Source: Chloroflexota bacterium
GTDB taxonomy: Bacteria > Chloroflexota > Dehalococcoidia > Tepidiformales > Tepidiformaceae
Length of the DNA stretch: 64,000 nt
Reading direction: 5' to 3'
NCBI GenBank assembly: GCA_026702615.1
Contig: JAPPBY010000014.1
Span: 1-64,000, forward strand
Below the pieces are notes generated by a model, which did no database searches, was not told the origin of the DNA, and saw only the letters and a list, made by a program, of their open reading frames with translations. This document shows positions 1-64,000 of this stretch, one piece after another (the first letter of the stretch is position 1; each line of letters begins with the position of its first letter). A program made the position numbers and the translations under genes.

Positions 1-3000
1 CCGACTCTTCGTCATCCGCAAGCTCTTCGAGCGCGAGGTCGAGAAGCGCGGTATCGGCGATTCGGAGGACTTCTACTTCCCCAGCCTCTCCTGCCGCACG
101 GTCGTCTACAAGGGCATGCTCACGGCCCTCCAGCTGCCCGAGTACTACCCCGACCTGCGCGACCGCCGCATGGTCACCGCGCTGGCGATGTTCCACTCCC
201 GCTTCAGCACCAACACGTTCCCCAGCTGGAAGCTCGCCCACCCCTACCGCACCATCTCCCACAACGGCGAGATCAACACCCTCCGCGGCAACAAGAACTG
301 GATGGCCGCCCGCGAGGCGCTTCTCGAGACCCCTCACTTCGACGACATCCAGAAGATTCTCCCCATCATCGACGAGGCCGGCAGCGATACCGCCTGCCTC
401 GACAACGCCCTCGAGCTGCTGACGCTGGGTGGCCGCCCCGTTGAGCACGCGATGATGATGCTCATCCCCGAGGCCTGGTCCGGCCACGAGACGATGAGCG
501 CCGAGAAGAAGGCCTACTACGAGTACCACAGCCTCCTCATGGAGCCGTGGGACGGCCCCGCCTCCGTCGCCTTCACCGACGGCCGCACCATCGGCGCCGT
601 CCTCGACCGCAACGGCCTCCGCCCTTCCCGCTACCTCGTGACGAAGGACGACCTCGTCGTCATGGCCTCCGAGTCGGGCGTCCTTCCCGTCGAAGACGAC
701 AACGTGCTTATGAAGGGTCGCCTCCAGCCCGGCCGCATGTTCCTCGTGAGCCTCGAGGAAGGCCGAATCATCGGCGACACCGAGCTGAAGCAGCGCCTCG
801 CCCGCGCCCACGACTACGACGGCTGGCTCGGCGAGAACCTGACGCGCCTCGCCGATCTCCCGGCCGCCGAGCCTCCCGCCCCGATCGCCGGCGCCGACCT
901 GCTCGAGCGCCAGATTGCCTTCGGCTACACCGTCGAGGATGCGAAGTACCACCTCGGTCCGATGGCTCGCCAGGGACAGGAATCGATCGGCTCGATGGGA
1001 ACAGATACGCCCCTGGCAGTCCTCTCCGAGCGCCCCCAGCCCCTCTACAACTACTTCAAGCAGCTCTTCGCCCAGGTCACGAACCCGCCCCTCGACGCCA
1101 TCCGCGAGGAAATCGTGACCTCCGTCGATTCCCTCCTCGGCGCCGAGGGCAACCTCTTCAGCGAAGGCCTCGACGACGGCTACCGCATGATCGCCCTGCC
1201 CACGCCGTTCCTCACGAACGCCGAGCTTGCGCAGGTCCGCGAGCTCGACGGCGAGGGCGGCTTCCGCTCCGCCGTGCTCCCGATGACGATGCCCGCCGCC
1301 GAAGGTCCTGCCGGCATGCAGCCTGCCCTTGACGCGCTCTTCGAGCGCGCGGACCAGGCCATCGAGGACGGGGCCAACATCCTCATCCTCTCCGACCGCG
1401 GCATCGACCGCGAGCACGCCCCCATTCCCGCCCTCCTCGCCACCGCCGGCCTCCACCACCACCTCGTGCGCAACAAGCGGCGCACCAAGGTCGGGCTCGT
1501 CGTCGAGACAGGGGAAGCACGCGAGGTCCACCACTTCGCCCTGCTCATCGGCTACGGCGCCGGCGCCATCAACCCCTACCTCTCGCTCGACACCCTGGCC
1601 GAGATGAAGGCCGAAGGCTCCCTCGAGAGCGACATCTCCTGGGAGGAGGCCGAGAGCAACTTCACCAAGGCCCTCAAGAAGGGCGTCGTGAAGGTCATGT
1701 CGAAGATGGGCATCTCCACGGTCCAGAGCTACCGCGGCGCCCAGATCTTCGAGGCGGTCGGCCTCAACGAAGACCTTATCGACCGCTACTTCACCGGCAC
1801 GGTCTCGCGCATCAGCGGCGCCGGGCTCGAGCAGATCGCGGCCGAGATGCTTGCCCACCACGCCCGCGCCTACCCCGATCGCGATGGCGGCCTCTACAGC
1901 ATCGGCTGGGGCGGCCAGTACCAGTGGCGCCACGGCGGCGAGTTCCACCTCTTCAACCCCGACACCATCTTCAAGCTGCAGCACGCCACCCGCACGAAGC
2001 GCCGGGAGATCTTCCGCGAGTACACGACCCTCGTGAACGACCAGGCCCGCCAGATGGCGACCCTGCGCGGCCTCATGGAGTTCCGCTCCGACCGCGAGCC
2101 CATCCCCATCGAGGAGGTCGAGCCTGCTTCCAGCATCTTCCCCCGCTTCGCCACGGGCGCGATGTCGTTCGGCTCCATCAGCGCCGAAGCACACGAGACC
2201 CTCGCCATCGCCATGAACCGCATCGGCGGCCGCAGCAACACCGGTGAGGGTGGTGAGGACCCTCGCCGCTTCACCCCCGACGACAACGGCGACCTCCGCC
2301 GCAGCTCCATCAAGCAAGTCGCCTCCGGGCGCTTCGGCGTCACGAGCGAGTACCTCGTCAACGCCGACGAGCTCCAGATCAAGATGGCTCAGGGCGCCAA
2401 GCCCGGCGAGGGCGGCCAGCTCCCCGGCCACAAGGTCTGGCCCTGGATCGCGCAGGTGCGCTACTCGACCCCCGGCGTGGGCCTCATCAGCCCGCCCCCG
2501 CACCACGACATCTACTCCATCGAGGACCTTGCCCAGCTCATCCACGACCTCAAGAACGCGAACCCGCGCGCCCGCATCAGCGTGAAGCTCGTCGCCGAAG
2601 TTGGCGTCGGGACGGTCGCGGCGGGCGTGGCCAAGGCCAAGTCCGACGTCGTCCTCATCAGCGGGCACGACGGCGGTACGGGCGCAAGCCCGCTGACCTC
2701 GCTCAAGCACGCGGGCGTGCCCTGGGAGCTCGGACTCGCCGAGACCCAGCAGACCCTCGTCCTGAACAAGCTGCGCGACCGCATCATCGTCCAGACCGAT
2801 GGCCAGATGAAGACCGGTCGCGACGTCGTCATCGCCGCCCTCCTGGGCGCCGAGGAATACGGTTTCGCGACCGCCCCGCTCGTCGTGATGGGCTGCATCA
2901 TGATGCGCGTCTGCCACCTCGATACCTGCCCCGTCGGCGTCGCCACCCAGAACCCGCAGCTCCGCGAGAAATTCACGGGGAAGGCCGAGCACGTCGTCAA

Positions 3001-4054
3001 CTTCTTCGAGTTCGTCGCCGAAGAGATTCGCGAGACCCTCGCCGAGCTCGGCTACCGCTCGCTCGACGAGCTCATCGGCCGCAGCGACCTCATCGACGCG
3101 CGCCGCGCCGTCGACCACTACAAGGCGCAGGGCATCGACCTCTCCGCCATCCTCTACCGACCTCAGGTGCCCGAGCACATCGCCACGCGCCGCATTGCCG
3201 AGCAGGACCACGGCCTCCGCCATGCGCTCGACCAGGATCTCATCCAGCTCGCCCGGCCCGCCCTCGAGGATGGGGAGCCGGTGGACGTCGATGTACCTAT
3301 CCGAAACGTAAATCGCGTGGTCGGAACCATCCTCGGCAGCGAGGTCACGCGACGCCACGGCGCTGCCGGCCTCCCGCCCGACACGATCACCTTCCGCTTC
3401 AAGGGCTCCGCCGGGCAGAGCTTTGGCGCGTTCGTGCCGAAGGGCATGACCCTCCTCCTCTCCGGAGATGCGAACGACTACTTCGGCAAGGGCCTCTCCG
3501 GCGGCCGCCTTGTCGCCGCCCCGCCCCCCGACTCAACCTTCGTGCCCGAGGAGAACATCATCATCGGAAACGTCGCCCTCTACGGCGCCACCGCCGGCTC
3601 CGCCTTCATCCGTGGCGTGGCCGGTGAGCGCTTTGGCGTACGCAACAGCGGCGCCCACGCCGTCGTCGAGGGCACCGGCGATCACGCCTGTGAGTACATG
3701 ACCGGCGGCCGCGTCGTCATCATCGGCCCCACGGGCCGCAACTTCGGCGCCGGGATGAGCGGTGGCATCGCCTACGTCCTCGACGATGAGGGCGAATTCG
3801 ACATCCGCTGCAACAAGGAGATGGTCGATCTGGAGCCCCTCACCGAGGATGAGGACATCGACCTCGTGCGCAGCCTCCTGGAGCGCCACCGCGAGCACAC
3901 CGGCAGCACCGTCGCAGGTGGTCTCCTCGAAGACTGGCAGGGCACGGTTTCGCGCTTCGTAAAGGTTATGCCGCTCGATTACCGCCGCGTTCTGAACGAG
4001 CAGAGGGCCCGTGAGGAGGCCGAGCGCGAGCAGGTGGGGGCCGCCGGTGGCTAA
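1..4054 (+). CDS. gltB: Glutamate synthase large subunit (5'-truncated by window edge)
   Basis: Large subunit of NADPH-dependent glutamate synthase (GOGAT), which takes the amide of glutamine and makes glutamate from 2-oxoglutarate with electrons from GltD. The frame is open from base 2, so the true start lies outside the window; the first visible residues already belong to the class II glutamine amidotransferase domain. The central and FMN-binding domains follow. The 3Fe-4S cysteine motif C-x5-C-x4-C ([20 protein letters not shown]) is at about 2890-2955. A glxB-type beta-helix ends the protein ([15 protein letters not shown] near 3405). It overlaps gltD by 8 nt, so the two are translationally coupled. 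Family identity is secure from the continuous length and the cluster motif. Confidence 0.97.
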
Positions 4055-5483
4055 GACCACGGGCTTCATGGAATTCACGCGGGAGGGACCGCCCAGCCGC
4101 CCCGTGGCCGAGCGTGTCACCGACTGGCTCGAGTACTACGAGGAGATGCCGCCCAAGCAGCTCAACGAGCAGGCCGCCCGCTGCATGGACTGCGGCGTGC
4201 CCTTCTGCCACCAGGGCTGCCCCCTCGGAAACATCATTCCCGACTGGAACGACCTCGTGTATCGCGGCCACTGGCGCGACGCCATCGAGCGCCTCCACGC
4301 CACCAACAACTTCCCCGAGTTCACCGGTAGGCTCTGCCCCGCCCCCTGCGAGGCCGCCTGCGTCCTCGGCATCAACGACGACCCCGTTACCATCAAGCAG
4401 GTCGAGGTCAGCATCATCGAGCGCGCCTGGCGCGAGGGCTGGATCCGCCCTGAACCGCCGCAGCAGCGCACCGAGCGCCGCGTCGCCGTGATCGGCTCCG
4501 GCCCCGCCGGCCTCGCCGCCGCCCAGCAGCTGCGCCGCGCCGGCCACGACGTCACCGTCTTCGAGCGCGACGACCGCATCGGTGGCCTCCTCCGCTACGG
4601 CATCCCCGAGTTCAAGATGGAGAAGCGCTTCATCGACCGCCGCCTCGAGCAGATGGAGGCCGAGGGCGTCGTCTTCCGCCCCAGCGTCAACATCGGCGTC
4701 GACGTCGACGCCCGCGACCTCGTGAACGAGTTCGACGCGATCTGCCTGTCGGGTGGCGCGACCCACTCCCGCGACCTCCCCATCCCTGGCCGCGACCTCG
4801 ACGGCATCCACCTCGCGATGGACTTCCTCCCCCCGCAGAACAAGCTCGTCGCCGGCGACGACGTCCCCGAGAGCGAGGTCATCTCCGCCGCCGGCAAGCG
4901 CGTCATCATCCTCGGCGGCGGCGATACCGGCGCCGACTGTCTCGGCACCGTGCACCGTCACGGCGCCCTCAGCGTGAAGCAGTGGGAGCTCCTCCCCCGT
5001 CCCCCCGACACCCGCCCCCCAGAGACGCCCTGGCCCACCTGGCCGAACATCTTCCGCACCTCGGGCGCCCACCAGGAGGGCGGCGATCGCGACTACAGCA
5101 TCCTCACGAAGGAGTTCACCGGCGAGAACGGCCGCCTGACCGCCCTCCACGGCGTGCGCCTCGAGTGGGCCCCCGGCGAAGACGGCCGCATGCAGATGAC
5201 CGAGGTCCCCGGCTCCGAGTTCGTCGAGCCCGTCGACCTCGTGCTGCTCGCCCTCGGCTTCCTCGGCCCCGAGCGCCCGGGCATGCTCGAGCAGCTCGGC
5301 GTCGATCTGACCGACCGCGGCAACGTCGCCGCCGACGAGAACAAGATGACCAGCGTCCCCGGGATTTTCACCGCCGGCGACATGACGCGCGGCCAGTCCC
5401 TCATCGTCTGGGCTATCGCCGAAGGACGCGACGCCGCCCGTGGCATCGACCGCTACCTGATGGGCGAAACGTCCCTGCCATAG
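4047..5483 (+). CDS. gltD: Glutamate synthase small subunit
   Basis: Small subunit of glutamate synthase, a flavoprotein passing electrons from NADPH to GltB. The N-terminus carries the cysteines for two 4Fe-4S clusters ([17 protein letters not shown], then [12 protein letters not shown]). An FAD-binding GxGxxG ([15 protein letters not shown]) and a second nucleotide-binding motif ([14 protein letters not shown]) follow. The start is taken as GTG at 4047, giving the family-typical [10 protein letters not shown]; the purine-rich AGGTGGGGG lies just upstream. An in-frame ATG at 4011 would add twelve residues with no family match. The gene overlaps the end of gltB by 8 nt. Confidence 0.96.
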
Positions 5484-5530
5484 CAAGGGTGCCGCGCCCA
5501 CACGTCGGTTCTGTGCACGTTCTCAACTCG

Positions 5531-5570
5531 CCACCCTGAGCCTTAGCGCTGGCTCGCCGCCTCGGGGTGG
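5531..5570 (+). terminator. Long GC-rich hairpin after gltBD
   Basis: CCACCCTGAG (5531-5540) pairs with CTCGGGGTGG (5561-5570), ten pairs with one G-U. An inner AGCC/GGCT pairing shortens the loop. It lies 47 nt after the gltD stop and before the next promoter-like hexamer. There is no T-run, so it may act as a Rho-assisted or RNA-stabilising hairpin. Confidence 0.45.
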
Positions 5571-5603
5571 TCGGACTCTGGCATCCGCGATAGACTGTTT
5601 GGC

Positions 5604-5822
5604 ATGGCAACCTTGGACACGCACAAGGCAGTGAGGGAACTGACCGCCGCCGGAGCAGGCGAACCTCTGGCGGAGAAGATTGTTGGCGTGGTCGAGGAAG
5701 CCTCTGCCGACTTGGTGACGAAGGATTACTTCGACAAGCGGCTGGCTCAAACCGTTGCCGCAGGCACGGCCCTCGCCGTGACCGTCGCGGCCGCTGCTGT
5801 CGCGGTCGCCGAAGCTATCTAG
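5604..5822 (+). CDS. Small DUF1640-like protein with C-terminal membrane segment
   Basis: 72-residue protein. The first half (LDTHKAVRELTAAGAGEPLAEKIV) resembles the N-terminal helix-turn-helix of DUF1640/CCDC90-type proteins, which sense no known ligand and usually continue into a long coiled coil and one membrane helix. Here the coiled coil is nearly absent, and an Ala/Val-rich hydrophobic segment (about residues 50-70) ends the protein. There is no Shine-Dalgarno, but TAGACT sits 7 nt before the ATG, consistent with a leaderless transcript. Its function is unknown. The resemblance is by eye, so the family call is tentative; that the gene is real is more secure. Confidence 0.6.
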   Translation: MATLDTHKAVRELTAAGAGEPLAEKIVGVVEEASADLVTKDYFDKRLAQTVAAGTALAVTVAAAAVAVAEAI

Positions 5823-5832
5823 CCGCCCTTCC

Positions 5833-6855
5833 CTACCCAGCCCGCTCGATGAGATAGCGCGCGACCGCCGCGAGCAGGATGCGCTCGTCCTCGCTCAGGC
5901 CGAGGCTGTCGAGGAGGCTGCTCGCCTCATCGACATAACGACGTGCGTGCTCCTCCGCCACCGCCTTGATGCCGTCCGCCTCCAGCTGTGCGGAGACCGC
6001 CTCGATCTCCGCTGCCGGCGGCTCGTCGTGCGCGAACAGCCGCTCGATCGCCGTGCGCGTGCGTGGCTCCGCCAGTGCCGCGATGACGGGCAGCGTCTTC
6101 TTGTGCCGGGCGAGGTCGTTCTGGTTCGACTTGCCCGTCACGGAGGGGTCGCCCCAGATTCCGAGGATATCGTCCCGTACCTGGAACGCGAGCCCCACCT
6201 TGCGCCCCCAGTCGCGGATGCCGTCGCTCTGCTCCGTGGGCGCTCCGCTCAGGATGGCGCCCATCTGCAGCGGCGCCCCGATGAGCGCCCCCGTCTTCCC
6301 CTCCACCATCGCCAGGTAGTCCTCAACCGAGACGTCCTCGCGGGGCTCGAAGCTGAGGTCGTTCCACTGCCCCCCGATCATGTCGTCGGTCGCCGCCAGT
6401 AAGGCGTCGAGCGCGGCCACGCGCCGCTCGCTGGGCGCGTCCGACTCGGACAGCGCCCGCAGCGCGCGCGTCAGGAGGAAGTCGCCGACGTTGATCGCCT
6501 GCGCCTCGCCCACGATCCGCCAGATCGTCGGGCGGTGGTGGCGCTCCGCGTCGCGGTCCTGGATCTCGTCGTGGACGAGGGAGAAGTTGTGGATGAGCTC
6601 GACCGCCACCGCCCCCGGCATGGCCTCGGCCGCCGAGCCGCCCAGCGCCTCCGCCGCCAGCAGGCAGAGAGCCGGCCGGATGCGCTTTCCTCCGGTCGTC
6701 GCGGGCCGCCCCTCCTCGTCCTCCCAGCCCATGACATAACGAGCAGACGCCGCCAGCCCGCCCTCGTCCGCGCCGACGGCGGCGCGAAGGGCGTCCTCGA
6801 GCGCGTCGAGGTGGGCGGTCAACGCCGATGGAGGCGATGCTGCGGCGGTCGTCAT
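5833..6855 (-). CDS. Polyprenyl (geranylgeranyl/farnesyl-type) diphosphate synthase
   Basis: Trans-isoprenyl diphosphate synthase, condensing IPP with an allylic diphosphate to make C15-C20 (or longer) prenyl diphosphates. The first Asp-rich motif reads DEIQD in LVHDEIQDRDAERHHRPTIW, so the usual DDxxD has Glu at its second position. The second Asp-rich region is QVRDDILGIWGD. A GKRIRP motif near residue 55 binds diphosphate. At 340 residues it has normal family length. It starts 28 nt after the dxs stop on the same strand, so the two form a likely operon linking precursor supply to chain elongation. Product length cannot be read reliably from sequence. Confidence 0.93.
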   Translation of the reverse strand: MTTAAASPPSALTAHLDALEDALRAAVGADEGGLAASARYVMGWEDEEGRPATTGGKRIRPALCLLAAEALGGSAAEAMPGAVAVELIHNFSLVHDEIQDRDAERHHRPTIWRIVGEAQAINVGDFLLTRALRALSESDAPSERRVAALDALLAATDDMIGGQWNDLSFEPREDVSVEDYLAMVEGKTGALIGAPLQMGAILSGAPTEQSDGIRDWGRKVGLAFQVRDDILGIWGDPSVTGKSNQNDLARHKKTLPVIAALAEPRTRTAIERLFAHDEPPAAEIEAVSAQLEADGIKAVAEEHARRYVDEASSLLDSLGLSEDERILLAAVARYLIERAG

Positions 6856-6882
6856 GCGGCCCTGCTCCCCCTTTCGCGTTGC

Positions 6883-8823
6883 TCAGGCGGTCGCGAGGCT
6901 CTCCTTGCGCTCGGCCCCGCGGTCCTTCAGGACCTCCATCGCCCGTCGGGCGATGCCGTCGCCGTCGAGGTCGTACACGCCCCGGTACACCTTCTGCGGA
7001 CCGTGGTCCACGATGTCGTCCGGCATCGTCAGGTTCAGCAGGAGCGTCTCCGGCAGCCCGTTGTCGGCCAGCACGGCCAGCACCGCCTCGCCGAAGCCGC
7101 CCGCTCGGACGTTCTCCTCGGCGGTGATGATGCCGCCCGTCTCGCGCGCGGCCGCCAGGATGGCGTCCTCGTCGAGCGGCTTGGCGAAACGCGCATTGAT
7201 GACGCGCGCGTCGATGCCCTCGAGCGCCAGCAGGTCGGCGGCCTTCACGCACTCGATGACCGAGGCGCCAAAGCCGATGAGGGTGACATCGCGGCCATCC
7301 CGCAGCAGCTCCGATTGTCCGACCGGAATCTTCTTCATCGGCTGGTCCGTGGGTGCACCGGGACCGGCCCCGCGCGGGTAGCGCACCGAGAACGGCGTGT
7401 CGTGCGCAACCGCCGTGGCGAGCAGGTCGCGCAGCTCGGCCTCGTCCTTGGGCGCGCTCACCACCATGTTCGGCAGGCAGCGCAGGTAGGACGTGTCGAT
7501 GAATCCCTGGTGCGTCTTCCCGTCGTCTCCGACGAACCCGGCGCGGTCCAGGGCGAAGATCACCGGCAGCTTCTGCACCACGATGTCGTGCACGATCGAG
7601 TCGAAGCCCCGCTGCAGGAACGTCGAGTAGATGGCCGCGATGGGACGCATCCCCTGCGTCGCAAGCCCTGCCGCGAAGGTGACGCCGTGCTGCTCGGCAA
7701 TGCCCACGTCGAAGACGCGCTCCGGGTGCTCCTTCTGCGTTGCCGCCAGCCCCGTGCCTTCCAGCATCGCGGCGGTAATCGCAACCACGCGCGGGTCCTG
7801 CTCGATAAGCTCGCCCACGGCGTTCGCGAACACCTGGCTGTAGGTGGGCGGCGCTTTCGGCGCGTCCGGAGCTGGTGGCTTCTTCAGCCAGAAGGTGCCG
7901 CTGTGGCTCTTCACCGGGTCGGCCGCGGCCTCGGGAATGCCGTGGCCCTTGTTCGTCAAGATGTGCAGCAGCACGGGCTTGCCCCGTACCTTCTTCACTG
8001 CGGAGAGGGTCGCTTCCAGCTCACCCAGGTTGTGGCCGTCGATGGGGCCGTAGTAGTCGAAGCCGAACTGCTCCCAGAAGCTCGCCGGCACGATCAGGTC
8101 GCGCATGCTCGATTGCACGCGCTGCGCGCCCTGCCAGACGTCCCGCGCCAGGTTTCGACCGATGGGGAACTGCTCCACCATGCCGTCGATCCGGCCCTCG
8201 ATCTCCTGCTTGAAGCGCCGGTAGTGCGGCTCGATCCGCAGCTTGTTCACGTTGCGGCTGAGCGCCCCCACGTTCGGCGAGATCGACATTGAGTTGTCGT
8301 TCAGGATGACGATGAGGTTGGTGCCCAGATGGCCGGCGTGGTTCAGGCCCTCGAAAGCCATGCCGGCGGTCATGGCGCCATCGCCGATGATCGCGATGAC
8401 GTGGTGGTCCTCGCCGCGCAGGTCGCGGGCCGCGGCCATGCCCGTCGCCGCCGAGATCGAGGTGCCGGCGTGCCCCGCCCCGAACAGGTCGTGGGGGCTC
8501 TCGTTCCGGTCCGCGAACCCCGAGAGGCCCTGGTACTGCCGGATCGTCTCCATCTGCCCGCGACGCCCGGTCACCATCTTGTGGACGTACACCTGGTGGC
8601 TCACGTCCCAGAGCATGCGGTCCCTGGGCGAATCGAACTGCCGGTGCAGCGCGAGTGTCAGCTCCACAACGCCGAGGTTCGAGGCGAGGTGTCCGCCACC
8701 GCCGATTCCCTGGATGGTGTTGACCAACTCTTCGCGAATCTCCGTCGCCAACTGCTCCAGCGCCTCGGGCGAAAGGTCGCGGAGGTCGGCGGGAGAGTCG
8801 ATCTTGTCAAGCAAAAGGCTCAT
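6883..8823 (-). CDS. dxs: 1-deoxy-D-xylulose-5-phosphate synthase
   Basis: Thiamine-diphosphate enzyme joining pyruvate and glyceraldehyde 3-phosphate, the entry step of the MEP isoprenoid pathway. It is 646 residues long, normal for Dxs. Visible marks are the ThDP-binding GDGAMTAGMAFEGLNHAG ... NDNSMSISPNVG region, the transketolase core with DRAGFVGDDGKTHQG, and a C-terminal transketolase domain (GFGASVIECVKAADLL). The start ATG has a strong AAGGAGG 6-7 nt upstream. The downstream gene is a prenyl diphosphate synthase, and ispG of the same pathway lies 8 kb away. Confidence 0.97.
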   Translation of the reverse strand: MSLLLDKIDSPADLRDLSPEALEQLATEIREELVNTIQGIGGGGHLASNLGVVELTLALHRQFDSPRDRMLWDVSHQVYVHKMVTGRRGQMETIRQYQGLSGFADRNESPHDLFGAGHAGTSISAATGMAAARDLRGEDHHVIAIIGDGAMTAGMAFEGLNHAGHLGTNLIVILNDNSMSISPNVGALSRNVNKLRIEPHYRRFKQEIEGRIDGMVEQFPIGRNLARDVWQGAQRVQSSMRDLIVPASFWEQFGFDYYGPIDGHNLGELEATLSAVKKVRGKPVLLHILTNKGHGIPEAAADPVKSHSGTFWLKKPPAPDAPKAPPTYSQVFANAVGELIEQDPRVVAITAAMLEGTGLAATQKEHPERVFDVGIAEQHGVTFAAGLATQGMRPIAAIYSTFLQRGFDSIVHDIVVQKLPVIFALDRAGFVGDDGKTHQGFIDTSYLRCLPNMVVSAPKDEAELRDLLATAVAHDTPFSVRYPRGAGPGAPTDQPMKKIPVGQSELLRDGRDVTLIGFGASVIECVKAADLLALEGIDARVINARFAKPLDEDAILAAARETGGIITAEENVRAGGFGEAVLAVLADNGLPETLLLNLTMPDDIVDHGPQKVYRGVYDLDGDGIARRAMEVLKDRGAERKESLATA

Positions 8824-8924
8824 GAGAAGCCTCCTTGTGGGGTTTCCCCTTATGGAAGTGAACCCGTTGCGGCTCCCTGCCGCAGTTAGGACGCTTACCC
8901 GCGTCCGTCAAAGCGTGTTCCGGT

Positions 8925-8954
8925 CGTATACGCGAGCCGGAGGCAAAAGGTCAA
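8925..8954 (-). promoter_or_regulatory. Probable sigma-70-type promoter of dxs
   Basis: Read on the minus strand: TTGACC (8954-8949), an 18-nt spacer, then TATACG (8930-8925), about 100 nt upstream of the dxs ATG. It lies just beyond the end of the histidine kinase gene, so dxs can be transcribed independently of the two-component operon. Confidence 0.5.
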
Positions 8955-8961
8955 GGAAAGG

Positions 8962-10179
8962 TTAAGGCCCGGAAATTCCCTGTCGATGGGGCGAAGCCCC
9001 GTTCGTCGTGGTGGCGTGGGGCAGGCGCAGCGTGAAGGTTGCCCCCTCGTCCGGTGCCGATTCAACCTCGACGGAGCCTCCCATCGAGTCCATCAACTCC
9101 CGCACAATCGCCAGCCCAAGACCCGAACCACCGCGCCCCCGCACCCGGCTTCGATCGATCCGGTAGAACCGATCAAAGACATGCTCCTGGTCCTCGGCGG
9201 AGATGCCCGGTCCGGTGTCTCGCACCCGGATCCACACCCGCTCGTCCTCGCAGCCACTCTCGACCGTGACGGTCGCACCCTCGCCCGTGTGCTTCACGGC
9301 GTTATCGACCAGGTTGAGTACGCAGCGATAGAGCAGGTCCGTGCTCGCCACCGCCTCGCAGCCCTCTTGCGTATGAGAGGTGAGCCTCACGTTGGCCCGT
9401 CCGGCCAGCGGACCGATCTCCTCGAGCGCCATCGCTACCAGCTCGCCCGGGTTCACCGTCTCCATCGGCAGGGAGGCCTGCGGCGCCGTCAGGAGGAGCA
9501 AGTCCTCGCTCAGCCGGGTCAGGCGCTCCGTCTGGCCCTTCACCGTCTCCAGCAGCGCCCGCTGCTCCTCGTTGCCCGTATCGCCGGCCATCTCCGCGAC
9601 CTCGATGTTGGTGCGGATGGCGGCGAGCGGCGTGCGCAGCTCGTGCGAGGCGTCCTGCACGAAGCGTCTTTGCGCCTCAAACCCCCGCTCGATGCGCTCG
9701 ATCATCGAGTCGAACGTGTCCGCGAGCTGTTTCAGTTCGTCGTCGGGGCCCTGGTGGTTGATGCGCTGCGAGAGGTTCGTCGCGCTGATCTCCGAGGCGA
9801 CCTCCGTGATGTCGCGCATCGGCCGCAGGATGATGCCCGAGAGGGCAAACCCCCCGAATCCTGAGATGAACGCGAGTCCGAAGCCCGCCACGATCGACCA
9901 GGTCCGCAGCCTGTCCAGGTTCTCCGCCTGGAACTCCTCGCCGGCCTCGTCGACCAGCTGGGCGGGGGTCATGTCGCCCATGCCGGCGGCTTCCTCGCTC
10001 GTGGCCTCCACCCCCGCCGCCTGCCACTCGGCCTCGTCCAGCCCCATCTCCTCCATTACGGCCTGGTCGTCCGGCTCGTCGAGCCGCGCCGCCACGTTCA
10101 GAAAGAGGATGAACGCCAGTCCCAGGATCAGCAGGAGCGTGGAGTACCAGACCGTCAGCCGGAAGCGAACGGTTCGCAC
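8962..10179 (-). CDS. HAMP-domain sensor histidine kinase
   Basis: Membrane sensor kinase of a two-component system. Two membrane helices (about residues 8-28 and 95-117) bracket a roughly 65-residue, Glu/Asp-rich extracytoplasmic loop. A HAMP domain follows the second helix, then a HisKA domain with the phosphoacceptor in FVQDASHELRTPLAAI. An HATPase_c domain has the N box (NLVDNAVKHTGEG), G1 (RDTGPGIS), F box (HVFDRFYRID) and G2 (GGSGLGLAIV). It begins 19 nt after the regulator gene stop and is its partner by context. The small acidic sensor loop suggests a cation or envelope signal; this is inference. Confidence 0.94.
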   Translation of the reverse strand: MRTVRFRLTVWYSTLLLILGLAFILFLNVAARLDEPDDQAVMEEMGLDEAEWQAAGVEATSEEAAGMGDMTPAQLVDEAGEEFQAENLDRLRTWSIVAGFGLAFISGFGGFALSGIILRPMRDITEVASEISATNLSQRINHQGPDDELKQLADTFDSMIERIERGFEAQRRFVQDASHELRTPLAAIRTNIEVAEMAGDTGNEEQRALLETVKGQTERLTRLSEDLLLLTAPQASLPMETVNPGELVAMALEEIGPLAGRANVRLTSHTQEGCEAVASTDLLYRCVLNLVDNAVKHTGEGATVTVESGCEDERVWIRVRDTGPGISAEDQEHVFDRFYRIDRSRVRGRGGSGLGLAIVRELMDSMGGSVEVESAPDEGATFTLRLPHATTTNGASPHRQGISGP

Positions 10180-10198
10180 GACCGGTGGCAGTGTCGGC

Positions 10199-10861
10199 CT
10201 AAAGGACGTAACCCTTCCCCCGGATGGTGGTGATCATCGACTCCTCGAAGCCGTCGTTCAGCTTGCGACGGAGGTTGTTCATGTGGACCTTCACGGTCTG
10301 CGTGAACGGGTTCATGCGCTCGTCCCAGATGCGCTCGATCAGCTCTTCCTGGGGGATCGCCCGTCCTTCGTGCTTCGCCAGGTAGTACAGGAGCTCGAAC
10401 TCCTTCGGCGTCAGGTGGATCGAGACCCCCTCCCGCCGGACCAGGTTCGTGTTCGGGTCGAGCTCGAGCCCGCGCGTCGAGAGCACGGGGTCGAGGGGCG
10501 AGCCCTCCCGCCGCGTGACGGCGCGGATGCGGGCCGCCAGTTCGCTGAAGGCGAACGGCTTCACGAGATAGTCGTCGGCGCCCTCGTCGAGCCCTTCGAC
10601 ACGCTCCTTGATGCCACTGCGCGCGGTCAACATAATGATGCCCCCGCTGAAGCGGTCGGCTCGCAGCCGGCGGCACACCTCGACACCATCGACCCTGGGC
10701 AGGTTCAGATCGAGACACACGACGTCGTAGGGCGTCCCGCCCGCCTTGTCGAGCGCCTCCTCGCCGTCGTAAGCGACATCCACGGCGTACCCGAGCTTCG
10801 TCAGACCCCGGTCAAGCGCGGAAGCGAGGGACTGTTCGTCTTCAACCACCAGAACTCGCAT
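10199..10861 (-). CDS. OmpR/PhoB-family response regulator
   Basis: DNA-binding response regulator, 220 residues. The receiver domain carries the acidic pocket (VVEDE), phosphoacceptor Asp in DVVCLDLNLPRVDG, the Thr of MLTARS and Lys of YLVKPFAF. The C-terminal winged helix matches OmpR/PhoB (LTPKEFELLYYLAKHEG ... VKVHMNNLRRKL ... TIRGKGYVL). It has a good Shine-Dalgarno (GGGGGAGG) before the ATG. It is the first gene of the operon with the downstream histidine kinase. The targets cannot be told from the sequence. Confidence 0.95.
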   Translation of the reverse strand: MRVLVVEDEQSLASALDRGLTKLGYAVDVAYDGEEALDKAGGTPYDVVCLDLNLPRVDGVEVCRRLRADRFSGGIIMLTARSGIKERVEGLDEGADDYLVKPFAFSELAARIRAVTRREGSPLDPVLSTRGLELDPNTNLVRREGVSIHLTPKEFELLYYLAKHEGRAIPQEELIERIWDERMNPFTQTVKVHMNNLRRKLNDGFEESMITTIRGKGYVL

Positions 10862-10958
10862 GGCCTCCCCCTTGCGATCGTCTTGATCCTAGCCTAGGTC
10901 AAGGGCGGGACCGCAAGGTAAAGGTTCGGGGAGAGTGGATGCGGGTGCCGCCGACCGA

Positions 10959-10982
10959 GAGTGTATCACCTGTGATACACTC
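10959..10982. promoter_or_regulatory. Perfect 24-bp palindromic operator of the VapBC-like module
   Basis: GAGTGTATCAC (10959-10969), a 2-nt spacer, then GTGATACACTC (10972-10982): 11-nt arms with no mismatch. The right arm contains a TACACT -10-like hexamer (10976-10981) placed 7 nt before the antitoxin ATG, so binding would block RNA polymerase. Autorepression by an antitoxin-toxin complex at such a site is typical of the family. Confidence 0.8.
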
Positions 10983-10988
10983 CGCCTC

Positions 10989-11225
10989 ATGGACACCGTA
11001 ACGATCCGCGAGCTTCGCAACCGTGGCCGCGCTGTCATCGATCGCGTGGAGGCGGGTGAGTCCCTCATCGTTAGCCGGGACGGGCGGCCGGTTGCTGAGC
11101 TGCGTCCGCTGCCGCGCAAGCCGCTTGACGCCGCTACCCTGCTTGAACAGTGGCGGCACGTTCCGCCAGCAGATCCGGACGCGTGGCGGCGTGACGTCGA
11201 CAGCGTGGTCGACCAGTCGCTGTGA
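10989..11225 (+). CDS. Phd/YefM-family antitoxin
   Basis: 78-residue antitoxin. The N-terminal half (MDTVTIRELRNRGRAVIDRVEAGESLIVSRDGRPVAEL, taken in parts) is a Phd/YefM DNA-binding fold; the C-terminal part would wrap the toxin. The start is placed at ATG 10989 rather than the upstream in-frame ATG at 10935, because the upstream option would translate through the operator palindrome. A TACACT hexamer lies 7 nt before this ATG, suggesting a leaderless message. The stop overlaps the toxin GTG by 4 nt (GTGA), as expected for a co-translated pair. Confidence 0.9.
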   Translation: MDTVTIRELRNRGRAVIDRVEAGESLIVSRDGRPVAELRPLPRKPLDAATLLEQWRHVPPADPDAWRRDVDSVVDQSL

Positions 11226-11647
11226 CGTCAACGGGCGGTTCCGCGGGCCTTCTCGATACGAACCTTGTCATCCTCCTCCCGCGGATCATCGATCATGGCC
11301 CGTTGCCCGGGGCGCCACTCATTTCGACGATTACGCTCGCTGAGCTGTCGGTGGGGCCTTTGCTCGCCTCCTCAGCGGGCGAGCGGGCTGAGCGCCAGGC
11401 CACCCTCCAGCAGGCCGAGGCGCTATTCGACCCGCTTCCGTTTGACGTGAATGCGGCGAGAGCGTACGCGCGTGTCTCTTCCGACCTCCGCAGGGCGGGG
11501 CGCAAGCCCATGGCGCGTGCGTTCGATGCCCTCATCGCGTCTGTCGCCATCGCCAACGGCCTTCCCCTCTACACCGCAAACCCTGCGGACTTCATGGGGA
11601 TCACCGACCTGCAGGTCGTGCCTGTGCCACATCCAGACCACTCCTGA
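11222..11647 (+). CDS. PIN-domain toxin (VapC-like)
   Basis: 141-residue PIN-domain ribonuclease, the presumed toxin of the upstream antitoxin. PIN acidic residues are visible in LLDTNLVI (Asp), TLAELSVG (Glu), and the paired Asp region RAFDALIASVAIANGLPLYTANPADF. The GTG start overlaps the antitoxin stop. Family members cleave tRNA or rRNA; the target here is unknown. The nearest gene on either side is unrelated, so this is a self-contained module. Confidence 0.9.
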   Translation: MTSTGGSAGLLDTNLVILLPRIIDHGPLPGAPLISTITLAELSVGPLLASSAGERAERQATLQQAEALFDPLPFDVNAARAYARVSSDLRRAGRKPMARAFDALIASVAIANGLPLYTANPADFMGITDLQVVPVPHPDHS

Positions 11648-11770
11648 AGGCCCAACTCCGACCATCTCACGCACATAACTGGAATAGTGCGAAGTACATC
11701 TGTGCATAAGCAGAGCCCCTCTCTGAGGCTTTCGACGGCCTCCCGTACCTGCCCCTGACACCCCATCCCC

Positions 11771-11776
11771 TACAAT
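11771..11776 (+). promoter_or_regulatory. Candidate -10 element of the beta-propeller gene
   Basis: TACAAT is five of six bases of the TATAAT consensus and lies 22 nt before the GTG start, in an otherwise gene-free stretch (11648-11798). No convincing -35 hexamer is seen at 16-18 nt. Confidence 0.35.
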
Positions 11777-11798
11777 CCCGGCCGAGGAACCCCGAATC

Positions 11799-12971
11799 GT
11801 GTCCGCGCCCATCATCGCCGTCGAGCCCGGGAAGGCCGTCACGCTCCTCCGCCAGGAGGAGGACGGCTGGCGCGGCTCGCCCGTAGCGCGCGCCGGCTTC
11901 TGGCCAGCCTGGCGGCCGGGCCACGACGCCGTCTCCGTCTCCGTCGTCGTGGACGAAGGGAAGCGGCAGCGCAGCGCCATCGAGATGCTCGACCTCGACG
12001 GCAACCATCTCCGCAACCTCTACGAGAGTCCCCTCGGTGGCGATGCCGTCATCGCGCCCAACGTGCCCCACTACGCGCTCTGGTCGCCGGGCGGCGACCG
12101 CCTCGCGCTTGTCGCCCAGGGACGCGCCGGCCTCACCCTCTTTCTGAGCGAGGCCGACGGCCCCCTCATCGCCGACCCTATCCAGACCGGCGCGCCCCTC
12201 TTCCTCGCCTGGTCACCCGACGGTGGCCGGCTCGCCGTCCACGCCGGCGTGAACCTCTCCGTGATGGAGCTGGCGGAGGCCCGCGCCTCCCGGCCCATCT
12301 CCGCAGACGCCCGCGGCTTCCGCACCCCCGCCTTCAGCGACGACGGTGAGCTCCTCGCGTTCGCCACCCCCGATGGATCGGGCGACGGCGTGGTCGTCCA
12401 GGTCGCGACCGGCTCGGGCGAGGCCAGTGAGTCGGTTCAGGAGCTCCCTGGCGGCGTCGCCCTCGCCTTCCGCCCCGGAACCCGCACCCTGACGATCGCC
12501 GTCACGACGCGTCCGGCCTCAGGCGCCTTCGACGAGTTGTGGACCGTCGACCTCTCCGACGGCGGTGAGCCGGAGCTATTGCTGCGGCGGGCTTTCACCA
12601 GCGTCTTCTGGGATCCCGCCGGCGAGAAGCTCGCCTTCATCGTCCCCTCCGCCACCGGTGATGGGTCGGTCTCCCTGCAGGCTCGCACGGCCACGGGGGA
12701 GTTTCTGGGCGCCAGCGCACCCTTCACCCCCTCCCCCGACTACCAGACTCTGGCGGGATTCTTCGACCAGTACGGCCGCTCCCATCGCCTCTGGGCGCCC
12801 GACGGCTCCGTGTTCCTCGCCGGTGGCCGGCTCTTTACCGACGCCCCCGCCGTTGCCTTCAGCGACGGCTCCCACGATGCAATCCTCTCCTGGCGCCCTG
12901 AACGCGGCTCTCCCATCGAGCGCATCGGACAGGCGGGCATCGGCTTCTTCCCGCCGCCCGCTCTCGAATAA
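11799..12971 (+). CDS. WD40/TolB-like beta-propeller protein
   Basis: 390 residues with repeated propeller-blade signatures of the PD40/TolB type: ALWSPGGDRLALVAQG, LAWSPDGGRLAVHAG, PAFSDDGELLAFATPDG, VFWDPAGEKLAFIVP and HRLWAPDGSVFLAGG, spaced by about 45-60 residues. It lacks a visible signal peptide or membrane helix, so it appears cytoplasmic unless the start is further upstream. The start is GTG with AGG-type purines about 12 nt upstream. No catalytic domain is attached. It may be a scaffold or a relative of peptidase-associated propellers; the next gene encodes a protease, but a link is only positional. Confidence 0.75.
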   Translation: MSAPIIAVEPGKAVTLLRQEEDGWRGSPVARAGFWPAWRPGHDAVSVSVVVDEGKRQRSAIEMLDLDGNHLRNLYESPLGGDAVIAPNVPHYALWSPGGDRLALVAQGRAGLTLFLSEADGPLIADPIQTGAPLFLAWSPDGGRLAVHAGVNLSVMELAEARASRPISADARGFRTPAFSDDGELLAFATPDGSGDGVVVQVATGSGEASESVQELPGGVALAFRPGTRTLTIAVTTRPASGAFDELWTVDLSDGGEPELLLRRAFTSVFWDPAGEKLAFIVPSATGDGSVSLQARTATGEFLGASAPFTPSPDYQTLAGFFDQYGRSHRLWAPDGSVFLAGGRLFTDAPAVAFSDGSHDAILSWRPERGSPIERIGQAGIGFFPPPALE

Positions 12972-13065
12972 GGTTTCGACAAGGCGTAAAGGCAGCCGCG
13001 TTGCCGCCCGCGACACCCCCACCTACACTCGACCGCAGGCCCAACCGGCCCCCCGGAGCACCTGA

Positions 13066-14577
13066 ATGGAGATTACTCCAGAACCCCCCGCATCCCCGTC
13101 ACGGGGCTCCAGTGCCGTTCGCAATGTAGCGGTTGCGCTGCTCGCCATTGCCGGACTGCTTCTTATGTTCGGTCTCGGCTACGGCGTCAGCGACCTCACC
13201 AGCGACGAAGAAGTCCGCATCGTGGAGCGCCCCGCAAGCGACGGGGAACCCGCCGCTGCTCAGCCGACCGACCAGGAGCAGGCGCGCGAAGAATCGGGTG
13301 AGCGCTCCGAGCTTGCCGTCGGCGCCTCCATCCTCGAGGAGACCTTCGAGATCCTCCTGGACGAGTTCGTCGACAAGGAAATCCTCGACGAGCGCGCCTT
13401 CCGCGATGCCGCCATTCGCGGCGCCATCGATTCCCTCAACGATCCCTACACCGAGTACCTCAGCCCCGGGGACCTGGCCCTGGGCATCGGCGCCATCGAG
13501 ACGACCTACGAGGGTATCGGCGCCACCGTCACCGACCGCAACGGCGTCGTGCAGATCGTGTCGCCGTTCCGTGGCTCGCCTGCCGAGGAAGCCGGAATCC
13601 GCCCCGGCGACATCATCCTCGCCGTCGACGGCGAGTCGACCGACGGCTGGACCAGCACCCAGGCGGTCCAGCGCATCCGCGGACCGCGTGGCACTGAGGT
13701 CACCCTCACGGTTCAGCACACCGACCTCGCGACCGGCGGCGCGCCCCCGGAGATCGAGGACATCACCATCGTGCGCGGCCAGATCCTCATCCAAAGCGTT
13801 TTCACCGAGCCGCGCCTCGAGCTCGTCCCCGGCGAAACAGGGGCCGACCTCGTCGACCGCGACGGCAACCTCGTCGACGACATCCTCTACATCAACATCG
13901 CCCAGTTCCACGGCGAGACGCCCTCCGAGCTGCGCTCCGCCCTCAGGGATGCCGAGAGCGGCCGCTACATCGGCCTCATCCTTGATGTCCGCGGTAACCC
14001 CGGTGGGCTCCTCCGCCAGACCGTGCAGGCGACGAACGAGTTCCTCCCTGAAGGAGACGTCATCCTCAGCGAGATCGACGCCGACGGCGACGTGGTGACG
14101 TTCGGCGCCCAGGAGGGCGGAATCGCCATCTCCATCCCCATCGTCCTCGTCCAGGACGAAGCCAGCGCCAGCGGTTCCGAGGTCCTCGCCGCCGCCCTCG
14201 TCGACAACGGCCGCGCGGTCGTCGTCGGCGTGCGCTCCTTCGGCAAGGGCACGGTGAACCAGCTGCACCCGCTCTCCAGGTGCGGCGACCCGGCCGGCTG
14301 CGGCGCCCTGTATGTCACGGTGGGCCGCTGGCTGCGACCGAATGGCCAGGTTATCGAGGGTCTCGGCATCGCCCCCGACTACGAGATCCCGCTGACCGGC
14401 GACGACTACATCGACTACGGCGACCTCCAGGTCTTCGCCGCCATCGACATCCTCCGCGGCATCGAGCCGCCGCCTCCGCCCGAGCGCGTCTCGGAGGAGG
14501 ACGAGGAGCGGCCCGACATCCCGAACGTCGCCGAGCGCGAGGGCCCCGACTCCGAGGAGGGTGAGACCGAGGAGTAG
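13066..14577 (+). CDS. S41-family C-terminal processing peptidase (CtpA-like)
   Basis: Membrane-anchored serine protease, 503 residues. One N-terminal membrane helix (about residues 20-42) is followed by an acidic linker. A PDZ domain spans about residues 145-240 (YEGIGATVTDRNGVVQIVSPF, then SPAEEAGIRPGDIILAVDG). The S41 core follows, with the structural GLILDVRGNPGG, the catalytic Ser in DEASASGSEVLAAAL and the catalytic Lys in SFGKGTVNQLHPL. An acidic, Pro-rich tail ends the protein. GGAG lies 7 nt before the ATG and TACACT (13024-13029) may be its -10. Family members trim C-termini of secreted or tail-tagged proteins. Confidence 0.93.
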   Translation: MEITPEPPASPSRGSSAVRNVAVALLAIAGLLLMFGLGYGVSDLTSDEEVRIVERPASDGEPAAAQPTDQEQAREESGERSELAVGASILEETFEILLDEFVDKEILDERAFRDAAIRGAIDSLNDPYTEYLSPGDLALGIGAIETTYEGIGATVTDRNGVVQIVSPFRGSPAEEAGIRPGDIILAVDGESTDGWTSTQAVQRIRGPRGTEVTLTVQHTDLATGGAPPEIEDITIVRGQILIQSVFTEPRLELVPGETGADLVDRDGNLVDDILYINIAQFHGETPSELRSALRDAESGRYIGLILDVRGNPGGLLRQTVQATNEFLPEGDVILSEIDADGDVVTFGAQEGGIAISIPIVLVQDEASASGSEVLAAALVDNGRAVVVGVRSFGKGTVNQLHPLSRCGDPAGCGALYVTVGRWLRPNGQVIEGLGIAPDYEIPLTGDDYIDYGDLQVFAAIDILRGIEPPPPPERVSEEDEERPDIPNVAEREGPDSEEGETEE

Positions 14578-14622
14578 TCCCGCCCGTTTGGGTACCGCTC
14601 CCGTGCGTGCGAGACTGGAGGC

Positions 14623-15078
14623 ATGGCCCCTGGTGAGGCGATCGTCGCCCAGAACCGCCGCGCACATCGCGATTACGAGATCCTCGACCGCTACGAGGCC
14701 GGCCTCGCGCTGACCGGCTCCGAGATCAAGTCGATCCGTTTGGGCAAGGTCGATATCCAGGGCGCCTACGGACGTATCCGCAACGGCGAGGCCTGGCTGC
14801 TCGACGCCTACATCGCCCCCTACCAGAACGCCGGCTTCATCAACCACGAGGCGCGCCGCGACCGCAAGCTCCTGCTGCACAAGAAGGAGCTGCGCCGCAT
14901 CCGGGCCGCCCTCGACGAGCGCGGCCTCACGCTCGTGCCGCTCAACATGCACCTGAAGCGGGGGATGGCGAAGGTGGAGCTGGGCGTGGCGCGCGGCATC
15001 AAGCGTTATGACAAGAGGCGCAAGATCCGCGAACGCGAAGAAGGCCGCCAGGTCGCCCGCGCCCTCCGCCACGTCTGA
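14623..15078 (+). CDS. smpB: SsrA-binding protein SmpB
   Basis: 151-residue tmRNA-binding protein needed for trans-translation. It shows the family motifs NRRAHRDYEILDRYEAGLALTGSE, VDIQGAYGRIRNGEAWLLDAYIAPY and the basic C-terminal tail (RYDKRRKIREREEGRQVARAL), which enters the mRNA channel of stalled ribosomes. The tmRNA gene begins 55 nt downstream on the same strand, so both partners of the rescue system are adjacent. Confidence 0.97.
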   Translation: MAPGEAIVAQNRRAHRDYEILDRYEAGLALTGSEIKSIRLGKVDIQGAYGRIRNGEAWLLDAYIAPYQNAGFINHEARRDRKLLLHKKELRRIRAALDERGLTLVPLNMHLKRGMAKVELGVARGIKRYDKRRKIREREEGRQVARALRHV

Positions 15079-15095
15079 CCTGCGCCACCCCTTGC

Positions 15096-15123
15096 TTGTC
15101 CGGCGAAACGCCTGTGCTACGCT
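15096..15123 (+). promoter_or_regulatory. Probable promoter of ssrA
   Basis: TTGTCC (15096-15101), 16-nt spacer, TACGCT (15118-15123), with the mature tmRNA 5' end 10 nt further on. The spacing and position fit a dedicated RNA-gene promoter in the smpB-ssrA gap. Confidence 0.5.
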
Positions 15124-15133
15124 GGATGCATCT

Positions 15134-15499
15134 GGGGACGAAAGGTATCGACAGGAGGGAACGTAACCGGGTAGCAGGCCGAGGTTGGTCGTCACCCTCG
15201 TTAATCAGGCGGCCATTTGAGTAAGCGCCGAAGATCGCGAACTCGCTCTCGCGGCATAGCCCGTGAGACGTCTCATCGATAGCCCCTTCCCCGACGGAGC
15301 ACGGTGAGGCGCCATAAAAGTTGGGGCGCTGTGAGCTGACGCCGATACCGCTCACCTAAGATTCATCGGCTGGTTCCACCGTATTCGCCCCCCACCTGCG
15401 AAGCGATGGAATGAGACCCGAACTGGTGGGAAAGCCTGTAGGACAATCCGGAGCAGACCCTGGCTGGACCGGGAGTTCGATTCTCCCGCGTCTCCACCA
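15134..15499 (+). ncRNA. ssrA: tmRNA
   Basis: Transfer-messenger RNA of about 366 nt with encoded CCA. The 5' GGGGACG pairs with the 3' CGTCTCC to form the tRNA-like acceptor stem, and the 3' end carries GTTCGATTCTCCCGCG-type T-arm sequence. The 5' part shows the typical AAAGGTATCGACAGGAGG. The resume codon is read as GCC at 15227, preceded by TAAGC. The tag reads AEDRELALAA and ends at TAG 15257-15259. The ALAA end is the expected ClpXP degron. The gene directly follows smpB. Confidence 0.95.
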
Positions 15500-15513
15500 A
15501 CGCCAACGAACGG

Positions 15514-15533
15514 GGCCCCGCAGCCGCGGGGCC
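15514..15533 (+). terminator. GC hairpin after tmRNA
   Basis: GGCCCCGC (15514-15521), loop AGCC, GCGGGGCC (15526-15533): a perfect 8-bp stem 15 nt past the tmRNA CCA. No strong T-run follows. Confidence 0.6.
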
Positions 15534-15586
15534 TCGTCGCTATCCTGCCCCTGGCCGGTATCGTGGTCATGACAGGGAGGGTTCCG

Positions 15587-15778
15587 ATGCCGAAGTCATG
15601 CAAACACATTTGGCCCATCATGAAGGAGCCCGTCGTCTGCCTGATGTGCAGGCGATGCGGGGAAGAGCGCGAGATCACCCGCCAGAACGCCGACCTGATG
15701 TTCCAGGACATGGACTTCACGCCCTTCAAGTGGGCCTTCAGGACCTACGTCGAAGGCATCCTCGCGGGCAGGAACTAG
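15587..15778 (+). CDS. Small cysteine-pair protein
   Basis: 63-residue protein of unknown function. It contains CxHxW near the start and CLMCRRCGEE in the middle, so a small zinc knuckle formed by Cys/His residues is likely. The C-terminal part is amphipathic and aromatic. The start is set at ATG 15587 with ACAGGGAGGG 6 nt upstream; an ATG at 15563 would lie upstream of that ribosome site. It sits between tmRNA and a DinB-type gene. No family is recognised with confidence. Confidence 0.6.
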   Translation: MPKSCKHIWPIMKEPVVCLMCRRCGEEREITRQNADLMFQDMDFTPFKWAFRTYVEGILAGRN

Positions 15779-15782
15779 CCCA

Positions 15783-16292
15783 ATGGACGCCCGAGACCTC
15801 CTGCGCGCCCAGTTCGCGTGGGTCCACCAACTCCTCGAAGGCACGATGAGCGACTGTTCGCAAGAGACGGCCGACCACCGCGGCGAGGGCTGGGCCATCA
15901 GCCCCATCTCCGCCGTCTACGCCCACATCGCCATGACCCAGGACGGCATCGTCCACGGGCTCGTCCAGGGGCGCCCGACGCTGCTCGAGTCGGAAGGCTG
16001 GGACGCGAAGCTGGGTCTGGAAGCAGCCGGCCCCCGCGACGCCTCTGCCTGGGCGGACAAGCGCTTCGACCTGGCCACGGTCCGCGACTACGTCGCCGCC
16101 GTGCAGGCCGCAACGGACGCCTTCCTGGCCGATGCAGCCGACGAAGTGCTCCAGCGCTCAATGGAGACGCCGATGGGCGAACAACGGGCCATCGACATGC
16201 TCGCCAACGTGGGAGTTGTGCACGTCGCCAGCCACTGGGGCGAGATCGCCGCCCTCCGGGGTGTACAGGGGGAGAAGGGTCTGCCCTTCTAG
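15783..16292 (+). CDS. DinB-like (DUF664-type) four-helix-bundle protein
   Basis: 169 residues with the DinB/YfiT layout: a helical bundle with spaced histidines for a metal site (AVYAHIAMTQDG and HVASHWGEIAALRGVQG). The HxxxHxGxxxxL ending is a family mark. Members include metal-dependent thiol transferases and uncharacterised stress proteins; a substrate cannot be assigned. It starts 4 nt after the stop of the small cysteine protein, so the two may be co-transcribed. It converges with ispG. Confidence 0.8.
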   Translation: MDARDLLRAQFAWVHQLLEGTMSDCSQETADHRGEGWAISPISAVYAHIAMTQDGIVHGLVQGRPTLLESEGWDAKLGLEAAGPRDASAWADKRFDLATVRDYVAAVQAATDAFLADAADEVLQRSMETPMGEQRAIDMLANVGVVHVASHWGEIAALRGVQGEKGLPF

Positions 16293-16307
16293 GGCGCCGC
16301 CTGCCCG

Positions 16308-17459
16308 CTAGCCGGCCTTCTCCGCGATGAGCGCGTCCAGCTCGACCTTGAGCCGTCCCAGCACCTCGTCGTACGGGTAGGCGCCGAGCTCTTCCTCGCC
16401 CCGCTTCAGGTTCACGAAGGTGGGCGCGCACCAGAGCCCCAGGTCCGCGTCGTCCGTCTCCCCGGGACCGTTCACGCGGCAGCCCATGACCGCAATCGTT
16501 ATGTCGTGCTCTTTCGCGTAGGTGGTCATCTCCTTGACGTCCTGCGCCAGCTCGATGAACGCCTCGTTCTCCACACGACTGCAGCTCGGGCAGCTGATGA
16601 TGTTCAGCCCCCCATCGAGGAACTCCGGAACCGATCGGAACCGCCCCGCCTCGATGTCGTCCAGGATCGACTTCCCCGCCTCCACCTCGCGCCACTTCTC
16701 CGCGAACGGCAGCGTCAGGGACACGCGGATCGTGTCTCCCACGCCCTGGCTCAGGAGCTGCTCGAAGGCGATGCGCGTCTTGATCACGCCTTCCGGCGGC
16801 ATGCCCGCCTCCGTGACGCCCAGGTGCAGCGGGATCTCCGGTCGCGCTTCCGCGAATCGCTTGTTGCCCGCGATCACCTTGCGTGGGTCGCTGTCCTTCA
16901 TCGAAACCACGAACCGCGTGAACCCGATGTCGTCGAGCATCTGCGCGTGTTCGAGTGCGCTCTCGACCATCGCCGTCACGCCCTCGAGGCCGGGCTCGTC
17001 CGCACCCTCGTACTTTTCGTCCATGGCCGGGTCCACCGACCCGCAGTTCACGCCTACGCGAATCGCGCAGTCGTGCTTCTCCGCTGTCTCCGCGATGAAC
17101 GCGACCTTCTCCGCCACCGGCTTCGACTTCTCGTGGTGGTACAGGTGGCCGGGGTTGTAGCGAACCTTGTCGACATGCGGCGCGACCTGCGTCACGAGCC
17201 GGTAGCTCTCCTGCAGGTCGACGACGAAGTTGGCCTCGGGAACCGCCTCCCGCACCTGCCCCAGGCACTCGACGTCCTTGCGGCTGTCGACGGCGACGCG
17301 CACGAGCCCGGCGCCGGCCTCGTGGATCATCCGTACCTGGTCGATCGTGGCCTCGACGTTCTGCGTCTTCGTCGCCGCCATCGACTGCACGACGACTGGC
17401 GCCCCGCCGCCAATGGTGATCGAACCCGCCTTCACGGCACGCGTTTCTGCTCGCTTCAT
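16308..17459 (-). CDS. ispG: 4-hydroxy-3-methylbut-2-enyl diphosphate synthase (flavodoxin/ferredoxin type)
   Basis: Iron-sulfur enzyme reducing MEcPP to HMBPP, the penultimate MEP-pathway step. The N-terminal TIM barrel begins at [24 protein letters not shown]; the cluster ligands are in [14 protein letters not shown] and [11 protein letters not shown]. The start is placed at ATG 17459 ([12 protein letters not shown]), matching family N-termini; the frame stays open upstream but that stretch is Arg/Pro-rich and not conserved in character. At 383 residues it has normal length. The copper operon lies upstream on the same strand, and its last codons define the ancestral junction interrupted by the insert. 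Confidence 0.96.
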
Positions 17460-17511
17460 GCTGGGGAGTGTAGCCCGACTGCCGTGAACGGCGATAGGAG
17501 GCCGCTTACCC

Positions 17512-17527
17512 CCACCACGACCGCTCG
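17512..17527. repeat. Left 16-bp direct repeat (att-like)
   Basis: Copy next to ispG. It reads as the relic 3' end of copA on the minus strand (ERSWWG-stop). Its right end plus the first insert bases form a palindrome, CGACCG-CT-CGGTCG (17518-17531), that the other copy lacks. Confidence 0.8.
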
Positions 17528-17544
17528 GTCGCGGCCCACTCTTT

Positions 17545-18543
17545 CTACCTCGATCTGGATGAGTAGATCTGCGGTTCAGCAACGAAGGCGAGTAGGCGCT
17601 CCCGTGCAGCAAGCCCCGCGTCCGGCCCGCTGTTCTGCTTGACCGCGGAGACAAACTCCCCTGAGCTAATCACGCATGCCACGCTGGCGTGCTCCCACAG
17701 AGCCGCACGGCGACTCGCGCCAACACCGTTGACGATGAAGCGTACGTTGGGTACTAGGCTCGCAAACTCGTCGAACTCCCCGAGCAAGTCCTCCCAGGCC
17801 CTGCCATGCGGGACGGTCTGCCAGTCCATCCACATGAGATTGATGGAGGGGTTCTGCTGTACCGCTCTTGCGAGGTCGTACATGTCTGCTCGCCGGAACC
17901 ATCCGGCAGGAGGGACGGTCGGCACACCAGCTGCAGCGAACACCGTGGCGAAGCGGTCGCAGCGGACCAGCTGCACGCGGTTGTGGAAGGCCGAGTGATC
18001 GTTCCAGATGGAGAAGGCCGGGCTAAGGACCAGGTCATATCCTGCCATTGCGACTGTCGCTACGGTTTCGCGCCAACTCCTCCCCAGCCTCGCGAGATCC
18101 TCGTCCTTCCCGGTCATCACGAGCATGACCTTCGTTCCACGGGCAAGACCGGCACGTTCAATGAACTTCTCTTTGGAGAGGGGGTGCCGCTTGCTGCGAC
18201 CTACAACTTCGGTCAGCGTTGCCGCTACCCATCCCATCCCCTCCGTCGCGATCCCAGCAGCCGGCTGCGCAGCAACTCGTGCGACGGCTCTCGGCAGGCG
18301 TTGCGTAGCGAAATGCCCTTCTGCCCTATGGGTGAGATCGCCGAGTTGCCGAACACATGCCGCCGCCTCCGGCGTGCATGGCTGGATGTCGCCTTCGGGC
18401 GCCTGGATCCAAGCACACTGGCGGCTCGTCCCGCGGAGGTCGCAGCCAACGCGCAAAGGGCACGAGCCGCACAGGTCGCTGAACAGAATCAGCTGATGGC
18501 TGTCAGCGATTGGCGACCCGTGCGAGTTGGACGGCTGGCCCAT
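17545..18543 (-). CDS. Cysteine-rich protein with DUF4417-like C-terminal domain (insert cargo)
   Basis: 332 residues, function unknown. An N-terminal cysteine cluster (C25-x2-C28-x5-C34-x8-C43-x12-C56) looks like a metal or Fe-S site. The C-terminal part has features reminiscent of DUF4417: [46 protein letters not shown] and FIVNGVGA, suggestive of a TIM-barrel-like strand order. The start ATG 18543 has GGAGGAGGCGGGAG just upstream and overlaps the preceding gene by 41 nt. The stop lies 17 nt from the left repeat. The family is seen in phages and mobile DNA; this match is by eye only. Confidence 0.6.
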
Positions 18544-18856
18544 CTCCCGCCTCCTCCACAACCACGCCAACGTATGGGTCCAAACCAAGGCAGCGCTGCT
18601 GATGCACGTTGAGTTCGACCAAGCGCCCTACGGTGCCGAACCCTGCGTGCTCAGCCACAAAGTCCCCATTAGGACGTTGTTCAATCAGGACTGGGTCACC
18701 GACGATCTCAGCCAAGAGATCGGAACCCAGCAGCCGCGCGACGAACTCGTCGGCACCGTAGGTATCTGCTCCACTCGGTTCTGCTGGCGCGGGAAAGGGT
18801 TCCTCTCCCATCGGGGGGACCACTGCGCTTGGCCTGCGCTTCGAATGCCTGCCCAC
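18503..18856 (-). CDS. Hypothetical protein (first gene of the insert)
   Basis: 117 residues of unknown function. The N-terminus is basic (GRHSKRR) and Pro-rich; the rest alternates beta-like segments (DPVLIEQRPNGDFVAEHAGFGTVG, VGVVVEEAG) and could be a small beta-barrel. The start is GTG with AAGGAGGT 6 nt upstream, the strongest ribosome site in this stretch. It overlaps the downstream cysteine-rich gene by 41 nt, so the two are likely co-translated and functionally linked. No homologue is recognised. Confidence 0.6.
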   Translation of the reverse strand: MGRHSKRRPSAVVPPMGEEPFPAPAEPSGADTYGADEFVARLLGSDLLAEIVGDPVLIEQRPNGDFVAEHAGFGTVGRLVELNVHQQRCLGLDPYVGVVVEEAGDGPAVQLARVANR

Positions 18857-18967
18857 AAAGGACCTCCTTGTCCCTTGGGCCGGTTCCCCGCGCCCGGTGG
18901 AGCTTGTATGCTCCCCGACGCGCGGCCGACCACTTGCTATTTCTGGCTGGCGGTCATGTCTGCGTTT

Positions 18968-18998
18968 GAAGAGGCGGCGTCACTAGCGCCGCCTCTTC
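18968..18998. other. Perfect 12-bp inverted repeat in the insert leader
   Basis: GAAGAGGCGGCG (18968-18979), a 7-nt loop, then CGCCGCCTCTTC (18987-18998). It lies in the 316-nt gene-free part of the insert (18857-19172), upstream of the first cargo gene. It could be a terminator for transcription from copA, or a recombinase/replication hairpin. A 12-nt palindrome TCGAGTACTCGA follows near 19012. Nothing else is evident in this stretch. Confidence 0.55.
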
Positions 18999-19166
18999 AC
19001 GTTACTTGGTTCGAGTACTCGAGCTACGGCACCTCTCTAGTTGCGTTCGGTTCCCGACACTTGCCCGATGAGCCAAGCGTCAGCGATCCCTAGTTTAAGT
19101 CATCTCGCGACGTTCTGGGATGGGTGCTCAAGCGCATCAACATTAAATCCTTAGCGTTTCATGGTA

Positions 19167-21497
19167 TTATGTCCACCACGACCGCTCGATGCCCGTGAAC
19201 GCGACGAACGGCGCCAGCAGCACGACCACAATCGACGCCAGCGCCAGCAGCGGACCCCGGTTCATCGACGTGAACCGCTCACGCGGGCCCTCGTAGGCGC
19301 CGCCACTCGCCTCGACGATGCGGCGGCGCTGTGTGCGCAGCCTCAGGCTGTTCGCCATCACGCTCACCGAGCTCAGCGCCATCGCACCGCCCGCCACGAT
19401 CGGGTTCAGGAGGCCCGCCATAGCGATCGGAATGGCGATGACGTTGTAGCCGAAGGCCCAGCCGAGGTTCTGCCGGATCGTCCGCAGCGTCGCCCGGCTC
19501 AGCAGGATCGCTTCCGCGATCTTCGCGATGTCGCCGTGCAGGAGCGTGACGTCGCTCGCCTCGATGGCGGCGTCGGCCCCCGTGCTCATCGCGATGCTCA
19601 CGTCTGCCTGCGCGAGCGCGGCCGCGTCGTTGATGCCGTCGCCCGCCACCGCCACGCGCAGCCCTTGCGCTTGCAGCTCCCGCACGAGCGCCAGCTTCTC
19701 CTCCGGACGCAGCCCCGCGCGCACCTCCTCGATGCCGAGCGCTCGGGCGGCGGCAAACGCACTACGCTCGTTGTCGCCCGTCGCCATGATGGTGCGCACC
19801 CCCAGCGACCGCAGCGTCGCGACCGACTGCGCCGCGTTTTCCTTCGGCGGGTCCGCGAACGCAAGCGTCCCCGCGTACGCCCCGTCGACTGCGACCAGGG
19901 CGGTCGTGCGCCCCTCCGCCTCCAGCCGCGCCAGCGTGCCCTCCGCCTCCCCTCCCAGTGCGACGCCGCGTTCCTCGAACAGCCGCCGCGTCCCGATGAG
20001 GATCGTCCGCCCGTCGACCTCTCCCCTCAGCCCCGCCCCCGGCAGCGCCTCGAAGCCGTCGGCGGCGGCCAGCGCGAGCCCGCGCCCCTCCGCCGCCTCC
20101 ACGACGGCCGCGCTCAGCGGATGCTCGCTCAGCGCCTCGACCGTCGCCGCCAGCGCCAGCACCTCCTCCTCGCTGAAGCCCGACCCCACGGCCAACTCGA
20201 CCAGCTCCGGCCGCCCCTCCGTGAGGGTGCCCGTCTTGTCGAGCACGACCGCGTCGATCCGTGTGGCCGTCTCTAGCGCCTCCGCGTTCCGGATCAGGAT
20301 GCCGCGCTCCGCCCCCATCCCCGTCCCCGCGATGATCGCGGTAGGTGTCGCCAGGCCGAGGGCGCACGGACAGGCGATGACCAGCACCGCCACCGAGAAC
20401 ACCATCGCCCGCACGAATGAGTCGTCGAGCAAGCCCCAGCCGAGGAACGTCCCCAGCGCCAGGACCAGCACGATCGGCACGAACACCGCCGCCACCGCGT
20501 CCACCACTCGCTCGACGGGCGCCCGCGACCCCTGCGCCTCCGCCACCAGCGCCGCCATGCGCTGCAGAACCGTGTCCTCCCCCACCGCCGTCGCCTCCAC
20601 CTCGATCACGCCGTGCTGGTTAAGCGCGCCCCCCACGACCGCCTCCCCGGGCCCCCGCTCGACCGGCATCGACTCGCCCGTGAGCAGCGACTCGTCGAGC
20701 GCGCTGCGGCCTGCCCGGATCACGCCGTCGAGCGCGACCCGCTCGCCGGGCCGCACCCGGAACACGTCCGCCACCGCCACCGTTTCGACCGGTACGGCCT
20801 CCTCCTCCCCCTCGCGCAGCACGTTGACCGACTTCGCTGTCAGACCCAGCAGCGCTCGGATGGCCCCGCCCGCGCTCGCCCGCGCCCGGTCCTCGAAGAA
20901 CCGCCCCAGGCTGACGAACAACAGCACAGCCGCGCTCACGTCGAAGAACATCGCCTCGCTGCGGTCGGCCAGCACCACCCAGGCGCTGAACACGAATGCC
21001 ACTGTCGTGCCCAGCGCGACCAGGACATCCATGTTCGGCGTCAGCGCCCGCAGCGCCGGCCAGGAGGCGCGGTAGAACCGCCACCCGAGCAGCCCTTGCA
21101 CGATTGCCGCCCCGCCCAACAACAGCCACCCCGTGACCGGCTCGCTCCCGAACAGCGCCAGGCCGGCGATGTCCATCGCCATGCTCGCGATGATCACCGG
21201 CACCGCGAGCACGCCGCCGGCCGCCAGCATCAGCAGGCGCGCCCTGGCGTCCTCGTCCGGCGCTTCGGCGCCGGCCTCGAGTTCGGCGGCGTCGTACCCC
21301 GCGCGCTCGACGGCGGCCACGAGCTGGTCCGCCTCAATGGCGTCGCCCAGCGAGACCCGCGCCGTAGCGGAGGCGAAGTTCACGCTCGCCTCGTCAACGC
21401 CCTCGACGCGGTTCAGTGCGCGCTCGACGCGGCGCACGCAGGAAGCGCACGTCATCCCCCCGATTCGCAGGGTGACGGCGTGATCGGGACTGGTCAT
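19167..21497 (-). CDS. copA: Copper-exporting P1B-type ATPase
   Basis: 776-residue heavy-metal ATPase exporting Cu(I). It has an N-terminal HMA domain with GMTCASC, several membrane helices, the TGES actuator loop (LLTGESMPV), the metal-selective CPC in IACPCALGLATPTA, the phosphorylated Asp in DKTGTLTEG, an HP motif (SEHPLSAAV) and GDGINDAAAL. The helix-8 Met/Ser region (MALSSVSVMANSLRL) matches CopA. The stop lies in foreign sequence: the last residue is encoded by an insert bounded by direct repeats, so the C-terminus differs from the ancestral form only at its last residue. The start overlaps copZ by 4 nt. Confidence 0.95.
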   Translation of the reverse strand: MTSPDHAVTLRIGGMTCASCVRRVERALNRVEGVDEASVNFASATARVSLGDAIEADQLVAAVERAGYDAAELEAGAEAPDEDARARLLMLAAGGVLAVPVIIASMAMDIAGLALFGSEPVTGWLLLGGAAIVQGLLGWRFYRASWPALRALTPNMDVLVALGTTVAFVFSAWVVLADRSEAMFFDVSAAVLLFVSLGRFFEDRARASAGGAIRALLGLTAKSVNVLREGEEEAVPVETVAVADVFRVRPGERVALDGVIRAGRSALDESLLTGESMPVERGPGEAVVGGALNQHGVIEVEATAVGEDTVLQRMAALVAEAQGSRAPVERVVDAVAAVFVPIVLVLALGTFLGWGLLDDSFVRAMVFSVAVLVIACPCALGLATPTAIIAGTGMGAERGILIRNAEALETATRIDAVVLDKTGTLTEGRPELVELAVGSGFSEEEVLALAATVEALSEHPLSAAVVEAAEGRGLALAAADGFEALPGAGLRGEVDGRTILIGTRRLFEERGVALGGEAEGTLARLEAEGRTTALVAVDGAYAGTLAFADPPKENAAQSVATLRSLGVRTIMATGDNERSAFAAARALGIEEVRAGLRPEEKLALVRELQAQGLRVAVAGDGINDAAALAQADVSIAMSTGADAAIEASDVTLLHGDIAKIAEAILLSRATLRTIRQNLGWAFGYNVIAIPIAMAGLLNPIVAGGAMALSSVSVMANSLRLRTQRRRIVEASGGAYEGPRERFTSMNRGPLLALASIVVVLLAPFVAFTGIERSWWT
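19173..19188. repeat. Right 16-bp direct repeat (att-like), within copA
   Basis: Copy of the 16-mer inside the coding 3' end of copA; it encodes ERSWW on the minus strand. The next insert bases give Thr and a TAA stop in place of the relic Gly and TAA. Confidence 0.8.
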
Positions 21498-21712
21498 GAA
21501 GCGGCTTGCGGCGCGGCCTCGTACCCCTCCTCGATCACGGCGGCGACCACGGCTCCGAGGTCAACCCCCTTCCCCTTGACCGTGGCCGCCCCGGCGTCGA
21601 GGTCGACGCTCGCTTCGGTCACGCCGTCCACGCCCGTGATCGCGTCGGTCACCGCGCGCACGCAGTGGTCGCAGGTCATCCCGTCGACCTTCAGTTCGAT
21701 TGTCTCAGCCAT
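21494..21712 (-). CDS. copZ: Copper chaperone (heavy-metal-associated domain)
   Basis: 72-residue single HMA domain with the Cu(I)-binding GMTCDHC loop in KVDGMTCDHCVRAVTDAI. It delivers Cu(I) to CopA's N-terminal domain. It lies between csoR and copA, overlapping csoR by 8 nt and copA by 4 nt, so the three are one transcript. Confidence 0.93.
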   Translation of the reverse strand: MAETIELKVDGMTCDHCVRAVTDAITGVDGVTEASVDLDAGAATVKGKGVDLGAVVAAVIEEGYEAAPQAAS

Positions 21713-22013
21713 GGTGTCCTCCGTTGTGTGCTGGCTGGGAGCCCTCCACGGGCCCCTGGATTTTGTAGACGCGCAACAGCTCGTTGACCGCGCGTTCCGA
21801 CTCGCCGCTCGTCACCTGCTCGATGACGTGCGTGCGCAGGTGCCCTTCGAGCACGAGCGCGTCGAGGCTGCGCAGCGCCCGCTGCACCGAGAGCGACAGG
21901 TCGAGCAGGTCGACGCAGTAGCGGTCCTCTTCGACCTGCCTCTGCAACGCCTCGATCTGGCCCGCGATAATCTTGAGTCGCCGGCTCGCTTGCTGTTGGG
22001 TCTCAGGGAGCAT
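21705..22013 (-). CDS. csoR: CsoR-family copper-responsive repressor
   Basis: 102-residue all-helical repressor. The CsoR core is clear (RRLKIIAGQIEALQRQVEEDRYCVDLL, then LVLEGHLRTHVIEQ). The first two metal ligands (Cys of RYCVD, His of EGHLR) are present, but the third, usually Cys, is His (HLRTH), giving C-H-H. A similar C-H-H set is reported for Thermus thermophilus CsoR (from memory, not checked). The His-rich tail (HNGGHHG) may add metal affinity. It is the first gene of csoR-copZ-copA and should autorepress through the operator just upstream. Confidence 0.93.
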   Translation of the reverse strand: MLPETQQQASRRLKIIAGQIEALQRQVEEDRYCVDLLDLSLSVQRALRSLDALVLEGHLRTHVIEQVTSGESERAVNELLRVYKIQGPVEGSQPAHNGGHHG

Positions 22014-22028
22014 GTCGCGCCTCCCTCA

Positions 22029-22050
22029 ATAGGGTACCCCCTTATCCTAT
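22029..22050. promoter_or_regulatory. Candidate CsoR operator
   Basis: A 22-bp imperfect inverted repeat with outer arms ATAGG and CCTAT around a G/C tract (GGGTACCCCC), the style of known CsoR sites. It lies 16 nt upstream of the csoR start and could also affect the divergent nfo promoter. Confidence 0.55.
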
Positions 22051-22077
22051 CAGACTGCGTCACGCCCCGGCCCCGCG

Positions 22078-22083
22078 TACACT
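22078..22083 (+). promoter_or_regulatory. -10 element of nfo (leaderless candidate)
   Basis: TACACT ends 7 nt before the nfo ATG and there is no Shine-Dalgarno, so transcription would begin at or next to the start codon. Confidence 0.5.
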
Positions 22084-22090
22084 CGCCGCC

Positions 22091-22960
22091 ATGCGAGTCG
22101 GGGCCCACGTCTCCTCCGCGGGAGGTCCGCAGAACGTCTTCGGCCGCGCCGAAGAGATCGGCGCGGAGGCCATCCAGCTCTTCATCTCCCCGCCCCAGCA
22201 GTGGCGTCCTCCCAATGTCGCCGACGAGGCCGTCGCCGCCTTCCACGACGAGCACGAGCGCGTACCGGTACCCGTCTTCTTCCACGGCATCTACCTCGTC
22301 AATCTGGGAACGCAGGACGAAAAGCTCCTCAATCGCTCGGCCGGTTCCCTCAAGCAGTACGTGAAGTGGGCGGGAACGCTCGGCGTTGAGGGCACCATCT
22401 TCCACGTCGGCAGCCACAAGGGCGCCGGCTTCGACGCCGTCCGCGACCAGATCTGCCGCGTCATGATCGAGGTCCTCGAAGCCGCCGACAACGACTCCAT
22501 GCTCCTCATCGAGAACAACGCCGGCCAGGGGAACGGCATCGGCTCGACCTTCACCGAGGTCGGAGAGCTCATCCGCGGCTGCGACAACCACCCCCGCCTG
22601 GGTGTCTGTCTCGATACCTGCCACGCCTTCGCCATGGGTTACGACATCACGACGCGCGAGGGCTGCGAGCTTGCCATGGAGGAGTTCGACCGCGAGATCG
22701 GCTTCGACCGCCTCCGCGCCGTCCACGCGAACGACAGCAAGGTGCCCCTCGGCGGCGTCCGCGACCGCCACGAGAACATCGGTGACGGCCACATGGGGCT
22801 CGATGGCTTCCACAACATCCTCGCCCACCGTGCCTTCCGCGACGCCCCCCTCCTCCTCGAAGTGCCCGGTGTCGAGGGTGGCGGCCCCGACGAGGAAAAC
22901 GTCAACCGCCTGAAGCGCATCCGCGAGGAAGTCGGCGCACCCGGACCGGGCGGCTCGTGA
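22091..22960 (+). CDS. nfo: Deoxyribonuclease IV (AP endonuclease)
   Basis: Endonuclease IV, cutting 5' of abasic sites in base-excision repair. Family motifs and zinc ligands are visible: MRVGAHVSSAGG (His), VFHGIYLVNLG-like segment (His), IFHVGSHKG (His), LLIENNAGQGNGIG (Glu), LGVCLDTCHAFAMGYDI (Asp, His), AVHANDSKVPLGGVRDRHENIGDGHMG (His, Asp, His). At 289 residues it has normal length. TACACT 7 nt before the ATG suggests leaderless expression. The next small gene overlaps by 4 nt. Confidence 0.95.
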   Translation: MRVGAHVSSAGGPQNVFGRAEEIGAEAIQLFISPPQQWRPPNVADEAVAAFHDEHERVPVPVFFHGIYLVNLGTQDEKLLNRSAGSLKQYVKWAGTLGVEGTIFHVGSHKGAGFDAVRDQICRVMIEVLEAADNDSMLLIENNAGQGNGIGSTFTEVGELIRGCDNHPRLGVCLDTCHAFAMGYDITTREGCELAMEEFDREIGFDRLRAVHANDSKVPLGGVRDRHENIGDGHMGLDGFHNILAHRAFRDAPLLLEVPGVEGGGPDEENVNRLKRIREEVGAPGPGGS

Positions 22961-23268
22961 CGAGCGGCGAAGGGCGCGCCCGCAGGCTCGAAGGAGCCCT
23001 CCTCGAGGAGTGCGCCGAATGGATATGGGAGCAGATCCAGGAAGAGGGCCTCTTCGTCCCCGGCGAGCTCATCGAGCTCATCCTGACGACTGAGCGCGAG
23101 CTCGGGCTGCAGGCGCGCGCCCTCCCCGAGATTGCCGCGGGCGTGGCCGCCGCCTTCCGCGAGCAGAGCCATCTCCTCTCCCCCACCGACGAGCGAGCCA
23201 TCGAGTCCGTCCTCGCCTGGGAGGACGAGTTCCTCGGCATCGCCGGCATCCCCCGCGAATCCAGCTGA
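22957..23268 (+). CDS. Small acidic helical protein
   Basis: 103 residues of unknown function, predicted mostly helical and acidic (LEGALLEECAEWIWEQIQEEGLF, VPGELIELILTTERELG). The GTG start overlaps the nfo stop by 4 nt (GTGA), so it is co-translated with the repair enzyme and may act with it; this is context only. No motif for catalysis or DNA binding is seen. Confidence 0.65.
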   Translation: MTSGEGRARRLEGALLEECAEWIWEQIQEEGLFVPGELIELILTTERELGLQARALPEIAAGVAAAFREQSHLLSPTDERAIESVLAWEDEFLGIAGIPRESS

Positions 23269-23285
23269 CTTCGGCCCCTGCACCG

Positions 23286-23314
23286 TTGACGCGGCACGCT
23301 CGCCGCCCGACACT
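23286..23314 (+). promoter_or_regulatory. Candidate promoter of the glmS leader
   Basis: TTGACG (23286-23291), 17-nt spacer, GACACT (23309-23314), roughly 70 nt before the ribozyme core. A transcript from here would carry a short 5' leader that self-cleavage removes. Confidence 0.4.
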
Positions 23315-23382
23315 CAGGACAACACCACATCGGGAGGTGAATCGCACACCTGACCCAATCGACCACAGGTGGGATCGGTCAA

Positions 23383-23550
23383 GCGCCAGGTCCGCGCACC
23401 ACGCGGATGACGAGGCGGAGGCAGAATCGAACCATTCGGCGGGTGGCCTCCCGGCGGCACGGTCGTAAGGCTGGAAACAAACCACGGCGGGTAACCGCCT
23501 GACAAAACCCCGGCCACGTGCAGGGGGCTCGCGGCCCTCTCCCCCACCAG
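23383..23550 (+). ncRNA. glmS self-cleaving ribozyme/riboswitch
   Basis: Conserved glmS-ribozyme blocks occur in order upstream of glmS: AAGCGCCAG (23381-23389), P1 TCCGCG/CGCGGA (23391-23396 with 23402-23407), TGACGAGG (23408-23415), P2 GGAGGC/GCCTCC (23417-23422 with 23446-23451), AATCGA (23425), TTCGGCGG (23435) and CCCGGC (23451). A GTAA-tetraloop hairpin GGCGG/CCGCC (23486-23499) and a CCCC/GGGG stem follow. Cleavage is expected between A23382 and G23383, using glucosamine-6-phosphate as cofactor and lowering glmS mRNA. The 3' limit is approximate. This explains the long leader without a gene (23269-23606). Confidence 0.92.
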
Positions 23551-23606
23551 GCACCGAGCATCGACCGGGGGCGCGCTCGTCCCCACGACTGCCACGGGGA
23601 AGCTGT

Positions 23607-25457
23607 ATGTGCGGGATCATCGCCTACACCGGCTCGCGTCAGGCCGCGCCCATCTTGCTGGACGGCCTGCGTGACCTCGAATACCGCGGCTACGACTCGG
23701 CCGGCGTCGCCCTCCTCCCGGAGTCCGGCGGCGAGCCTGCCGTCGCCAAGCGTCGCGGCAAGATCGCCGAGCTTGACGCCGCCATCGGCGCGGAGCCGCT
23801 GCCGCCCGCTCGTACCGGCATCGGCCACACCCGCTGGGCCACGCACGGCGCCCCCAGCGACGCCAACGCGCATCCTCACACCGGCTCCGGGAACGACGTC
23901 GTCGTCGTCCATAACGGCATCGTCGAGAACTACGCCGCCCTCCGCGCCGAGCTCAGTGAGCGCGGCCATGTATTCGAGAGCGAGACCGACACCGAGACCA
24001 TCGCCCACCTGCTCGAAGAGGCCTTGGACGGCGGGAGCGACCTCCTCGCCGCCATGCGCGAGACCTGCGCCCGCCTTGCCGGTTCCCAGGCGATCGTCGC
24101 CCTGACCTCACGGGAGCCCGGGGTAGCCGTCGGCGCGCGCATCGGACATGCGGGCGCCGTCGTCGTCGGCTACGGCGAGGGCGAGATGTTCCTCTCCAGC
24201 GACCTTGCCGCCCTCCTCCCCCACACCCGCGACGTCGCCTTCCTCGCCGACCGTCAGCTCGTCCGTATCGACGAGCGTGGCGCCACTTACGCGACCCTCG
24301 ACGGCGCCACCGCCGAGGTCGAGCCCCGCACCGTCTCCCTCGACCCCGCCAGCGCCGCCCGCGGCTCCTACGAGACCTACATGCTCAAGGAGATCATGGA
24401 GCAGCCCGCCGCCCTCGCGGACACCATCGGCGGCCTCATGACGGTCGAGCCCGCCCGCCTCACCCTCGACGACCTCGGCGAGGCCCGCCCCTGGCTGGAG
24501 CGGGTCGAGCGCGTCCTCCTCGTGGGGATGGGCACGAGCCTGCACGCCGCCATGGTCGGACGCTGGTACTTCGAGCAGATCGCCCGCCTTCCTGCGGACA
24601 TCGACAACGCCAGCGAGTTCCGCTACCGCGAGCCGGTCCTCGGACCGGAGACACTTGTCGTTTCGGTTAGCCAGTCCGGTGAGACCGTGGACGTGCTGGA
24701 AGCGATGAATGTCGCGCGGGCCTCCGGCGCCCCCCAGATCACCATCTGCAATACCCCTGGCAGCCAGACCACCCGCGTCGCCGACGGCGCCGTCCACACG
24801 TACGCCGGCCTCGAACGCGGCGTCGCCAGCTCGAAGACGTTCACGACCTCGATCGCGGCCCTCTTCGCCCTCGCCCTCGAAACCGCCCGCGTCCGCGGCC
24901 GCATCAGCGACGACGACCTCGCCCGCCACGTGCGGGACCTCGCCGCCATGCCCGAGGTCGTCGGCCGCCAGCTCGAGTCGTTCGACGCCATCGCGAAAGC
25001 CGCCGACCGCTTCCGCACCACCGAGCACATCCTCTTCCTCGGCCGCGGCCCTGCCCTGCCCATCGCCCTTGAGGGCGCCCTCAAGATGAAGGAGCTCTCC
25101 TACGTCCACGCCGAGGGTTACGCCGCCGGGGAGATGAAGCACGGCCCCATCGCCCTCATCGACACCGAGTTCCCCACGGTCGCCCTTGCCGGACAGCACG
25201 CATTGCGCAGCAAGATCGTCTCGAACATCGAGCAGATCCGCGCCCGCGACGGCGAGGTGCTGGCCATTGTCACCGAGGGCGACGACGAGCTCATCGCCCT
25301 CGCCAACGAGGCGCTCACCGTGCCTCCGGTGCCCGCCCTGCTCGAACCGCTGGCCGCGATCGTGCCCCTCCAGGTGCTGGCCTACGCCACCGCCAATGCC
25401 CGCGGCTGCGACATCGACCAGCCCCGCAACCTCGCCAAGACCGTCACCGTGGAGTAG
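23607..25457 (+). CDS. glmS: Glutamine--fructose-6-phosphate aminotransferase (isomerizing)
   Basis: First enzyme of UDP-GlcNAc synthesis, making glucosamine-6-phosphate. The catalytic N-terminal Cys follows the initiator Met (MCGIIAYTG), followed by the class II amidotransferase domain (YRGYDSAGVAL, GHTRWATHG). Two SIS domains follow (LLVGMGTSLHAAMVGRWYFE; LFLGRGPALPIALEGALKMKELSYVHAEGYAAGEMKHGPIAL). It ends in NLAKTVTVE, the usual C-terminus. It is 616 residues, family-typical. Its product is the cofactor that should trigger the ribozyme in its own leader. Confidence 0.97.
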   Translation: MCGIIAYTGSRQAAPILLDGLRDLEYRGYDSAGVALLPESGGEPAVAKRRGKIAELDAAIGAEPLPPARTGIGHTRWATHGAPSDANAHPHTGSGNDVVVVHNGIVENYAALRAELSERGHVFESETDTETIAHLLEEALDGGSDLLAAMRETCARLAGSQAIVALTSREPGVAVGARIGHAGAVVVGYGEGEMFLSSDLAALLPHTRDVAFLADRQLVRIDERGATYATLDGATAEVEPRTVSLDPASAARGSYETYMLKEIMEQPAALADTIGGLMTVEPARLTLDDLGEARPWLERVERVLLVGMGTSLHAAMVGRWYFEQIARLPADIDNASEFRYREPVLGPETLVVSVSQSGETVDVLEAMNVARASGAPQITICNTPGSQTTRVADGAVHTYAGLERGVASSKTFTTSIAALFALALETARVRGRISDDDLARHVRDLAAMPEVVGRQLESFDAIAKAADRFRTTEHILFLGRGPALPIALEGALKMKELSYVHAEGYAAGEMKHGPIALIDTEFPTVALAGQHALRSKIVSNIEQIRARDGEVLAIVTEGDDELIALANEALTVPPVPALLEPLAAIVPLQVLAYATANARGCDIDQPRNLAKTVTVE

Positions 25458-25581
25458 CGCCGCGGCGCGTGCCGTTAACGTTCGAGGAAATCCGGGCGTT
25501 TCCGCTGGTCTGGGTCCCCCCGCCGGGATACGCTCGGGTCACCGCCCAGAGCCGCGGTTCGCAGACACCCGGAGGACCCCC

Positions 25582-28311
25582 ATGACCAGCACCACCGCCA
25601 GCCCGGAAGCGGGCACGGAGCTCTCAGCCAAGCTCGTCTACCTGTTTGGCGACGGACGTGCTGAGGGCGGCGCTGATATGCGCAACCTCCTTGGCGGCAA
25701 GGGCGCCGGCCTCTCCGAGATGAGCAGCCTCGGCATCCCCGTTCCCCCCGGCCTCACCATCACCACCGAAGTCTGCAGCGCCTACTACGCGAACGGCCGC
25801 CGCTACCCCGATGGCCTCGATGAGCAAGTCCGCGCCGGCATCGCCCACGTCGAGTCCATCGTCGGCGCCCGTTTCGGCGATGCCGCCAACCCGCTCCTCG
25901 TCTCCGTCCGCTCCGGCGCCCGCGTCTCCATGCCCGGCATGATGGATACCGTCCTCAACCTCGGCCTCAACGACGAGACCGTCCAGGGCCTCGCCCGCAG
26001 CTCCGGCGATGAGCGCTTCGCCTACGACTCCTACCGCCGCTTCGTCGCCATGTATGGCGACGTCGTCCTCGGCCTGAAGCGTGAGTCCGACCTCGATGAG
26101 GACCCCTTCGAGGCCATCCTCGAGCGCAAGAAGGAGGCCTGCGGCGTCTCCGAGGACACCGACCTCCCCGCCTCTGCCCTCCGCGAGATCGTGGCCGAGT
26201 CCAAGGCCGAGATCCGCGCCAAGCTCGGCATCGAGTTCCCCGACGACCCCTGGGAGCAGCTCTGGGCCGCCATCGGCGCCGTTTTCGAGTCATGGGAGAG
26301 CGACCGCGCGATCGTCTACCGCCAGTTGAACGGCTACCCCGGTGAGTGGGGCACGGCCGTCAACGTCCAGGCCATGGTTTTCGGCAACCTCGGCGACGAC
26401 TGCGCCACGGGCGTCGCCTTCACCCGCAACCCCAAGAACGGCGCTACCGGCCTCTTCGGCGAATACCTCGTGAACGCCCAGGGCGAGGACGTCGTCGCGG
26501 GCGTGCGCACGCCCCAGCCCATCCGCCTCGCCGAGCGCATCGACGATGGCCCGCCCTCGATGGAGGAGGCGCAGCCCGCCGTCTACGGCGAGCTCCTCGC
26601 CGCCGCCCAGCGACTCGAGGACCACTTCCGCGACATGCAGGACATCGAGTTCACCGTCCAGCGCGGCAAGCTCTGGGTGTTGCAGACGCGAAACGGCAAG
26701 CGCACCGGTCCCGCCATGGTCAAAGTGGCCGTCGACCTCGTCGATCAGGGCCTGATCGATCGTGACGAGGCCCTCCGCCGCCAGGACCCCGAGCAGATCT
26801 CCGAGCTCCTGCACAGCGTCTTCGCCGACGGCGCCTCCACCGATGTCATCGCGAGAGGCCTCCCTGCCTCCCCGGGCGCAGCCGTCGGCAAGGTTGTGTT
26901 CTCCGCCGAGGAAGCCGCCGAGCAGGCCGAGGCCGGCGAAGACGTCATCCTCGTGCGCGTCGAGACCAGCCCCGAGGACATCCAGGGCATGCTCGCCGCT
27001 CAGGGCATCCTCACCGCCCGCGGCGGCATGACCTCCCACGCGGCGGTGGTCGCCCGTGGCTGGGGGAAGTGCTGCGTGGCCGGCTGCGGCGAGCTCGAGA
27101 TCGACTACGCCGCCGGCTCCTTCCGCGTCGACGCCGGTGGCCGCAACCTCACGATCCGCCGTGGCGACGTCATCTCCCTGAACGGCACCACGGGCGAGGT
27201 CATGCTCGGCGCCGTGCCCCTCGCCGACCCCGTGCTTCCCGACGACCTGACGCGCCTGATGGCCTGGGGCGACGATGCCCGCCGCCTCGGGGTGCGCGCC
27301 AACGCCGACACCCCCGAGGATGCCGCCAAGGCCCGCGAGTTCGGCGCCGAGGGCATCGGCCTCTGCCGCACGGAGCACATGTTCTTCGGCGAGGACCGCA
27401 TCCTCGCCGTCCGCCAGATGATCCTCGCCGAGAACGAGGCCGGCCGCCGAGACGCCCTCGCCCGCATCCTCCCGATGCAGCGCCAGGACTTCGAAGGCAT
27501 CCTCCGCGCGATGGCGGGCTTCCCCGTCACCATCCGCCTGCTCGACCCGCCCCTGCACGAGTTCCTGCCGCACGGCGCGGAGGAGATGGAGCGCTTCGCC
27601 GATGCCATCAGCGTCGAGCCGCAGCGCGTCTCCCAGCGCGTCCTGGCCCTGCAGGAGTTCAACCCCATGCTGGGCCACCGCGGCGTGCGCCTCGCCATCA
27701 CCTACCCCGAGATCTACGAGGTCCAGACGCGCGCCATCATCGAGGCCGCCTGCGACCTCCGCGCCGAGGGGGTTGACGCCCAGCCCGAAATCATGATCCC
27801 GCTCGTGGGCGCCGCCGAGGAGCTGGCGCGGCTGCGCGAGCGCGTCGAGGCCGTCGCCGCCGAGGTCACCGCCGAGCGTGGGGTGAGCCTGGACTACACC
27901 ATCGGCACGATGATCGAGCTGCCCCGCGCGTGCGTGGTCGCGGACCAGATCGCCGGGCACGCGGACTTCTTCTCCTTCGGCACGAACGACCTCACCCAGA
28001 CCACCTTCGGCCTCTCCCGCGACGATGCGGGCCGCTTCCTGCCTGACTACATCAGCCAGAACGTGCTCGAGAAGGACCCCTTCGTCGAGCTTGACCGCGA
28101 TGGCGTGGGCGAGTTGATGCGCATCGGCATCGAGCGCGGCCGGGGCGTCAAGCCCGACCTGAAGCTCGGTATCTGCGGCGAGCACGGCGGAGACCCGGCC
28201 TCGATCGCCTTCGGGCACGACGTCGGCCTGGATTATGTCTCGTGTTCGCCCTACCGCGTGCTCACCGCTCGCCTTGCCGCCGCACAGGCCGCGCTCGCCA
28301 GGGGAAGCTGA
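25582..28311 (+). CDS. ppdK: Pyruvate, phosphate dikinase
   Basis: Interconverts pyruvate + ATP + Pi and PEP + AMP + PPi. It is 909 residues, normal for the family. The ATP-grasp-like domain opens with NLLGGKGAGLSEMSSLGIPVPPG, the phospho-His domain has GGMTSHAAVVARGWGKCCV, and the PEP/pyruvate barrel ends with GICGEHGGDPASI containing the catalytic Cys. The frame is open 396 nt upstream, but that overlaps glmS; ATG 25582 has GGAGG 7-8 nt before it and family-like sequence. The direction in the cell may be gluconeogenic or glycolytic. Confidence 0.97.
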   Translation: MTSTTASPEAGTELSAKLVYLFGDGRAEGGADMRNLLGGKGAGLSEMSSLGIPVPPGLTITTEVCSAYYANGRRYPDGLDEQVRAGIAHVESIVGARFGDAANPLLVSVRSGARVSMPGMMDTVLNLGLNDETVQGLARSSGDERFAYDSYRRFVAMYGDVVLGLKRESDLDEDPFEAILERKKEACGVSEDTDLPASALREIVAESKAEIRAKLGIEFPDDPWEQLWAAIGAVFESWESDRAIVYRQLNGYPGEWGTAVNVQAMVFGNLGDDCATGVAFTRNPKNGATGLFGEYLVNAQGEDVVAGVRTPQPIRLAERIDDGPPSMEEAQPAVYGELLAAAQRLEDHFRDMQDIEFTVQRGKLWVLQTRNGKRTGPAMVKVAVDLVDQGLIDRDEALRRQDPEQISELLHSVFADGASTDVIARGLPASPGAAVGKVVFSAEEAAEQAEAGEDVILVRVETSPEDIQGMLAAQGILTARGGMTSHAAVVARGWGKCCVAGCGELEIDYAAGSFRVDAGGRNLTIRRGDVISLNGTTGEVMLGAVPLADPVLPDDLTRLMAWGDDARRLGVRANADTPEDAAKAREFGAEGIGLCRTEHMFFGEDRILAVRQMILAENEAGRRDALARILPMQRQDFEGILRAMAGFPVTIRLLDPPLHEFLPHGAEEMERFADAISVEPQRVSQRVLALQEFNPMLGHRGVRLAITYPEIYEVQTRAIIEAACDLRAEGVDAQPEIMIPLVGAAEELARLRERVEAVAAEVTAERGVSLDYTIGTMIELPRACVVADQIAGHADFFSFGTNDLTQTTFGLSRDDAGRFLPDYISQNVLEKDPFVELDRDGVGELMRIGIERGRGVKPDLKLGICGEHGGDPASIAFGHDVGLDYVSCSPYRVLTARLAAAQAALARGS

Positions 28312-28338
28312 CCCCGGCGGCGCTGGAGGGAGGGACGG

Positions 28339-29403
28339 TTGGACCTGCACCGTGTGCGTAGCCGGATCGAGGAGGACGAGGAGCGCCTGAGCCCCTTCGC
28401 TGCTCGCTCGGCCAGCGCGACGCGCCCCCGCCCCGAAGACCCCTCCTCCGTTCGCGCCGCCTTCCAGCGCGATCGCGACCGCATCATCCACACCAAGGCG
28501 TTCCGCCGCCTCAAGCACAAGACCCAGGTCTTCATCGCCCCCCAGCAGGACCACTTCGTCACGCGCCTCACGCACACGTTCGAGGTGGCACAGGTGGGAC
28601 GCACGATCGCTCGCGCCCTGCGCCTCAACGAGGACCTCGCCGAGGCCATCGCCCTCGGCCACGACATCGGTCACGGCCCCTTCGGCCACGCCGGCGAGGA
28701 AGCCCTGGCCGAGTGCCTCCCCGAGGGCTTCCGCCACAACTACCAGTCGGAGCGCGTGCTCGACAAGCTCGAACACGATGGTCGCGGGCTCAACCTCACG
28801 CATGCCGTCCTCGATGGCGTGCGCAAGTCGAGCAAGGCCCGCGAGGACGTGCTCGCCGAGGGCTGGGGCGTCCCCGAAACGCTCGAGGGCCAGGTAGTCA
28901 AGCTCGCCGACGCCCTCGCCTATCTGAACCACGACGTCCAGGACGCCATCCGCGCGCGGATCATCGGGGAGGACGACCTGCCCGACGTCTCCCAGCACGT
29001 CCTCGGACGCTCGCACGGCGAGCGCCTTGAGGTGCTCGTCACCGACGTCGTCGAGTCGAGCTGGGCCGCTACCGGCGAGGGCTACGATGAGGCCGTCGGC
29101 ATCCCTGCCATCACCCTGAGCAGCCGGGTGCACGAAGCCGTGAACGAGCTGCGCGAGTACATGTTCCAGCACGTCTACCTGCTTGCCGAACGCCGTGCCG
29201 AGGTGGAACAGGCCAAGAACATCGTGCGCTTCCTCTTCGACCACGCCATCGCGCACCCGGACTCCATCTCCTCCGGCTACTCGCTCCCCGACGATCCCCT
29301 GCCTCGTCGCGCCGCCGATTTCGTCAGCGGCATGACCGATCGCTACGCCATTCGTCTCGCCGCCGGGCTCGGCTGCGAGGACGCGCGGGACTGGCCGCTC
29401 TAG
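28339..29403 (+). CDS. dGTPase-like HD-domain deoxynucleoside triphosphohydrolase
   Basis: 354-residue HD-superfamily protein of the Dgt type 2 group. It shows the N-terminal RDRDRIIHTKAFRRLKHKTQVF, first His of the metal site in THTFEVAQVGRTIARAL, the HD pair in ALGHDIGHGPFGHAGEEAL, and the later Asp in KLADALAYLNHDVQDA. Members hydrolyse dGTP or other dNTPs to the nucleoside and tripolyphosphate. The start is TTG 28339 with GGAGGGAGGG upstream. Two genes later comes dnaG, a common neighbour in this order in several phyla. Confidence 0.92.
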   Translation: MDLHRVRSRIEEDEERLSPFAARSASATRPRPEDPSSVRAAFQRDRDRIIHTKAFRRLKHKTQVFIAPQQDHFVTRLTHTFEVAQVGRTIARALRLNEDLAEAIALGHDIGHGPFGHAGEEALAECLPEGFRHNYQSERVLDKLEHDGRGLNLTHAVLDGVRKSSKAREDVLAEGWGVPETLEGQVVKLADALAYLNHDVQDAIRARIIGEDDLPDVSQHVLGRSHGERLEVLVTDVVESSWAATGEGYDEAVGIPAITLSSRVHEAVNELREYMFQHVYLLAERRAEVEQAKNIVRFLFDHAIAHPDSISSGYSLPDDPLPRRAADFVSGMTDRYAIRLAAGLGCEDARDWPL

Positions 29404-29470
29404 ATGCGCCGGATTGCCTTCTGCGAGCGGGGTGGGATACTGAGGACGTGGTGGCGAAGGCGCATCGCGT

Positions 29471-31207
29471 GTGAGTGAGCAGGATCGTCCGGGCCCTCCC
29501 GACGAAGAACCCTTGATCGGGGGTCAGTCGCCCGACCCTCCCCCCTCCCCCGGCAGCCCCCCGCCTCGGCCCGACGGAGAGGGCGTCATTGGTGTCACCC
29601 CGCGTGAGCCCGTGCGCCGTTCCGTGGACCCGTGGGAGGCCCAGCGCCTACGCCGCGATCGCGCCGATCTGCGCAACTACGGCCGCGATGGACCCCGCGC
29701 CGGCTACTACGGCGCCACCAACCGCTCTCCGGGCCGCACGATCGCCATCTATTTCTTCACGCTTGTCGCGCTTGCTATCGGTGGGGTGCTGATCTTCCTG
29801 CTCTTCCAGGTGCTCAACGACGAGCCGGACGTCATTGTCGACCCGCCCCCGCCGCCGCCAGTCGATGCCGAGGCCAGCATCGAGACACCGGCTCCCGGCG
29901 CGACCGTTCCCGTTGGCGAGGACACCGCGGTCATCGTTCGCGTCGTCTCGGGAGAGGAGATCGTGCGCTTCGAGCTGCTTGTCAGCGGAATCGTGACCGA
30001 CCAGGAGTTCTCCGGCAGGGTCACGGGCGAGAACACGTACGCGGCCGTGCTCACCGCAAGGTTCGAGGCGGCGGGCGCCTATGACCTCGTCGTGCGCGCC
30101 TACACCGCTTCGGGCGAGCAGATCGTGTCTGAACCCATCCGGGTCCGTGCCACCCCACCGGAGGTAGCGACCCCGGAGGTGCTCATCACCGCTGAGGTCG
30201 TGGCCCTGACGAGTCTTCGCGTCGGCCCAGGCGAGGTCTACAACCAGGCCGGAACCCTGGAGCCCGGTCAGATCGTGACCGTCATCGGCAAGACCCTGAA
30301 CCAGCAGTGGCTGCAGGTCGAGACCGGCGGCGGCCTCTGGGTGCGCTTCAGCGCCGTTGACATCTCCCCCGAAGACCTTGCGAGCGTTCCGGCGGTCGAG
30401 CCCCCACCGGCGCCCGCCGACACGCCCACGCCCCCTCCCACCCAGGCGCCCGGCGCCGAGACGCCGACCCCCACCGCCACCGGCACCGCTGCTCCCCCGC
30501 CCAATGCACCCGACTTCATCCCCACCAACGCCGAGCCGATCGAGGGCGGAACGATCCTTCGCATTACCCTCACCAACGCCTCCACCAACCCCTTCTCGGG
30601 TCCGATCGCCGTTCTCGTGGAGGGCGTGCCCGCCAGTCCCGCCGAGCAGGTCCTCACCGTCTCCATGGAGCCGAGCGGCACGGCTGCCCTTAACTTCCCC
30701 CTCGAATCCCCCATTACCGAGCAAACGACCGTCACCGTCACGCTCGACCCCGACGACGCGATCGCCGAGGCGAACGAGGACAACAACGTCACCGAGTTCA
30801 TCCTGGTGCCTCCGCCCGAGGGACCGGTCCTGTCGCTCAGGGCCAGCGTCACCGGCGGCATGCTTTCCGTGGTCATCCAGAATGACGGTGGCGAGCTCAC
30901 CACCAACGACGCCCGTCTCGTCGTGAGCGTCCCGGGTGAGACGACCACCCGGACCATCTCGCCGCTGGCCATCGCGGAGAATGACTCGGCCACCATCGAC
31001 GGCATCTCCGCCCCGCGAACGGGCGAGTCCATCCGCGTCACGCTCTTCATCGATGGCATCAACGTGGCAACCGCCAGCGTGCCCAACCCCAACGTCGTCG
31101 ATGTCCCGCCGGACGGACAGGATTCCGGAACCCAGCCGACAGAGGGCGCTACGATCGAGCCAGAAGAGCCGCAGGAGCCCGAGGAGCCGGCCGAGCCGGG
31201 GGAGTAG
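29471..31207 (+). CDS. Membrane-anchored protein with SH3-like and CARDB-like domains
   Basis: 578 residues, probably exported. A Pro-rich cytoplasmic N-terminus (about 90 residues) leads into one membrane helix (IAIYFFTLVALAIGGVLIFLLF). Outside follow an Ig-like domain (about 130-230), a bacterial SH3 domain (LTSLRVGPGEVYNQAGTLE ... QQWLQVETGGGLWV), a Pro/Thr-rich linker and CARDB-like beta-sandwiches (LDPDDAIAEANEDNNVTEFIL). The tail is Pro/Glu-rich. Cell-wall or surface-layer binding is inferred from SH3 and CARDB domains. The start is GTG; no strong ribosome site is seen. dnaG follows after 12 nt. Confidence 0.8.
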   Translation: MSEQDRPGPPDEEPLIGGQSPDPPPSPGSPPPRPDGEGVIGVTPREPVRRSVDPWEAQRLRRDRADLRNYGRDGPRAGYYGATNRSPGRTIAIYFFTLVALAIGGVLIFLLFQVLNDEPDVIVDPPPPPPVDAEASIETPAPGATVPVGEDTAVIVRVVSGEEIVRFELLVSGIVTDQEFSGRVTGENTYAAVLTARFEAAGAYDLVVRAYTASGEQIVSEPIRVRATPPEVATPEVLITAEVVALTSLRVGPGEVYNQAGTLEPGQIVTVIGKTLNQQWLQVETGGGLWVRFSAVDISPEDLASVPAVEPPPAPADTPTPPPTQAPGAETPTPTATGTAAPPPNAPDFIPTNAEPIEGGTILRITLTNASTNPFSGPIAVLVEGVPASPAEQVLTVSMEPSGTAALNFPLESPITEQTTVTVTLDPDDAIAEANEDNNVTEFILVPPPEGPVLSLRASVTGGMLSVVIQNDGGELTTNDARLVVSVPGETTTRTISPLAIAENDSATIDGISAPRTGESIRVTLFIDGINVATASVPNPNVVDVPPDGQDSGTQPTEGATIEPEEPQEPEEPAEPGE

Positions 31208-31219
31208 TAGGATTCCGGC

Positions 31220-33082
31220 GTGGACGCCGTCACGGAAATCAAGCGGCGAATCGATCCGGCGGAGTACATAGGCCGCTCCGTCAAGCTGCAGAAGGCTGGC
31301 CGCAACCTGCGCGCCCTCTGCCCCTTCCACAACGAGAAGACCCCTTCCTTCTACGTCTTCACCGATCGCGGCTCCTGGCGCTGCTTCGGGAGCTGCGGCG
31401 AGGGCGGCGACATATTCTCCTTCGTCCAGAAGCGCGAGAACGTCGATTTCCGCGAGGCGCTGCGCATCCTCGCCGAGGAAGCGGGCGTCGAGCTCTCCGC
31501 CCGCGCCGCCGAGCAGCGCACCCGCGCCGAGCAGCTCAGCGGCATCGTCTCCGCCGCCGTCGACTTCTACGAGCAGCAGCTGGCCGGCGAGGGCGGTGCG
31601 GAAGCGCGCGCCTACCTCACCGAGACCCGCGGTCTGGACGCCGAGACCATCGAGCGCTTCCACCTCGGCTGGGCCCCGGATGAGTGGCGCCTGCTGCGCG
31701 ACTACCTGCTCGGTCGGGGCTACAGCGATGAGGACGCCCTCGCCGCCGGCGTGCTCCACGAGAGCGACTCCGGCGGCGCCCCCTACGACCGCTTCCGTGG
31801 CCGCGTCATCATCCCCATCGCCGATGACCGGGGCGTGTTTGTCGGCCTTGGCGGTCGCATCCTCGGCGGTGGTGAGCCCAAGTACCTGAACTCCCCCCAG
31901 AGCGACATCTTCGACAAGGGACGCACCCTCTACGCCCTCGATGTCGCTGGCGCCCAGGCTCGGGAGACTGGCACGGTCGTCGTCGTGGAGGGCTACCTCG
32001 ACGTCATCGGCCCTTGGCAGGCCGGCTTCCGCAACCTCGTCGCGACGATGGGCACCTCGCTCACCGAGCAACACGCCGCCCGGCTCACGCGCTTCGCCTC
32101 CCGCGTCGTCCTCGCCATGGACCCCGACAGCGCGGGCATGGCCGCCGCCGAGCGGGCCGGCTCCCTCCTCCTCAACTTCGATTCCCCCGAATCGATGGGC
32201 GCCGCCCAGCGCAGCGCCGAGGCCATCACCGCCAACGTCGACCTCGACCTGCGCGTCGCCCCCCTGCCCACGGGCAAGGATCCCGACGACCTCACGCGCG
32301 AGGATCCCGAGGCCTGGCGAGCCGCCATCGACAACGCGACGCCGTTCACCGAATTCCTGCTGGCTCGACTGATCGCCGCGCGTCGTGGCGACTCGGCCGT
32401 CGACGTGGGCCGCATCATCGATCAGCTAACACCCGTGTTGCTGGCCGTTCGAAACCCGGTCGAGCAGTCCGCGAATGCCCAGAAGGCGGCCCGCCAGCTC
32501 GGCGTCTCGGAGCGAGCCATTCTGGACCGCGTCCGCAGCCAGCGTCGTCGGCCCCAGGTCCGTCCCGAGCCCGATTCGGCGCGGGAGCGCGCAACCCTTG
32601 AAGAGCACCTGCTCGCGACACTCCTGCGCCATCCCGGTCTGCGCGCCGACTTGCGGAACTACCCCTTGCCCGGACTCTTCTGGGACACCCTCCAGCGAGA
32701 GATTGCGGAGCGGTGGCTGCATGACGAGCTGGACGCAATCCAGGGGTCGGACGGTGACGACGAGGCCGAGCCCGTCGCCAACCGCCTTCGCCAGATCGGC
32801 AAGCTACGGGAGCCGCAGCTCTCCGACTCGGATGCCCGTCAACGCGCGCTCGATCTGATGAACTTCATCCTGCGGGAACGCCTCAGGGAGCATCACTCGG
32901 CCGGCGCCGAGGGGCTGGCCGAGGCCGAGCGAGAGCTGGGGGCGCAGGCTGTCGTGCAAGCCGCCTATGAAGCGTGGCTGGGCGGAAGCCCCTCGACAGA
33001 GATGCTGGAGCTCGCGCAGGTCGCCATCGAGCAGCTCCAGCTCGGACTCAGCATCCACCGCCACGACCGCGCCGCCTCCTGA
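31220..33082 (+). CDS. dnaG: DNA primase
   Basis: Replicative primase, 620 residues. The N-terminal zinc domain has C34-x2-H37-x17-C55-x3-C59 (CPFHNEKTPSF ... WRCFGSCGEGGD), with three rather than two residues between the last cysteines. The catalytic TOPRIM domain shows VVVEGYLDVIGPWQAGF and AMDPDSAGMAA. A helicase-interaction-like C-terminal helical domain follows. The start is GTG 31220; TAGGAT lies 6 nt before it (inside the previous stop), so a leaderless internal promoter is possible. It converges with a HAD gene across a shared hairpin. Confidence 0.96.
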   Translation: MDAVTEIKRRIDPAEYIGRSVKLQKAGRNLRALCPFHNEKTPSFYVFTDRGSWRCFGSCGEGGDIFSFVQKRENVDFREALRILAEEAGVELSARAAEQRTRAEQLSGIVSAAVDFYEQQLAGEGGAEARAYLTETRGLDAETIERFHLGWAPDEWRLLRDYLLGRGYSDEDALAAGVLHESDSGGAPYDRFRGRVIIPIADDRGVFVGLGGRILGGGEPKYLNSPQSDIFDKGRTLYALDVAGAQARETGTVVVVEGYLDVIGPWQAGFRNLVATMGTSLTEQHAARLTRFASRVVLAMDPDSAGMAAAERAGSLLLNFDSPESMGAAQRSAEAITANVDLDLRVAPLPTGKDPDDLTREDPEAWRAAIDNATPFTEFLLARLIAARRGDSAVDVGRIIDQLTPVLLAVRNPVEQSANAQKAARQLGVSERAILDRVRSQRRRPQVRPEPDSARERATLEEHLLATLLRHPGLRADLRNYPLPGLFWDTLQREIAERWLHDELDAIQGSDGDDEAEPVANRLRQIGKLREPQLSDSDARQRALDLMNFILRERLREHHSAGAEGLAEAERELGAQAVVQAAYEAWLGGSPSTEMLELAQVAIEQLQLGLSIHRHDRAAS

Positions 33083-33084
33083 CA

Positions 33085-33102
33085 CCTAACGCTTCGGTTA
33101 GG
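33085..33102. terminator. Small hairpin between dnaG and the HAD gene
   Basis: CCTAAC, loop GCTTCG, GTTAGG: a perfect 6-bp stem followed by GTTTGG. It lies between convergent stops (overlapping the HAD stop) and could end transcription in both directions. Confidence 0.45.
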
Positions 33103-33862
33103 GTTTGGCGCCACCGTTACCGGTCAGGAGCGAGGCCAACTCCGACAGGGAGGCGATTTCGAGGTCGGGCTTCGCGTCGGCTTCCCGGCGGGGAGCCCCT
33201 GTCCGGTTGATCCAGACAGCCGTGAGCCCCGCGGCCCGCGCTCCCGCCACGTCCGTCGCGAGGTTGTCGCCCACGTGCCAGGCGTCATCGTTCCCCACGG
33301 CCAGCCCCCTGAGGACGTGCTCGAAGATCCGTGGGTCGGGCTTTGCGACGCCAACTTCCCCGGAGATCGCCACCGCGTCGAACCAGTGGTCGATACCCAG
33401 GGCGCCGAGCTTGGAGCGCTGCAGGTCCGTGGGACCGTTGGTTATGAGCGCGAGTGGCAGCCCCGCTTCCCTCGCTGCCTCAAGGAACTCGCGGGCGTCC
33501 TCGAACAGGCGATAGCCGGCTTCCGCCAGCCGGTAGTGCAGCGCTGCCGCGCGCTGTGCGACCGCCTCGTCGGTGCAGCCGCAAGCTGACAGCGCCCGGC
33601 GCCAGGCTTCGAGCGTGAAGGAGGCTGCGTTGAGATCGCCCCCATCCCACTTGCTCTCCACCTCGGCCCCGTAGTTCGTGACGACCGTGTGGTAGGTCCC
33701 GATGAGCCGGGTGCCGGACATCCCCGGCTGACTCCCGGCAATCGCCTGTGAGGTGAGCGCGATGGCGTCGTTGTGGACGCCGTCGTTGTTGAGCAGCGTT
33801 TCGTCCAGGTCCAGGCACAGCGCCCGAGGCGGAGGCAGGGAATCGGGAGGGCGAACCGTCAT
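33098..33862 (-). CDS. HAD-superfamily hydrolase
   Basis: 254-residue phosphatase-type HAD protein. Motif I is CLDLDETLLNN (nucleophile and acid Asp), motif II LALITNGPTD, the Lys of motif III is in GVAKPDPRIFEHVL, and motif IV is WHVGDNLATDVAGARAAG. A helical cap (about residues 30-115) places it in subfamily I with YjjG/REG-2-like enzymes. Substrates in this group include nucleotides and small sugar phosphates, so no specific one is assigned. It is convergent with dnaG and follows no operon partner. Confidence 0.88.
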   Translation of the reverse strand: MTVRPPDSLPPPRALCLDLDETLLNNDGVHNDAIALTSQAIAGSQPGMSGTRLIGTYHTVVTNYGAEVESKWDGGDLNAASFTLEAWRRALSACGCTDEAVAQRAAALHYRLAEAGYRLFEDAREFLEAAREAGLPLALITNGPTDLQRSKLGALGIDHWFDAVAISGEVGVAKPDPRIFEHVLRGLAVGNDDAWHVGDNLATDVAGARAAGLTAVWINRTGAPRREADAKPDLEIASLSELASLLTGNGGAKP

Positions 33863-33910
33863 CAGAACACGACGGTAGCACGATACCCGTGAGTGGGACC
33901 GTCGCTTCAG

Positions 33911-35116
33911 CTAGGGATTGAGGTCGCCCGTCGCTGGCCCCCGAGCGCCCGCTAAGGCGAACCCAAGCACGCCCAGCGACTCCCGCAGCGTCCCCGCCCC
34001 ATTCCCCCCACCCAGGACGCGGCCCGCGGCCGCATCGAGCACGTCCAGCGCGCGCGGCGAGTCAAGGTCGTCGTCCATCGCCGCCTCGAAGGCCGCCCGC
34101 AGTCCCTCGTCCGCCTCGCCGTCCTCCCCTCGCCCGCACGCGTCACGCAGCCGCGCGTAGCGTTCCCCGAGCGCCTCGATCGCGCCCTCGCGGTAGTCGG
34201 CGTCCGTGCGGTAGTGCTCGCTGAGCAGGTAGAGGCGCAGGTGATCCGGGTCGTAGCGCTCCATCAGGTGGCGCGCCAGCACGAGGTTCCCCAGCGACTT
34301 GCTCATCTTCACGCCGTCCAGCTTGAGCATGCCGTTGTGCATCCAGAATCCGCAGAACGGCGCCTTCCCCGTTGCGCTCTCCGCCTGCGCGATCTCGTTC
34401 TCGTGGTGGGGGAAGATGAGGTCGCTCCCGCCCCCGTGGATGTCGATCTGGTCCCCGAGGTGCCCCCGCGACATCGCCGTGCACTCGATGCTCCAGCCCG
34501 GGCGACCGTCGCACCAGGGGCTCGGCCAGCTCGGCTCGTCCGGCTCGCAGCGCTGCCAGAGGAGGAAGTCGAGCGGCCCCCGCTTCTTCTCTTCGCGCTT
34601 CGATTCGGGGTTCTCCCGTTTCGCCAGCTCCTCGATCGCGATGCCGTTCAGCTGCCCGTAGCCCGGGAAACGCTGCGCCTCGAAGAACACGTCCCCGTCC
34701 GCCTCGTAGGCCGCCCCCGACGCGATCAGCGCTTTCGTCGTCTCGATGATCGCGTCGATGTGGTCCGTCGCGAACGGGTAGGCCGTCGGCCGCAGCACGT
34801 TCAGGCGGTCCAGGTCGGCCCGGAAGATGGCGTCGTTCTCGTCCCGGATCTCCGCGATCGGCCGTCCGCCCTCGCGTTTCGAGACCATGATCATGTCGTC
34901 GTCGATGTCGGTCACGTTCTGCACGTAGCGCACGTTCAGACCCTTCCAGGTCAGGTAGCGCCGCAGCACGTCGAAGTTCACGTAGGAGAAGGCGTGCCCG
35001 AGGTGCGTCACGTCGTAGGGCGTGACCCCGCAGACGTAGATGCGCGCCTCGCCGGGCACGATCGGGACGAACTCGCGCTTGGCGCGTCCCAGCGAGGAGT
35101 ACAGGTGTAGGGTCAC
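33911..35116 (-). CDS. cysS: Cysteinyl-tRNA synthetase, short form
   Basis: Class I synthetase charging tRNA-Cys. Catalytic motifs are intact: HLGH signature (YDVTHLGHAFSYV), KMSKS (GVKMSKSLGN), and zinc ligands in YVCGVTPYD, IECTAM and PHHENE. The domain after KMSKS is brief, and the protein is only 401 residues against roughly 450-490 usual, so the anticodon-binding end is reduced. The CGVTPYD-THLGHA stretch resembles MshC (mycothiol ligase), while the body (HGGGSDLIFPHHENEIAQAES) is CysS-like. It should be cysS unless another copy exists elsewhere. The start is GTG 35116. Confidence 0.85.
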   Translation of the reverse strand: MTLHLYSSLGRAKREFVPIVPGEARIYVCGVTPYDVTHLGHAFSYVNFDVLRRYLTWKGLNVRYVQNVTDIDDDMIMVSKREGGRPIAEIRDENDAIFRADLDRLNVLRPTAYPFATDHIDAIIETTKALIASGAAYEADGDVFFEAQRFPGYGQLNGIAIEELAKRENPESKREEKKRGPLDFLLWQRCEPDEPSWPSPWCDGRPGWSIECTAMSRGHLGDQIDIHGGGSDLIFPHHENEIAQAESATGKAPFCGFWMHNGMLKLDGVKMSKSLGNLVLARHLMERYDPDHLRLYLLSEHYRTDADYREGAIEALGERYARLRDACGRGEDGEADEGLRAAFEAAMDDDLDSPRALDVLDAAAGRVLGGGNGAGTLRESLGVLGFALAGARGPATGDLNP

Positions 35117-35176
35117 GGGCCGCTCCCGGGCGTCCTCTGGAGCGGGAAGCGTACCAGAGCCCCCATCTGCGAGCCG

Positions 35177-37534
35177 CTAGCTGAGAACGCCATCCGCCAC
35201 GAGCTCGCCGATGGCCTCCGGCGACATGTCCAGCAACTCCGTGAGCACGTCGAACGTGTCCGCCCCCAGCGACCGCGCCGCGTAGGCGGTCGTTGGCCGC
35301 TGCCCGTCGATGGAGGCCGGGAAGCGCTCGGCGCCCTGCTCGCCGCCGTCCTCGGTCGGAATCGTGCCCAGGAACTCCCGGTCGGCCAGATGCGGATCCC
35401 TCGTCGCGATGTCGCCTCCGTCCTGTACCGCCCCGGCCGCGATTCCGCGCGCCTGGCACGCATCCATCACCTCGTACCGGTCGCGACCCGCCGTCCAGGC
35501 CGACACACAGCCGTCCAGCGCGTCCTGGTTCGCGACGCGCGCCTCGTGTGTCGCGAAGCGCGGGTCGCCGGCGACCTCGGGGGCGCCCATCACGTCGCAG
35601 AGGGCGCGCCACTGCTCGTCGCCCCGCACCGCAATCGCGACCCAGCGGTCCTCCCCCGCCGCGGGGTAGATGCCGTGCGGCGCCCATGCCCCGAACGGGT
35701 GGCGGTTCGCGACCGGCCCCGGGTCCGCGCCGTTCGCGAAGTAGTCGAGCATCGCCGGACCCATCAGCCCCAGACCCAGCTCGTATTGCGCAACGTCGAC
35801 ATCGAGCCCCTGCCCCGTTCGCCGCCGGTGCTCGACCCCCTCGAGGATGCCGAGCGCCGCTGCGACGCCGCTCAGGTGGTCCGTCAGCGAATAGCCGAAC
35901 CCGATGTCCGGGCGTCCGGGAACGCTCGTAAGGTAGGTCAGCCCCGTGATGGCGTGGATGGTGGGGGCGAAGGTGACGAAGTCCCGCCACGGCCCCGAGT
36001 TCCCCATGCCCCCCATCGAGACCACGGTCAGGCCGGGCGCGGACTCAGCCAGCCCCTCCCGGCTCAGCCCCCAGCGCGCCAGCACCCCGGCGCTGAAGTT
36101 ATCGACGATCGCGTCGCACTGGCCAGCCAGCCGGCGGGCCAGCTCCCGCGCCTCGTCCCGACTCATATCGAGGCAGATGTTCCGCTTGTTGCGGTTCCAG
36201 CTCAGGTAGTAGGGGTGGTTGAGCGTGTTCGCCCCCGCGTTGCGTGCAGCCGTCCCCACCTTGATCACGTCCGCTCCGAGGTCCGCCAGCACACGCGTCC
36301 CGAAGGGCCCCGCCAGCACGTGCGTGAAGTCGAGTACCCGCAGCCCCGCCAGCGGCGCCCCAGCCGTGGGCTGCCCCGTCACCGCCTCCAGCTCCCGACG
36401 CTCCCCCCAGACCGCCTCGTCGACGCGAGTGGCCGGCCCGGGCGCCGGCCCGTCGGCCTCGGTCGAGATCAACCGCCCCGGGAAGCGCACGCTCCCGTAG
36501 CCCTCCACGTCGTGTTCGGTGAAGTACCCGCGCGCCTCGACCTGCGGCGTCGCGACGGCCTTGCTCACCGGCCACACCGCCCCGAACGGCAACCGCTTCC
36601 GTTGCGCCTCCATGAACAGCTCATCCGCGACGTTCTCCGCCGTCCAGTCGCGCAGCGTCGCCATCACGTGCGCCATGTCCTTCACCAGCGCGATCAGGTC
36701 CGGATAGCGCTCCCGATCGGTCAGGTCCCCGGCCGAGTCCGTTTCCTCGAGCCACGGGATCAGCTTGTCGATCAGCCCCAGCGAGGGCGTCACCATCAGC
36801 CCGTTGCCGTCGCGATCCGTGTAGCACTCGTAGCCGCCGCTCCAGTGCAGGCTCCCCTGGCGCTGCGCGATCGCCGTCGTCCAGCGTCCGCCCTCCGGGA
36901 AGAACCATTGCATCAGCATCTGCTCGGTGTTCGCCACGAGCGTCTCGTGGCTGGAGAGGTCGAAGTGGCAGCCCTTTCCGCTCGCATCGCGCAGGCGCAC
37001 GCCCGCGAGCGCGCAGCAGGCGGCGTAGAAACCGACGATGTGCGCCGTCTGGTTCCCGTACCCGGTCAGCGGCGGCGTCTCCGCCGTCCCCGTGACCGAC
37101 GCCGCCCCGCTCAGCGCATTCGCCACGAGGTCGTTCACAGCCAGCCCCGCCCACGGCCCCTCCTGCCCCATCGGCGTGACCGAGAGGCGCACCAGCTGCG
37201 GGAACGCCTCGCCCAGCGTTTCCGTGTCGAACGGCGCCTCGTCGCCGCGCCAGTCCTCGATCAGCAGGTCTGCCTCAGCCAGCAGCTCGCGCCCCTTGTC
37301 GCTCGCGAGATCGAGCGCGACTACCCGCTTCCCGGCGTTGTACCAGGCCGCCTGGATCGACACCCCGCTCTCGCCGAAGAAGGGCGGCTCGGACTCGAGT
37401 CCGTCGCCGTCCGACGGAGTCACCCGCAAGACATCGGCGCCGCCGTCGGCGAGTAACCGTCCGGCGAACGCCCCGGCCCAGCCTGCCTGCTCGACGACGC
37501 GGAGCCCTGCCAGCGGTGTGCTCGTGCGCTCCAT
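35177..37534 (-). CDS. Tandem CaiB/BaiF (class III) CoA-transferase fusion
   Basis: 785 residues, about twice a single CoA-transferase. Both halves start with the family motif: PLAGLRVVEQAGWAGAFAGRLLADGGADVLRV near residue 5, and PLAGLRVLDFTHVLAGPFGTRVLADLGADVIKV near residue 400. The second half keeps the full canonical run with a NFSAGVLARWGL and GYSLTDHLSG segment. The first half has diverged around its expected catalytic Asp region. Start ATG 37534 is 8 nt after TACGAT on the minus strand, which argues against a longer upstream start. The donor and acceptor acids are unknown. Confidence 0.9.
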   Translation of the reverse strand: MERTSTPLAGLRVVEQAGWAGAFAGRLLADGGADVLRVTPSDGDGLESEPPFFGESGVSIQAAWYNAGKRVVALDLASDKGRELLAEADLLIEDWRGDEAPFDTETLGEAFPQLVRLSVTPMGQEGPWAGLAVNDLVANALSGAASVTGTAETPPLTGYGNQTAHIVGFYAACCALAGVRLRDASGKGCHFDLSSHETLVANTEQMLMQWFFPEGGRWTTAIAQRQGSLHWSGGYECYTDRDGNGLMVTPSLGLIDKLIPWLEETDSAGDLTDRERYPDLIALVKDMAHVMATLRDWTAENVADELFMEAQRKRLPFGAVWPVSKAVATPQVEARGYFTEHDVEGYGSVRFPGRLISTEADGPAPGPATRVDEAVWGERRELEAVTGQPTAGAPLAGLRVLDFTHVLAGPFGTRVLADLGADVIKVGTAARNAGANTLNHPYYLSWNRNKRNICLDMSRDEARELARRLAGQCDAIVDNFSAGVLARWGLSREGLAESAPGLTVVSMGGMGNSGPWRDFVTFAPTIHAITGLTYLTSVPGRPDIGFGYSLTDHLSGVAAALGILEGVEHRRRTGQGLDVDVAQYELGLGLMGPAMLDYFANGADPGPVANRHPFGAWAPHGIYPAAGEDRWVAIAVRGDEQWRALCDVMGAPEVAGDPRFATHEARVANQDALDGCVSAWTAGRDRYEVMDACQARGIAAGAVQDGGDIATRDPHLADREFLGTIPTEDGGEQGAERFPASIDGQRPTTAYAARSLGADTFDVLTELLDMSPEAIGELVADGVLS

Positions 37535-37710
37535 CGCGCGAAATCGTACGGAGCGATCCCCCAGTGCGCGAGGGCACGCCCTTTCGGTCACCTCGCGCCG
37601 GGCGCGGAACGCCGGAGCATTCGTTGACCCGCTCTGTGCAGCTTCGTACGGTGTAGCCGCGCCGCCCAGGCCTATCGAACCCGGTGCAGCACACGCGCGA
37701 GGAGCAAGGT

Positions 37711-38445
37711 TTGCCGCGATTCGCGTTGGCCATGGCGAAGCGGATCCTGGGCGCGCTTCGAGACCTGTCTCCCATCTTCGCCGTTGTCATCTTCTTCCAG
37801 GTCGTGGTGCTGCAGCAGCCATTTCCCGATATCGCCAACGTCGTCGTCGGGCTCGTATGCGTCGTCCTGGGGCTGGCCCTGTTCGTCCAGGGCCTGGAGA
37901 GCGGGCTGTTCCCCCTGGGCGAAGCGCTGGCCCAGGGGATGGCGCGCAAGGGAAGCGCGACGGCCCTACTGGCCCTGGGGTTCTGTCTCGGCTTCGGCAC
38001 CACCGTGGCTGAGCCGGCCCTGATTGCCGTGGCGGCCGAGGGGGCGCAGGTGGCCGCGGATGCGCAGTTCATCGGCGATAGCCAGGCGGCCCAGGACCGC
38101 TACGCCCTTGAAGTGCGCCTTGTGGTCGCCGTCGCCGTCGGCATCGCCATCGTCCTGGGCGTGCTGCGCATCCTCAAGGGGTGGCCCATTCACCTCTTCA
38201 TCATCAGCGGCTACGTGCTGGTTATGGCCATGACCCTGTTCGCGCCCGATGAGATCGTGGGCGTGGCCTACGACTCCGGCGGCGTGACGACCAGCACGAT
38301 CACCGTGCCGCTGATCACCGCGCTCGGGGTGGGCCTCGCCTCCACCATCCGCGGCCGCAACCCCATGCTCGACGGCTTCGGGCTGATCGCCTTCGCCAGC
38401 CTCACCCCCATGATCGGCGTGCTGGGCTACGGGATGGTGGTGTGA
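37711..38445 (+). CDS. DUF1538 membrane protein, subunit A
   Basis: Polytopic membrane protein of the DUF1538 family with six or more hydrophobic segments. The signature is [37 protein letters not shown] and [18 protein letters not shown]. It pairs with a second copy directly downstream. Function is not established; the duplicated layout and partners suggest a transport pathway. The start is uncertain: TTG 37711 has GAGGAG 6 nt before it and is used here; GTG 37684 and ATG 37732 are alternatives. Confidence 0.85.
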
Positions 38446-39239
38446 TGCTGGACTTCCTGGCGGACGTTGGCGAAACCGTGCTCTCCACGTTGCGGGACGT
38501 GACCCCCATCGTCGTCATCCTGGTCGTGTTCCAGGTAGCGGTGCTGCGACGCCGGCTGCCCAACATCAGGGGCATCGCCACCGGGTCGGTCATGGTGCTG
38601 CTGGGGCTGGCGCTCTTCCTCATCGGGCTGGAGCAGGCGCTCTTCCCGATCGGCGAGACGATGGCGCAACAGCTCACCGAGAAGGCAGGCGCGGGGGCGG
38701 GCGCGCTGGCGGGCGCGGTGCGCTGGCAGGACTACTGGGTGGTGTATCTCTTCGCCGCCGCCATCGGCTTTGCGACCACGGTAGCCGAGCCCTCCCTCAT
38801 CGCCGTCGCGCTCAAGGCCAAAGAGGTCTCTGGCGGAGCGGTGAACGCCTGGGGACTGCGCATCGCCGTGGCCGTGGGCGTCGCCATCGGGGTGTCGCTG
38901 GGGTGCTTCCGCATCGTGACGGGCACGCCCCTGCCCTGGTACATCGTCGTCGCCTACGTCGTCGTCATCATCCAGACGTTCCTGAGCAGCCGCACGATTA
39001 TCCCGCTGGCCTACGACAGCGGGGGCGTCACCACCTCGACCGTCACGGTGCCGGTGGTGGCGGCCCTGGGGCTGGGCCTGGCCGCCAACGTCCCCGGTCG
39101 CAGCCCGCTCATCGACGGCTTCGGGCTCATCGCCTTCGCCAGTGTCTTTCCCATCATCTCGGTGCTAGGCTACGCCATCGTCGCCGATGGGCTGGAACGC
39201 TGGCGCAGGCGGAGCGAACGCCAGGAGGTGGAGCCATGA
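38445..39239 (+). CDS. DUF1538 membrane protein, subunit B
   Basis: Second DUF1538 paralogue, with the same blocks: LFLIGLEQALFPIGETMA, GFATTVAEPSLIAVALKAKE and [25 protein letters not shown], ending in a short basic cytoplasmic tail. Its start overlaps the stop of subunit A (TGATG; a GTG 3 nt earlier would give GTGA). The two proteins are alike enough to come from duplication and may form a heterodimer. The conserved DSGGVTTST and TTVAEP loops are likely the working centre. Confidence 0.87.
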   Translation: MLDFLADVGETVLSTLRDVTPIVVILVVFQVAVLRRRLPNIRGIATGSVMVLLGLALFLIGLEQALFPIGETMAQQLTEKAGAGAGALAGAVRWQDYWVVYLFAAAIGFATTVAEPSLIAVALKAKEVSGGAVNAWGLRIAVAVGVAIGVSLGCFRIVTGTPLPWYIVVAYVVVIIQTFLSSRTIIPLAYDSGGVTTSTVTVPVVAALGLGLAANVPGRSPLIDGFGLIAFASVFPIISVLGYAIVADGLERWRRRSERQEVEP

Positions 39240-39586
39240 AGATGGCCCTGGTCGTCGCCCTCGTAAGCGACGAGAAGACGGACCACATCATCGAAGCTGC
39301 GCGCGCGGGCGGCGCCACGGGCGACACCATCATCAGCAGCGTGCGCGGCGAGGGGCTGAAGCCGAGAAAGACCTTTCTCGGGCTGGACCTGACGGCGAGG
39401 CGCGACGTGGTCCTGTTCCTCGTGGCCGAGCCGCGGGCACGGGACATCCTCGAGCGCATCGCGGAGGCCGGCGGCATGGACCAGGAGAGCGGCGCCGGCG
39501 TCGCCTTTCAGATCACGATCGAGGACGCCGTGGGCCTCTCCACCCAGCTGCCGAGGCTTATGGAGGAGTTGGAAGGGGACCTATGA
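39236..39586 (+). CDS. PII-like signalling protein
   Basis: 116 residues with the PII/GlnB fold pattern: MALVVALVSDEKTDHIIEAARAGGATGDTII, the loop stretch RGEGLKPRKTFLGLDL where GlnB has its T-loop, and DVVLFLVAEPRARDILERIAEAGGMDQESGAGVAFQITI. It lacks the GlnB uridylylated Tyr context, so it is an atypical PII. By position (4-nt overlaps with both neighbours) it should regulate the DUF1538 pair, as SbtB does for SbtA; that comparison is inference. Confidence 0.8.
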   Translation: MKMALVVALVSDEKTDHIIEAARAGGATGDTIISSVRGEGLKPRKTFLGLDLTARRDVVLFLVAEPRARDILERIAEAGGMDQESGAGVAFQITIEDAVGLSTQLPRLMEELEGDL

Positions 39587-39993
39587 ACGAACAGGGCGAC
39601 GACAGGGTGATACGCGTATCCGACCTCATGGGGCCGGAGGTGCACACCATCGATGGGCTGGCGACAGCGGCCGAGGCCATGGCCGCGATGAAACAGCTGC
39701 AGATCAGTTCGCTGGTAGTCAACCGGCGCGACGACGACGACGAGCTCGGCGTCGTGACGGTGAGCGACCTGGCGCGAGAGGTGATCACCCGCGATCGCGC
39801 CCCTGAGCGCGTCAACGTCTACGAGATCATGACGAAGCCCGCGTTGACGGTGCGCTCGGGCATGCTGGCGCGCTATGCGGTGCGACTCCTGGTGCGGTTT
39901 GGCGTCTCCCGCGCCCTCGTAGTCGACGACGACGGGACGCCCCGGGGCCTGGTTACGTTGCGCGACCTGGTGCTGGGGCTGACGCCGGAGTAG
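39583..39993 (+). CDS. Tandem CBS-domain protein
   Basis: 136 residues made of two CBS domains (VSDLMGPEVHTIDGLATAAEAMAAMKQLQISSLVV; VYEIMTKPALTVRSGMLARYAVRLLVRFGVSRALVVDDDGTPRGLVTL). A CBS pair commonly binds ATP, AMP or other adenosyl ligands. It starts in a 4-nt overlap with the PII-like gene and is the last gene of the DUF1538 operon, so it probably adds a second, energy-linked input to the membrane proteins. Confidence 0.88.
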   Translation: MNEQGDDRVIRVSDLMGPEVHTIDGLATAAEAMAAMKQLQISSLVVNRRDDDDELGVVTVSDLAREVITRDRAPERVNVYEIMTKPALTVRSGMLARYAVRLLVRFGVSRALVVDDDGTPRGLVTLRDLVLGLTPE

Positions 39994-40004
39994 CCGGCTC
40001 ACGC

Positions 40005-40790
40005 CTACAGGTGGGCGGAGACGCCCCCGTCGATACGGAACACCTGCCCGCTCAGGAACCCGGCGGCGTCTGATGCCAGCAGCACGGCCAGCGGGCCCAG
40101 GTTCTCGGCGCCCCCGAAACTCCGCATCGGGATGAATCGCAGCAGCAGGTTGTCGGCGGGGTCGTCGCTGCCCCGCCCGGTCGTCCAGTCCATCCACCCG
40201 GTCGCGATGCTGTTCACCGTGACCGCCGGCGCAAGCTCCTGGCTCAGCGACGTTGCCATCCCGAACACACCTGCCTTCGCCGCTGCGTAGGCGCTCAGGT
40301 TGTTGACACCCCGCTCCCCGAAGATGCTGTTCACGAAGATGAGACGCCCCGTCTCCCCCTCCCCCAGCTCCCGCACCCACGCCCGCGCCGCATAGAACGC
40401 CCCGCTCTGGTTCACCGCCTGCACATTCGCGAACTCCGCGTCGCCCGTCTTGTCGATCGGCTTCGCCAACGGAAGGTCGGCGTTGTAGACCAGCACCGAA
40501 GGCGTTCCGAACTCCTTCACGAGCTGCCGCAACCCCACCCGCACGTTCGTCGGCAGCGTCACGTCCCAGCCCTGGCTGAATGTCTCCCGCCCGAGGTTCG
40601 CCACCGCCCGGCTCGCGCGCTTGGCCGCCATCACCTCGTCCCCGTCCATCGTCGCGGAGGCCACCGCCACGTCCGCCCCCGCCTCCGCCAGCGCCTCCGT
40701 GATCATGCGCCCCGCCGGATTCGCGAACCCCACGACGAGCGCCCGCTTCCCGCTGAGGTCGTACCCCTCCTGCCGCTCCCAATCAGCCAC
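40005..40790 (-). CDS. SDR-family oxidoreductase (atypical cofactor loop)
   Basis: Short-chain dehydrogenase/reductase, 261 residues. The catalytic set is visible: Asn region (NADLPLAK), Ser in IFVNSIFGERG and YxxxK in SAYAAAKAG. The cofactor loop reads VVGFANPAGRM instead of TGxxxGxG, so it is degenerate there, closer to enoyl-ACP-reductase-like members. The C-terminus (GQVFRIDGGVSAHL) is SDR-typical. It overlaps the upstream SDR by 8 nt, so the two are co-translated and probably act on related substrates. Confidence 0.85.
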   Translation of the reverse strand: MADWERQEGYDLSGKRALVVGFANPAGRMITEALAEAGADVAVASATMDGDEVMAAKRASRAVANLGRETFSQGWDVTLPTNVRVGLRQLVKEFGTPSVLVYNADLPLAKPIDKTGDAEFANVQAVNQSGAFYAARAWVRELGEGETGRLIFVNSIFGERGVNNLSAYAAAKAGVFGMATSLSQELAPAVTVNSIATGWMDWTTGRGSDDPADNLLLRFIPMRSFGGAENLGPLAVLLASDAAGFLSGQVFRIDGGVSAHL

Positions 40791-41619
40791 GGGACTGCGC
40801 CTCTACCTCGTCTGGCGCATGGCCCGTTGGCGCGATGCCGCCCGCCAGCCCGCCACCGTCGATCGGGTAGTTCGCGCCCGTCACGTAGCTCGACGCGTCG
40901 CTGCAGAGGAACAGGGCTAGCGGTCCCAGCTCCCACGCCTGCCCCAGCCGCCGCGCCGTGATGTAGCTCCCCCGCTTGCGAATCGCCTCCGCCTCCTCCT
41001 CGGTCTCCGTCGGGCGCTGCTCGACCAGCCCCGGCGTGATGCAGTTCACGCGGATACCGTCGCGTGCGACCGCGCTCGCCACCGTTTGCGTGAAATTGAT
41101 GACGCCCGCCTTCGCCGCCGCATACGTCGGGCTCTGCGGGGTCGCCCGCATGCCCATCCCGCTCGCGATGTTGAGGATGGCGCCGCTCCCCTGCGGACGC
41201 ATGTGCCGCAGCGCCGCCCGCGTGCAGTAGAACGTCCCGTTCAGATTGACGGCGATCCCCCCCAGCCAGTCCTCGTCCTCGATCTCCCACACCGCCTTCC
41301 CCCGCCCCGGCGAGTCGCCGATGCCGGCGTTGTTCACCATGATGTCTAGCCGCCCGAAGCGCTCCACCGTCGCCTCGATGAGCCGGTCGCACTCCGCGCT
41401 CGACGTGATGTCCGTCGCGACCGTGAGCGGCTCCCGCCCGCTCTGCTCGGCCAGGAACACGGCCGTCGCTTCGAGTTGCGCCGGCGTCCGCGAGGCGATG
41501 CACACGTCCGCGCCCGCCAGCATCAGCGAGCGCGCCATCTCCCGCCCCAGCCCCCGGCTCCCCCCGGTGACGATGGCGACCCGTCGTGGCGGTCCATCCA
41601 GTCGCAGCGCTTCCAGCAA
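40783..41619 (-). CDS. SDR-family oxidoreductase
   Basis: Classical SDR with TGGSRGLG cofactor motif, NNAG (MVNNAGIG), catalytic Ser (NIASGMGM) and YxxxK (PTYAAAKAG). The start is placed at TTG 41619 because GGGAGGGG lies 7 nt upstream; the frame is open further upstream but that stretch is not SDR-like. It is the first gene of a two-gene operon. Substrate unknown. A divergent sbcD gene begins about 80 nt away. Confidence 0.9.
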   Translation of the reverse strand: MLEALRLDGPPRRVAIVTGGSRGLGREMARSLMLAGADVCIASRTPAQLEATAVFLAEQSGREPLTVATDITSSAECDRLIEATVERFGRLDIMVNNAGIGDSPGRGKAVWEIEDEDWLGGIAVNLNGTFYCTRAALRHMRPQGSGAILNIASGMGMRATPQSPTYAAAKAGVINFTQTVASAVARDGIRVNCITPGLVEQRPTETEEEAEAIRKRGSYITARRLGQAWELGPLALFLCSDASSYVTGANYPIDGGGLAGGIAPTGHAPDEVEAQSRG

Positions 41620-41701
41620 CGTAACCCCTCCCGAGCGGTGAAAGATACGCCCCTCACGTCCCAGGATCGCCCTCCCACAGCAGTCAGGCAGCGTACGATG
41701 T

Positions 41702-42994
41702 ATGAAGCTGATGCGCGTACTCCATTTCGCTGATCTCCACATCGGCGTCGAGCTCTATGGGCGGCCCCTCCCCGGGAAGCCCTGGTCCTCGCGCATGCAG
41801 GACTTCCTCACTGCCTTCGACTTCCTCGTCGACTACGCCCTAGAGGAGCACGTCGACGCCGTCATCTTCGCCGGGGACGCCTACAAGGCCCGCGAGCCGA
41901 GCCAGACGCACCAGCGCGAGTTCGCCAGGCGCATCCGCCGCCTCAGCGAGGCCGGCATCGCTACCTTCCTCCTCGTCGGAAACCACGATCTGCCCAACGC
42001 CGAATCGCGCGCCCATGCCCTCGAGATCTTCCGCACCCTCGACGTCCCCAATGTCACCGTCGGCGATGCCGGCTGGTTCCAGCGCGAGGGCCACGTTCCA
42101 CAGGTGATCGAGACGCGCGCCGGCCCGCTGCAGGTCGCGTTCGTCCCCTGGCCGCAGGTGTCACAGCTGCTTGCCAGCAGCGAGGAAGCGGAGAGCGCCT
42201 CCATCGAGCAGCTCTACAAGCTCATCGAACGCGCCATCTCCGACCTCGTTGTCGCCCAGGGCGAGAAGATCGACCCCGACGTGCCCGCCATCCTCACCTG
42301 CCACCTTCCCCTCAGCGACCAGCTCGTCGCCGAGAACAAGGGCAGTGAGTACTGGATGCAGAGCGGCACGGTCCCCCGCGTCCCCCTTAGCGCCCTCCAC
42401 ATGGACAAGTTCGATTATGTCGCGCTTGGCCACCACCACAACGCCATGCAACTCAACACCCACCCGCCCTGCTGGTACTCCGGCGCCCTCCAGGAGGTCG
42501 ATTTCGGCGACGCGCGCACGGCCAAGGGCTTCATGACCCTAGAGTTCGACACGTCCAGGCCCCGCGGCGAACGACTCACGGGCACCGGCGCCCCCCGCCT
42601 CGTCAAGGCGCCCAGCCGCCCCTTCGTCACCATCGCGGTGAAACCCCGCGACGCGGACCCGAACGAGGAAGTCCTGGCCACCATTCGCAAGCACGACGTC
42701 ACGGATGCGATCGTGAAAGTCGAGGTGCACCTCGATCGCGACCAGGAGACCCTGCTGAGGCTTTCCGAAGCGCGAAGCGCCCTTGCTGACGCCCACGTCA
42801 TCGCCGGCATCCGCACCTTCCTGCCCGACGAGAGCCGCTTGCCCCTCCCGCCCAACGTCCAGCCCGACGCCTCCTCCCCGGTCGAGACGCTGGACACGTA
42901 CCTGAAGCTGCGGGAGGTTGCGGACGAGCGCCGCGAACGCCTGCTCGCCGCCGCCGCCGAGATCATCGAGGAGAGCGAAGTAGTTGGCGTCTGA
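41702..42994 (+). CDS. SbcD/Mre11-family exonuclease
   Basis: 430-residue metallophosphoesterase of the SbcD type. Metal-binding motifs are FADLHIGVE (DxH), IFAGDAYKA (GD), LVGNHDLPNA (GNHD), LTCHLPLSD (H) and ALGHHHNAM (GHxH). A capping C-terminal domain (about 290-430) follows. It starts an operon with a second, shorter metallophosphoesterase and an SbcC-like ATPase. Role: processing of DNA ends and hairpins with SbcC. An in-frame ATG at 41711 is an alternative start; TACGAT lies just upstream. Confidence 0.9.
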   Translation: MKLMRVLHFADLHIGVELYGRPLPGKPWSSRMQDFLTAFDFLVDYALEEHVDAVIFAGDAYKAREPSQTHQREFARRIRRLSEAGIATFLLVGNHDLPNAESRAHALEIFRTLDVPNVTVGDAGWFQREGHVPQVIETRAGPLQVAFVPWPQVSQLLASSEEAESASIEQLYKLIERAISDLVVAQGEKIDPDVPAILTCHLPLSDQLVAENKGSEYWMQSGTVPRVPLSALHMDKFDYVALGHHHNAMQLNTHPPCWYSGALQEVDFGDARTAKGFMTLEFDTSRPRGERLTGTGAPRLVKAPSRPFVTIAVKPRDADPNEEVLATIRKHDVTDAIVKVEVHLDRDQETLLRLSEARSALADAHVIAGIRTFLPDESRLPLPPNVQPDASSPVETLDTYLKLREVADERRERLLAAAAEIIEESEVVGV

Positions 42995-43751
42995 ACCCCG
43001 TCCCCTCCGGCTGGTGCATACCTCCGACGTCCACCTCGGCGCCTACTCGGCCAGTCCGCGCGGACGCGAAGAGCCCCGCAGTCGCCGCCTCGAAGCCGGC
43101 TTCGAGGCCGTCATCGACCTCGCCCGCGGCTCCGAGGCCGACCTCCTCCTCATCGCCGGCGACTTCTTTGACCATGCCCGCATCGGGCCGGAGGTGATCG
43201 CCTTCGCCGCCGACCAGATCAACCGCTTCCCCGGCCGGACCGTCCTCCTGCCCGGCAACCACGACCCCATCGGGCGCCACGGCCCCCACGAGCGCCACGA
43301 CCTCGAAGGGCTCGCGCCCCGCCTCCGCCTCGTCCGCAACCCCGAGGGCGAGTTCCTCGACTTTCCTGAACTCGACCTCGCCGTCTGGGGGCGCGCCATC
43401 ACCGTCGATGTTCTGGAACGCCCCCTCGCCGAGCCCCCGCCCCGTCGCGAGGAACGCGCCTGGAACGTCGCCATCGCCCACGGCCACTCCGTCGCCGAGG
43501 ACGCCCAGCTGGAGCGCTCCCTGCGCATCACGCCGGACCACCTCGCCGAGAGCGCCCAGTGGGAGTACATCGCCCTCGGCCACTGGGACGTCCACAGCGA
43601 CGTTAGCCACGGTGGCGCTACCGCCGTCTACTCCGGTTCTCCCGCCTCCCTGGGTGACATCGGCTACGGCGTCGCCGTCGTCGTCGATCTCGACGCCTCC
43701 GGTGTGCGCTGGCACGCCCACAGCCTCGACCCCGCGGAGACCTCGCCGTGA
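42984..43751 (+). CDS. Second, short SbcD-like metallophosphoesterase
   Basis: 255 residues with an intact phosphoesterase core: HTSDVHLGAY (DxH), LIAGDFFDHA (GD), LPGNHDPIG (GNHD), IAHGHSV (H) and ALGHWDVH (GHxxxH variant of GHxH). It lacks the long capping domain of its neighbour. The start is TTG 42984, overlapping the first sbcD by 11 nt, and it overlaps sbcC by 4 nt. Two nuclease genes with a single SbcC is unusual; it may form a subunit or an alternative partner. Confidence 0.85.
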   Translation: MASEPRPLRLVHTSDVHLGAYSASPRGREEPRSRRLEAGFEAVIDLARGSEADLLLIAGDFFDHARIGPEVIAFAADQINRFPGRTVLLPGNHDPIGRHGPHERHDLEGLAPRLRLVRNPEGEFLDFPELDLAVWGRAITVDVLERPLAEPPPRREERAWNVAIAHGHSVAEDAQLERSLRITPDHLAESAQWEYIALGHWDVHSDVSHGGATAVYSGSPASLGDIGYGVAVVVDLDASGVRWHAHSLDPAETSP

Positions 43752-46309
43752 TCCCCCGCCGCCTGCGCCTCCGCAACTTCCTCTCCTACCGCGATTGCGA
43801 GCTCGACTTCTCCCCGCTCCACCTCGCCACGCTCGCCGGCAAGAACGGCGACGGCAAGTCCGCGCTGCTCGATGCCATCACCTGGGCCCTCTGGGGCGAG
43901 GCCCGCGGCCGCGTGGAGGACGACCGCATCCGTCATGGCGCCGACGACATGCGCGTCGAGCTCGACTTCGAGGTCGATAGCGACCGCTACCGCGTCCTGC
44001 GCAAGCGCACACGAGGCCGCTCCGGCGCCCTCGATTTCTTCCAGGTCGATAGCCAGGGCGGCCTGCGCCCCATCACCGGCGGCACGTCCCGCGAGACCCA
44101 GACTGAGCTGAACCGTCGCGTCCACATGGACCACCAGACATTCATCAATAGCGTGTTCCTCGTCCAGGGCCGCTCGAACGAGTTCACCACGCAAACCCCT
44201 TCGAAGCGCAAAGAGGTGCTCCGCAAGGTGCTCGGCCTCGACCGCTACGAGGAGCTCTCCCGCCACGCCCACGAGCGCCGCCGCACCGCCGAGGCCGACG
44301 CTGCTATCGAAGAACGCCTCATCGGCGACGATGAGGAGCGTTTGGCGGAGGCGCCGGCAATCGGGGAGAAGCTCGAAGCCGTCGCGTGCGAACGAAAGGA
44401 CGTTCGCCTCCGCCTCGAAGCCGAGGAGACCGGGGCGGAGGAGCTGCGCCTCGCCGCCGCTGAGCACCAGCGCCGTGAGCGCGCTGTCGCGGACGCCGGG
44501 GACCGGCTTGCTTCCCGCGACCAGGCCGTGGAGCGCCGCACCGAAGCCATCGCCGTACTCGAATGCGACCTCGAGACGGTTCGTGAAACGCTCACCCATG
44601 CCCCCCGGATTGAGGAGGCATACGGCCAGCTCCAGCAGGCTCGCGATGAGGAGCGCACGTTTGCGGACCTCGCTTCAGAGGCCCGGAGCCTTGAGGACAC
44701 CATCGCCACCGCCGACAGCGAGATCGCGCAGGAGCGCAGGGGCCTGGAGACAACCATCGGTGGCCTCTCCGAGCAGCACGAGCGAGCGCTCGCGCTCGTC
44801 GCGACGCTCCCCGCCCTTCGCGAGGAGGAGTCGGGACTGGATCGGGAACGAGCGCGCCTCAAGCAGCTCGATGCCGACATCCAGGGCGAACGGGACGCGG
44901 CCACGGAGGCCCAGCGTCTGCAGGCCGAGCGTTCCCACGAGGCCGGGGGCTACAAGGCTCGTGCCCAAGACCTCAAGGATCGCGAGACGACCCTCGCCGA
45001 GGCCGAGGGCAAACCCCTCTGTCCCGTCTGTCGCAAGCCCCTGGCCCCGGACGAGCTGCACGCAACGGTCGAGCAGTACCGGCAGGAACGCCGCCAGCTC
45101 GGCGAGCAGTACGACGCCGCTCAGTCCGCTGTTGATGACGCGAAGGCTGCCGCGGGGCAACACCAGCAGCGGGCCACCGACCTCCAGCGTGAACGCGTGG
45201 ACCTCGATGATCGGGTCCGTTCATGCGCGCAGGCGCTGGCCGGACGCCTGACCGAAGCGGGAAACGCCGAGAGCGGCCTCCCCGATCTCGCCGCCCAGCT
45301 CGCCACCCTCAGCCAGACCGTCGAGACCGAAGCCTTCGCCCCCGAAGCCCGCGAACGTCGCTCCGCCGCCTGCAACCAGCTCGGCGCCCTCGGCTACGAC
45401 CGCGAGCGCCACGCCGGCGCCCGCCGGCGGGTCGCCGAGCTGCAGCCGGCTGAAGCCGACTACAACGCGCTCACCGAGGCGAAAGCGCGTGCAGAGGGCC
45501 TCGGCGACCGCATCAGGGAAGCCCGCGAGGAGCTGCGCCGCGAGAACGAGGAGCTCACCGAGGCCCGGCAGGCCCTTGCCGAGGCTCGCACCGAGCTGGA
45601 CGCCTCCCAGGACGTGTCCGCCCGCCTCGCCGCCGTGGAAGACGCCGTCGCCGAGTGCCGCGACCGCCTCACGACCCTCGACAAGGAGCACGGCCGCCTG
45701 GAGGAGCGTCGCGACGCCCTCCAGGAGCTCGCCGCGCGCGTCGAGGAGGCGAAGGACCGCCTCGCCGCCGCCCGCGATGCCGCCCAGCTCCACGAAGACC
45801 TCGCGAAAGCGTTCGGGCGCGACGGCGTCCAGGCCATGCTCATCGAGCAGTCCCTGCCCGAGCTCGAACGCATCGCCAACGGCCTCCTCGACCAGCTGAC
45901 CGAGGGGCGCGGGCGCACCCAGGTCTCCCTCCGCACCCAGCGCGAGAGCGCCTCCGGCAAAACCGTCGAGACCCTCGACATCCACATCAGCGACGACCTG
46001 GGAACGCGCGACTACGAGATGTACAGCGGCGGCGAGAAGTTCCGGGTCGATTTCGCCCTGCGTATCGCACTCTCCCGCCTCCTCGCGATGCGCTCCGGCG
46101 CCTCCCTCCCGACGCTCATTATCGATGAGGGCTTCGGCACCCAGGACGAGGAAGGCCGCGACCGCCTCGTGGCCGCGATCAACGCCATCAGCTCCGAGTT
46201 CCGCCTCATCCTCCTCGTCACCCACATCGAGGAGCTGCGCGAGAGCTTCGGCCGCCGCATCGAGGTCACGAAAGACCCGGAGCGCGGTTCACTGGCGGTC
46301 GTTCGCTAA
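43748..46309 (+). CDS. SbcC/Rad50-type ATPase with zinc hook
   Basis: 853-residue SMC-like ATPase that tethers DNA ends and drives SbcD cleavage. Walker A GKNGDGKS lies at residues 31-38; the Q-loop region is SVFLVQGRSNEF. Two long Ala/Glu/Arg coiled-coil arms surround the zinc hook CPVC near residue 424. The ABC signature (YSGGEKFRVDFALRIALSRL) and Walker B (TLIIDEGFGTQDEEG) lie near the C-terminus. The GTG start overlaps the preceding nuclease by 4 nt. Total length is slightly below E. coli SbcC, owing to shorter arms. Confidence 0.95.
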   Translation: MIPRRLRLRNFLSYRDCELDFSPLHLATLAGKNGDGKSALLDAITWALWGEARGRVEDDRIRHGADDMRVELDFEVDSDRYRVLRKRTRGRSGALDFFQVDSQGGLRPITGGTSRETQTELNRRVHMDHQTFINSVFLVQGRSNEFTTQTPSKRKEVLRKVLGLDRYEELSRHAHERRRTAEADAAIEERLIGDDEERLAEAPAIGEKLEAVACERKDVRLRLEAEETGAEELRLAAAEHQRRERAVADAGDRLASRDQAVERRTEAIAVLECDLETVRETLTHAPRIEEAYGQLQQARDEERTFADLASEARSLEDTIATADSEIAQERRGLETTIGGLSEQHERALALVATLPALREEESGLDRERARLKQLDADIQGERDAATEAQRLQAERSHEAGGYKARAQDLKDRETTLAEAEGKPLCPVCRKPLAPDELHATVEQYRQERRQLGEQYDAAQSAVDDAKAAAGQHQQRATDLQRERVDLDDRVRSCAQALAGRLTEAGNAESGLPDLAAQLATLSQTVETEAFAPEARERRSAACNQLGALGYDRERHAGARRRVAELQPAEADYNALTEAKARAEGLGDRIREAREELRRENEELTEARQALAEARTELDASQDVSARLAAVEDAVAECRDRLTTLDKEHGRLEERRDALQELAARVEEAKDRLAAARDAAQLHEDLAKAFGRDGVQAMLIEQSLPELERIANGLLDQLTEGRGRTQVSLRTQRESASGKTVETLDIHISDDLGTRDYEMYSGGEKFRVDFALRIALSRLLAMRSGASLPTLIIDEGFGTQDEEGRDRLVAAINAISSEFRLILLVTHIEELRESFGRRIEVTKDPERGSLAVVR

Positions 46310-46315
46310 GGCTGG

Positions 46316-46612
46316 CTAGGCGCTCTTTGCAGCGGCAGCCTGTCGAGCGAGGGCGAGTTGATAGCGACCCTCCAGCCCGATCCAGAGGTGTGCCGGTATC
46401 CCCAGTGCACCCTCAAGCTGAAGTGCCGTCTCCGCGGTGATCGCCTTCTTGCCATGGACGATCGCGCTGATTACCTGCCGAGGTCGCCCCATCTGCTGCG
46501 CAAGCTCACTCTGAGTCAGGCCACGAACCTCTAGCTCCTCCGCCAGAAGTTCACCGGGGGGAATCGCAAGGTCGGAATGCAGAGCAGTCACCGTGCTAGT
46601 CATGGTAGTCAA
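46316..46612 (-). CDS. HigA-type XRE antitoxin
   Basis: 98-residue helix-turn-helix protein (PPGELLAEELEVRGLTQSELAQQMGRPRQVISAIVHGKKAITAETALQLEGALG), the HigA/VapI type. It neutralises the toxin encoded just upstream and represses the shared promoter. It overlaps the toxin gene by 17 nt and lies second, the order typical of higBA. An alternative start is the ATG three codons on. Confidence 0.9.
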   Translation of the reverse strand: MTTMTSTVTALHSDLAIPPGELLAEELEVRGLTQSELAQQMGRPRQVISAIVHGKKAITAETALQLEGALGIPAHLWIGLEGRYQLALARQAAAAKSA

Positions 46613-46889
46613 CTACCTCCTCAATCGTGACGCTGGTCTCACTGTCGAACGAAACGATGAGCCGGACCTGGCCCGTCAGACGCAAGGCGTGTTGCCCCCG
46701 ACGATCTCCAGCCAGCGGATGGAGGCCAAAGGCTCGCACCTGCTGGACTTCGGAACGCTGCCCGGATTCCAGCAGGGCATCGACTCGTTGGACGAAGCGT
46801 CGCCCTACTTGCGGGCCCCACTCCCGAATCGCCCGACTTGAGTCTCGGTAGCAACGCTCCAGCCTCCGCGTGCGGAAGGAGACCTGCAC
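46596..46889 (-). CDS. HigB/RelE-type mRNA-interferase toxin
   Basis: 97-residue RelE-fold toxin (RLERCYRDSSRAIREWGPQVGRRFVQRVDALL ... RAFGLHPLAGDRRGQHALRLTGQVRLIVSF ... VTIEEVVDYHD). The short loops and the ending VVDYHD match HigB. The GTG start has no ribosome site but TAAGCT lies 6 nt before it (46901-46896 on the minus strand), suggesting leaderless transcription. Toxin first, antitoxin second. Confidence 0.88.
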   Translation of the reverse strand: MQVSFRTRRLERCYRDSSRAIREWGPQVGRRFVQRVDALLESGQRSEVQQVRAFGLHPLAGDRRGQHALRLTGQVRLIVSFDSETSVTIEEVVDYHD

Positions 46890-46944
46890 GACGGTAGCTT
46901 ATCACTGACACACTGACGCTGCCTGCCGAGGACTTGCCCTGCCG

Positions 46945-47286
46945 TCACTCCCCGATGCGCGGAGACAGCCGCCGCGCGAGCGTGTCGCCCTTCGAGGTCG
47001 TGACCAGCCGCACTCGGCTCGCGTACGTCTGCACCTCAACCGCTTCCTGGAAGCTCCCCCGCCGCGTGAACACGGTCTCGCCTTGCGTTGGCTGGTAGAG
47101 CTCCACATACCCCGCAGCCAGCAACTCTTCGACCGCCTCCTGCCCCTCGATTGTCTCGGGGAAGTCCCGCTCCCCCGTCCTGGCCGTTTCCAGCAGGATG
47201 CCGATGGCTTCCGCGGAGAGCCTTCGCCTCCACGGCAGGCGCACGAGGCGCCGAATCGCATTCCAGGCCCCCGTCCCCGCGGCCAT
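46945..47286 (-). CDS. Hypothetical protein, possible winged-helix fold
   Basis: 113 residues, unknown. A basic N-terminus (WNAIRRLVRLPWRRRL) precedes a helical segment and beta-hairpins (VEELLAAGYVELYQPTQGETVF; VRLVTTSKGDTLARRL) that resemble a winged helix without certainty. The start is set at ATG 47286; extending the frame upstream would run through the tRNA gene. It lies between a toxin-antitoxin module and tRNA-Met, on the opposite strand to the latter. Confidence 0.5.
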   Translation of the reverse strand: MAAGTGAWNAIRRLVRLPWRRRLSAEAIGILLETARTGERDFPETIEGQEAVEELLAAGYVELYQPTQGETVFTRRGSFQEAVEVQTYASRVRLVTTSKGDTLARRLSPRIGE

Positions 47287-47305
47287 AGCTACTACCTTCC
47301 CCACA

Positions 47306-47334
47306 TTGCCCGACGCGCGGGCGCTCCGTACCCT
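47306..47334 (+). promoter_or_regulatory. Promoter of tRNA-Met
   Basis: TTGCCC (47306-47311), 17-nt spacer, TACCCT (47329-47334), with the mature tRNA 5' end 11 nt later. Optimal spacing before a stable RNA makes this one of the better promoter calls in the window. Confidence 0.6.
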
Positions 47335-47345
47335 TGAGCCTTCGT

Positions 47346-47422
47346 GGCAGGGTAGCTCAGCTGGTAAGAGCGCACGACTCATAATCGTGAGGTCGAGAGT
47401 TCGAGTCTCTCCCCTGCTACCA
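47346..47422 (+). tRNA. tRNA-Met (anticodon CAU), elongator
   Basis: Complete cloverleaf with encoded CCA: acceptor GGCAGGG/CCCTGCT with a G-U at the first pair, D-arm GCTC/GAGC, anticodon stem CACGA/TCGTG with loop CTCATAA (CAT at 47380-47382), and T-stem GAGAG/CTCTC. The anticodon stem lacks the three G-C pairs of an initiator, so elongator Met is preferred; a lysidine-modified Ile tRNA is less likely but not excluded. Confidence 0.93.
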
Positions 47423-47470
47423 CAGCACACCCGGGCCACCTAGGCTCGACCCCCTTCAGGAGGAGCCCCA

Positions 47471-48640
47471 ATGGTCCTTGGTCTGGGAACCGTCCCCCTC
47501 ACGTCTGTGGCGCACGCTCGCCGCGAGGCCAAGCGCAAGCTGCCACGCTCCATCTACTGGTACACCGAGGCCGGCACCGAGCTTCGCCGCACCGTCCGTG
47601 CCAATCGCGACGGCTTCAAGGAGATCGGCCTCCAGGCCCGCATTCTCGACTCCCACGAGCCCCGCAAGCTCTCGACCACCGTCCTCGGGCGCGAGATCTC
47701 GATGCCCCTCATCACGACACCCGCCGGCTTCATCCGCATCGCCCACCCCGATGGCGAGCTCGGGGTCGCCCGCGCCGCCGAGGCTGCCGGTACGGCCGTC
47801 GGACTCGGCATCCTCTCCAGCTACTCCATCGAGACCATCACCGCCAACGCCAGCGACGTCTGGTTCCAGCTCTACATGCTCGGCGGCCGCGAAGGCTCCG
47901 CCGTCGCCATCGAGCGCGCCAAGGCCGCCGGCTGCCGCGTCCTCATCATCACCGTCGACTTCGCCGCCCTGTCCGGTGGCCAGGACTACCAGCGCGGCCA
48001 CCCCGGCGTCCCCGACACCGTCGACCTGCCAACCGCCCTCAAGTACGCCCCCGAGATGATCACGAGGCCCCTCTGGGCGCTCAACTTCCTCAAGGGCGGC
48101 GTCGACCTCGTCTTCCCGAACGCCCCCGGCAACGCGAACCTGACGGCAAGCCAGGTGGGCGCCGGCATCATGGCCCACCCCCCGACGTGGGACGACATCG
48201 TCTGGGCCCGCAAGCAGTGGGACGGCCCCTTCGTCGTGAAGGGCATCACTTCCATTGACGATGCCCGCCGCGCCGTCGATGAGGGCGTCGACGCCATCTC
48301 CGTCTCGAACCACGGCGGCAACTCCCTCGACGGCTCCCCCGCCACCATCCGCGTCCTGCCCGAGATCGTCGATGCCGTCGGCGACAACCTCGAGGTGCTC
48401 CTCGATGGTGGCGTGCGCCGCGGTAGCGATGTCGTGAAGGCGGTAGCGCTGGGCGCGAAGGCCGTCATGGTCGGGCGGCCCTACATCTGGGCCCTCGCCG
48501 CCGGCGGCGAGCAGGGCGTCCGCCAGATCCTCGAGGTCTACCGCCAGGGCATCGCGGGGACGCTCACGCTGCTTGGTTGCCCCTCCGTCGAGGACCTGAA
48601 CCCCTCACACCTCCGCCTGCCCCCGGGCTTCAACCCGTAG
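47471..48640 (+). CDS. MftD-like FMN-dependent alpha-hydroxy-acid oxidase family protein
   Basis: 389-residue FMN barrel of the lactate/glycolate oxidase family. FMN sites are visible (TPAGFIRIAHPDGELGVARAA; WFQLYM; VKGITSIDDA; LLDGGVRRGSDVVKAVALGAKAVMVGRPY). The catalytic loop reads SVSNHGGNSLDGSPA: the His is kept but the Arg that grips the substrate carboxylate in classical members (SNHGGRQ) is Asn. This loop matches MftD (pre-mycofactocin synthase) as remembered. No other mycofactocin gene is in the window. AGGAGG precedes the ATG. Confidence 0.85.
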   Translation: MVLGLGTVPLTSVAHARREAKRKLPRSIYWYTEAGTELRRTVRANRDGFKEIGLQARILDSHEPRKLSTTVLGREISMPLITTPAGFIRIAHPDGELGVARAAEAAGTAVGLGILSSYSIETITANASDVWFQLYMLGGREGSAVAIERAKAAGCRVLIITVDFAALSGGQDYQRGHPGVPDTVDLPTALKYAPEMITRPLWALNFLKGGVDLVFPNAPGNANLTASQVGAGIMAHPPTWDDIVWARKQWDGPFVVKGITSIDDARRAVDEGVDAISVSNHGGNSLDGSPATIRVLPEIVDAVGDNLEVLLDGGVRRGSDVVKAVALGAKAVMVGRPYIWALAAGGEQGVRQILEVYRQGIAGTLTLLGCPSVEDLNPSHLRLPPGFNP

Positions 48641-48732
48641 CCCCCTGATTCGCGGCTGGTAACGGGCGGCAAGGCGCTGGCAGTGCCGGGTTTCCTCCCC
48701 CAACAGCCAAGAGCCAATAGCCAACAGCCGCC

Positions 48733-50127
48733 TTACCCCAACCGCACGTTGTCGACGAGCTGGGCTCCGACCGGCGCCTTGCGGCTGCGCGCGATCTGCA
48801 GCACCAGCAGCAGCGGCAGGAACCGCCCCACCAGGATCGTGACCATCACCACCACCGTGGCGGCCGTGCTCAGATCCGGCGTGATCCCCGTCGACCACCC
48901 CACCGTCCCCACCGCCGACGACGTCTCGTAGAGCACGTCGATGAACGGTTCATTAGACATCCGCAGCAGGATCATCGACACGACAAAGTGGACCGCCGCG
49001 AACGCGAACACGATGCCAACCGCCTGACGGATGACCGCCTGCGGGAGCAGACGCCCGAAGGCGACTACGCCGTCGCGGCCCCGCAGGGCGGCCACCGTGC
49101 CGGCCACGAGCACTGCCAGCGTCCCCAGCTTCAGGCCTCCCGCCGGTGACCCGGCCGCTCCACCTACTAGCATCAATACCGACTCGAACAGCTTGGTGTG
49201 TTCGTGAAGCAGGCCCGTCTCGACCGCGCTGAAGCCCGAAACCCACATCGAAGCCTGGAAGAGCGCCAGTACGGGACGGTCGCTCTCCGCCACCGTCGCC
49301 AGCGTTCCCGTGTTCGCCCACTCCGCGATGCCGATGAACAGCGCGCTCCCGCCCACCACGCAGACCGCCGCCGCCAGCACCATCTTCGCGTCGAGCGGCA
49401 TCCGGCGCGGGTCGAGCCGCAGCACGCCGAGGATCACTGGCACTGCGCCCAGCGAGCCCCCGAGGCAGAGGATGATCATGGGGATGAGCACGGCCGGGTC
49501 GTCGGCGAACGGACGCATGTCCTCGCCCGTCACGTTGAAACCGGCCACGTTGAACGCCGAGACCGCGTGGAACACCGCCCACCACACGCTCCGGGCGATC
49601 GGGACGCCCGCGCTCACGAACCCCCCGAACAGCGCGAGCGTTCCCAGCACCTCGAAGGTGAGCGTGTACAGCACGATCGTCCGCACGAACGAGACCGATT
49701 CGCGCATGCTCGGCGCCCCGTAGTAGAGGCGCATCAGGTTTCGGTCGCGCAGGCCCAGGTTGCGTCCCAGCACCCACAGCACGATCCCCATCCCCGCCAT
49801 GTAGCCGAGCCCGCCAACCTGGATGAGCGCGAGGATCACGGCCTCGCCGAAGTGGCTCCAGTGCGTCTGCGTCTCGACCACGACCAGGCCCGTCACGCAG
49901 ATCGCCGAGATCGCCGTGAACAGCGACTCGAGCACGGTCGGTTCCTGCCCGCTGTACGAGATGGGCAGGTGCAGCAGGGGCGTGGCGATCGCGAGGACCA
50001 GCCCGAAGCCGATGAGGATGCGGATGCCGCCCGAGCCGAAGGGTCGTGAACGGCTCGGGGGCTCGATGCTGATGGTTCGTGAGCCCATCAGCCGCCGTCG
50101 CACCGTGCGGCGCGCGGACACTCGCAT
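48733..50127 (-). CDS. TrkH/KtrB-type potassium transporter membrane subunit
   Basis: 464-residue K+ channel-like protein with repeated membrane-pore-membrane units. The four selectivity-filter-like loops are CVTGLVV, AGFNVT, SGFSAV and GTVGWS. About eight to ten hydrophobic helices are seen. Uptake is normally gated by a TrkA/KtrA RCK protein, which is not in the window. The N-terminus is basic; an alternative start is ATG 50088. ppk lies directly upstream on the same strand. Confidence 0.92.
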   Translation of the reverse strand: MRVSARRTVRRRLMGSRTISIEPPSRSRPFGSGGIRILIGFGLVLAIATPLLHLPISYSGQEPTVLESLFTAISAICVTGLVVVETQTHWSHFGEAVILALIQVGGLGYMAGMGIVLWVLGRNLGLRDRNLMRLYYGAPSMRESVSFVRTIVLYTLTFEVLGTLALFGGFVSAGVPIARSVWWAVFHAVSAFNVAGFNVTGEDMRPFADDPAVLIPMIILCLGGSLGAVPVILGVLRLDPRRMPLDAKMVLAAAVCVVGGSALFIGIAEWANTGTLATVAESDRPVLALFQASMWVSGFSAVETGLLHEHTKLFESVLMLVGGAAGSPAGGLKLGTLAVLVAGTVAALRGRDGVVAFGRLLPQAVIRQAVGIVFAFAAVHFVVSMILLRMSNEPFIDVLYETSSAVGTVGWSTGITPDLSTAATVVVMVTILVGRFLPLLLVLQIARSRKAPVGAQLVDNVRLG

Positions 50128-50173
50128 GTGCGCTCAGCGTGCGCGCGCCCGCCCGCGAGCGCAAGCCGTCCCG

Positions 50174-52057
50174 CTACAGGGGAACCAGCTGCGCGTTCAC
50201 CTCGCCGCCCCAGCGGGGCTGATGCGTCCCGTCAGGGAGCATGTCGAAAGCGTTGACGTCGTCCTGCATCTGCCGGTGCAGCAGCTCGACGATGTGCGCC
50301 GCGATGTCCGTGTCCAGCACCGGGAAGATGAGCTCGATCCGTTCCTCGAAGTTGCGCGGCATCCAGTCGGCGCTGCCGGCCCACACCTCCCACGCCCCGC
50401 CCGACCGGAACGCCGCCACGCGGGCATGCTCCAGGAAGCGCCCGACGATGCTCCGCATCGTGAAGCGCTCGTCGTGCAGGGTGAGCGTGCTGCGCGCGAT
50501 CACGTCCACGCGCGCGCCCGCATCCGCCGCCGCCCCCAGCGCCTCGAAGACCGCCGGGTCGGTCAGGTGGTTCATCTTCAGGATGATGTGCCCGCCGGAG
50601 TTCGCCTCCGCCCGGATCTTCTCCAGCATCAGGTCCCGGGCCTCGATCCCGTAGCGCATGCGCTGGAGCTGGGGCGGTTCGCCGTCCTCGAGCGACTCGA
50701 AGAACTCGAGCGCATCACCGGCAAGCTCGGCATTCGAGCTGAACAGCGAGATGTCGGTATAGAGCCGCCCGTTCATCGGGTTGTAGTTGCCCGTACACAG
50801 GTGCACGTAGCCCCGCCCCGCGCGACGCACGTAGAGCGCCTTGGCGTGAACCTTGTAGCCGACCGGCAGCGGCAGGATGCGGATGCCCGAGGCCCGGAAC
50901 AGCAGGCTCCAGTGCAGGTTCTGCAGCTCGTCAAAGCGCGCCCGGCCCTCCAGCAGCACGGCCACGTCCTTCCCCGCCTCCGCCGCCCGCATCAGCGCCT
51001 CAGCGATCGGGTTGCGCGCCCCCAGCCGGTACAGGCTCACACGTATCTGGTCGACCTGCGGGTCCTCCGCCGCGCGGTCGACAAACGCCTCGACGGCGCC
51101 GTAGTCGTCGAGCGGGTGGTAGAACGCCACGTCGCGCTCGTCGAGCAGTCCGAAGGGATCGGACTCGAAGTCCGGCGCTTCCCGGGGCTCGATCGGCTCG
51201 TACCGGAGGGGCATCGAGTTGGGCCTCGGTGGGTCCTCTCCGATGAGCGTGTTCAGGTAGCGGTGGTCGAGGGGCGGCGAGAGCCGGAAGGCGGCTTCCT
51301 CGGGCAGGTTGAGCGCCTCACGCACGTCCGCCACCCACGGGAACGCTCGCTCGACCTCCAGGCGCGTCGCCGGCCCCTCCGGGCGGTCCTCGATGGCCTG
51401 CGCGAGGTCGTCCCAGTCGACGCGCTGCACATCGAGGTCGGCCAAGCGCGTCAGCCGCATTTCGTACATCGGCAGGTCTTCCGGCAGGAAGAGGTCGCTG
51501 CGCAGGCGCACGAGCGGCCCCAGCCGCACGAACGCCCCCGGACGCCCCGGCACGGGCAGCAGGCGTGGCAGCGAGTCTGGGAGCCGCACCAGGTAGTCCA
51601 GCGACTCCCGCCCCGCCGCCAGGTAGAGCGCCTGGCTCGAAAGTCCCGCCAGCGCCCCCGGGTCAAGCAGATCGGCCCGTGGTGAGGCTTCTTCCGCCAG
51701 GTAGGCGCCGAAGTAGCTCCGTTCGAGGGGCGTCAGCTCCCCCGGCTCCAGCAGCAGGAAGCCGACCTCCGTGAGGGCGTTCCGCAGCTGCTCGTGGATC
51801 TCGGTGGCCTGCAGTGCGCTCTCGTACGCCTCCGCCAGAACCGTCCGGTACTCGTCCTGCTCTTGCCGGCCGCCGCTTCGCCCGCGTTCGTACACGCCGT
51901 AGATGCGCGCCGCGAAGAACTCGTCGAGGTTCGCCGCGAAGATCGCGAGGAAGCGCAGCTTCTCCAGCAGGGGAACGTCGTCCCGCGTCGCCTGCAGCAG
52001 GACGCGGTGGTTGAACCGGAGCCAGGAGCGTTCGCGGGAAAGGACGGTGGAAACCAA
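50174..52057 (-). CDS. ppk: Polyphosphate kinase 1
   Basis: Reversibly polymerises the gamma phosphate of ATP into polyphosphate. The N-terminal domain begins SRERSWLRFNHRVLLQA. The phospholipase-D-like C-terminal half has the phosphohistidine motif YKVHAKALYV, and VHLCTGNYNPMNGRLYTD and AGSADWMPRN. At 627 residues it is shorter than the usual near-700. The start is TTG 52057 with AAGGGG upstream. The divergent CYTH-CHAD gene begins 87 nt away, and ppx follows that; all three act on polyphosphate. Confidence 0.95.
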   Translation of the reverse strand: MVSTVLSRERSWLRFNHRVLLQATRDDVPLLEKLRFLAIFAANLDEFFAARIYGVYERGRSGGRQEQDEYRTVLAEAYESALQATEIHEQLRNALTEVGFLLLEPGELTPLERSYFGAYLAEEASPRADLLDPGALAGLSSQALYLAAGRESLDYLVRLPDSLPRLLPVPGRPGAFVRLGPLVRLRSDLFLPEDLPMYEMRLTRLADLDVQRVDWDDLAQAIEDRPEGPATRLEVERAFPWVADVREALNLPEEAAFRLSPPLDHRYLNTLIGEDPPRPNSMPLRYEPIEPREAPDFESDPFGLLDERDVAFYHPLDDYGAVEAFVDRAAEDPQVDQIRVSLYRLGARNPIAEALMRAAEAGKDVAVLLEGRARFDELQNLHWSLLFRASGIRILPLPVGYKVHAKALYVRRAGRGYVHLCTGNYNPMNGRLYTDISLFSSNAELAGDALEFFESLEDGEPPQLQRMRYGIEARDLMLEKIRAEANSGGHIILKMNHLTDPAVFEALGAAADAGARVDVIARSTLTLHDERFTMRSIVGRFLEHARVAAFRSGGAWEVWAGSADWMPRNFEERIELIFPVLDTDIAAHIVELLHRQMQDDVNAFDMLPDGTHQPRWGGEVNAQLVPL

Positions 52058-52130
52058 CGACGATGCCCCTTCGATTGGATGGTCCAGGAGTCAACGGTCC
52101 GTGTGTGAACGAGCCGCTTCCCGGACCGTT

Positions 52131-52136
52131 TACGAT
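52131..52136 (+). promoter_or_regulatory. -10 element of the CYTH-CHAD gene (leaderless candidate)
   Basis: TACGAT ends 8 nt before the ATG at 52145, and no Shine-Dalgarno is present in the gap. Confidence 0.45.
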
Positions 52137-52144
52137 ACAAATCC

Positions 52145-53701
52145 ATGACAAATTCGGCCACGGTTATGGAAACGGAGTGGCAGTTCATCGCTGATGACCT
52201 CGCCGCCGTGCGCACCTGGCTCGATAACCACACCCCGGACGCCTTCGAGGTGAGCGCCCAACCCGAACGCGAGCAGCACGACGAGTACTGGGATACCGCT
52301 GGCTGGCTCGTCTGGCGGGCCGGCTTCGCCTGCCGCGTGCGCCGCCGTGGCGAATCAGCCGAGCTGACCCTCAAGGGGCTCTCCGGTGGCGACGCCCACA
52401 TGCGCCGTCGCATCGAGCTGAACGAGCCTATCGATGCCCTCGGCGGGCTCGCCGGAAACATCGCCAGGCCCGTGGGCGAAGCCGGCCGTCTTCTCCGCAC
52501 ACTCGCCGGACCCCACCCGCTCGCGCGTGTCGCCGCCCTCACCACCCACCGCACCACCCTCACCCTGGCCGATGGTGACGGACCCCTCGGAGAGGTCTCC
52601 CTTGACCGCACGACCGTCGGCGAAGGGTCGCGCGCCCACGAGTTGCAGTATGTCGAGGTAGAGGTCGACGGCGATGCCGTCGACCGCGCCCGACCTTTTG
52701 TCGACGCCCTCCAGGCGGGCGCCGGCCTGCGCCCCGCTCCTACCGGAAAGCTGGCGGCCGCCCTGGCCGCGTCGGGCGCCTCACCCGGCTGGGAACCCCG
52801 CCCTCTCGGCCCCATGACCGTCGACCGCCTGAGCACGCTGGGCGAGGTCGCCTACGCGTCCCTTCGGCGGGACTTCCTCCGGCTCGTCGAGCACGAACCC
52901 ATGGCTCGCCTCGGTGAGGACATCGAAGGCGTCCACCAGATGCGTGTCGCCACGCGGCGCATCCGTGCCGCCCTCGAAACCTTCCAGGACATCCTCCCGC
53001 GGGAGCTCGCGGATCAGGGCAAGGAGCTGCGCTGGCTCGGGCGCTCCCTCGGCGAGGCGCGCGACCTCGACGTGCAGCGAGAACGCTTCGCCCTGGCCGC
53101 ACCGCTCATCGCGCGCAAGGCCGCAAAGGCGATCGAGGCGATCTTCGACGAGCGCCGCGCCCGCGCCCGGGAGGCCGTGCTCGCGGCTCTCGACTCAGAT
53201 CGTTATGTCGCACTGACCGAGGCGATGTCAGACCTGCTCCGCGCGGGACCGGTCCCCGGCCGTGGCGACGAACCCGCCCTGAAGGCGGCCCTCCCCCTCA
53301 TCCAGGCCCAGCGCCGCCCTGCCCGGGACGCTGGCTCCGAGGTCAAGGCTAGCTCCCCCGACTCCGACTACCACGCCCTTCGCCTGAAGGTACGGGACCT
53401 GCGCTATGTGCTGGAGTTCTTCTCCCCCCTCGGCGGCGAACCCGCCGAGGCCTACATCCGCCAGGTGACAAGGCTCCAGACGCTGCTTGGCGATCACCAG
53501 GACGCCGTGATCGCGGCGGAGTTCTACGCGGGGCTGGAGAAGGACGAAACCCTGGGCAAGGGCGGCCTCCGTGCCGCCGCCGAGTTGGCCGCCAACGCCG
53601 TTGCCGAGGCCGAGGGGTACCGCTGGAAGTTCCCCAAGCGCTACGCCCGCCTCCGCGGACGCCGCTGGCACACCCTCAAGGGCGCCCTCTCCAATTCGTG
53701 A
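52145..53701 (+). CDS. CYTH-CHAD domain protein (polyphosphate-associated)
   Basis: 518 residues. The N-terminal CYTH domain (triphosphate tunnel) has charged strands such as FACRVRRRGESAELTLKGLSGG; its ExExK signature is ETEWQ, so the last Lys is Gln. The C-terminal CHAD domain (about 225-500) has GVHQMRVATRRIRAALETF, YHALRLKVRDLRYVLEFF and LQTLLGDHQDAVIAAEFY, with conserved His and basic residues that bind polyphosphate. Its divergent neighbour is ppk, and ppx lies downstream, so a role in polyphosphate granules is well supported by context. Confidence 0.92.
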   Translation: MTNSATVMETEWQFIADDLAAVRTWLDNHTPDAFEVSAQPEREQHDEYWDTAGWLVWRAGFACRVRRRGESAELTLKGLSGGDAHMRRRIELNEPIDALGGLAGNIARPVGEAGRLLRTLAGPHPLARVAALTTHRTTLTLADGDGPLGEVSLDRTTVGEGSRAHELQYVEVEVDGDAVDRARPFVDALQAGAGLRPAPTGKLAAALAASGASPGWEPRPLGPMTVDRLSTLGEVAYASLRRDFLRLVEHEPMARLGEDIEGVHQMRVATRRIRAALETFQDILPRELADQGKELRWLGRSLGEARDLDVQRERFALAAPLIARKAAKAIEAIFDERRARAREAVLAALDSDRYVALTEAMSDLLRAGPVPGRGDEPALKAALPLIQAQRRPARDAGSEVKASSPDSDYHALRLKVRDLRYVLEFFSPLGGEPAEAYIRQVTRLQTLLGDHQDAVIAAEFYAGLEKDETLGKGGLRAAAELAANAVAEAEGYRWKFPKRYARLRGRRWHTLKGALSNS

Positions 53702-53747
53702 ACGCTTGTTAACATTTCGTGGACTCCCCTCCGTTATGGTGACGTTG

Positions 53748-55112
53748 ATGGGAGTTTTCCCAGATAGTCCTGCTCCATCCGCCGTCGCTGACGGCGTTTC
53801 CGTTGCTCCCCCTTCGAAAGCCCCGCTCGCCATCGTCGACCTCGGCTCGAACTCGGCCCGCGTCGTCGTCGTTGAACACCCCATCCCGGGTGTGATCGAG
53901 GTGGTCGCCGAGGAACGGCTCGATCTCCGCCTCGCCACCGAGCTCGACGCGAACTCCCGCCTCAGCGAACGCGGCATCGCCACCACCATCGACGCCGTCG
54001 GCGAATTCGCGGCCTTTGCCCGCGAGGCAGGGGCCGACTCGATCAGGGTCGTCGCCACCGCCGCCATCCGCTCCGCGCGCAACCGCGCCGAGCTGCTCGC
54101 TCGCGTGCACGCCGAACTGGGCCTCGCCATCGAAGTGCTCGACGGCTCGGAGGAAGCCGAGTACGCCGCCACCGGCGCGCTGCACGGCCTCCCCATCCGC
54201 TCCGGCGTCATCGTCGATATCGGCGGCGGGAGCACCGAGGTCGCCCGCGTCATCGCCGGCAGGATCGTCGGCGCCTGGAGCTTCCCCCTGGGCGCCCTCA
54301 GTGCAAGCGCCGAGTGGCTCACCGCCGACCCGCCGACGCGCAAGCAGCTCAAGGCCATGCGGCGCATGGTCGCGGACACGCTCGCCACCAGCGCTCCCTC
54401 CGGCCTGGCGGAAGGTGAGGAGCTGGTCGCCACGGGCGGCAGCGCCCGAACGCTCGCCCGCCTCGCCCAGCGGCAGGCCCCCTATCCCATCCCGCGTACC
54501 CACGGCTACTCCCTCGATCGCGACACCCTTCGGGGCGTGGGCGCCTTCCTCGCCGGCCACAGCGCGATCGAACGCTCCGCTATCGACGGCGTTCGCGCCG
54601 GCCGCGCCGACTCCATCGTCGGCGGCGCCATCATCCTTGAGGAGATGATGCGGCACCTCGGGGCCGACCGACTCACGGTCGCCTCCGGGGGTATCCGCGA
54701 GGGGCTCGCGATGCGGTCCTTCGGCGAGCCCGTGCCCCAGCCCCGGCTCGTGCGGGCCGTCACCGTCGAGTCACTGCTGCGCCACTACCGTGTCTGGGAC
54801 GAGGACGACATGGAGGCCCGCGCCATCCGCGCCGACACCCTCTCGCCCGACCCGATCGAGGACCCGTTTAGCGAGACGCTCGAGGCCGCCCGTCTCGCCA
54901 GCATGCTCCGCGCCCTCGCGGACGCGGGAACCCGTCCCGTCGATGCGCTCCTCGGCGAGGATCTGGCCGGATTCGACCACATCATGCTCGCCCGCGTTGC
55001 CGCCATCCTCCACCTCATCGAGGGCGACAAGGACGCAGCTCGCCCCTTCCTCTCCCTGCTGCCTGGTTCGGAGAAGCGCCTGCTGCGGCGCTGTGCGGAG
55101 CTCCTGGCCTAG
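53748..55112 (+). CDS. Ppx/GppA-family exopolyphosphatase
   Basis: 454 residues of the ASKHA phosphatase fold. The phosphate-1 loop is IVDLGSNSARVVVV, the Glu-bearing DGSEEAEYAATGAL and phosphate-2 IVDIGGGSTEVARV follow, and the C-terminal HD-like helical region (FDHIMLARVAAILHLIEG) is present. It degrades polyphosphate or pppGpp. Start is set to ATG 53748 because TATGGT lies 7 nt before it and no ribosome site is seen; ATG 53736 is an alternative. It follows the CYTH-CHAD gene by 46 nt. Confidence 0.92.
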   Translation: MGVFPDSPAPSAVADGVSVAPPSKAPLAIVDLGSNSARVVVVEHPIPGVIEVVAEERLDLRLATELDANSRLSERGIATTIDAVGEFAAFAREAGADSIRVVATAAIRSARNRAELLARVHAELGLAIEVLDGSEEAEYAATGALHGLPIRSGVIVDIGGGSTEVARVIAGRIVGAWSFPLGALSASAEWLTADPPTRKQLKAMRRMVADTLATSAPSGLAEGEELVATGGSARTLARLAQRQAPYPIPRTHGYSLDRDTLRGVGAFLAGHSAIERSAIDGVRAGRADSIVGGAIILEEMMRHLGADRLTVASGGIREGLAMRSFGEPVPQPRLVRAVTVESLLRHYRVWDEDDMEARAIRADTLSPDPIEDPFSETLEAARLASMLRALADAGTRPVDALLGEDLAGFDHIMLARVAAILHLIEGDKDAARPFLSLLPGSEKRLLRRCAELLA

Positions 55113-56038
55113 CTGCCCAGGTTCCGCCCGAGGAACCCCACGATCGCCTCCAGTCCCTCTCCCGCCGCCGCTACCTCTTCGATCTGCAGGAACGCATGCG
55201 TCGCCTCTTCGCAGACCAGCACCTCAGTCCCGACTCCCGCCGCGCGCAGCGACTCCGCGAAGTCCAGGGACTGCTGGAGGAGCGGATCTCGCGTTCCCGC
55301 CGTCATGAAGACCGGCGGGAAGTTGGCAAGGTGCGGGCTGAAGCGCGGTGACACCGCGGGCAACTCCAGCCTCGGGTCATCGGGCGCCACTCCCAGGTAA
55401 TCCTCCACCTGCCAGACGAAGATCCGCCCGTTCACGAAGGGAGCGTCTTCAGGCAGCGCTAGCATCGCGGGGAAGTCGTAGACACCGTACGGCAACGCGG
55501 CTGCCCGGAACGGCGTCGCCCCGTCTCGTTCGAGCAGGCAGTGCAGAGTGGCCGCGGCGAGATTGCCCCCGGCCGAGTCGCCCATGATGGCCAGCCGCCC
55601 CGGGTCGATGCCGAGCCCTTCGGCCTCGGCCTTCAGCCAGTCCGCGGCCAGCACGCAGTCGTCGAGCCCTTCGGGGTGCTTGTGCTCCGGCGCCAGCGCG
55701 TAGTCGACGCTGACCACGGAGTAGCCGCGCTCGGCAAGGCGCTGCGCGAGCTTGTCGTGCGTGAGCGGAGAACCAGCGACCCACGAGCCGCCGTGGATGA
55801 ACAGGACTCCCGGATGCGGACCGGCTCCATCCGCCGGATACAGGTCGACCGTCAGGGCCTCGCCCCGGCGTGTCGCCACCGGCACCCCACGCTCGACCTT
55901 CCGGTCGGGGCCGTCCTGGTTCAGGAAGCTTGCCGTCATCGCCCAGCGCTCGCGGATTTCGAGGCCCGTCACCCGGTCAAGGTCGGGCGCTGGCGGAGTC
56001 GCGTAGAACTCGATGATGCGGGCGGTTATGTCGTCCAA
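55109..56038 (-). CDS. Alpha/beta hydrolase, hormone-sensitive-lipase type
   Basis: 309-residue esterase. The HSL signature HGGSW forms the oxyanion hole, GDSAGGN holds the catalytic Ser, and the catalytic His is in CEEATHAFLQ. It is the last gene of the minus-strand PHA operon, its TTG start lying 3 nt after the GNAT stop, so a role in short-chain hydroxyacyl-ester turnover is possible; this is inference. It converges with ppx by 4 nt. Confidence 0.88.
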   Translation of the reverse strand: MDDITARIIEFYATPPAPDLDRVTGLEIRERWAMTASFLNQDGPDRKVERGVPVATRRGEALTVDLYPADGAGPHPGVLFIHGGSWVAGSPLTHDKLAQRLAERGYSVVSVDYALAPEHKHPEGLDDCVLAADWLKAEAEGLGIDPGRLAIMGDSAGGNLAAATLHCLLERDGATPFRAAALPYGVYDFPAMLALPEDAPFVNGRIFVWQVEDYLGVAPDDPRLELPAVSPRFSPHLANFPPVFMTAGTRDPLLQQSLDFAESLRAAGVGTEVLVCEEATHAFLQIEEVAAAGEGLEAIVGFLGRNLGS

Positions 56039-56041
56039 CGA

Positions 56042-56677
56042 CTAGGCCTGGTTTTCGCTCACGGCATCGAGCACGCCCACGGCCGCCATGGTCCGCTGGG
56101 CCGCCGCCACGTCGTGGCTGAGGATGACGAGGTCGTGTTTCTCACCTTCGCGATCCTTCACGTGGTCCCGCAGCAGCGCCTCAGGCTGGAAGCCGAGCGA
56201 GCGGAAGACCGCAATCGCCTCGTGCTGGTCGACCGTCATCTGCCCGATGATCTTGTCGACGCCCATGCCCAGGGCGATGCGGAACGCTTCCTCGGTCAGG
56301 AGCCGCCCGATACCTCGGCCCCGCAGCGTGGGACCCACGAGCACGCGCAGCTCCGCCACGTGCTGCGACCAGGGCAGGTCGCTCCCGTCCACGGTCGCGT
56401 ACCCGGCAATGCTGTCGTCCTGGTCGAGCACCAGCAGGGAGGTGGTCACACCCGCCTCGATGCGCCGCACCCACGTCTCGACCTGGTCCGCCTGCGTGAT
56501 GTCGCGGCGCAGGAAGAGCAGGTCGTGCTCGGGCAATGCGCGAGCGAACGCGAGTATCCCGTCGCCGTCGCGTGCGTCCATGAGCCGGAGCGTCACGCGC
56601 CGGCCGCCAACCGTGCCGGCCGCCGGATAGCGCGAATCGCTGGTTGTCGAGGTCAGATCGAACGTACCGAAAGCCAT
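56042..56677 (-). CDS. GNAT-family N-acetyltransferase
   Basis: 211 residues. The acetyl-CoA site is LRVLVGPTLRGRGIGRLLTEEAF (RGxGIG type) and the last strand region is DQHEAIAVFRSLGFQPEALLRDHVKD. The acceptor is unknown. It overlaps phaC by 25 nt and so is translationally coupled to PHA synthesis; this association has been seen for few families and may indicate modification of a PHA-granule protein. Confidence 0.88.
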   Translation of the reverse strand: MAFGTFDLTSTTSDSRYPAAGTVGGRRVTLRLMDARDGDGILAFARALPEHDLLFLRRDITQADQVETWVRRIEAGVTTSLLVLDQDDSIAGYATVDGSDLPWSQHVAELRVLVGPTLRGRGIGRLLTEEAFRIALGMGVDKIIGQMTVDQHEAIAVFRSLGFQPEALLRDHVKDREGEKHDLVILSHDVAAAQRTMAAVGVLDAVSENQA

Positions 56678-57729
56678 TGGTCCAACTTTGGCCAGAGACG
56701 ATACATGGCGTTCCCCCCGGCTACGAGACTTGCGTGACCGCCCCGCAGGACGACCTCCTCAGTATCTTCCGACCCCACCCGCTCGAGCGCGGGCTTGGCC
56801 GCCTCATACGGCACGATGTGGTCGTGTTGCGCCATCGCGTGAATCATCGGCACGTCGATCGTTGAAAGGTCCACGCGCCGCCCGTCCAGCTCCAGCCCCC
56901 CCTCCAGCATCGCGTTCTTCCAGTAGAGCTCCTTCACCATCTGGCGGAAGGCCTCGCCCGGGAACGGGATCTGATCGGCTGCCCAGCGGTCGACCATCAT
57001 GAACGACTTCACGTACTTGTCGTCACGAATCCGGTCGAGCACTTGGATCGGGCTCGTGAGCCGCCCCGTGGGGCGCAGCATGTCGAACGCCGACAGCAGG
57101 ATCTCGCCGGGAACGTTCCCCAGCGTGTCCACGATGCGGTCGACATCGAAGTAGCGCTCGTCCGTCCACTGGCTGAACAGCCCCATCCCCTTGAAGTTCA
57201 CGGGCGTTGTCAGGCAGACCATGTTCTCCACCGGCGCGTCCGGATGCGTACCCATGTACATCAGCGCGAGCGACCCGCCCACGCAGTACCCCAGCAGGTT
57301 CAGCTCCTCCTCGCCCGAATCCTCGAGCACGCGGTCGACGCACTCGGGGATGCGGGAGAGGGCGTAGTCCTCGAGCCGCAGGCCGCTGTCCTCGTTGCGG
57401 GGCACGCCCCAGTCGATCAGGTACACGTCGTACCCCTGCTGCACGAGGTATTCCATCATGCTCTGGCCCGGCGTCAGGTCGAGGATGTACGGCTTGCTCA
57501 CAAGCGAGGTCACGACCAGCAGCGGCACGCGGTAGACCTCCTCCGTCTGCGCGCGGTAGTGGTACAGCTTCATCGACCCGTCCGTGTGGATCGTGTCCTT
57601 CGGCGTGGAACCCACCTGCGGGTCTTCCAGCGAGATGTACTCGAGCCCGACCAGCCCGCGACGCAGGATCGTGTCCACGGTCGTCTGAACCTGGTTGGCA
57701 ACGTCGGGCGAGGCGGAGGCAGTCGTCAC
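56653..57729 (-). CDS. phaC: Class III poly(3-hydroxyalkanoate) synthase catalytic subunit
   Basis: 358 residues, the right length for class III PhaC, which works with PhaE. The lipase-like box with catalytic Cys is GYCVGGS, the oxyanion region is YDVYLIDWGVP, and catalytic Asp and His are in AQHDHIVPYEAA and RGGHASLVAG. It polymerises (R)-3-hydroxyacyl-CoA into PHA granules. The start is GTG 57729. The upstream gene is a PhaE-like subunit, 80 nt away. Confidence 0.94.
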   Translation of the reverse strand: MTTASASPDVANQVQTTVDTILRRGLVGLEYISLEDPQVGSTPKDTIHTDGSMKLYHYRAQTEEVYRVPLLVVTSLVSKPYILDLTPGQSMMEYLVQQGYDVYLIDWGVPRNEDSGLRLEDYALSRIPECVDRVLEDSGEEELNLLGYCVGGSLALMYMGTHPDAPVENMVCLTTPVNFKGMGLFSQWTDERYFDVDRIVDTLGNVPGEILLSAFDMLRPTGRLTSPIQVLDRIRDDKYVKSFMMVDRWAADQIPFPGEAFRQMVKELYWKNAMLEGGLELDGRRVDLSTIDVPMIHAMAQHDHIVPYEAAKPALERVGSEDTEEVVLRGGHASLVAGGNAMYRLWPKLDQWLSVRSI

Positions 57730-57809
57730 GGTCTATCCACGGTGCGGGCACGACCCGCAACACACAATTGATTCTCAGTCAGGGATTGAATAAGCGGGTT
57801 ACCGCCGCA

Positions 57810-58208
57810 TTAATTCGCGGGCGCTTCCTTCGCGGCTGCCGGGGGACGCTTGGTCCGCTTCGGCCGCGCAGGCTTGGCCTTCGTATCGGTGGACGGAACA
57901 GCGGCCAGCGCCGCCGAGAGCTGCGCTTCCAGCGCCGCCAGCCGGTTTTCGATCGCCAGCATACGGTCGCCCAACGCCAGCACGTCCGTCCGCGTGGGAA
58001 CGTTCATCGCCGTGAAGAACGAACCCATCGCCTCGTTCATCGTCTTCTGAAAGTGGAGGAACACGTCGAGGTTCCGCCCCAGGCTCTGGCTGAACTCCTC
58101 GGTCCCCATCATCTGGTTGAAGAACTCGTTCCACTGCCGCTCCGACTGCGTGGCCCAGTCTCGCCACGCCTCGGAGAAGTCGGGCGCCGCGGTTTCGTTC
58201 GTGCTCAT
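57810..58208 (-). CDS. PhaE-like PHA synthase partner subunit
   Basis: 132 residues. It has a helical N-terminal part rich in aromatic residues (WRDWATQSERQWNEFFNQMMG), a middle segment and the PhaE-like NVPTRTDVLALGDRMLAIENRLAALEAQL near the end. A Lys/Pro/Ala tail (KPARPKRTKRPPAAAKE) is phasin-like. It is much shorter than classical PhaE and is intermediate between PhaE and PhaR/phasin. It overlaps phaQ by 4 nt and precedes phaC, so a synthase-activating subunit is the best call. Confidence 0.75.
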   Translation of the reverse strand: MSTNETAAPDFSEAWRDWATQSERQWNEFFNQMMGTEEFSQSLGRNLDVFLHFQKTMNEAMGSFFTAMNVPTRTDVLALGDRMLAIENRLAALEAQLSAALAAVPSTDTKAKPARPKRTKRPPAAAKEAPAN

Positions 58209-58603
58209 GTCACTTCCTCTTCGGTGCTGTCGCCCTCGGTGGCAGCGGGAACGTCGAAGCCCGCCAGCGCGCCCGTGAGCACCTCCTGGTACCGGTTCAG
58301 GGCGTCGATCCAGGTCCGCAGGAACAGCTCGCCCGCTGCGGTCAGCGAGTACATCCGCCGCGCCGGCCCCTGGTCGGAGGTGTCCCAGAACGAGGAGACG
58401 AAGCCGCTGTTCTCCAGCTGCCGCAGGGCCCGGTACACCGTGCCGCTGTCCGACTGGGGAAGCCCCGAATCGCTCAGCTGCTGGCTGAGCTGGTAGCCGT
58501 AGGCGTTACAGCCCTTCAGGAAGGCGAGCAGGCTCGTAGCCAGCATCTCCCCGTGGAGGCGCGGCTCCGAGGTCGTGCGCTTGCGTCCCGTGCTTTCGGC
58601 CAT
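58205..58603 (-). CDS. PadR-family regulator, PhaQ-like
   Basis: 132-residue winged-helix repressor. PadR core: TSLLAFLKGCNAYGYQLSQQL, SDSGTVYRALRQLENSGFVSSFW, RRMYSLTAAGELFLRTW. In Bacillus megaterium the PadR-like PhaQ is a PHB-responsive repressor of phaP and itself. Here it heads a minus-strand PHA operon and faces a divergent phasin across a palindrome, the same logic; assignment as PhaQ is inferred from context. Confidence 0.85.
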   Translation of the reverse strand: MAESTGRKRTTSEPRLHGEMLATSLLAFLKGCNAYGYQLSQQLSDSGLPQSDSGTVYRALRQLENSGFVSSFWDTSDQGPARRMYSLTAAGELFLRTWIDALNRYQEVLTGALAGFDVPAATEGDSTEEEVT

Positions 58604-58639
58604 GGGGACATTCTGTTGCTAGGTGCTGATACGCGCAAT

Positions 58640-58675
58640 ATGCAAGTTGCATGTAGCTGCCGCCGGCCCTAACCT
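58640..58675. promoter_or_regulatory. Palindromic operator and divergent promoters of phaQ and phasin
   Basis: ATGCAA-G-TTGCAT (58640-58652) is a perfect inverted repeat. Its right arm TTGCAT is a -35 exactly 17 nt before TAACCT (58670-58675), the phasin -10. Its left arm is TTGCAT on the minus strand, with TAGCAA (58621-58616) about 18 nt further on, facing phaQ. One dimer bound here would cover both -35 elements. Confidence 0.65.
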
Positions 58676-58708
58676 GCTCTCATCACGAACCAACAGCGGA
58701 GCCACACC

Positions 58709-59194
58709 ATGAGCGCCAATTCCCAGACCGAGCAGTATTTCAACGCCCTCCTCGATAGCTACGACGCCCTCACCCGCGCCATCGAGCAGGCCAACGAGCG
58801 CGGCCTCGGCCTCTCCCGCCAGCTCCTGGCCGAGGTGACCGCCGCCCAGCGCCAGACGCTCGACCTCGCGAAGCAGGTCGCGTCCAACCCGTCCGACATG
58901 GCGGCCGCCTACTCGGCCATCATGGAGTCGGCCGTGGCCGCCCAGAGCCAGGCCCTGGACTTCACCCAGACCGCCTACAAGGAAGCCGTCGCCGCCAGCG
59001 GCGAGGCCCGCGAGGCGCTCGACAGCCTCCTCAACGCCAGCCGTACCGCCGCCGAAGCCGCCCTCGACCTCTCCCGCGAGTGGCAGGCCTCGAACCCCTG
59101 GGCCGACCTCTTCCAGAAGGGCCTCGACAGCTTCACCGCCGCCACCAGCGGGACCCCCGCCAAGAAGAACTCGAAGACCGGGGCGAAGGTCTAG
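58709..59194 (+). CDS. Phasin-like PHA-granule protein
   Basis: 161 residues, almost all helical: Ala/Gln-rich heptads (AEVTAAQRQTLDLAKQVASNPSDMAAAYSAIMESAVAAQSQALDFTQTAYKEAV), then a Lys/Ser/Thr tail. The amphipathic layout and the position opposite the phaQ operon identify it as a phasin coating PHA granules. It has AGCGGAGCC upstream as a ribosome site. It converges with the next gene with a 4-nt overlap. Confidence 0.85.
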   Translation: MSANSQTEQYFNALLDSYDALTRAIEQANERGLGLSRQLLAEVTAAQRQTLDLAKQVASNPSDMAAAYSAIMESAVAAQSQALDFTQTAYKEAVAASGEAREALDSLLNASRTAAEAALDLSREWQASNPWADLFQKGLDSFTAATSGTPAKKNSKTGAKV

Positions 59195-59979
59195 CCGTTC
59201 GCTTCCGCCAACAGCTCGGCCACCGTCCGGTAGGCCTCGCTGCTGTAGATGATCCCGTAGTGGCTCGTCGCGATCCCGATGTTGTACTCGGGTTCTTCCT
59301 CGATGCAGCTCTCCGGGCTCACCAGCCCGTCCCGCTCCGCGTAGAGCGCCCGCCGGCGAAACGTCGGCCGGCGCGGCCGCATGATGTTGGCCGTGAAACG
59401 GCACGTGCAGTGCCCGCTGTAGCACGCCGGGGACACGTTCCAGGTCAGGTGTGAACCGGCGCCGCGGCGCACCGCCGCCATCGCCTCGATCAGCGCCGGG
59501 TGGACGTACGCCACCTCGTTGAAGGGCGCCGCCAGGGAGATCAGCAGGTCCACCGACTCGGGGTGCTCGAACGCCACGCTGCGTGCGATTAGCGCCCCCA
59601 GGCTGTGCCCGATGAGGTGGACGCGTTGACCCGTCTCCTCGGCGGCCCGCCGCACCGTCCCCAGCACGAGGTCGCTTGAGGCGTCCGGACAGTCAACGTT
59701 CAACCCCAGCCCCGAGTAGTACGGCCGGTAGCCGATCCTCCCCAGCCACCAGAACAGCTCCATGAGCGAGAGGTCGGTGCCCATGAACCCGGGCACCACC
59801 ACGACCGGCTCCCCGTTCCCGTGGGGAACGCCGCGCCCGTAGTAGACGGGGGAGAGGCGAAGTCGCATCCACTCGCGATAACAGCCGACCTCGTTCCCGA
59901 TGGGAGTGAGGATCGGTTGGACGGAGTGGTCGTCCTGGTAGCGATCAATGAACGGCGCCGCGGCGCCCTCGAGCGGCAT
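59191..59979 (-). CDS. Lipase-like alpha/beta hydrolase
   Basis: 262 residues. The core has VVVVPGFMGTDLSL (oxyanion), lipase box GHSLGALIARSV with catalytic Ser, and a late His in ATSHYGIIY. The cysteines in PACYSGHCTCRF are unusual for this fold and may bind metal or form disulfides. It lies downstream of and convergent with the phasin gene, so a PHA- or lipid-ester role is possible. No signal peptide is evident. Confidence 0.8.
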   Translation of the reverse strand: MPLEGAAAPFIDRYQDDHSVQPILTPIGNEVGCYREWMRLRLSPVYYGRGVPHGNGEPVVVVPGFMGTDLSLMELFWWLGRIGYRPYYSGLGLNVDCPDASSDLVLGTVRRAAEETGQRVHLIGHSLGALIARSVAFEHPESVDLLISLAAPFNEVAYVHPALIEAMAAVRRGAGSHLTWNVSPACYSGHCTCRFTANIMRPRRPTFRRRALYAERDGLVSPESCIEEEPEYNIGIATSHYGIIYSSEAYRTVAELLAEANG

Positions 59980-60058
59980 GCCGGGAGGTTGCTCCTCGCT
60001 GGACTCCAGCTATGTGCAGTTTACAGCAAGCACCGGCATGCCGCCCGTATTCCGGGCG

Positions 60059-60292
60059 TCACTCCCGGTGCAGATCCTCCGGACTGAGGATTCGGAAGCC
60101 GACGCCCAGCGTGACCTGCGTCGCCGCCGCCTGACCATCGCTGATTGCGCCCCGGATCTGCCGTACCTCGAACCAGTCGAGGTTGCGCAGCGTCCGGCTG
60201 GCGCGCTCCAGCGCGTTGGCGATGGCCGCATCCACGCCGTCCGGCGAGGAGCCAACGAGTTCGACAATCTTGTAGGTGTGTGGCTCGTCCAT
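60059..60292 (-). CDS. Dodecin (flavin/CoA-binding)
   Basis: 77-residue dodecin: YKIVELVGSSPDGVDAAIANALERASRTLRNLDWFEVRQIRG, the central Trp of LDWFEV being the flavin-sandwiching residue, then VTLGVGFRI. It assembles into dodecamers that store flavins. The start has GGAAGGAGC upstream. The gene stands alone between a lipase-like gene and a coiled-coil protein. Confidence 0.95.
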   Translation of the reverse strand: MDEPHTYKIVELVGSSPDGVDAAIANALERASRTLRNLDWFEVRQIRGAISDGQAAATQVTLGVGFRILSPEDLHRE

Positions 60293-60339
60293 GGGGTGCT
60301 CCTTCCCGCGAGCTTCGCGTTGTTCCCTGAAATCCGGGG

Positions 60340-60813
60340 CTAGCCCTCCCCGCCCATGTCGCGTTCGAAGGCTTCGTAGGTGAGCTCGATACGGGCCGCG
60401 ATATGGTGGCGGAAATCGCTCTCCAGGCGTCCTGCAACCCCCCGAAGGTGGTTGACCTCCAGCCTGCCCCCCTCCATCTGCCGCACCACCGTGTCCCGGA
60501 GTTCCTCGGTACGGTCGATAAGCGGCTGGTGCTCCGCCCGCGACTGTGCGATGCGCGCGCTGAGCCGCGGCTCCATCCTTTCCATCTCATCGAGGCTGCC
60601 ACCGGGCCGCTCCGACGCATCCCGGTGCCGGCGAAGCACTTCGGCCAGCTCTTCGAGCGCGTCGTGCAGGCCCTTGGCCCAGCCCATCGCGTCCTCTGCG
60701 GACGCCACGATGGCGGTATCCATCCGCTCTCGCGCATGGTGCAGGGCCTCCGGGCCCCGCAGCGGGTCGTCGTCCCCAGCGCTTGTTGCGTGTTCTCGAC
60801 TCTCTGTCACCAT
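60340..60813 (-). CDS. Coiled-coil hypothetical protein
   Basis: 157 residues, highly charged and helical, with heptad-like stretches (LHDALEELAEVLRRHRDASE; IDRTEELRDTVVRQMEGGRLEVNHLRGVAGRLESDF). It has no enzyme motif, signal or membrane helix. The start is set at ATG 60813 with AAAGGGG upstream; a GTG at 60831 lies before that site. Function unknown. The adjoining 60814-61077 stretch is A/T-rich for this chromosome and holds no gene I can support. Confidence 0.6.
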   Translation of the reverse strand: MVTESREHATSAGDDDPLRGPEALHHARERMDTAIVASAEDAMGWAKGLHDALEELAEVLRRHRDASERPGGSLDEMERMEPRLSARIAQSRAEHQPLIDRTEELRDTVVRQMEGGRLEVNHLRGVAGRLESDFRHHIAARIELTYEAFERDMGGEG

Positions 60814-61017
60814 CTCACGCCCCTTTCGCACGGTGCCGTATTCAGTTGCTCGGATCGAGTGTTTCGCAATCGTACTCGGCTCGTCAAGGCACTACAGCGT
60901 ATGAATTCGAGGATGCAATTCGCACAACTAGTCCTGCAATATGTGAAAAGAATCACCGGTCCAGTTCGTGAAAAGAAGTACAGCAGACTGCCTACGAGGA
61001 CGTTGTAGCCGGCGCCG

Positions 61018-61047
61018 TTGACACTGGCAAGCCTTACGCCCCATGCT
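61018..61047 (+). promoter_or_regulatory. Candidate promoter of the RHH/PIN module
   Basis: Perfect TTGACA (61018-61023), 18-nt spacer and a weak CATGCT (61042-61047), about 30 nt before the antitoxin ATG. The -35 is the only exact consensus match noticed in the window. Confidence 0.4.
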
Positions 61048-61077
61048 GGGTAGGACTGAGTAAGATGAGAGGTCGCG

Positions 61078-61335
61078 ATGCCACGCTCGACAAGGACGAT
61101 CACCTTCTCCCTCTCTCCCGACCTGATGGAACGAGTAGACGAGGCAACCAGGAGCGAGGGGCGCTCACGCAGCGAACTGCTGCGGGAAGCGGTACTCCGC
61201 TACCTCGAGGAGTGCGAGTGGCGCAGCCTTCTCACCTACGGCGAACAGCGGGCGAGGGAACAGGGGCTCGGTCCCGAGGACGTTGGTCCCCTGGTCGAGG
61301 AATACCGGACCGAAGCTAGCCCCACGCGCTCGTGA
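61078..61335 (+). CDS. Ribbon-helix-helix antitoxin (CopG type)
   Basis: 85 residues. The N-terminal strand and two helices (RTITFSLSPDLMERVDEATRSEGRSRSELLREAVLRYLEE) make a MetJ/Arc-type DNA-binding dimer; the acidic C-terminus (GPEDVGPLVEEYRTE) would bind the toxin. Its stop region overlaps the PIN gene by 4 nt. GAGAGG lies upstream as a ribosome site. Confidence 0.9.
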   Translation: MPRSTRTITFSLSPDLMERVDEATRSEGRSRSELLREAVLRYLEECEWRSLLTYGEQRAREQGLGPEDVGPLVEEYRTEASPTRS

Positions 61336-61742
61336 GGGCTGTCCTCGATACCAACGTCATCATCTCCACCCTGAACTTTCCCGGGAACGAGCGCCTTGTC
61401 CTTGACCTCGCCCGCCGGAAGCGCTTCGACCTGTTCCTCTCCCCCTTCATCCTGCGGGAAGTTAGCGGCGTCCTCACCCGCAAATTCGGCTGGGATGGCG
61501 AGCGGGTTACGCAGGCCCTCTCGATGCTGCGAGCGACCGCGAACGTGATCGAACCGCAACGGAGCCTGGCCGTTATCGAGGGGGACCATGCCGACAACCG
61601 CATCCTTGAGTGCGCCCTGGCCGCTTCCGCCGACTACCTCGTAACCGGGGACCGCCGGCACCTCCTGCCGCTGGGCGAGCACAGGGGCACGACTATCGTC
61701 AACGCACCCCAGTTCCTCACCCGCCTCGAGCGGGACGCCTAG
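61332..61742 (+). CDS. PIN-domain toxin (COG1569-type)
   Basis: 136 residues. It opens VLDTNVIISTLNFPGNE (first PIN Asp), followed by FILREVSGVLTRKF (Glu) and DHADNRILECALAASADYLVTGDRRHLLPL (two Asp), the pattern of putative toxin PINs of COG1569. The start is GTG, overlapping the antitoxin by 4 nt. This is a different PIN subgroup from the VapC-like gene at 11 kb. Confidence 0.9.
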   Translation: MRAVLDTNVIISTLNFPGNERLVLDLARRKRFDLFLSPFILREVSGVLTRKFGWDGERVTQALSMLRATANVIEPQRSLAVIEGDHADNRILECALAASADYLVTGDRRHLLPLGEHRGTTIVNAPQFLTRLERDA

Positions 61743-61747
61743 GCCGC

Positions 61748-63073
61748 TTACCCCGCCGCCGCCGTCGGTTCCGGCTCCGCCCCCGCGTAGCTGCGGCCGC
61801 CCCGGTGGCGCACCTGAATGGGGAACTGCCTCAGACCTCGCAGCACGATATTCGGCTTGTAGACCGGCTCCCCCGAGCCGAACCCGATCTCGTCGAACCG
61901 CTCCAGCAGCACCTCGAAGGCGATACGCCCCTCGAGACGCGCCAAGGGCGCCCCGAGGCAGTGGTGGATCCCCCGCCCGAAGGAGATGTTGACCGTCTCC
62001 TCCCGCGTCACGTCGAGCCTGTCGGGGTCGCTGAACTGCTCCGGATCGCGGTTCGCCCCGCCGATGGTCAGCCCTATCCGCGTGTTCTTCTTCGCGAGCT
62101 TCCCCCCGATCTCGGCATCCTCCGCCAGGTACCGGCCGTCGAGCTGCACGGGCGCGTCGTAGCGCAGCAGCTCCTCAATCGCGTTCGGGATCAGCTCCGG
62201 CTGCTCCCGCAGGAGTTGCAGCTGGTCGGGATGCTGCAGAAGGGCGCGAAGCCCGTTTCCGATCAGGTTCGTGGTCGTCTCGTTCCCCGCGACCAGCAGG
62301 AGGCGCAGCGTCACCTGCGTCTCCTCGTTCGTCAGCTTCTGGCCATCCTCCTCGGCCTGCGCCAGTCGCGACACGAGGTCTTCCCTCGGGTCTTGCCGGC
62401 GCTCCTCGATGGTCGGGGCGAAGTACCGCTCGAACTCGTCCGCCGTTTCCAGCACCAGGCGGCCTTCCTCCGCCGTCAGGTTCGGTTCGAGCACCCGCGC
62501 GAAGCGGTCCGACCACGTCTTGAACCGCTCACGGTCGTCCGTGGGCACGCCGATCATCTCCGCGATCACGACCATCGGCAGCAGCGTCGCCAGGTTCGAC
62601 ATCAGGTCGAACTCGTTGCTGTCCCCGACCTCGTCGAGCAGCGCATGCGCCGTCGCGCGGACGTGGTCCTCTATCCGCGCCATCACCCGGGGCGTGAACG
62701 CGCGATTCACGAGCCCGCGCAGGCGCGTGTGGTCGGGTGGGTCGAGGGAGAGCAGTGAGGGCGTCAGACCCCGCCGGATGCTCGTGTTCACGAGGTTGTC
62801 TCCGCCCCAGTCGCGGTCGCTGTTCCGGAACCGCCGGTGGTCGCGAAGGATCCCGTCCACGTCCTCGTAGCGGGAAACGATGAGCATCCCCGTGAGCCGG
62901 CTCTCGTGGTACGGGTCCCGCTCCCGCAGCTTGCGGTAGGTCGGGTAGGGGTCGGCGATGTACCCGGGGTCCAGCGGGTACCAGGCCACCCCCGACTCGA
63001 TGCGTTCCTGCAGCAGCCGCCCGCGGATGTACAGGGGCGCGATGGCCGATCGGAAGGTGTCGCGAAGAGCCAT
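61748..63073 (-). CDS. Cytochrome P450
   Basis: 441-residue bacterial P450. The I-helix is LLLVAGNETTTNLI, the K-helix ExxR is EELLR, and the heme loop is FGRGIHHCLGAPLARLEGRIAFEVL with the axial Cys. It is most like the CYP families with broad hydroxylation roles in Actinobacteria and Chloroflexota. Start ATG 63073 has AAGGAGG 6 nt upstream; a longer frame to 63904 runs through the next gene and is rejected. It needs ferredoxin partners, none of which are here. Confidence 0.94.
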   Translation of the reverse strand: MALRDTFRSAIAPLYIRGRLLQERIESGVAWYPLDPGYIADPYPTYRKLRERDPYHESRLTGMLIVSRYEDVDGILRDHRRFRNSDRDWGGDNLVNTSIRRGLTPSLLSLDPPDHTRLRGLVNRAFTPRVMARIEDHVRATAHALLDEVGDSNEFDLMSNLATLLPMVVIAEMIGVPTDDRERFKTWSDRFARVLEPNLTAEEGRLVLETADEFERYFAPTIEERRQDPREDLVSRLAQAEEDGQKLTNEETQVTLRLLLVAGNETTTNLIGNGLRALLQHPDQLQLLREQPELIPNAIEELLRYDAPVQLDGRYLAEDAEIGGKLAKKNTRIGLTIGGANRDPEQFSDPDRLDVTREETVNISFGRGIHHCLGAPLARLEGRIAFEVLLERFDEIGFGSGEPVYKPNIVLRGLRQFPIQVRHRGGRSYAGAEPEPTAAAG

Positions 63074-63147
63074 GCGAACCTCCTTCGCGGGGGTCGCCTT
63101 CAGCTTAGTGCATAGCCCGGTAAGTCCGGGGTTCGGATCCCTGCGTC

Positions 63148-64000
63148 CTAGCCGTAGCTTTCCGACGGGGGCGGCGGGTCGAGCTGCGGATACCAGGGGC
63201 TCCGCAGCGGCTCCCCCGGCTTCAGGTGGATGCCCAGCCCCGGCGTCATCGGCACCGTCGGTCGCGATGCCGGCCGCTCCGCGAACACGACGTCGTCGCC
63301 GAACATCCGCACCGCAAGGGCGCGGCGCTGGCTGTCGAGGTTCGTCGGGCCGCCCCCGTGGATGATGTGCGGGTTGGACACGATCACGTCGCCCGGATTC
63401 ACCTCCCAGCCGACGATCGGGAAGCTGTCCCGGTCCGCCTGGATGTCCGGCAGGATCGGCAGCTCCTCGCCGTAGAACCCGCTCGACGGGTCCTCCGGCT
63501 TCGACGGGTTGAACCCGTCGTACATCGTCCCCAGGTGGCTCCCCGCGACGAACTCCAGGCACTCCTCCCGCTTCAGCTCGTCCAGCGAGATCCACATCGA
63601 CGCGAACTGCGAGCCGCCGATCGGGTAGTACGGCGTGTCCTGGTGCCAGGGCGTGCGCTCCGCCCCGCCCTCGTGCTTCAGGAAGAACTCGTCCGAGTAG
63701 TACCAGACGTTCTCCGACCTGATGAACCGCCCCAGGATCTTCTTGATTGGCGAGTCGTAGAGCAGGCGCCTGATCTCGAACGAGCGGTCGAAGTTCCGGA
63801 CCGTCTCCTCGAACTCCCCGCTCGTACCCTCGTAGAACTTGGCCTTGTGCATGCCCGTGTCGGCGAGCACCCGTCCCAGCCCCATCGCCAGCAGCATCAT
63901 CCACTCGGGACCGAGCGCCCCGCGCAGCATGACCACCCCGTCCTGTTGCCAGCGCGCAATCACCTCATCGGTAATCCCCGCGACCGGATCGGCAGGGTCA
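63148..64000 (-). CDS. Phytanoyl-CoA-dioxygenase (PhyH)-like oxygenase, 5' end outside window
   Basis: Fe(II)/2-oxoglutarate oxygenase fold. The HxD metal pair is WHQDTPYYPIGG, the distal His is IIHGGGPTN and the 2-oxoglutarate Arg is in RRALAVRM. The frame stays open to the window edge and the residues beyond the first GTG (63963), reading AGITDEVIARWQQDG, look like a normal PhyH N-terminus, so the true start is probably outside. It lies on the same strand as, and upstream of, the P450, so the two may serve one oxidation pathway. Substrate unknown. Confidence 0.88.
   Translation of the reverse strand, partial: DPADPVAGITDEVIARWQQDGVVMLRGALGPEWMMLLAMGLGRVLADTGMHKAKFYEGTSGEFEETVRNFDRSFEIRRLLYDSPIKKILGRFIRSENVWYYSDEFFLKHEGGAERTPWHQDTPYYPIGGSQFASMWISLDELKREECLEFVAGSHLGTMYDGFNPSKPEDPSSGFYGEELPILPDIQADRDSFPIVGWEVNPGDVIVSNPHIIHGGGPTNLDSQRRALAVRMFGDDVVFAERPASRPTVPMTPGLGIHLKPGEPLRSPWYPQLDPPPPSESYG

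Follow-up and report, generated by a model that had tools for sequence, protein, structure and literature searches.

Gene 3′ ends are classic integration targets. Hotspots of horizontal gene transfer that lack mobility genes have a published precedent (Oliveira et al. 2017; PMC5635113). For the DUF4417 domain, to which one gene of the locus described here shows a distant resemblance, DUF4417-ParB-CTPase fusions have been reported, mainly from phages and prophages (PMC12704722). The locus lies in a window of 64,000 nucleotides from a Chloroflexota genome, which is the whole stretch of DNA that was analysed, and consists of a segment that on comparison of the sequences is an insertion into the end of the copper ATPase gene copA. 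The host genes and the boundaries of the inserted segment are as follows.

16308..17459, minus strand: ispG (gcpE), the downstream host gene, with a Pfam GcpE match
17506-17508, minus strand: relic stop beyond the ispG-side repeat copy (GGG TAA), belonging to the ancestral copA tail ERSWW
17512..17527, minus strand: ispG-side 16-bp repeat copy, which in sequence matches the empty-site junction of relatives
17512..19172, no strand assigned: inserted segment of 1661 bp, with one of the two repeat copies counted in, delimited by the 16-bp overlap in the empty genomes G001, G003 and G006
19167-19172, minus strand: final codon of copA (ACA) and stop (TAA), insert-derived judging from the sequence and the comparison with relatives
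19173..19188, minus strand: copA-side 16-bp repeat copy, the last codons of the present copA by sequence
19167..21497, minus strand: copA, a P-type copper ATPase and the upstream host gene, with Pfam E1-E2_ATPase, HMA and Hydrolase matches

The segment is bounded by an exact 16-mer, CCACCACGACCGCTCG, at 17512-17527 and 19173-19188. No further copy is present in the 2,871,702-base genome (G000) when up to one mismatch is allowed, which disposes of the concern, raised in a preliminary description of this DNA, that the 16-mer might be a common chromosomal word. Both copies encode ERSWW on the minus strand, and the copA-side copy continues to ERSWWT-stop (ACA TAA) and the ispG-side copy to ERSWWG-stop (GGG TAA); the repeat, its positions and both readings agree with that description. 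Among 600 random position pairs from the same contig the longest chance repeat is 11 bp and the 99th percentile 9 bp, compared with 16 bp at the copA insert, so that a direct repeat of the kind expected of an attachment core is indeed present. The G+C content of the insert is 62% versus about 65-70% in the flanking genes, which bears out the lower value claimed for the interior. No inverted repeats at the ends of the insert are among those reported. A tRNA gene was rejected as the target, as the window holds a single tRNA far from the insert. The idea that the left join is a copied foreign copA end was likewise set aside: the sequence at this join, ACATAATACC, resembles ACTTAAACC of the genus member G008, but the match is too short to carry weight and may equally be promoter-like sequence.

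Five genomes of the same genus (G001, G003, G006, G007 and G008) have an empty copA-ispG spacer of 50-53 bp. On the gene calls used, the spacer measures 46 bp in three genomes and 593, 1707 and 2022 bp in others. In the empty genomes copA ends in WWG-stop and is followed by the ispG promoter region, except that G008, the most divergent of the comparable empty genomes (71% identity in copA), has WWT-stop instead. Since the empty genomes read WW-G/T-stop and then run into the ispG promoter region, the spacer was ancestrally empty and has received an insertion in the window; and as most of them read WWG-stop, it is the ispG-side copy that carries the ancestral copA end. The proposals that an insert had split the copA tail, and that the ancestral tail can still be read on the ispG side, are thereby upheld, and the possibility that all relatives share the same spacer falls away. 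Of the eight genus genomes in which the junction is readable, three (G000, G002 and G004) carry inserts there, each a different one; in the sequence read from G005, copA and ispG are not adjacent.

The three inserts fall within the same ~25 bp. The G002 insert is 0.55 kb long, holds one YccF-type gene, and joins a few bases further on than that of G000, with a different repeat of 8 bp (GGGTAAGC). The G004 insert (JAPPAK010000007.1, Chloroflexi bacterium IRC1_bin_31) is 2.0 kb long and consists of an extra gene, orf1, in addition to the two genes, orfB and orfA, that it has in common with G000; its repeat is at most about 3 bp. Repeat lengths at this one site are therefore 16 bp (G000), 8 bp (G002) and about 3 bp (G004). 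The DNA flanking the insert is about 93-94% identical between G000 and G004, and the left arms and right ends of their two inserts are unrelated, with alignment scores within those of shuffled sequences. A relic of the G004 orf1 was sought in the left arm of the G000 insert and rejected, its score being below the shuffles. Across a few genome pairs, divergence of the flanks is not raised or visibly altered near the junction. Together the empty site, the three different fillings and the exact joins constitute a before-and-after record, which bears on a matter left open in hotspot surveys, namely the gain of single genes between core genes without mobile-element machinery.

The interior of the G000 insert is organised as a compact module:

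17545..18543, minus strand: orfA, about 330-332 aa from the ATG at 18541-18543, with an N-terminal CxxC...C...C cluster; distant DUF4417-type
18503..18856, minus strand: orfB, 117 aa with a GTG start, 35-37% identical to the orfB of G004
18862-18869, minus strand: Shine-Dalgarno sequence of orfB, AAGGAGGT, from the sequence
18857..18965, minus strand: conserved leader between the hairpin and orfB, from the G000/G004 alignment
18967..18999, minus strand: perfect hairpin with a 13-bp stem, terminator-like and without a T run

The preliminary description spoke of two small overlapping genes. The overlap is real and amounts to 41 nt, and orfB is small, but orfA with its roughly 330 residues is not particularly so. 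Only the hairpin, leader, orfB and orfA are common to the inserts of G000 and G004. Leader blocks such as GGGAACCGGCCC are retained in G004, and the folding of the leader scores z=-3.6 in G000 and z=-1.1 in G004; Rfam returned no known RNA above chance. At the place of the hairpin G004 has an 11-bp-stem hairpin of other sequence, and only two perfect hairpins with arms of at least 11 bp, this one included, exist in the 157-kb contig. OrfA is 47% identical between the two genomes, which are the only ones where close relatives of it were found, both at the copA end. Searches of Pfam, NCBIfam, PHROGs and PADLOC gave no direct match for orfA, no toxin or antitoxin family for orfB-orfA and no recombinase inside the insert, the last as originally stated. 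A phage or plasmid origin was rejected, as viral contigs, phages and plasmids contain no orfA relative. The AlphaFold model of orfA (pLDDT 43) is too poor to serve as a structure-search query, and no solved relative was found.

More distant relatives of orfA are scattered through the phylum. One of these, P0004 of G024, is 23% identical to orfA and matches DUF4417 (PF14386) weakly (E=2.7e-4; 20.9 bits, below the curated cut-off of 28.9), and by way of this sequence orfA appears to be a distant DUF4417-type protein. We know of no function for the DUF4417 family. BREX genes adjoin the distant relative in G024, type I restriction and HTH/ImmA genes that in G051, and HTH/ImmA genes that in G644; further ones are in TraG/ParB-type islands (G463, G610 and G408). 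Apart from BrxL, these neighbours were identified by visual inspection of their sequences. Profile comparison did not support a relationship between orfB and the small ORFs lying upstream in G024, G152 and G644, and beyond G000 and G004 the pair is therefore only positional. The orfB-orfA module is thus an uncharacterised pair whose relatives adjoin defence genes or sit in mobile islands. The module probably serves a selfish or defence-like role, to judge by the genes around its homologues and the type of cargo in sister hotspots.

The copA end does not stand out as a target. In a pairwise comparison of six genomes (100-200 kb per genome, gene calls from third-position divergence) 48 gene-sized inserts were found at many junctions, which makes the copA insert one of many. 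Of the 157 core-gene junctions within ~200 kb, 14 are variable, and at most of the inserts any repeat is no longer than expected by chance. Variable junctions make up 7/34 of the convergent, 7/93 of the co-directional and 0/30 of the divergent gene pairs (convergent versus the rest, Fisher p=0.014), and at least nine junctions have two or more alternative contents, against 1.9 expected by simulation. Twelve of the 20 insert proteins scanned match toxin-antitoxin (TA)-type families, counted per protein and with several matches below the Pfam curated cut-off: six PIN proteins, a HigB-like protein, HTH and CcdA-like partners, a HicB-like protein, two ParE and a Fic protein. The others include a HAD hydrolase, an aspartyl protease, RCC1, a histidine kinase, DUF1295 and DUF1801. 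No recombinase, integrase or transposase was found in the copA inserts or in these 20 other proteins. The best reading is that the copA insert represents an ordinary kind of event in unusually active 3′-end hotspots, and an integrative mini-element is not supported.

We therefore favour, with moderate confidence, the view that a two-gene cargo module without a recombinase was gained at a 3′-end hotspot, the copA stop codon, by host recombination. DNA would enter from relatives and be joined at one side by homology and at the other by an illegitimate or Ku-type event, after which the insert would spread by homologous exchange of the flanking core genes. If the far end were joined at least 16 bp upstream of the stop and the near end taken after the last codons of copA, the tail would be duplicated without an integrase, while copA as well as the ispG promoter would be preserved. 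Genes for ComEC and Ku are each present in the same eight of nine genus genomes, which makes DNA uptake and end joining plausible in this genus. Host-driven gain is supported by the different junctions and repeat lengths at one site, by the unrelated ends of the G000 and G004 inserts, by the clustering of alternative contents on the same junctions and by insert cargo in which no recombinase was found. Against it stand the exact 16 bp, which resemble an attachment core or a target duplication, the position of both close orfA relatives at the copA end, which would fit a site preference, and the four full-length large serine recombinases of G000, which could act in trans.

These last points lead to the first alternative, a non-autonomous integrative element, for which a large serine recombinase or Xer acting in trans would have integrated a circle with a 16-bp core at the copA 3′ end and restored the frame. 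The core does lie inside the last codons, with frame and stop restored, at the type of site where integration is classically found. G000 has five serine-recombinase matches, including the four full-length large ones, and most relatives encode several large serine recombinases; one such gene lies directly after dnaN, at its 3′ end, in both G000 and G004 (about 70% identical versus 93% in the flanks). However, the homologous G004 insert has neither the core nor the same ends, no other copy of the core exists in the genome, and all of the recombinase genes are unlinked to the copA insert. The genome has no phage-type tyrosine integrase; it encodes just two tyrosine recombinases, each with a counterpart of similar length in nine of nine genus genomes, which indicates that they are XerC/D-like. 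The preliminary description had proposed an att-bounded mobilisable mini-element or a decayed tyrosine-recombinase element; the repeat-less G004 homologue with its unrelated ends, the Xer-like nature of the tyrosine recombinases and the displaced G002 insert with its different 8-bp repeat all tell against that proposal. Overall we regard a non-autonomous element as unlikely.

Alternatively, a single old orfB-orfA insertion in the ancestor of the genus could have been lost in most species and have diverged fast, or been exchanged with a pool of divergent alleles, the 16-bp repeat arising from a secondary rearrangement. The agreement between G000 and G004 in the two genes, their order and orientation, the hairpin, the leader and the junction would follow naturally, and over-diverged homologous cargo does occur elsewhere, as in the PIN proteins at two junctions and the serine recombinase after dnaN. 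Yet 47% identity in orfA contrasts with about 93-94% in the flanks, the ends of the two inserts are not homologous, and the outgroup G008 is empty, and so this history seems quite improbable.

Could the tail duplication itself be the signature of a distinct process? Taken over all 48 inserts, repeat length at the joins does not significantly exceed chance (p=0.08). An exact repeat longer than the null occurs at the copA insert alone, and it is also the longest exact one of the set. Imperfect repeats are found at a Fic-gene insert in G004 (18/22 matching) and at a HAD-gene insert in G000 (14/18 matching; window 33090-33920). Both span a neighbouring stop codon and may have arisen in the same way and since decayed. 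It is conceivable, if decidedly doubtful, that in this genus one- and two-gene modules without recombinases enter at stop codons through a dedicated mechanism, so far unrecognised, by which 16-22 bp of the host tail are duplicated; the copA insert would then be the freshest case, and the imperfect repeats of 18 bp and 22 bp would be decayed ones.

Transposition by an unknown transposase with a 16-bp target duplication is very improbable: an exact direct repeat does surround an insert of transposon-like size, but no transposase is present, the reported inverted repeats include none at the ends of the insert, the repeat at this site varies between 16, 8 and about 3 bp, and the orfB-orfA insert of G004 already lacks a duplication of fixed length. 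An assembly artefact is extremely unlikely, for although the assembly is unfinished (38 contigs) the insert lies within the 157-kb contig, the usual assemblers would not be misled by a repeat as short as 16 bp, and a homologous insert occupies the same junction in the independent G004 assembly.

The locus can be compared with several known systems. With integrative elements at gene 3′ ends, of the tyrosine or large serine type, it shares a target in the last codons, a restored stop and a direct repeat, but it differs in having no recombinase, no conserved ends and no core in the sister insert. It is unlike a transposon with fixed target duplication in that the duplication varies at one site. 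Like solitary chromosomal TA modules, the locus has two overlapping genes packed compactly between core genes, and many of the hotspots nearby contain PIN, HigBA, HicB, ParE or Fic genes, whereas orfB-orfA match no toxin or antitoxin family and about 330 aa would be large for a toxin. The likeness to DUF4417 runs through the sub-cut-off match of the G024 homologue, orfA itself being without a Pfam match. Closest are the hotspots without mobility genes (PMC5635113), which likewise show fast turnover between core genes, several alternative contents and no integrase or transposase in the tested inserts; in those hotspots the contents are long islands, whereas here single genes or gene pairs are inserted, mainly at gene 3′ ends, and one of the inserts has exactly duplicated 16 bp from the tail of its host gene.

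The interval between the hairpin and orfB, the small gene that overlaps orfA (a distant DUF4417-type gene), comprises a leader:
18857-18965, leader with conserved block GGGAACCGGCCC
Between the genome of the window and its same-genus relative G004 this leader is more conserved than expected from the proteins, as exemplified by that block. It has no match in Rfam and may possibly be a regulatory RNA or an operator.

A further insert of 0.8 kb contains a HAD-hydrolase gene and is bounded by an imperfect direct repeat:
33090-33107 and 33903-33920, 18-bp repeat, 14/18 matching
Within the genus, this junction (33090-33920) has no insert in G006, one of comparable length in G004 and a different one, with an aspartyl protease, in G002. 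Four other gene-sized inserts of the window lie at gene 3' ends:
5484-5825
10950-11645
46309-46934
61009-61740
Their contents include toxin-antitoxin genes (PIN-domain, HigBA-type), and relatives carry other inserts at several of these junctions.

Outside the window, contig C34 of the same genome has a recombinase gene directly at the dnaN 3' end:
about 4837-6411 (L112), large serine recombinase
G004 carries such a gene immediately at the same place, and the two share ~70% nucleotide identity vs 93% in the flanks.

In other Chloroflexota families, DUF4417-type genes are housed in apparently mobile islands (L104, L105, L106) alongside TraG-like, ParB-like, AAA and amidoligase-like companions in conserved gene order.

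What the first reader, a model, noticed from the sequence alone, without database searches (positions are those of the whole stretch)
23381..23550. glmS ribozyme in a Chloroflexota-like, high-GC genome
Seen: all core blocks in order, P1 and P2 pair perfectly, a GTAA tetraloop hairpin and a downstream C/G stem follow, and glmS begins 57 nt later. Known: this ribozyme is best documented in Firmicutes. If taxonomy is right it widens or confirms the range; the core is very conserved while P1 and the 3' stems are GC-adapted.
Basis: partly seen in the sequence, partly recalled or inferred. Interest (0 to 1): 0.68.

Follow-up and report, generated by a model that had tools for sequence, protein, structure and literature searches.

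The report
glmS ribozyme in a Chloroflexota genome
The window holds a textbook self-cutting RNA switch in front of the gene that makes the sugar it senses; the surprise is in related bacteria, where variants of the same switch sit in front of nitrogen-assimilation genes.

Summary
Confirmed. Window 23371-23525 (+) matches Rfam RF00234 over its full length at 64.0 bits (cut-off 37), 81 nt before glmS (23607-25457). The double-pseudoknot core is complete; predicted cleavage is A23382|G23383. It is the only copy in this genome.

The phylum is Chloroflexota, the class Dehalococcoidia by inference. The element is common there: 32 of 36 genomes of the window's family and 125 of 400 sampled genomes of the phylum. 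The window element is an ordinary new member.

The novel part lies in relatives. In Anaerolineae, ribozymes with an altered P2.2 helix (GCG[G/A]CTG) precede nitrogen genes. In one family 26 of 59 hits precede glnA and 32 glmS; all 26 glnA copies and none of the 32 glmS copies have the altered helix. Of 80 named pattern hits, 43 precede glnA, 18 an ada/EamA operon (13 with glnA visible), 7 glutamate synthase, none glmS. All 48 aligned cores keep the core helices. The shifted bulge resembles a rearrangement inferred from mutants (PMC7125110). I found no report of this, but McCown 2011 is not held.

The parts
23371..23525 (+). glmS ribozyme, full-length RF00234 match
   Evidence: 64.0 bits, gathering score 37; only hit in the genome
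23382..23383 (+). predicted self-cleavage site, A(-1)|G(1)
   Evidence: position in AAGCGCC aligned to the Rfam consensus; site itself known from Bacillus work (recalled)
23384..23389 (+). P2.2 5' strand C2 G3 C4 C5, bulged A6, G7; pairs with 23437-23441
   Evidence: 30 of 30 family members pair; numbering from PMC7125110
23390..23408 (+). P1 hairpin (23390-23396 with 23402-23408)
   Evidence: 4 of 7 pairs changed on both sides in the family, 97.6% of cells paired
23411..23429 (+). P2.1 pseudoknot helix: 23411-23413 (CGA) with 23427-23429 (UCG)
   Evidence: invariant in 30 of 30
23417..23451 (+). P2: 23417-23422 with 23446-23451
   Evidence: 100% of cells paired, 2 of 6 pairs changed on both sides
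23469..23515 (+). P4: outer stem 23469-23474/23510-23515; inner hairpin 23486-23499 with GUAA loop
   Evidence: 76.7-78% of cells paired, several double changes; inner hairpin folds alone at -9.3 kcal/mol
23522..23540 (+). small hairpin after the ribozyme, outside the Rfam model
   Evidence: predicted fold; similar in 9 of 9 same-genus leaders aligned, with both strands changed in L026
23607..25457 (+). glmS, glutamine--fructose-6-phosphate aminotransferase, 616 aa
   Evidence: ORF; SIS, GATase_6 and GATase_7

Best explanation
The element is a glmS ribozyme in the 5' leader of glmS. When glucosamine-6-phosphate (GlcN6P) accumulates, it binds the preformed core and takes part in cleavage at A23382|G23383. 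The downstream glmS mRNA then carries a 5'-OH and is degraded from that end, most likely by RNase J, which lowers GlmS. Shown here: sequence, structure by covariation, position, conservation, and an RNase J-type gene in the genome. Inferred from Bacillus work: ligand, cleavage and decay.
For: RF00234 at 64.0 bits. Complete core with covariation in 30 family members. Hits in 32 of 36 genomes of the family, own included. GlmS encoded next to 72 of the 73 loci delivered; the other one, L029, ends 129 nt behind the ribozyme. RNase J-type protein of family TIGR00649, 585 bits. B. subtilis RNase J1 degrades glmS mRNA after self-cleavage (PMC3997798, passages).
Against: No biochemical data. One extra base lies between P2.1 and P2.2 compared with the Rfam consensus. 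P4 pairs are kept in only 76.7-78% of cells. TIGR00649 also matched many control genomes without the ribozyme, so RNase J is not specific support.
Confidence: 0.95

Rival explanations
1. A relic: the ribozyme sequence is kept by descent but no longer cleaves, or cleaves without regulation by GlcN6P.
For: No activity was tested. P4 is less well kept than the core.
Against: P2.2 and P2.1 are invariant while P1 and P2 covary, which points to selection on the folded core.
Confidence: 0.04
2. A chance or artefactual match (mis-binned contig, chance similarity).
For: The genome is a draft in 38 contigs.
Against: Full-length match far above the cut-off; present before glmS in all 7 same-genus genomes whose loci were delivered and in one more from that call (one search lists 8 of 8 same-genus genomes with a hit; loci checked).
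Confidence: 0.01
3. About the relatives, not the window: the glnA and glutamate-synthase copies in Anaerolineae sense something other than GlcN6P.
For: P2.2 type and target gene separate completely in one family: 26 of 26 glnA copies altered, 0 of 32 glmS copies. The targets are nitrogen-assimilation genes.
Against: P2.1, C2-G56, G3-C55 and G57, which PMC7125110 ties to catalysis or the cofactor pocket (G57's role recalled), are unchanged in 48 of 48 cores. Other non-glmS targets look amino-sugar related, which fits GlcN6P.
Confidence: 0.15

Closest known systems
glmS ribozyme of Bacillus subtilis / Thermoanaerobacter tengcongensis (RF00234)
   Same: Full-length model match, double pseudoknot core, bulged nucleotide 6, P4 domain, place before glmS.
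   Different: G+C-rich P1 and P4, one extra base between P2.1 and P2.2, host phylum Chloroflexota. No mechanistic difference seen in the window.
Deinococcus-Thermus variants of the glmS ribozyme with extra stems in the core (McCown 2011, recalled, not read)
   Same: The Anaerolineae copies also carry two extra hairpins inside the core, between P2 and P2.1.
   Different: The window's ribozyme has no such hairpins (3-nt linker 23423-23425). The Anaerolineae copies add a shifted P2.2 bulge and glnA or glutamate synthase as targets. I could not compare sequences with the published variants.
Glutamine riboswitches (glnA and downstream-peptide motifs; recalled)
   Same: RNA leaders of nitrogen-assimilation genes, like the Anaerolineae glnA leaders.
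   Different: The Anaerolineae leaders match RF00234; no glutamine riboswitch match was listed for the 8 + 9 loci scanned.

Membership tests
glmS ribozyme (RF00234), window element | covariance-model score above the curated cut-off | tested here: met
   64.0 against 37 bits, positions 1-167
glmS ribozyme (RF00234), window element | P1, P2, P2.1, P2.2 double-pseudoknot core with bulged nucleotide 6 | tested here: met
   100% of cells paired in P2, P2.1, P2.2; 97.6% in P1, 30 family members
glmS ribozyme (RF00234), window element | P3/P4 peripheral domain | tested here: met
   model aligns through P4; P4 stems kept in 76.7-78% of cells; P3 not counted separately
glmS ribozyme (RF00234), window element | located in the leader of glmS | tested here: met
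   glmS ATG 81 nt downstream, same strand
glmS ribozyme (RF00234), window element | GlcN6P-dependent self-cleavage at A(-1)|G(1) | not testable with these tools
   sequence of the site is present; activity needs the bench
glmS ribozyme (RF00234), Anaerolineae glnA-type copies | score above the curated cut-off | tested here: inconclusive
   16 of 26 glnA copies score below 37 bits, 10 above, though all are full-length or nearly so and E <= 0.001
glmS ribozyme (RF00234), Anaerolineae glnA-type copies | core helices P2.2, P2.1 and P2 | tested here: met
   48 of 48 aligned cores pair in all three, P2.2 with the bulge at position 4 instead of 6; the 5' strand was part of the selection regex
glmS ribozyme (RF00234), Anaerolineae glnA-type copies | GlcN6P-dependent self-cleavage | not testable with these tools
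   inferred from conserved core only

The most novel reading that the evidence does not exclude
In Anaerolineae the glmS-class ribozymes have become a small regulon. A distinct subclass with a re-registered P2.2 (bulge at position 4, C5-G54, U6-A53) puts the central nitrogen-assimilation enzymes under self-cleavage control: glutamine synthetase, an ada/EamA/glnA operon and a glutamate synthase operon. GlcN6P, made with the amide nitrogen of glutamine, would be the signal; in the boldest form the subclass has acquired another amine effector. Further copies precede a DegT aminotransferase/Gfo-Idh pair and a CofD-phosphoglucomutase fusion. This concerns relatives of the window's organism; the window's own ribozyme is canonical.
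Probability: 0.75. Interest if true: 0.78.

Novelty: new member of a known kind. Interest (0 to 1): 0.58.

Why it matters
For the window alone: it places a glmS ribozyme in what is very probably Dehalococcoidia and shows that the element is widespread in Chloroflexota.

The relatives matter more. [quoted passage not shown] If the Anaerolineae copies cleave, the class also governs glutamine synthetase and glutamate synthase. They would be natural examples of the shifted P2.2 bulge that PMC7125110 inferred from mutant rescue. Cultured strains carry them (Levilinea saccharolytica, Bellilinea caldifistulae, Pelolinea submarina; Longilinea arvoryzae as G676), so the idea can be tested directly. In one family 16 of 26 such copies score below Rfam's cut-off, which could explain why they have gone unnoticed.

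Tried and rejected
Considered and rejected: a chance hit (single hit in the genome, conserved before glmS); a second ribozyme in the window's genome (none with RF00234, and none with model R1; R1 did not find the known glmS copy either, so it is insensitive to the window's type); terminator control (terminator-like sites lie only on the minus strand); a stable leader fold that hides the ribosome-binding site (fold no better than shuffles).

Led nowhere: McCown 2011 and 2012 are not held (one search was a wrong id). Ten paper searches combined the glmS ribozyme with Chloroflexi, phylogenetic distribution, Chloroflexota, glnA, glutamine synthetase, P2.2, glutamate synthase, Anaerolinea, Deinococcus and 'expanded collection'. 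No listed title or abstract start reports the glnA association. I read passages of PMC3766115, PMC2258182, PMC7125110, PMC9495176, PMC3997798, PMC6154101, PMC10043782 and PMC10594590, section 14 of PMC7125110, and the abstract and introduction of PMC11602151, no whole text. All ten searches are used. The class Dehalococcoidia is inferred from 5 of 5 small-genome classmates with 19-30 reductive dehalogenase matches each, not from a named record.

Against the novel reading: 16 of 26 glnA copies score below Rfam's cut-off. P2.2 in that type never varies, so its pairing rests on complementarity and on comparison between types, not on covariation within the type. A script misread two of 26 glnA copies and missed one; I read these three, where they are GCG[G/A]CTG. 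Alignment A1 used 48 of 65 cores of at most 124 nt, out of 89 distinct cores found with a regex that itself demands AGCG[G/A]CTG but allowed A or G at position 53, so one strand of P2.2 is there by selection. The scan of named records demanded AGCGGCTG, so the absence of glmS among its 80 hits says only that this core type avoids glmS. One glnA copy (G655) has G instead of A before the cleavage site. L335 was not matched by RF00234 at E 0.05 and rests on model R1.

Full report
Observation. The Rfam glmS model matches window 23371-23525 on the plus strand over all 167 model positions at 64.0 bits, against a gathering score of 37. glmS follows at 23607-25457, with SIS and glutamine amidotransferase domains.

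Structure test. I aligned the 30 members of the window's family whose loci were delivered and counted a canonical structure with both pseudoknots. 91.9% of cells pair, against 86.2% in shuffles (0 of 500 as high); 56 cells have changes on both sides, against 20.3 (0 of 500). P2.2 with its bulged nucleotide 6 and P2.1 pair in 30 of 30; P1 and P2 covary; P4 is the weakest part (76.7-78%). Helix numbering is from PMC7125110 (passages; section 14), which reports that mutations in C2-G56 and in P2.1 are badly tolerated even when pairing is restored.

Host and distribution. The genome is 2.87 Mb in 38 contigs with one hit. Of the 36 genomes labelled f1, own included, 32 have a hit; the four misses are 78-86% complete. 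In the class 37 of 294 genomes have a hit, in the phylum 125 of 400, 111 of them over the cut-off, with 28 family labels among the positives by my count. The phylum is Chloroflexota: handles called 'same phylum' have contigs with the exact lengths of named records, for example G676:C1 (4,145,241) and Longilinea arvoryzae NZ_DF967972.1, or G667:C12 (243,190) and Levilinea saccharolytica NZ_LGCM01000039.1 (lineage). Five of five small-genome classmates tested carry 19-30 reductive dehalogenase matches each, so the class is very probably Dehalococcoidia. GlmS is encoded next to 72 of the 73 loci delivered; the other, L029, ends 129 nt behind the ribozyme.

Mechanism. As in Bacillus, GlcN6P would bind the folded core, the leader would cut itself, and RNase J would degrade the 5'-OH mRNA (PMC3997798 passages). 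The genome has an RNase J-type protein. Ligand, cleavage and decay are inferred.

Away from the window. Five genomes of one family carried two hits. I fetched 59 hits of that family (f119, which holds Longilinea and Levilinea, hence Anaerolineaceae) with their surroundings and found the next gene by tblastn: 26 precede glnA (53-172 nt from the model's end to the GlnA match, 26 different genomes), 32 precede glmS, and one neither (L167, Longilinea, 26.1 bits). In G578 the order is ribozyme, glnA, ribozyme, glmS within 4.1 kb (L082). Gene identities are from Pfam.

Two types of core. The 32 glmS copies have C at position 4: ten GCGCC[T/A]G with G53 and twenty-two GCGCA[T/A]G with A53. The 26 glnA copies read GCG[G/A]CTG, 23 with G and 3 with A, and have A53 (three of them read by eye). 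The glnA form can pair C2-G56, G3-C55, C5-G54, U6-A53 and G7-C52, which bulges position 4. PMC7125110 found that A6C rescues C4A about 24-fold and proposed such a bulge at position 4. If the pairing is right, this is a natural case of that arrangement.

Named records. By first recognised gene downstream: 43 glnA; 18 an ada-like gene or an EamA transporter, 13 of them with glnA visible behind; 7 a glutamate synthase operon (Glu_synthase-type proteins, and in some a GATase/GXGXG protein); 12 none. Of these 12, seven have under 400 nt of downstream DNA, four are titled as other phyla and lack the second core block (taken as chance), and one is the Longilinea third copy. None precedes glmS. Cultured carriers are Levilinea saccharolytica (L245), Bellilinea caldifistulae (L242), Pelolinea submarina (L237) and Longilinea arvoryzae (L154, L215).

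Conservation of the second type. 48 of these cores were aligned. With the shifted P2.2, P2.1, P2, P1 and two extra hairpins, 98.6% of cells pair (87.3% in shuffles), 174 cells are changed on both sides (43.0 in shuffles, 0 of 500 as high), and sliding the partner by one to three columns drops pairing to 39-46%. RNAalifold agrees on P1, P2 and the extra hairpins, but, not allowing pseudoknots, pairs the P2.2 and P2.1 strands otherwise or leaves them open. A model built from this alignment matched 149 of 249 Anaerolineae genomes, before both kinds of gene. Of the 30 loci delivered there, nine have GCGGCTG and precede glnA (3) or ada (6); 20 precede glmS, and one (L318) neither. Of 80 more hits fetched from that list, 70 precede glmS, and the three with GCG[G/A]CTG precede ada.

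Other targets. Single cases outside that subclass precede glutamate synthase (L335), a DegT aminotransferase followed by a Gfo/Idh/MocA dehydrogenase (L378, L383, L407), a CofD domain fused to a phosphoglucomutase (L395) and an FAD-linked oxidase (L318) (the L383 and L407 proteins were recognised by likeness to L378, not scanned). Rfam scores are 62.2, 55.7, 53.6, 47.6 and 37.7 bits for L395, L383, L378, L318 and L407. L335 does not appear in that call at E 0.05, so its ribozyme rests on model R1.

Novelty. I recall McCown 2011 as saying that all but two of 463 glmS ribozymes lie in glmS mRNAs, but could not read it. The ten paper searches listed under Tried and rejected showed no report of glnA or glutamate synthase control. 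The window's ribozyme is an ordinary member in an under-described phylum. The Anaerolineae subclass looks like a new variant of a known kind and deserves the bench test; it is what carries the interest score.

Noticed in passing
L074:2830-3047, L082:395-602, L154:1992-2209, L245:193-414, L237:6572-6782 and others: glmS-class ribozymes with an altered P2.2 before glnA in Anaerolineaceae (26 of 59 hits).
   Followed up: yes
L186, L191, L214, L221, L234, L236, L261: The same core type before glutamate synthase operons.
   Followed up: partly
L190, L193, L199, L253, L307-L312 and others: The same core type before an AraC-HTH/methylguanine-methyltransferase gene, an EamA transporter and glnA. Why an ada-like gene sits there is unexplained.
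   Followed up: partly
L378, L383, L407; L395; L318: glmS-class ribozymes before a DegT aminotransferase/Gfo-Idh pair, a CofD-phosphoglucomutase fusion, and an FAD-linked oxidase that lies behind a tRNA.
   Followed up: partly
L167:1987-2201 (G676, Longilinea arvoryzae): A third copy of the glnA-type core lies behind a plus-strand ORF and faces a minus-strand ABC-type ORF, with no plus-strand gene recognised downstream.
   Followed up: no
L157 (G655, glnA leader): The base before the predicted cleavage site is G instead of A.
   Followed up: no
window 23522-23606: Between ribozyme and glmS, same-genus leaders keep a small hairpin (both strands changed in L026) and a CCCCACCA stretch that could pair with the GGGGAA before the start codon. 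Pairing with the ribosome-binding site was not shown.
   Followed up: partly
window 15134-15499: Rfam finds a tmRNA at 118.5 bits that ARAGORN does not report.
   Followed up: no
L253:4286-4463: A 6S RNA match (56 bits) ends about 120 nt before the ribozyme of the ada/EamA/glnA operon.
   Followed up: no
L082:5155-5373: A T-box leader match of 68.8 bits, below its gathering score of 93.
   Followed up: no
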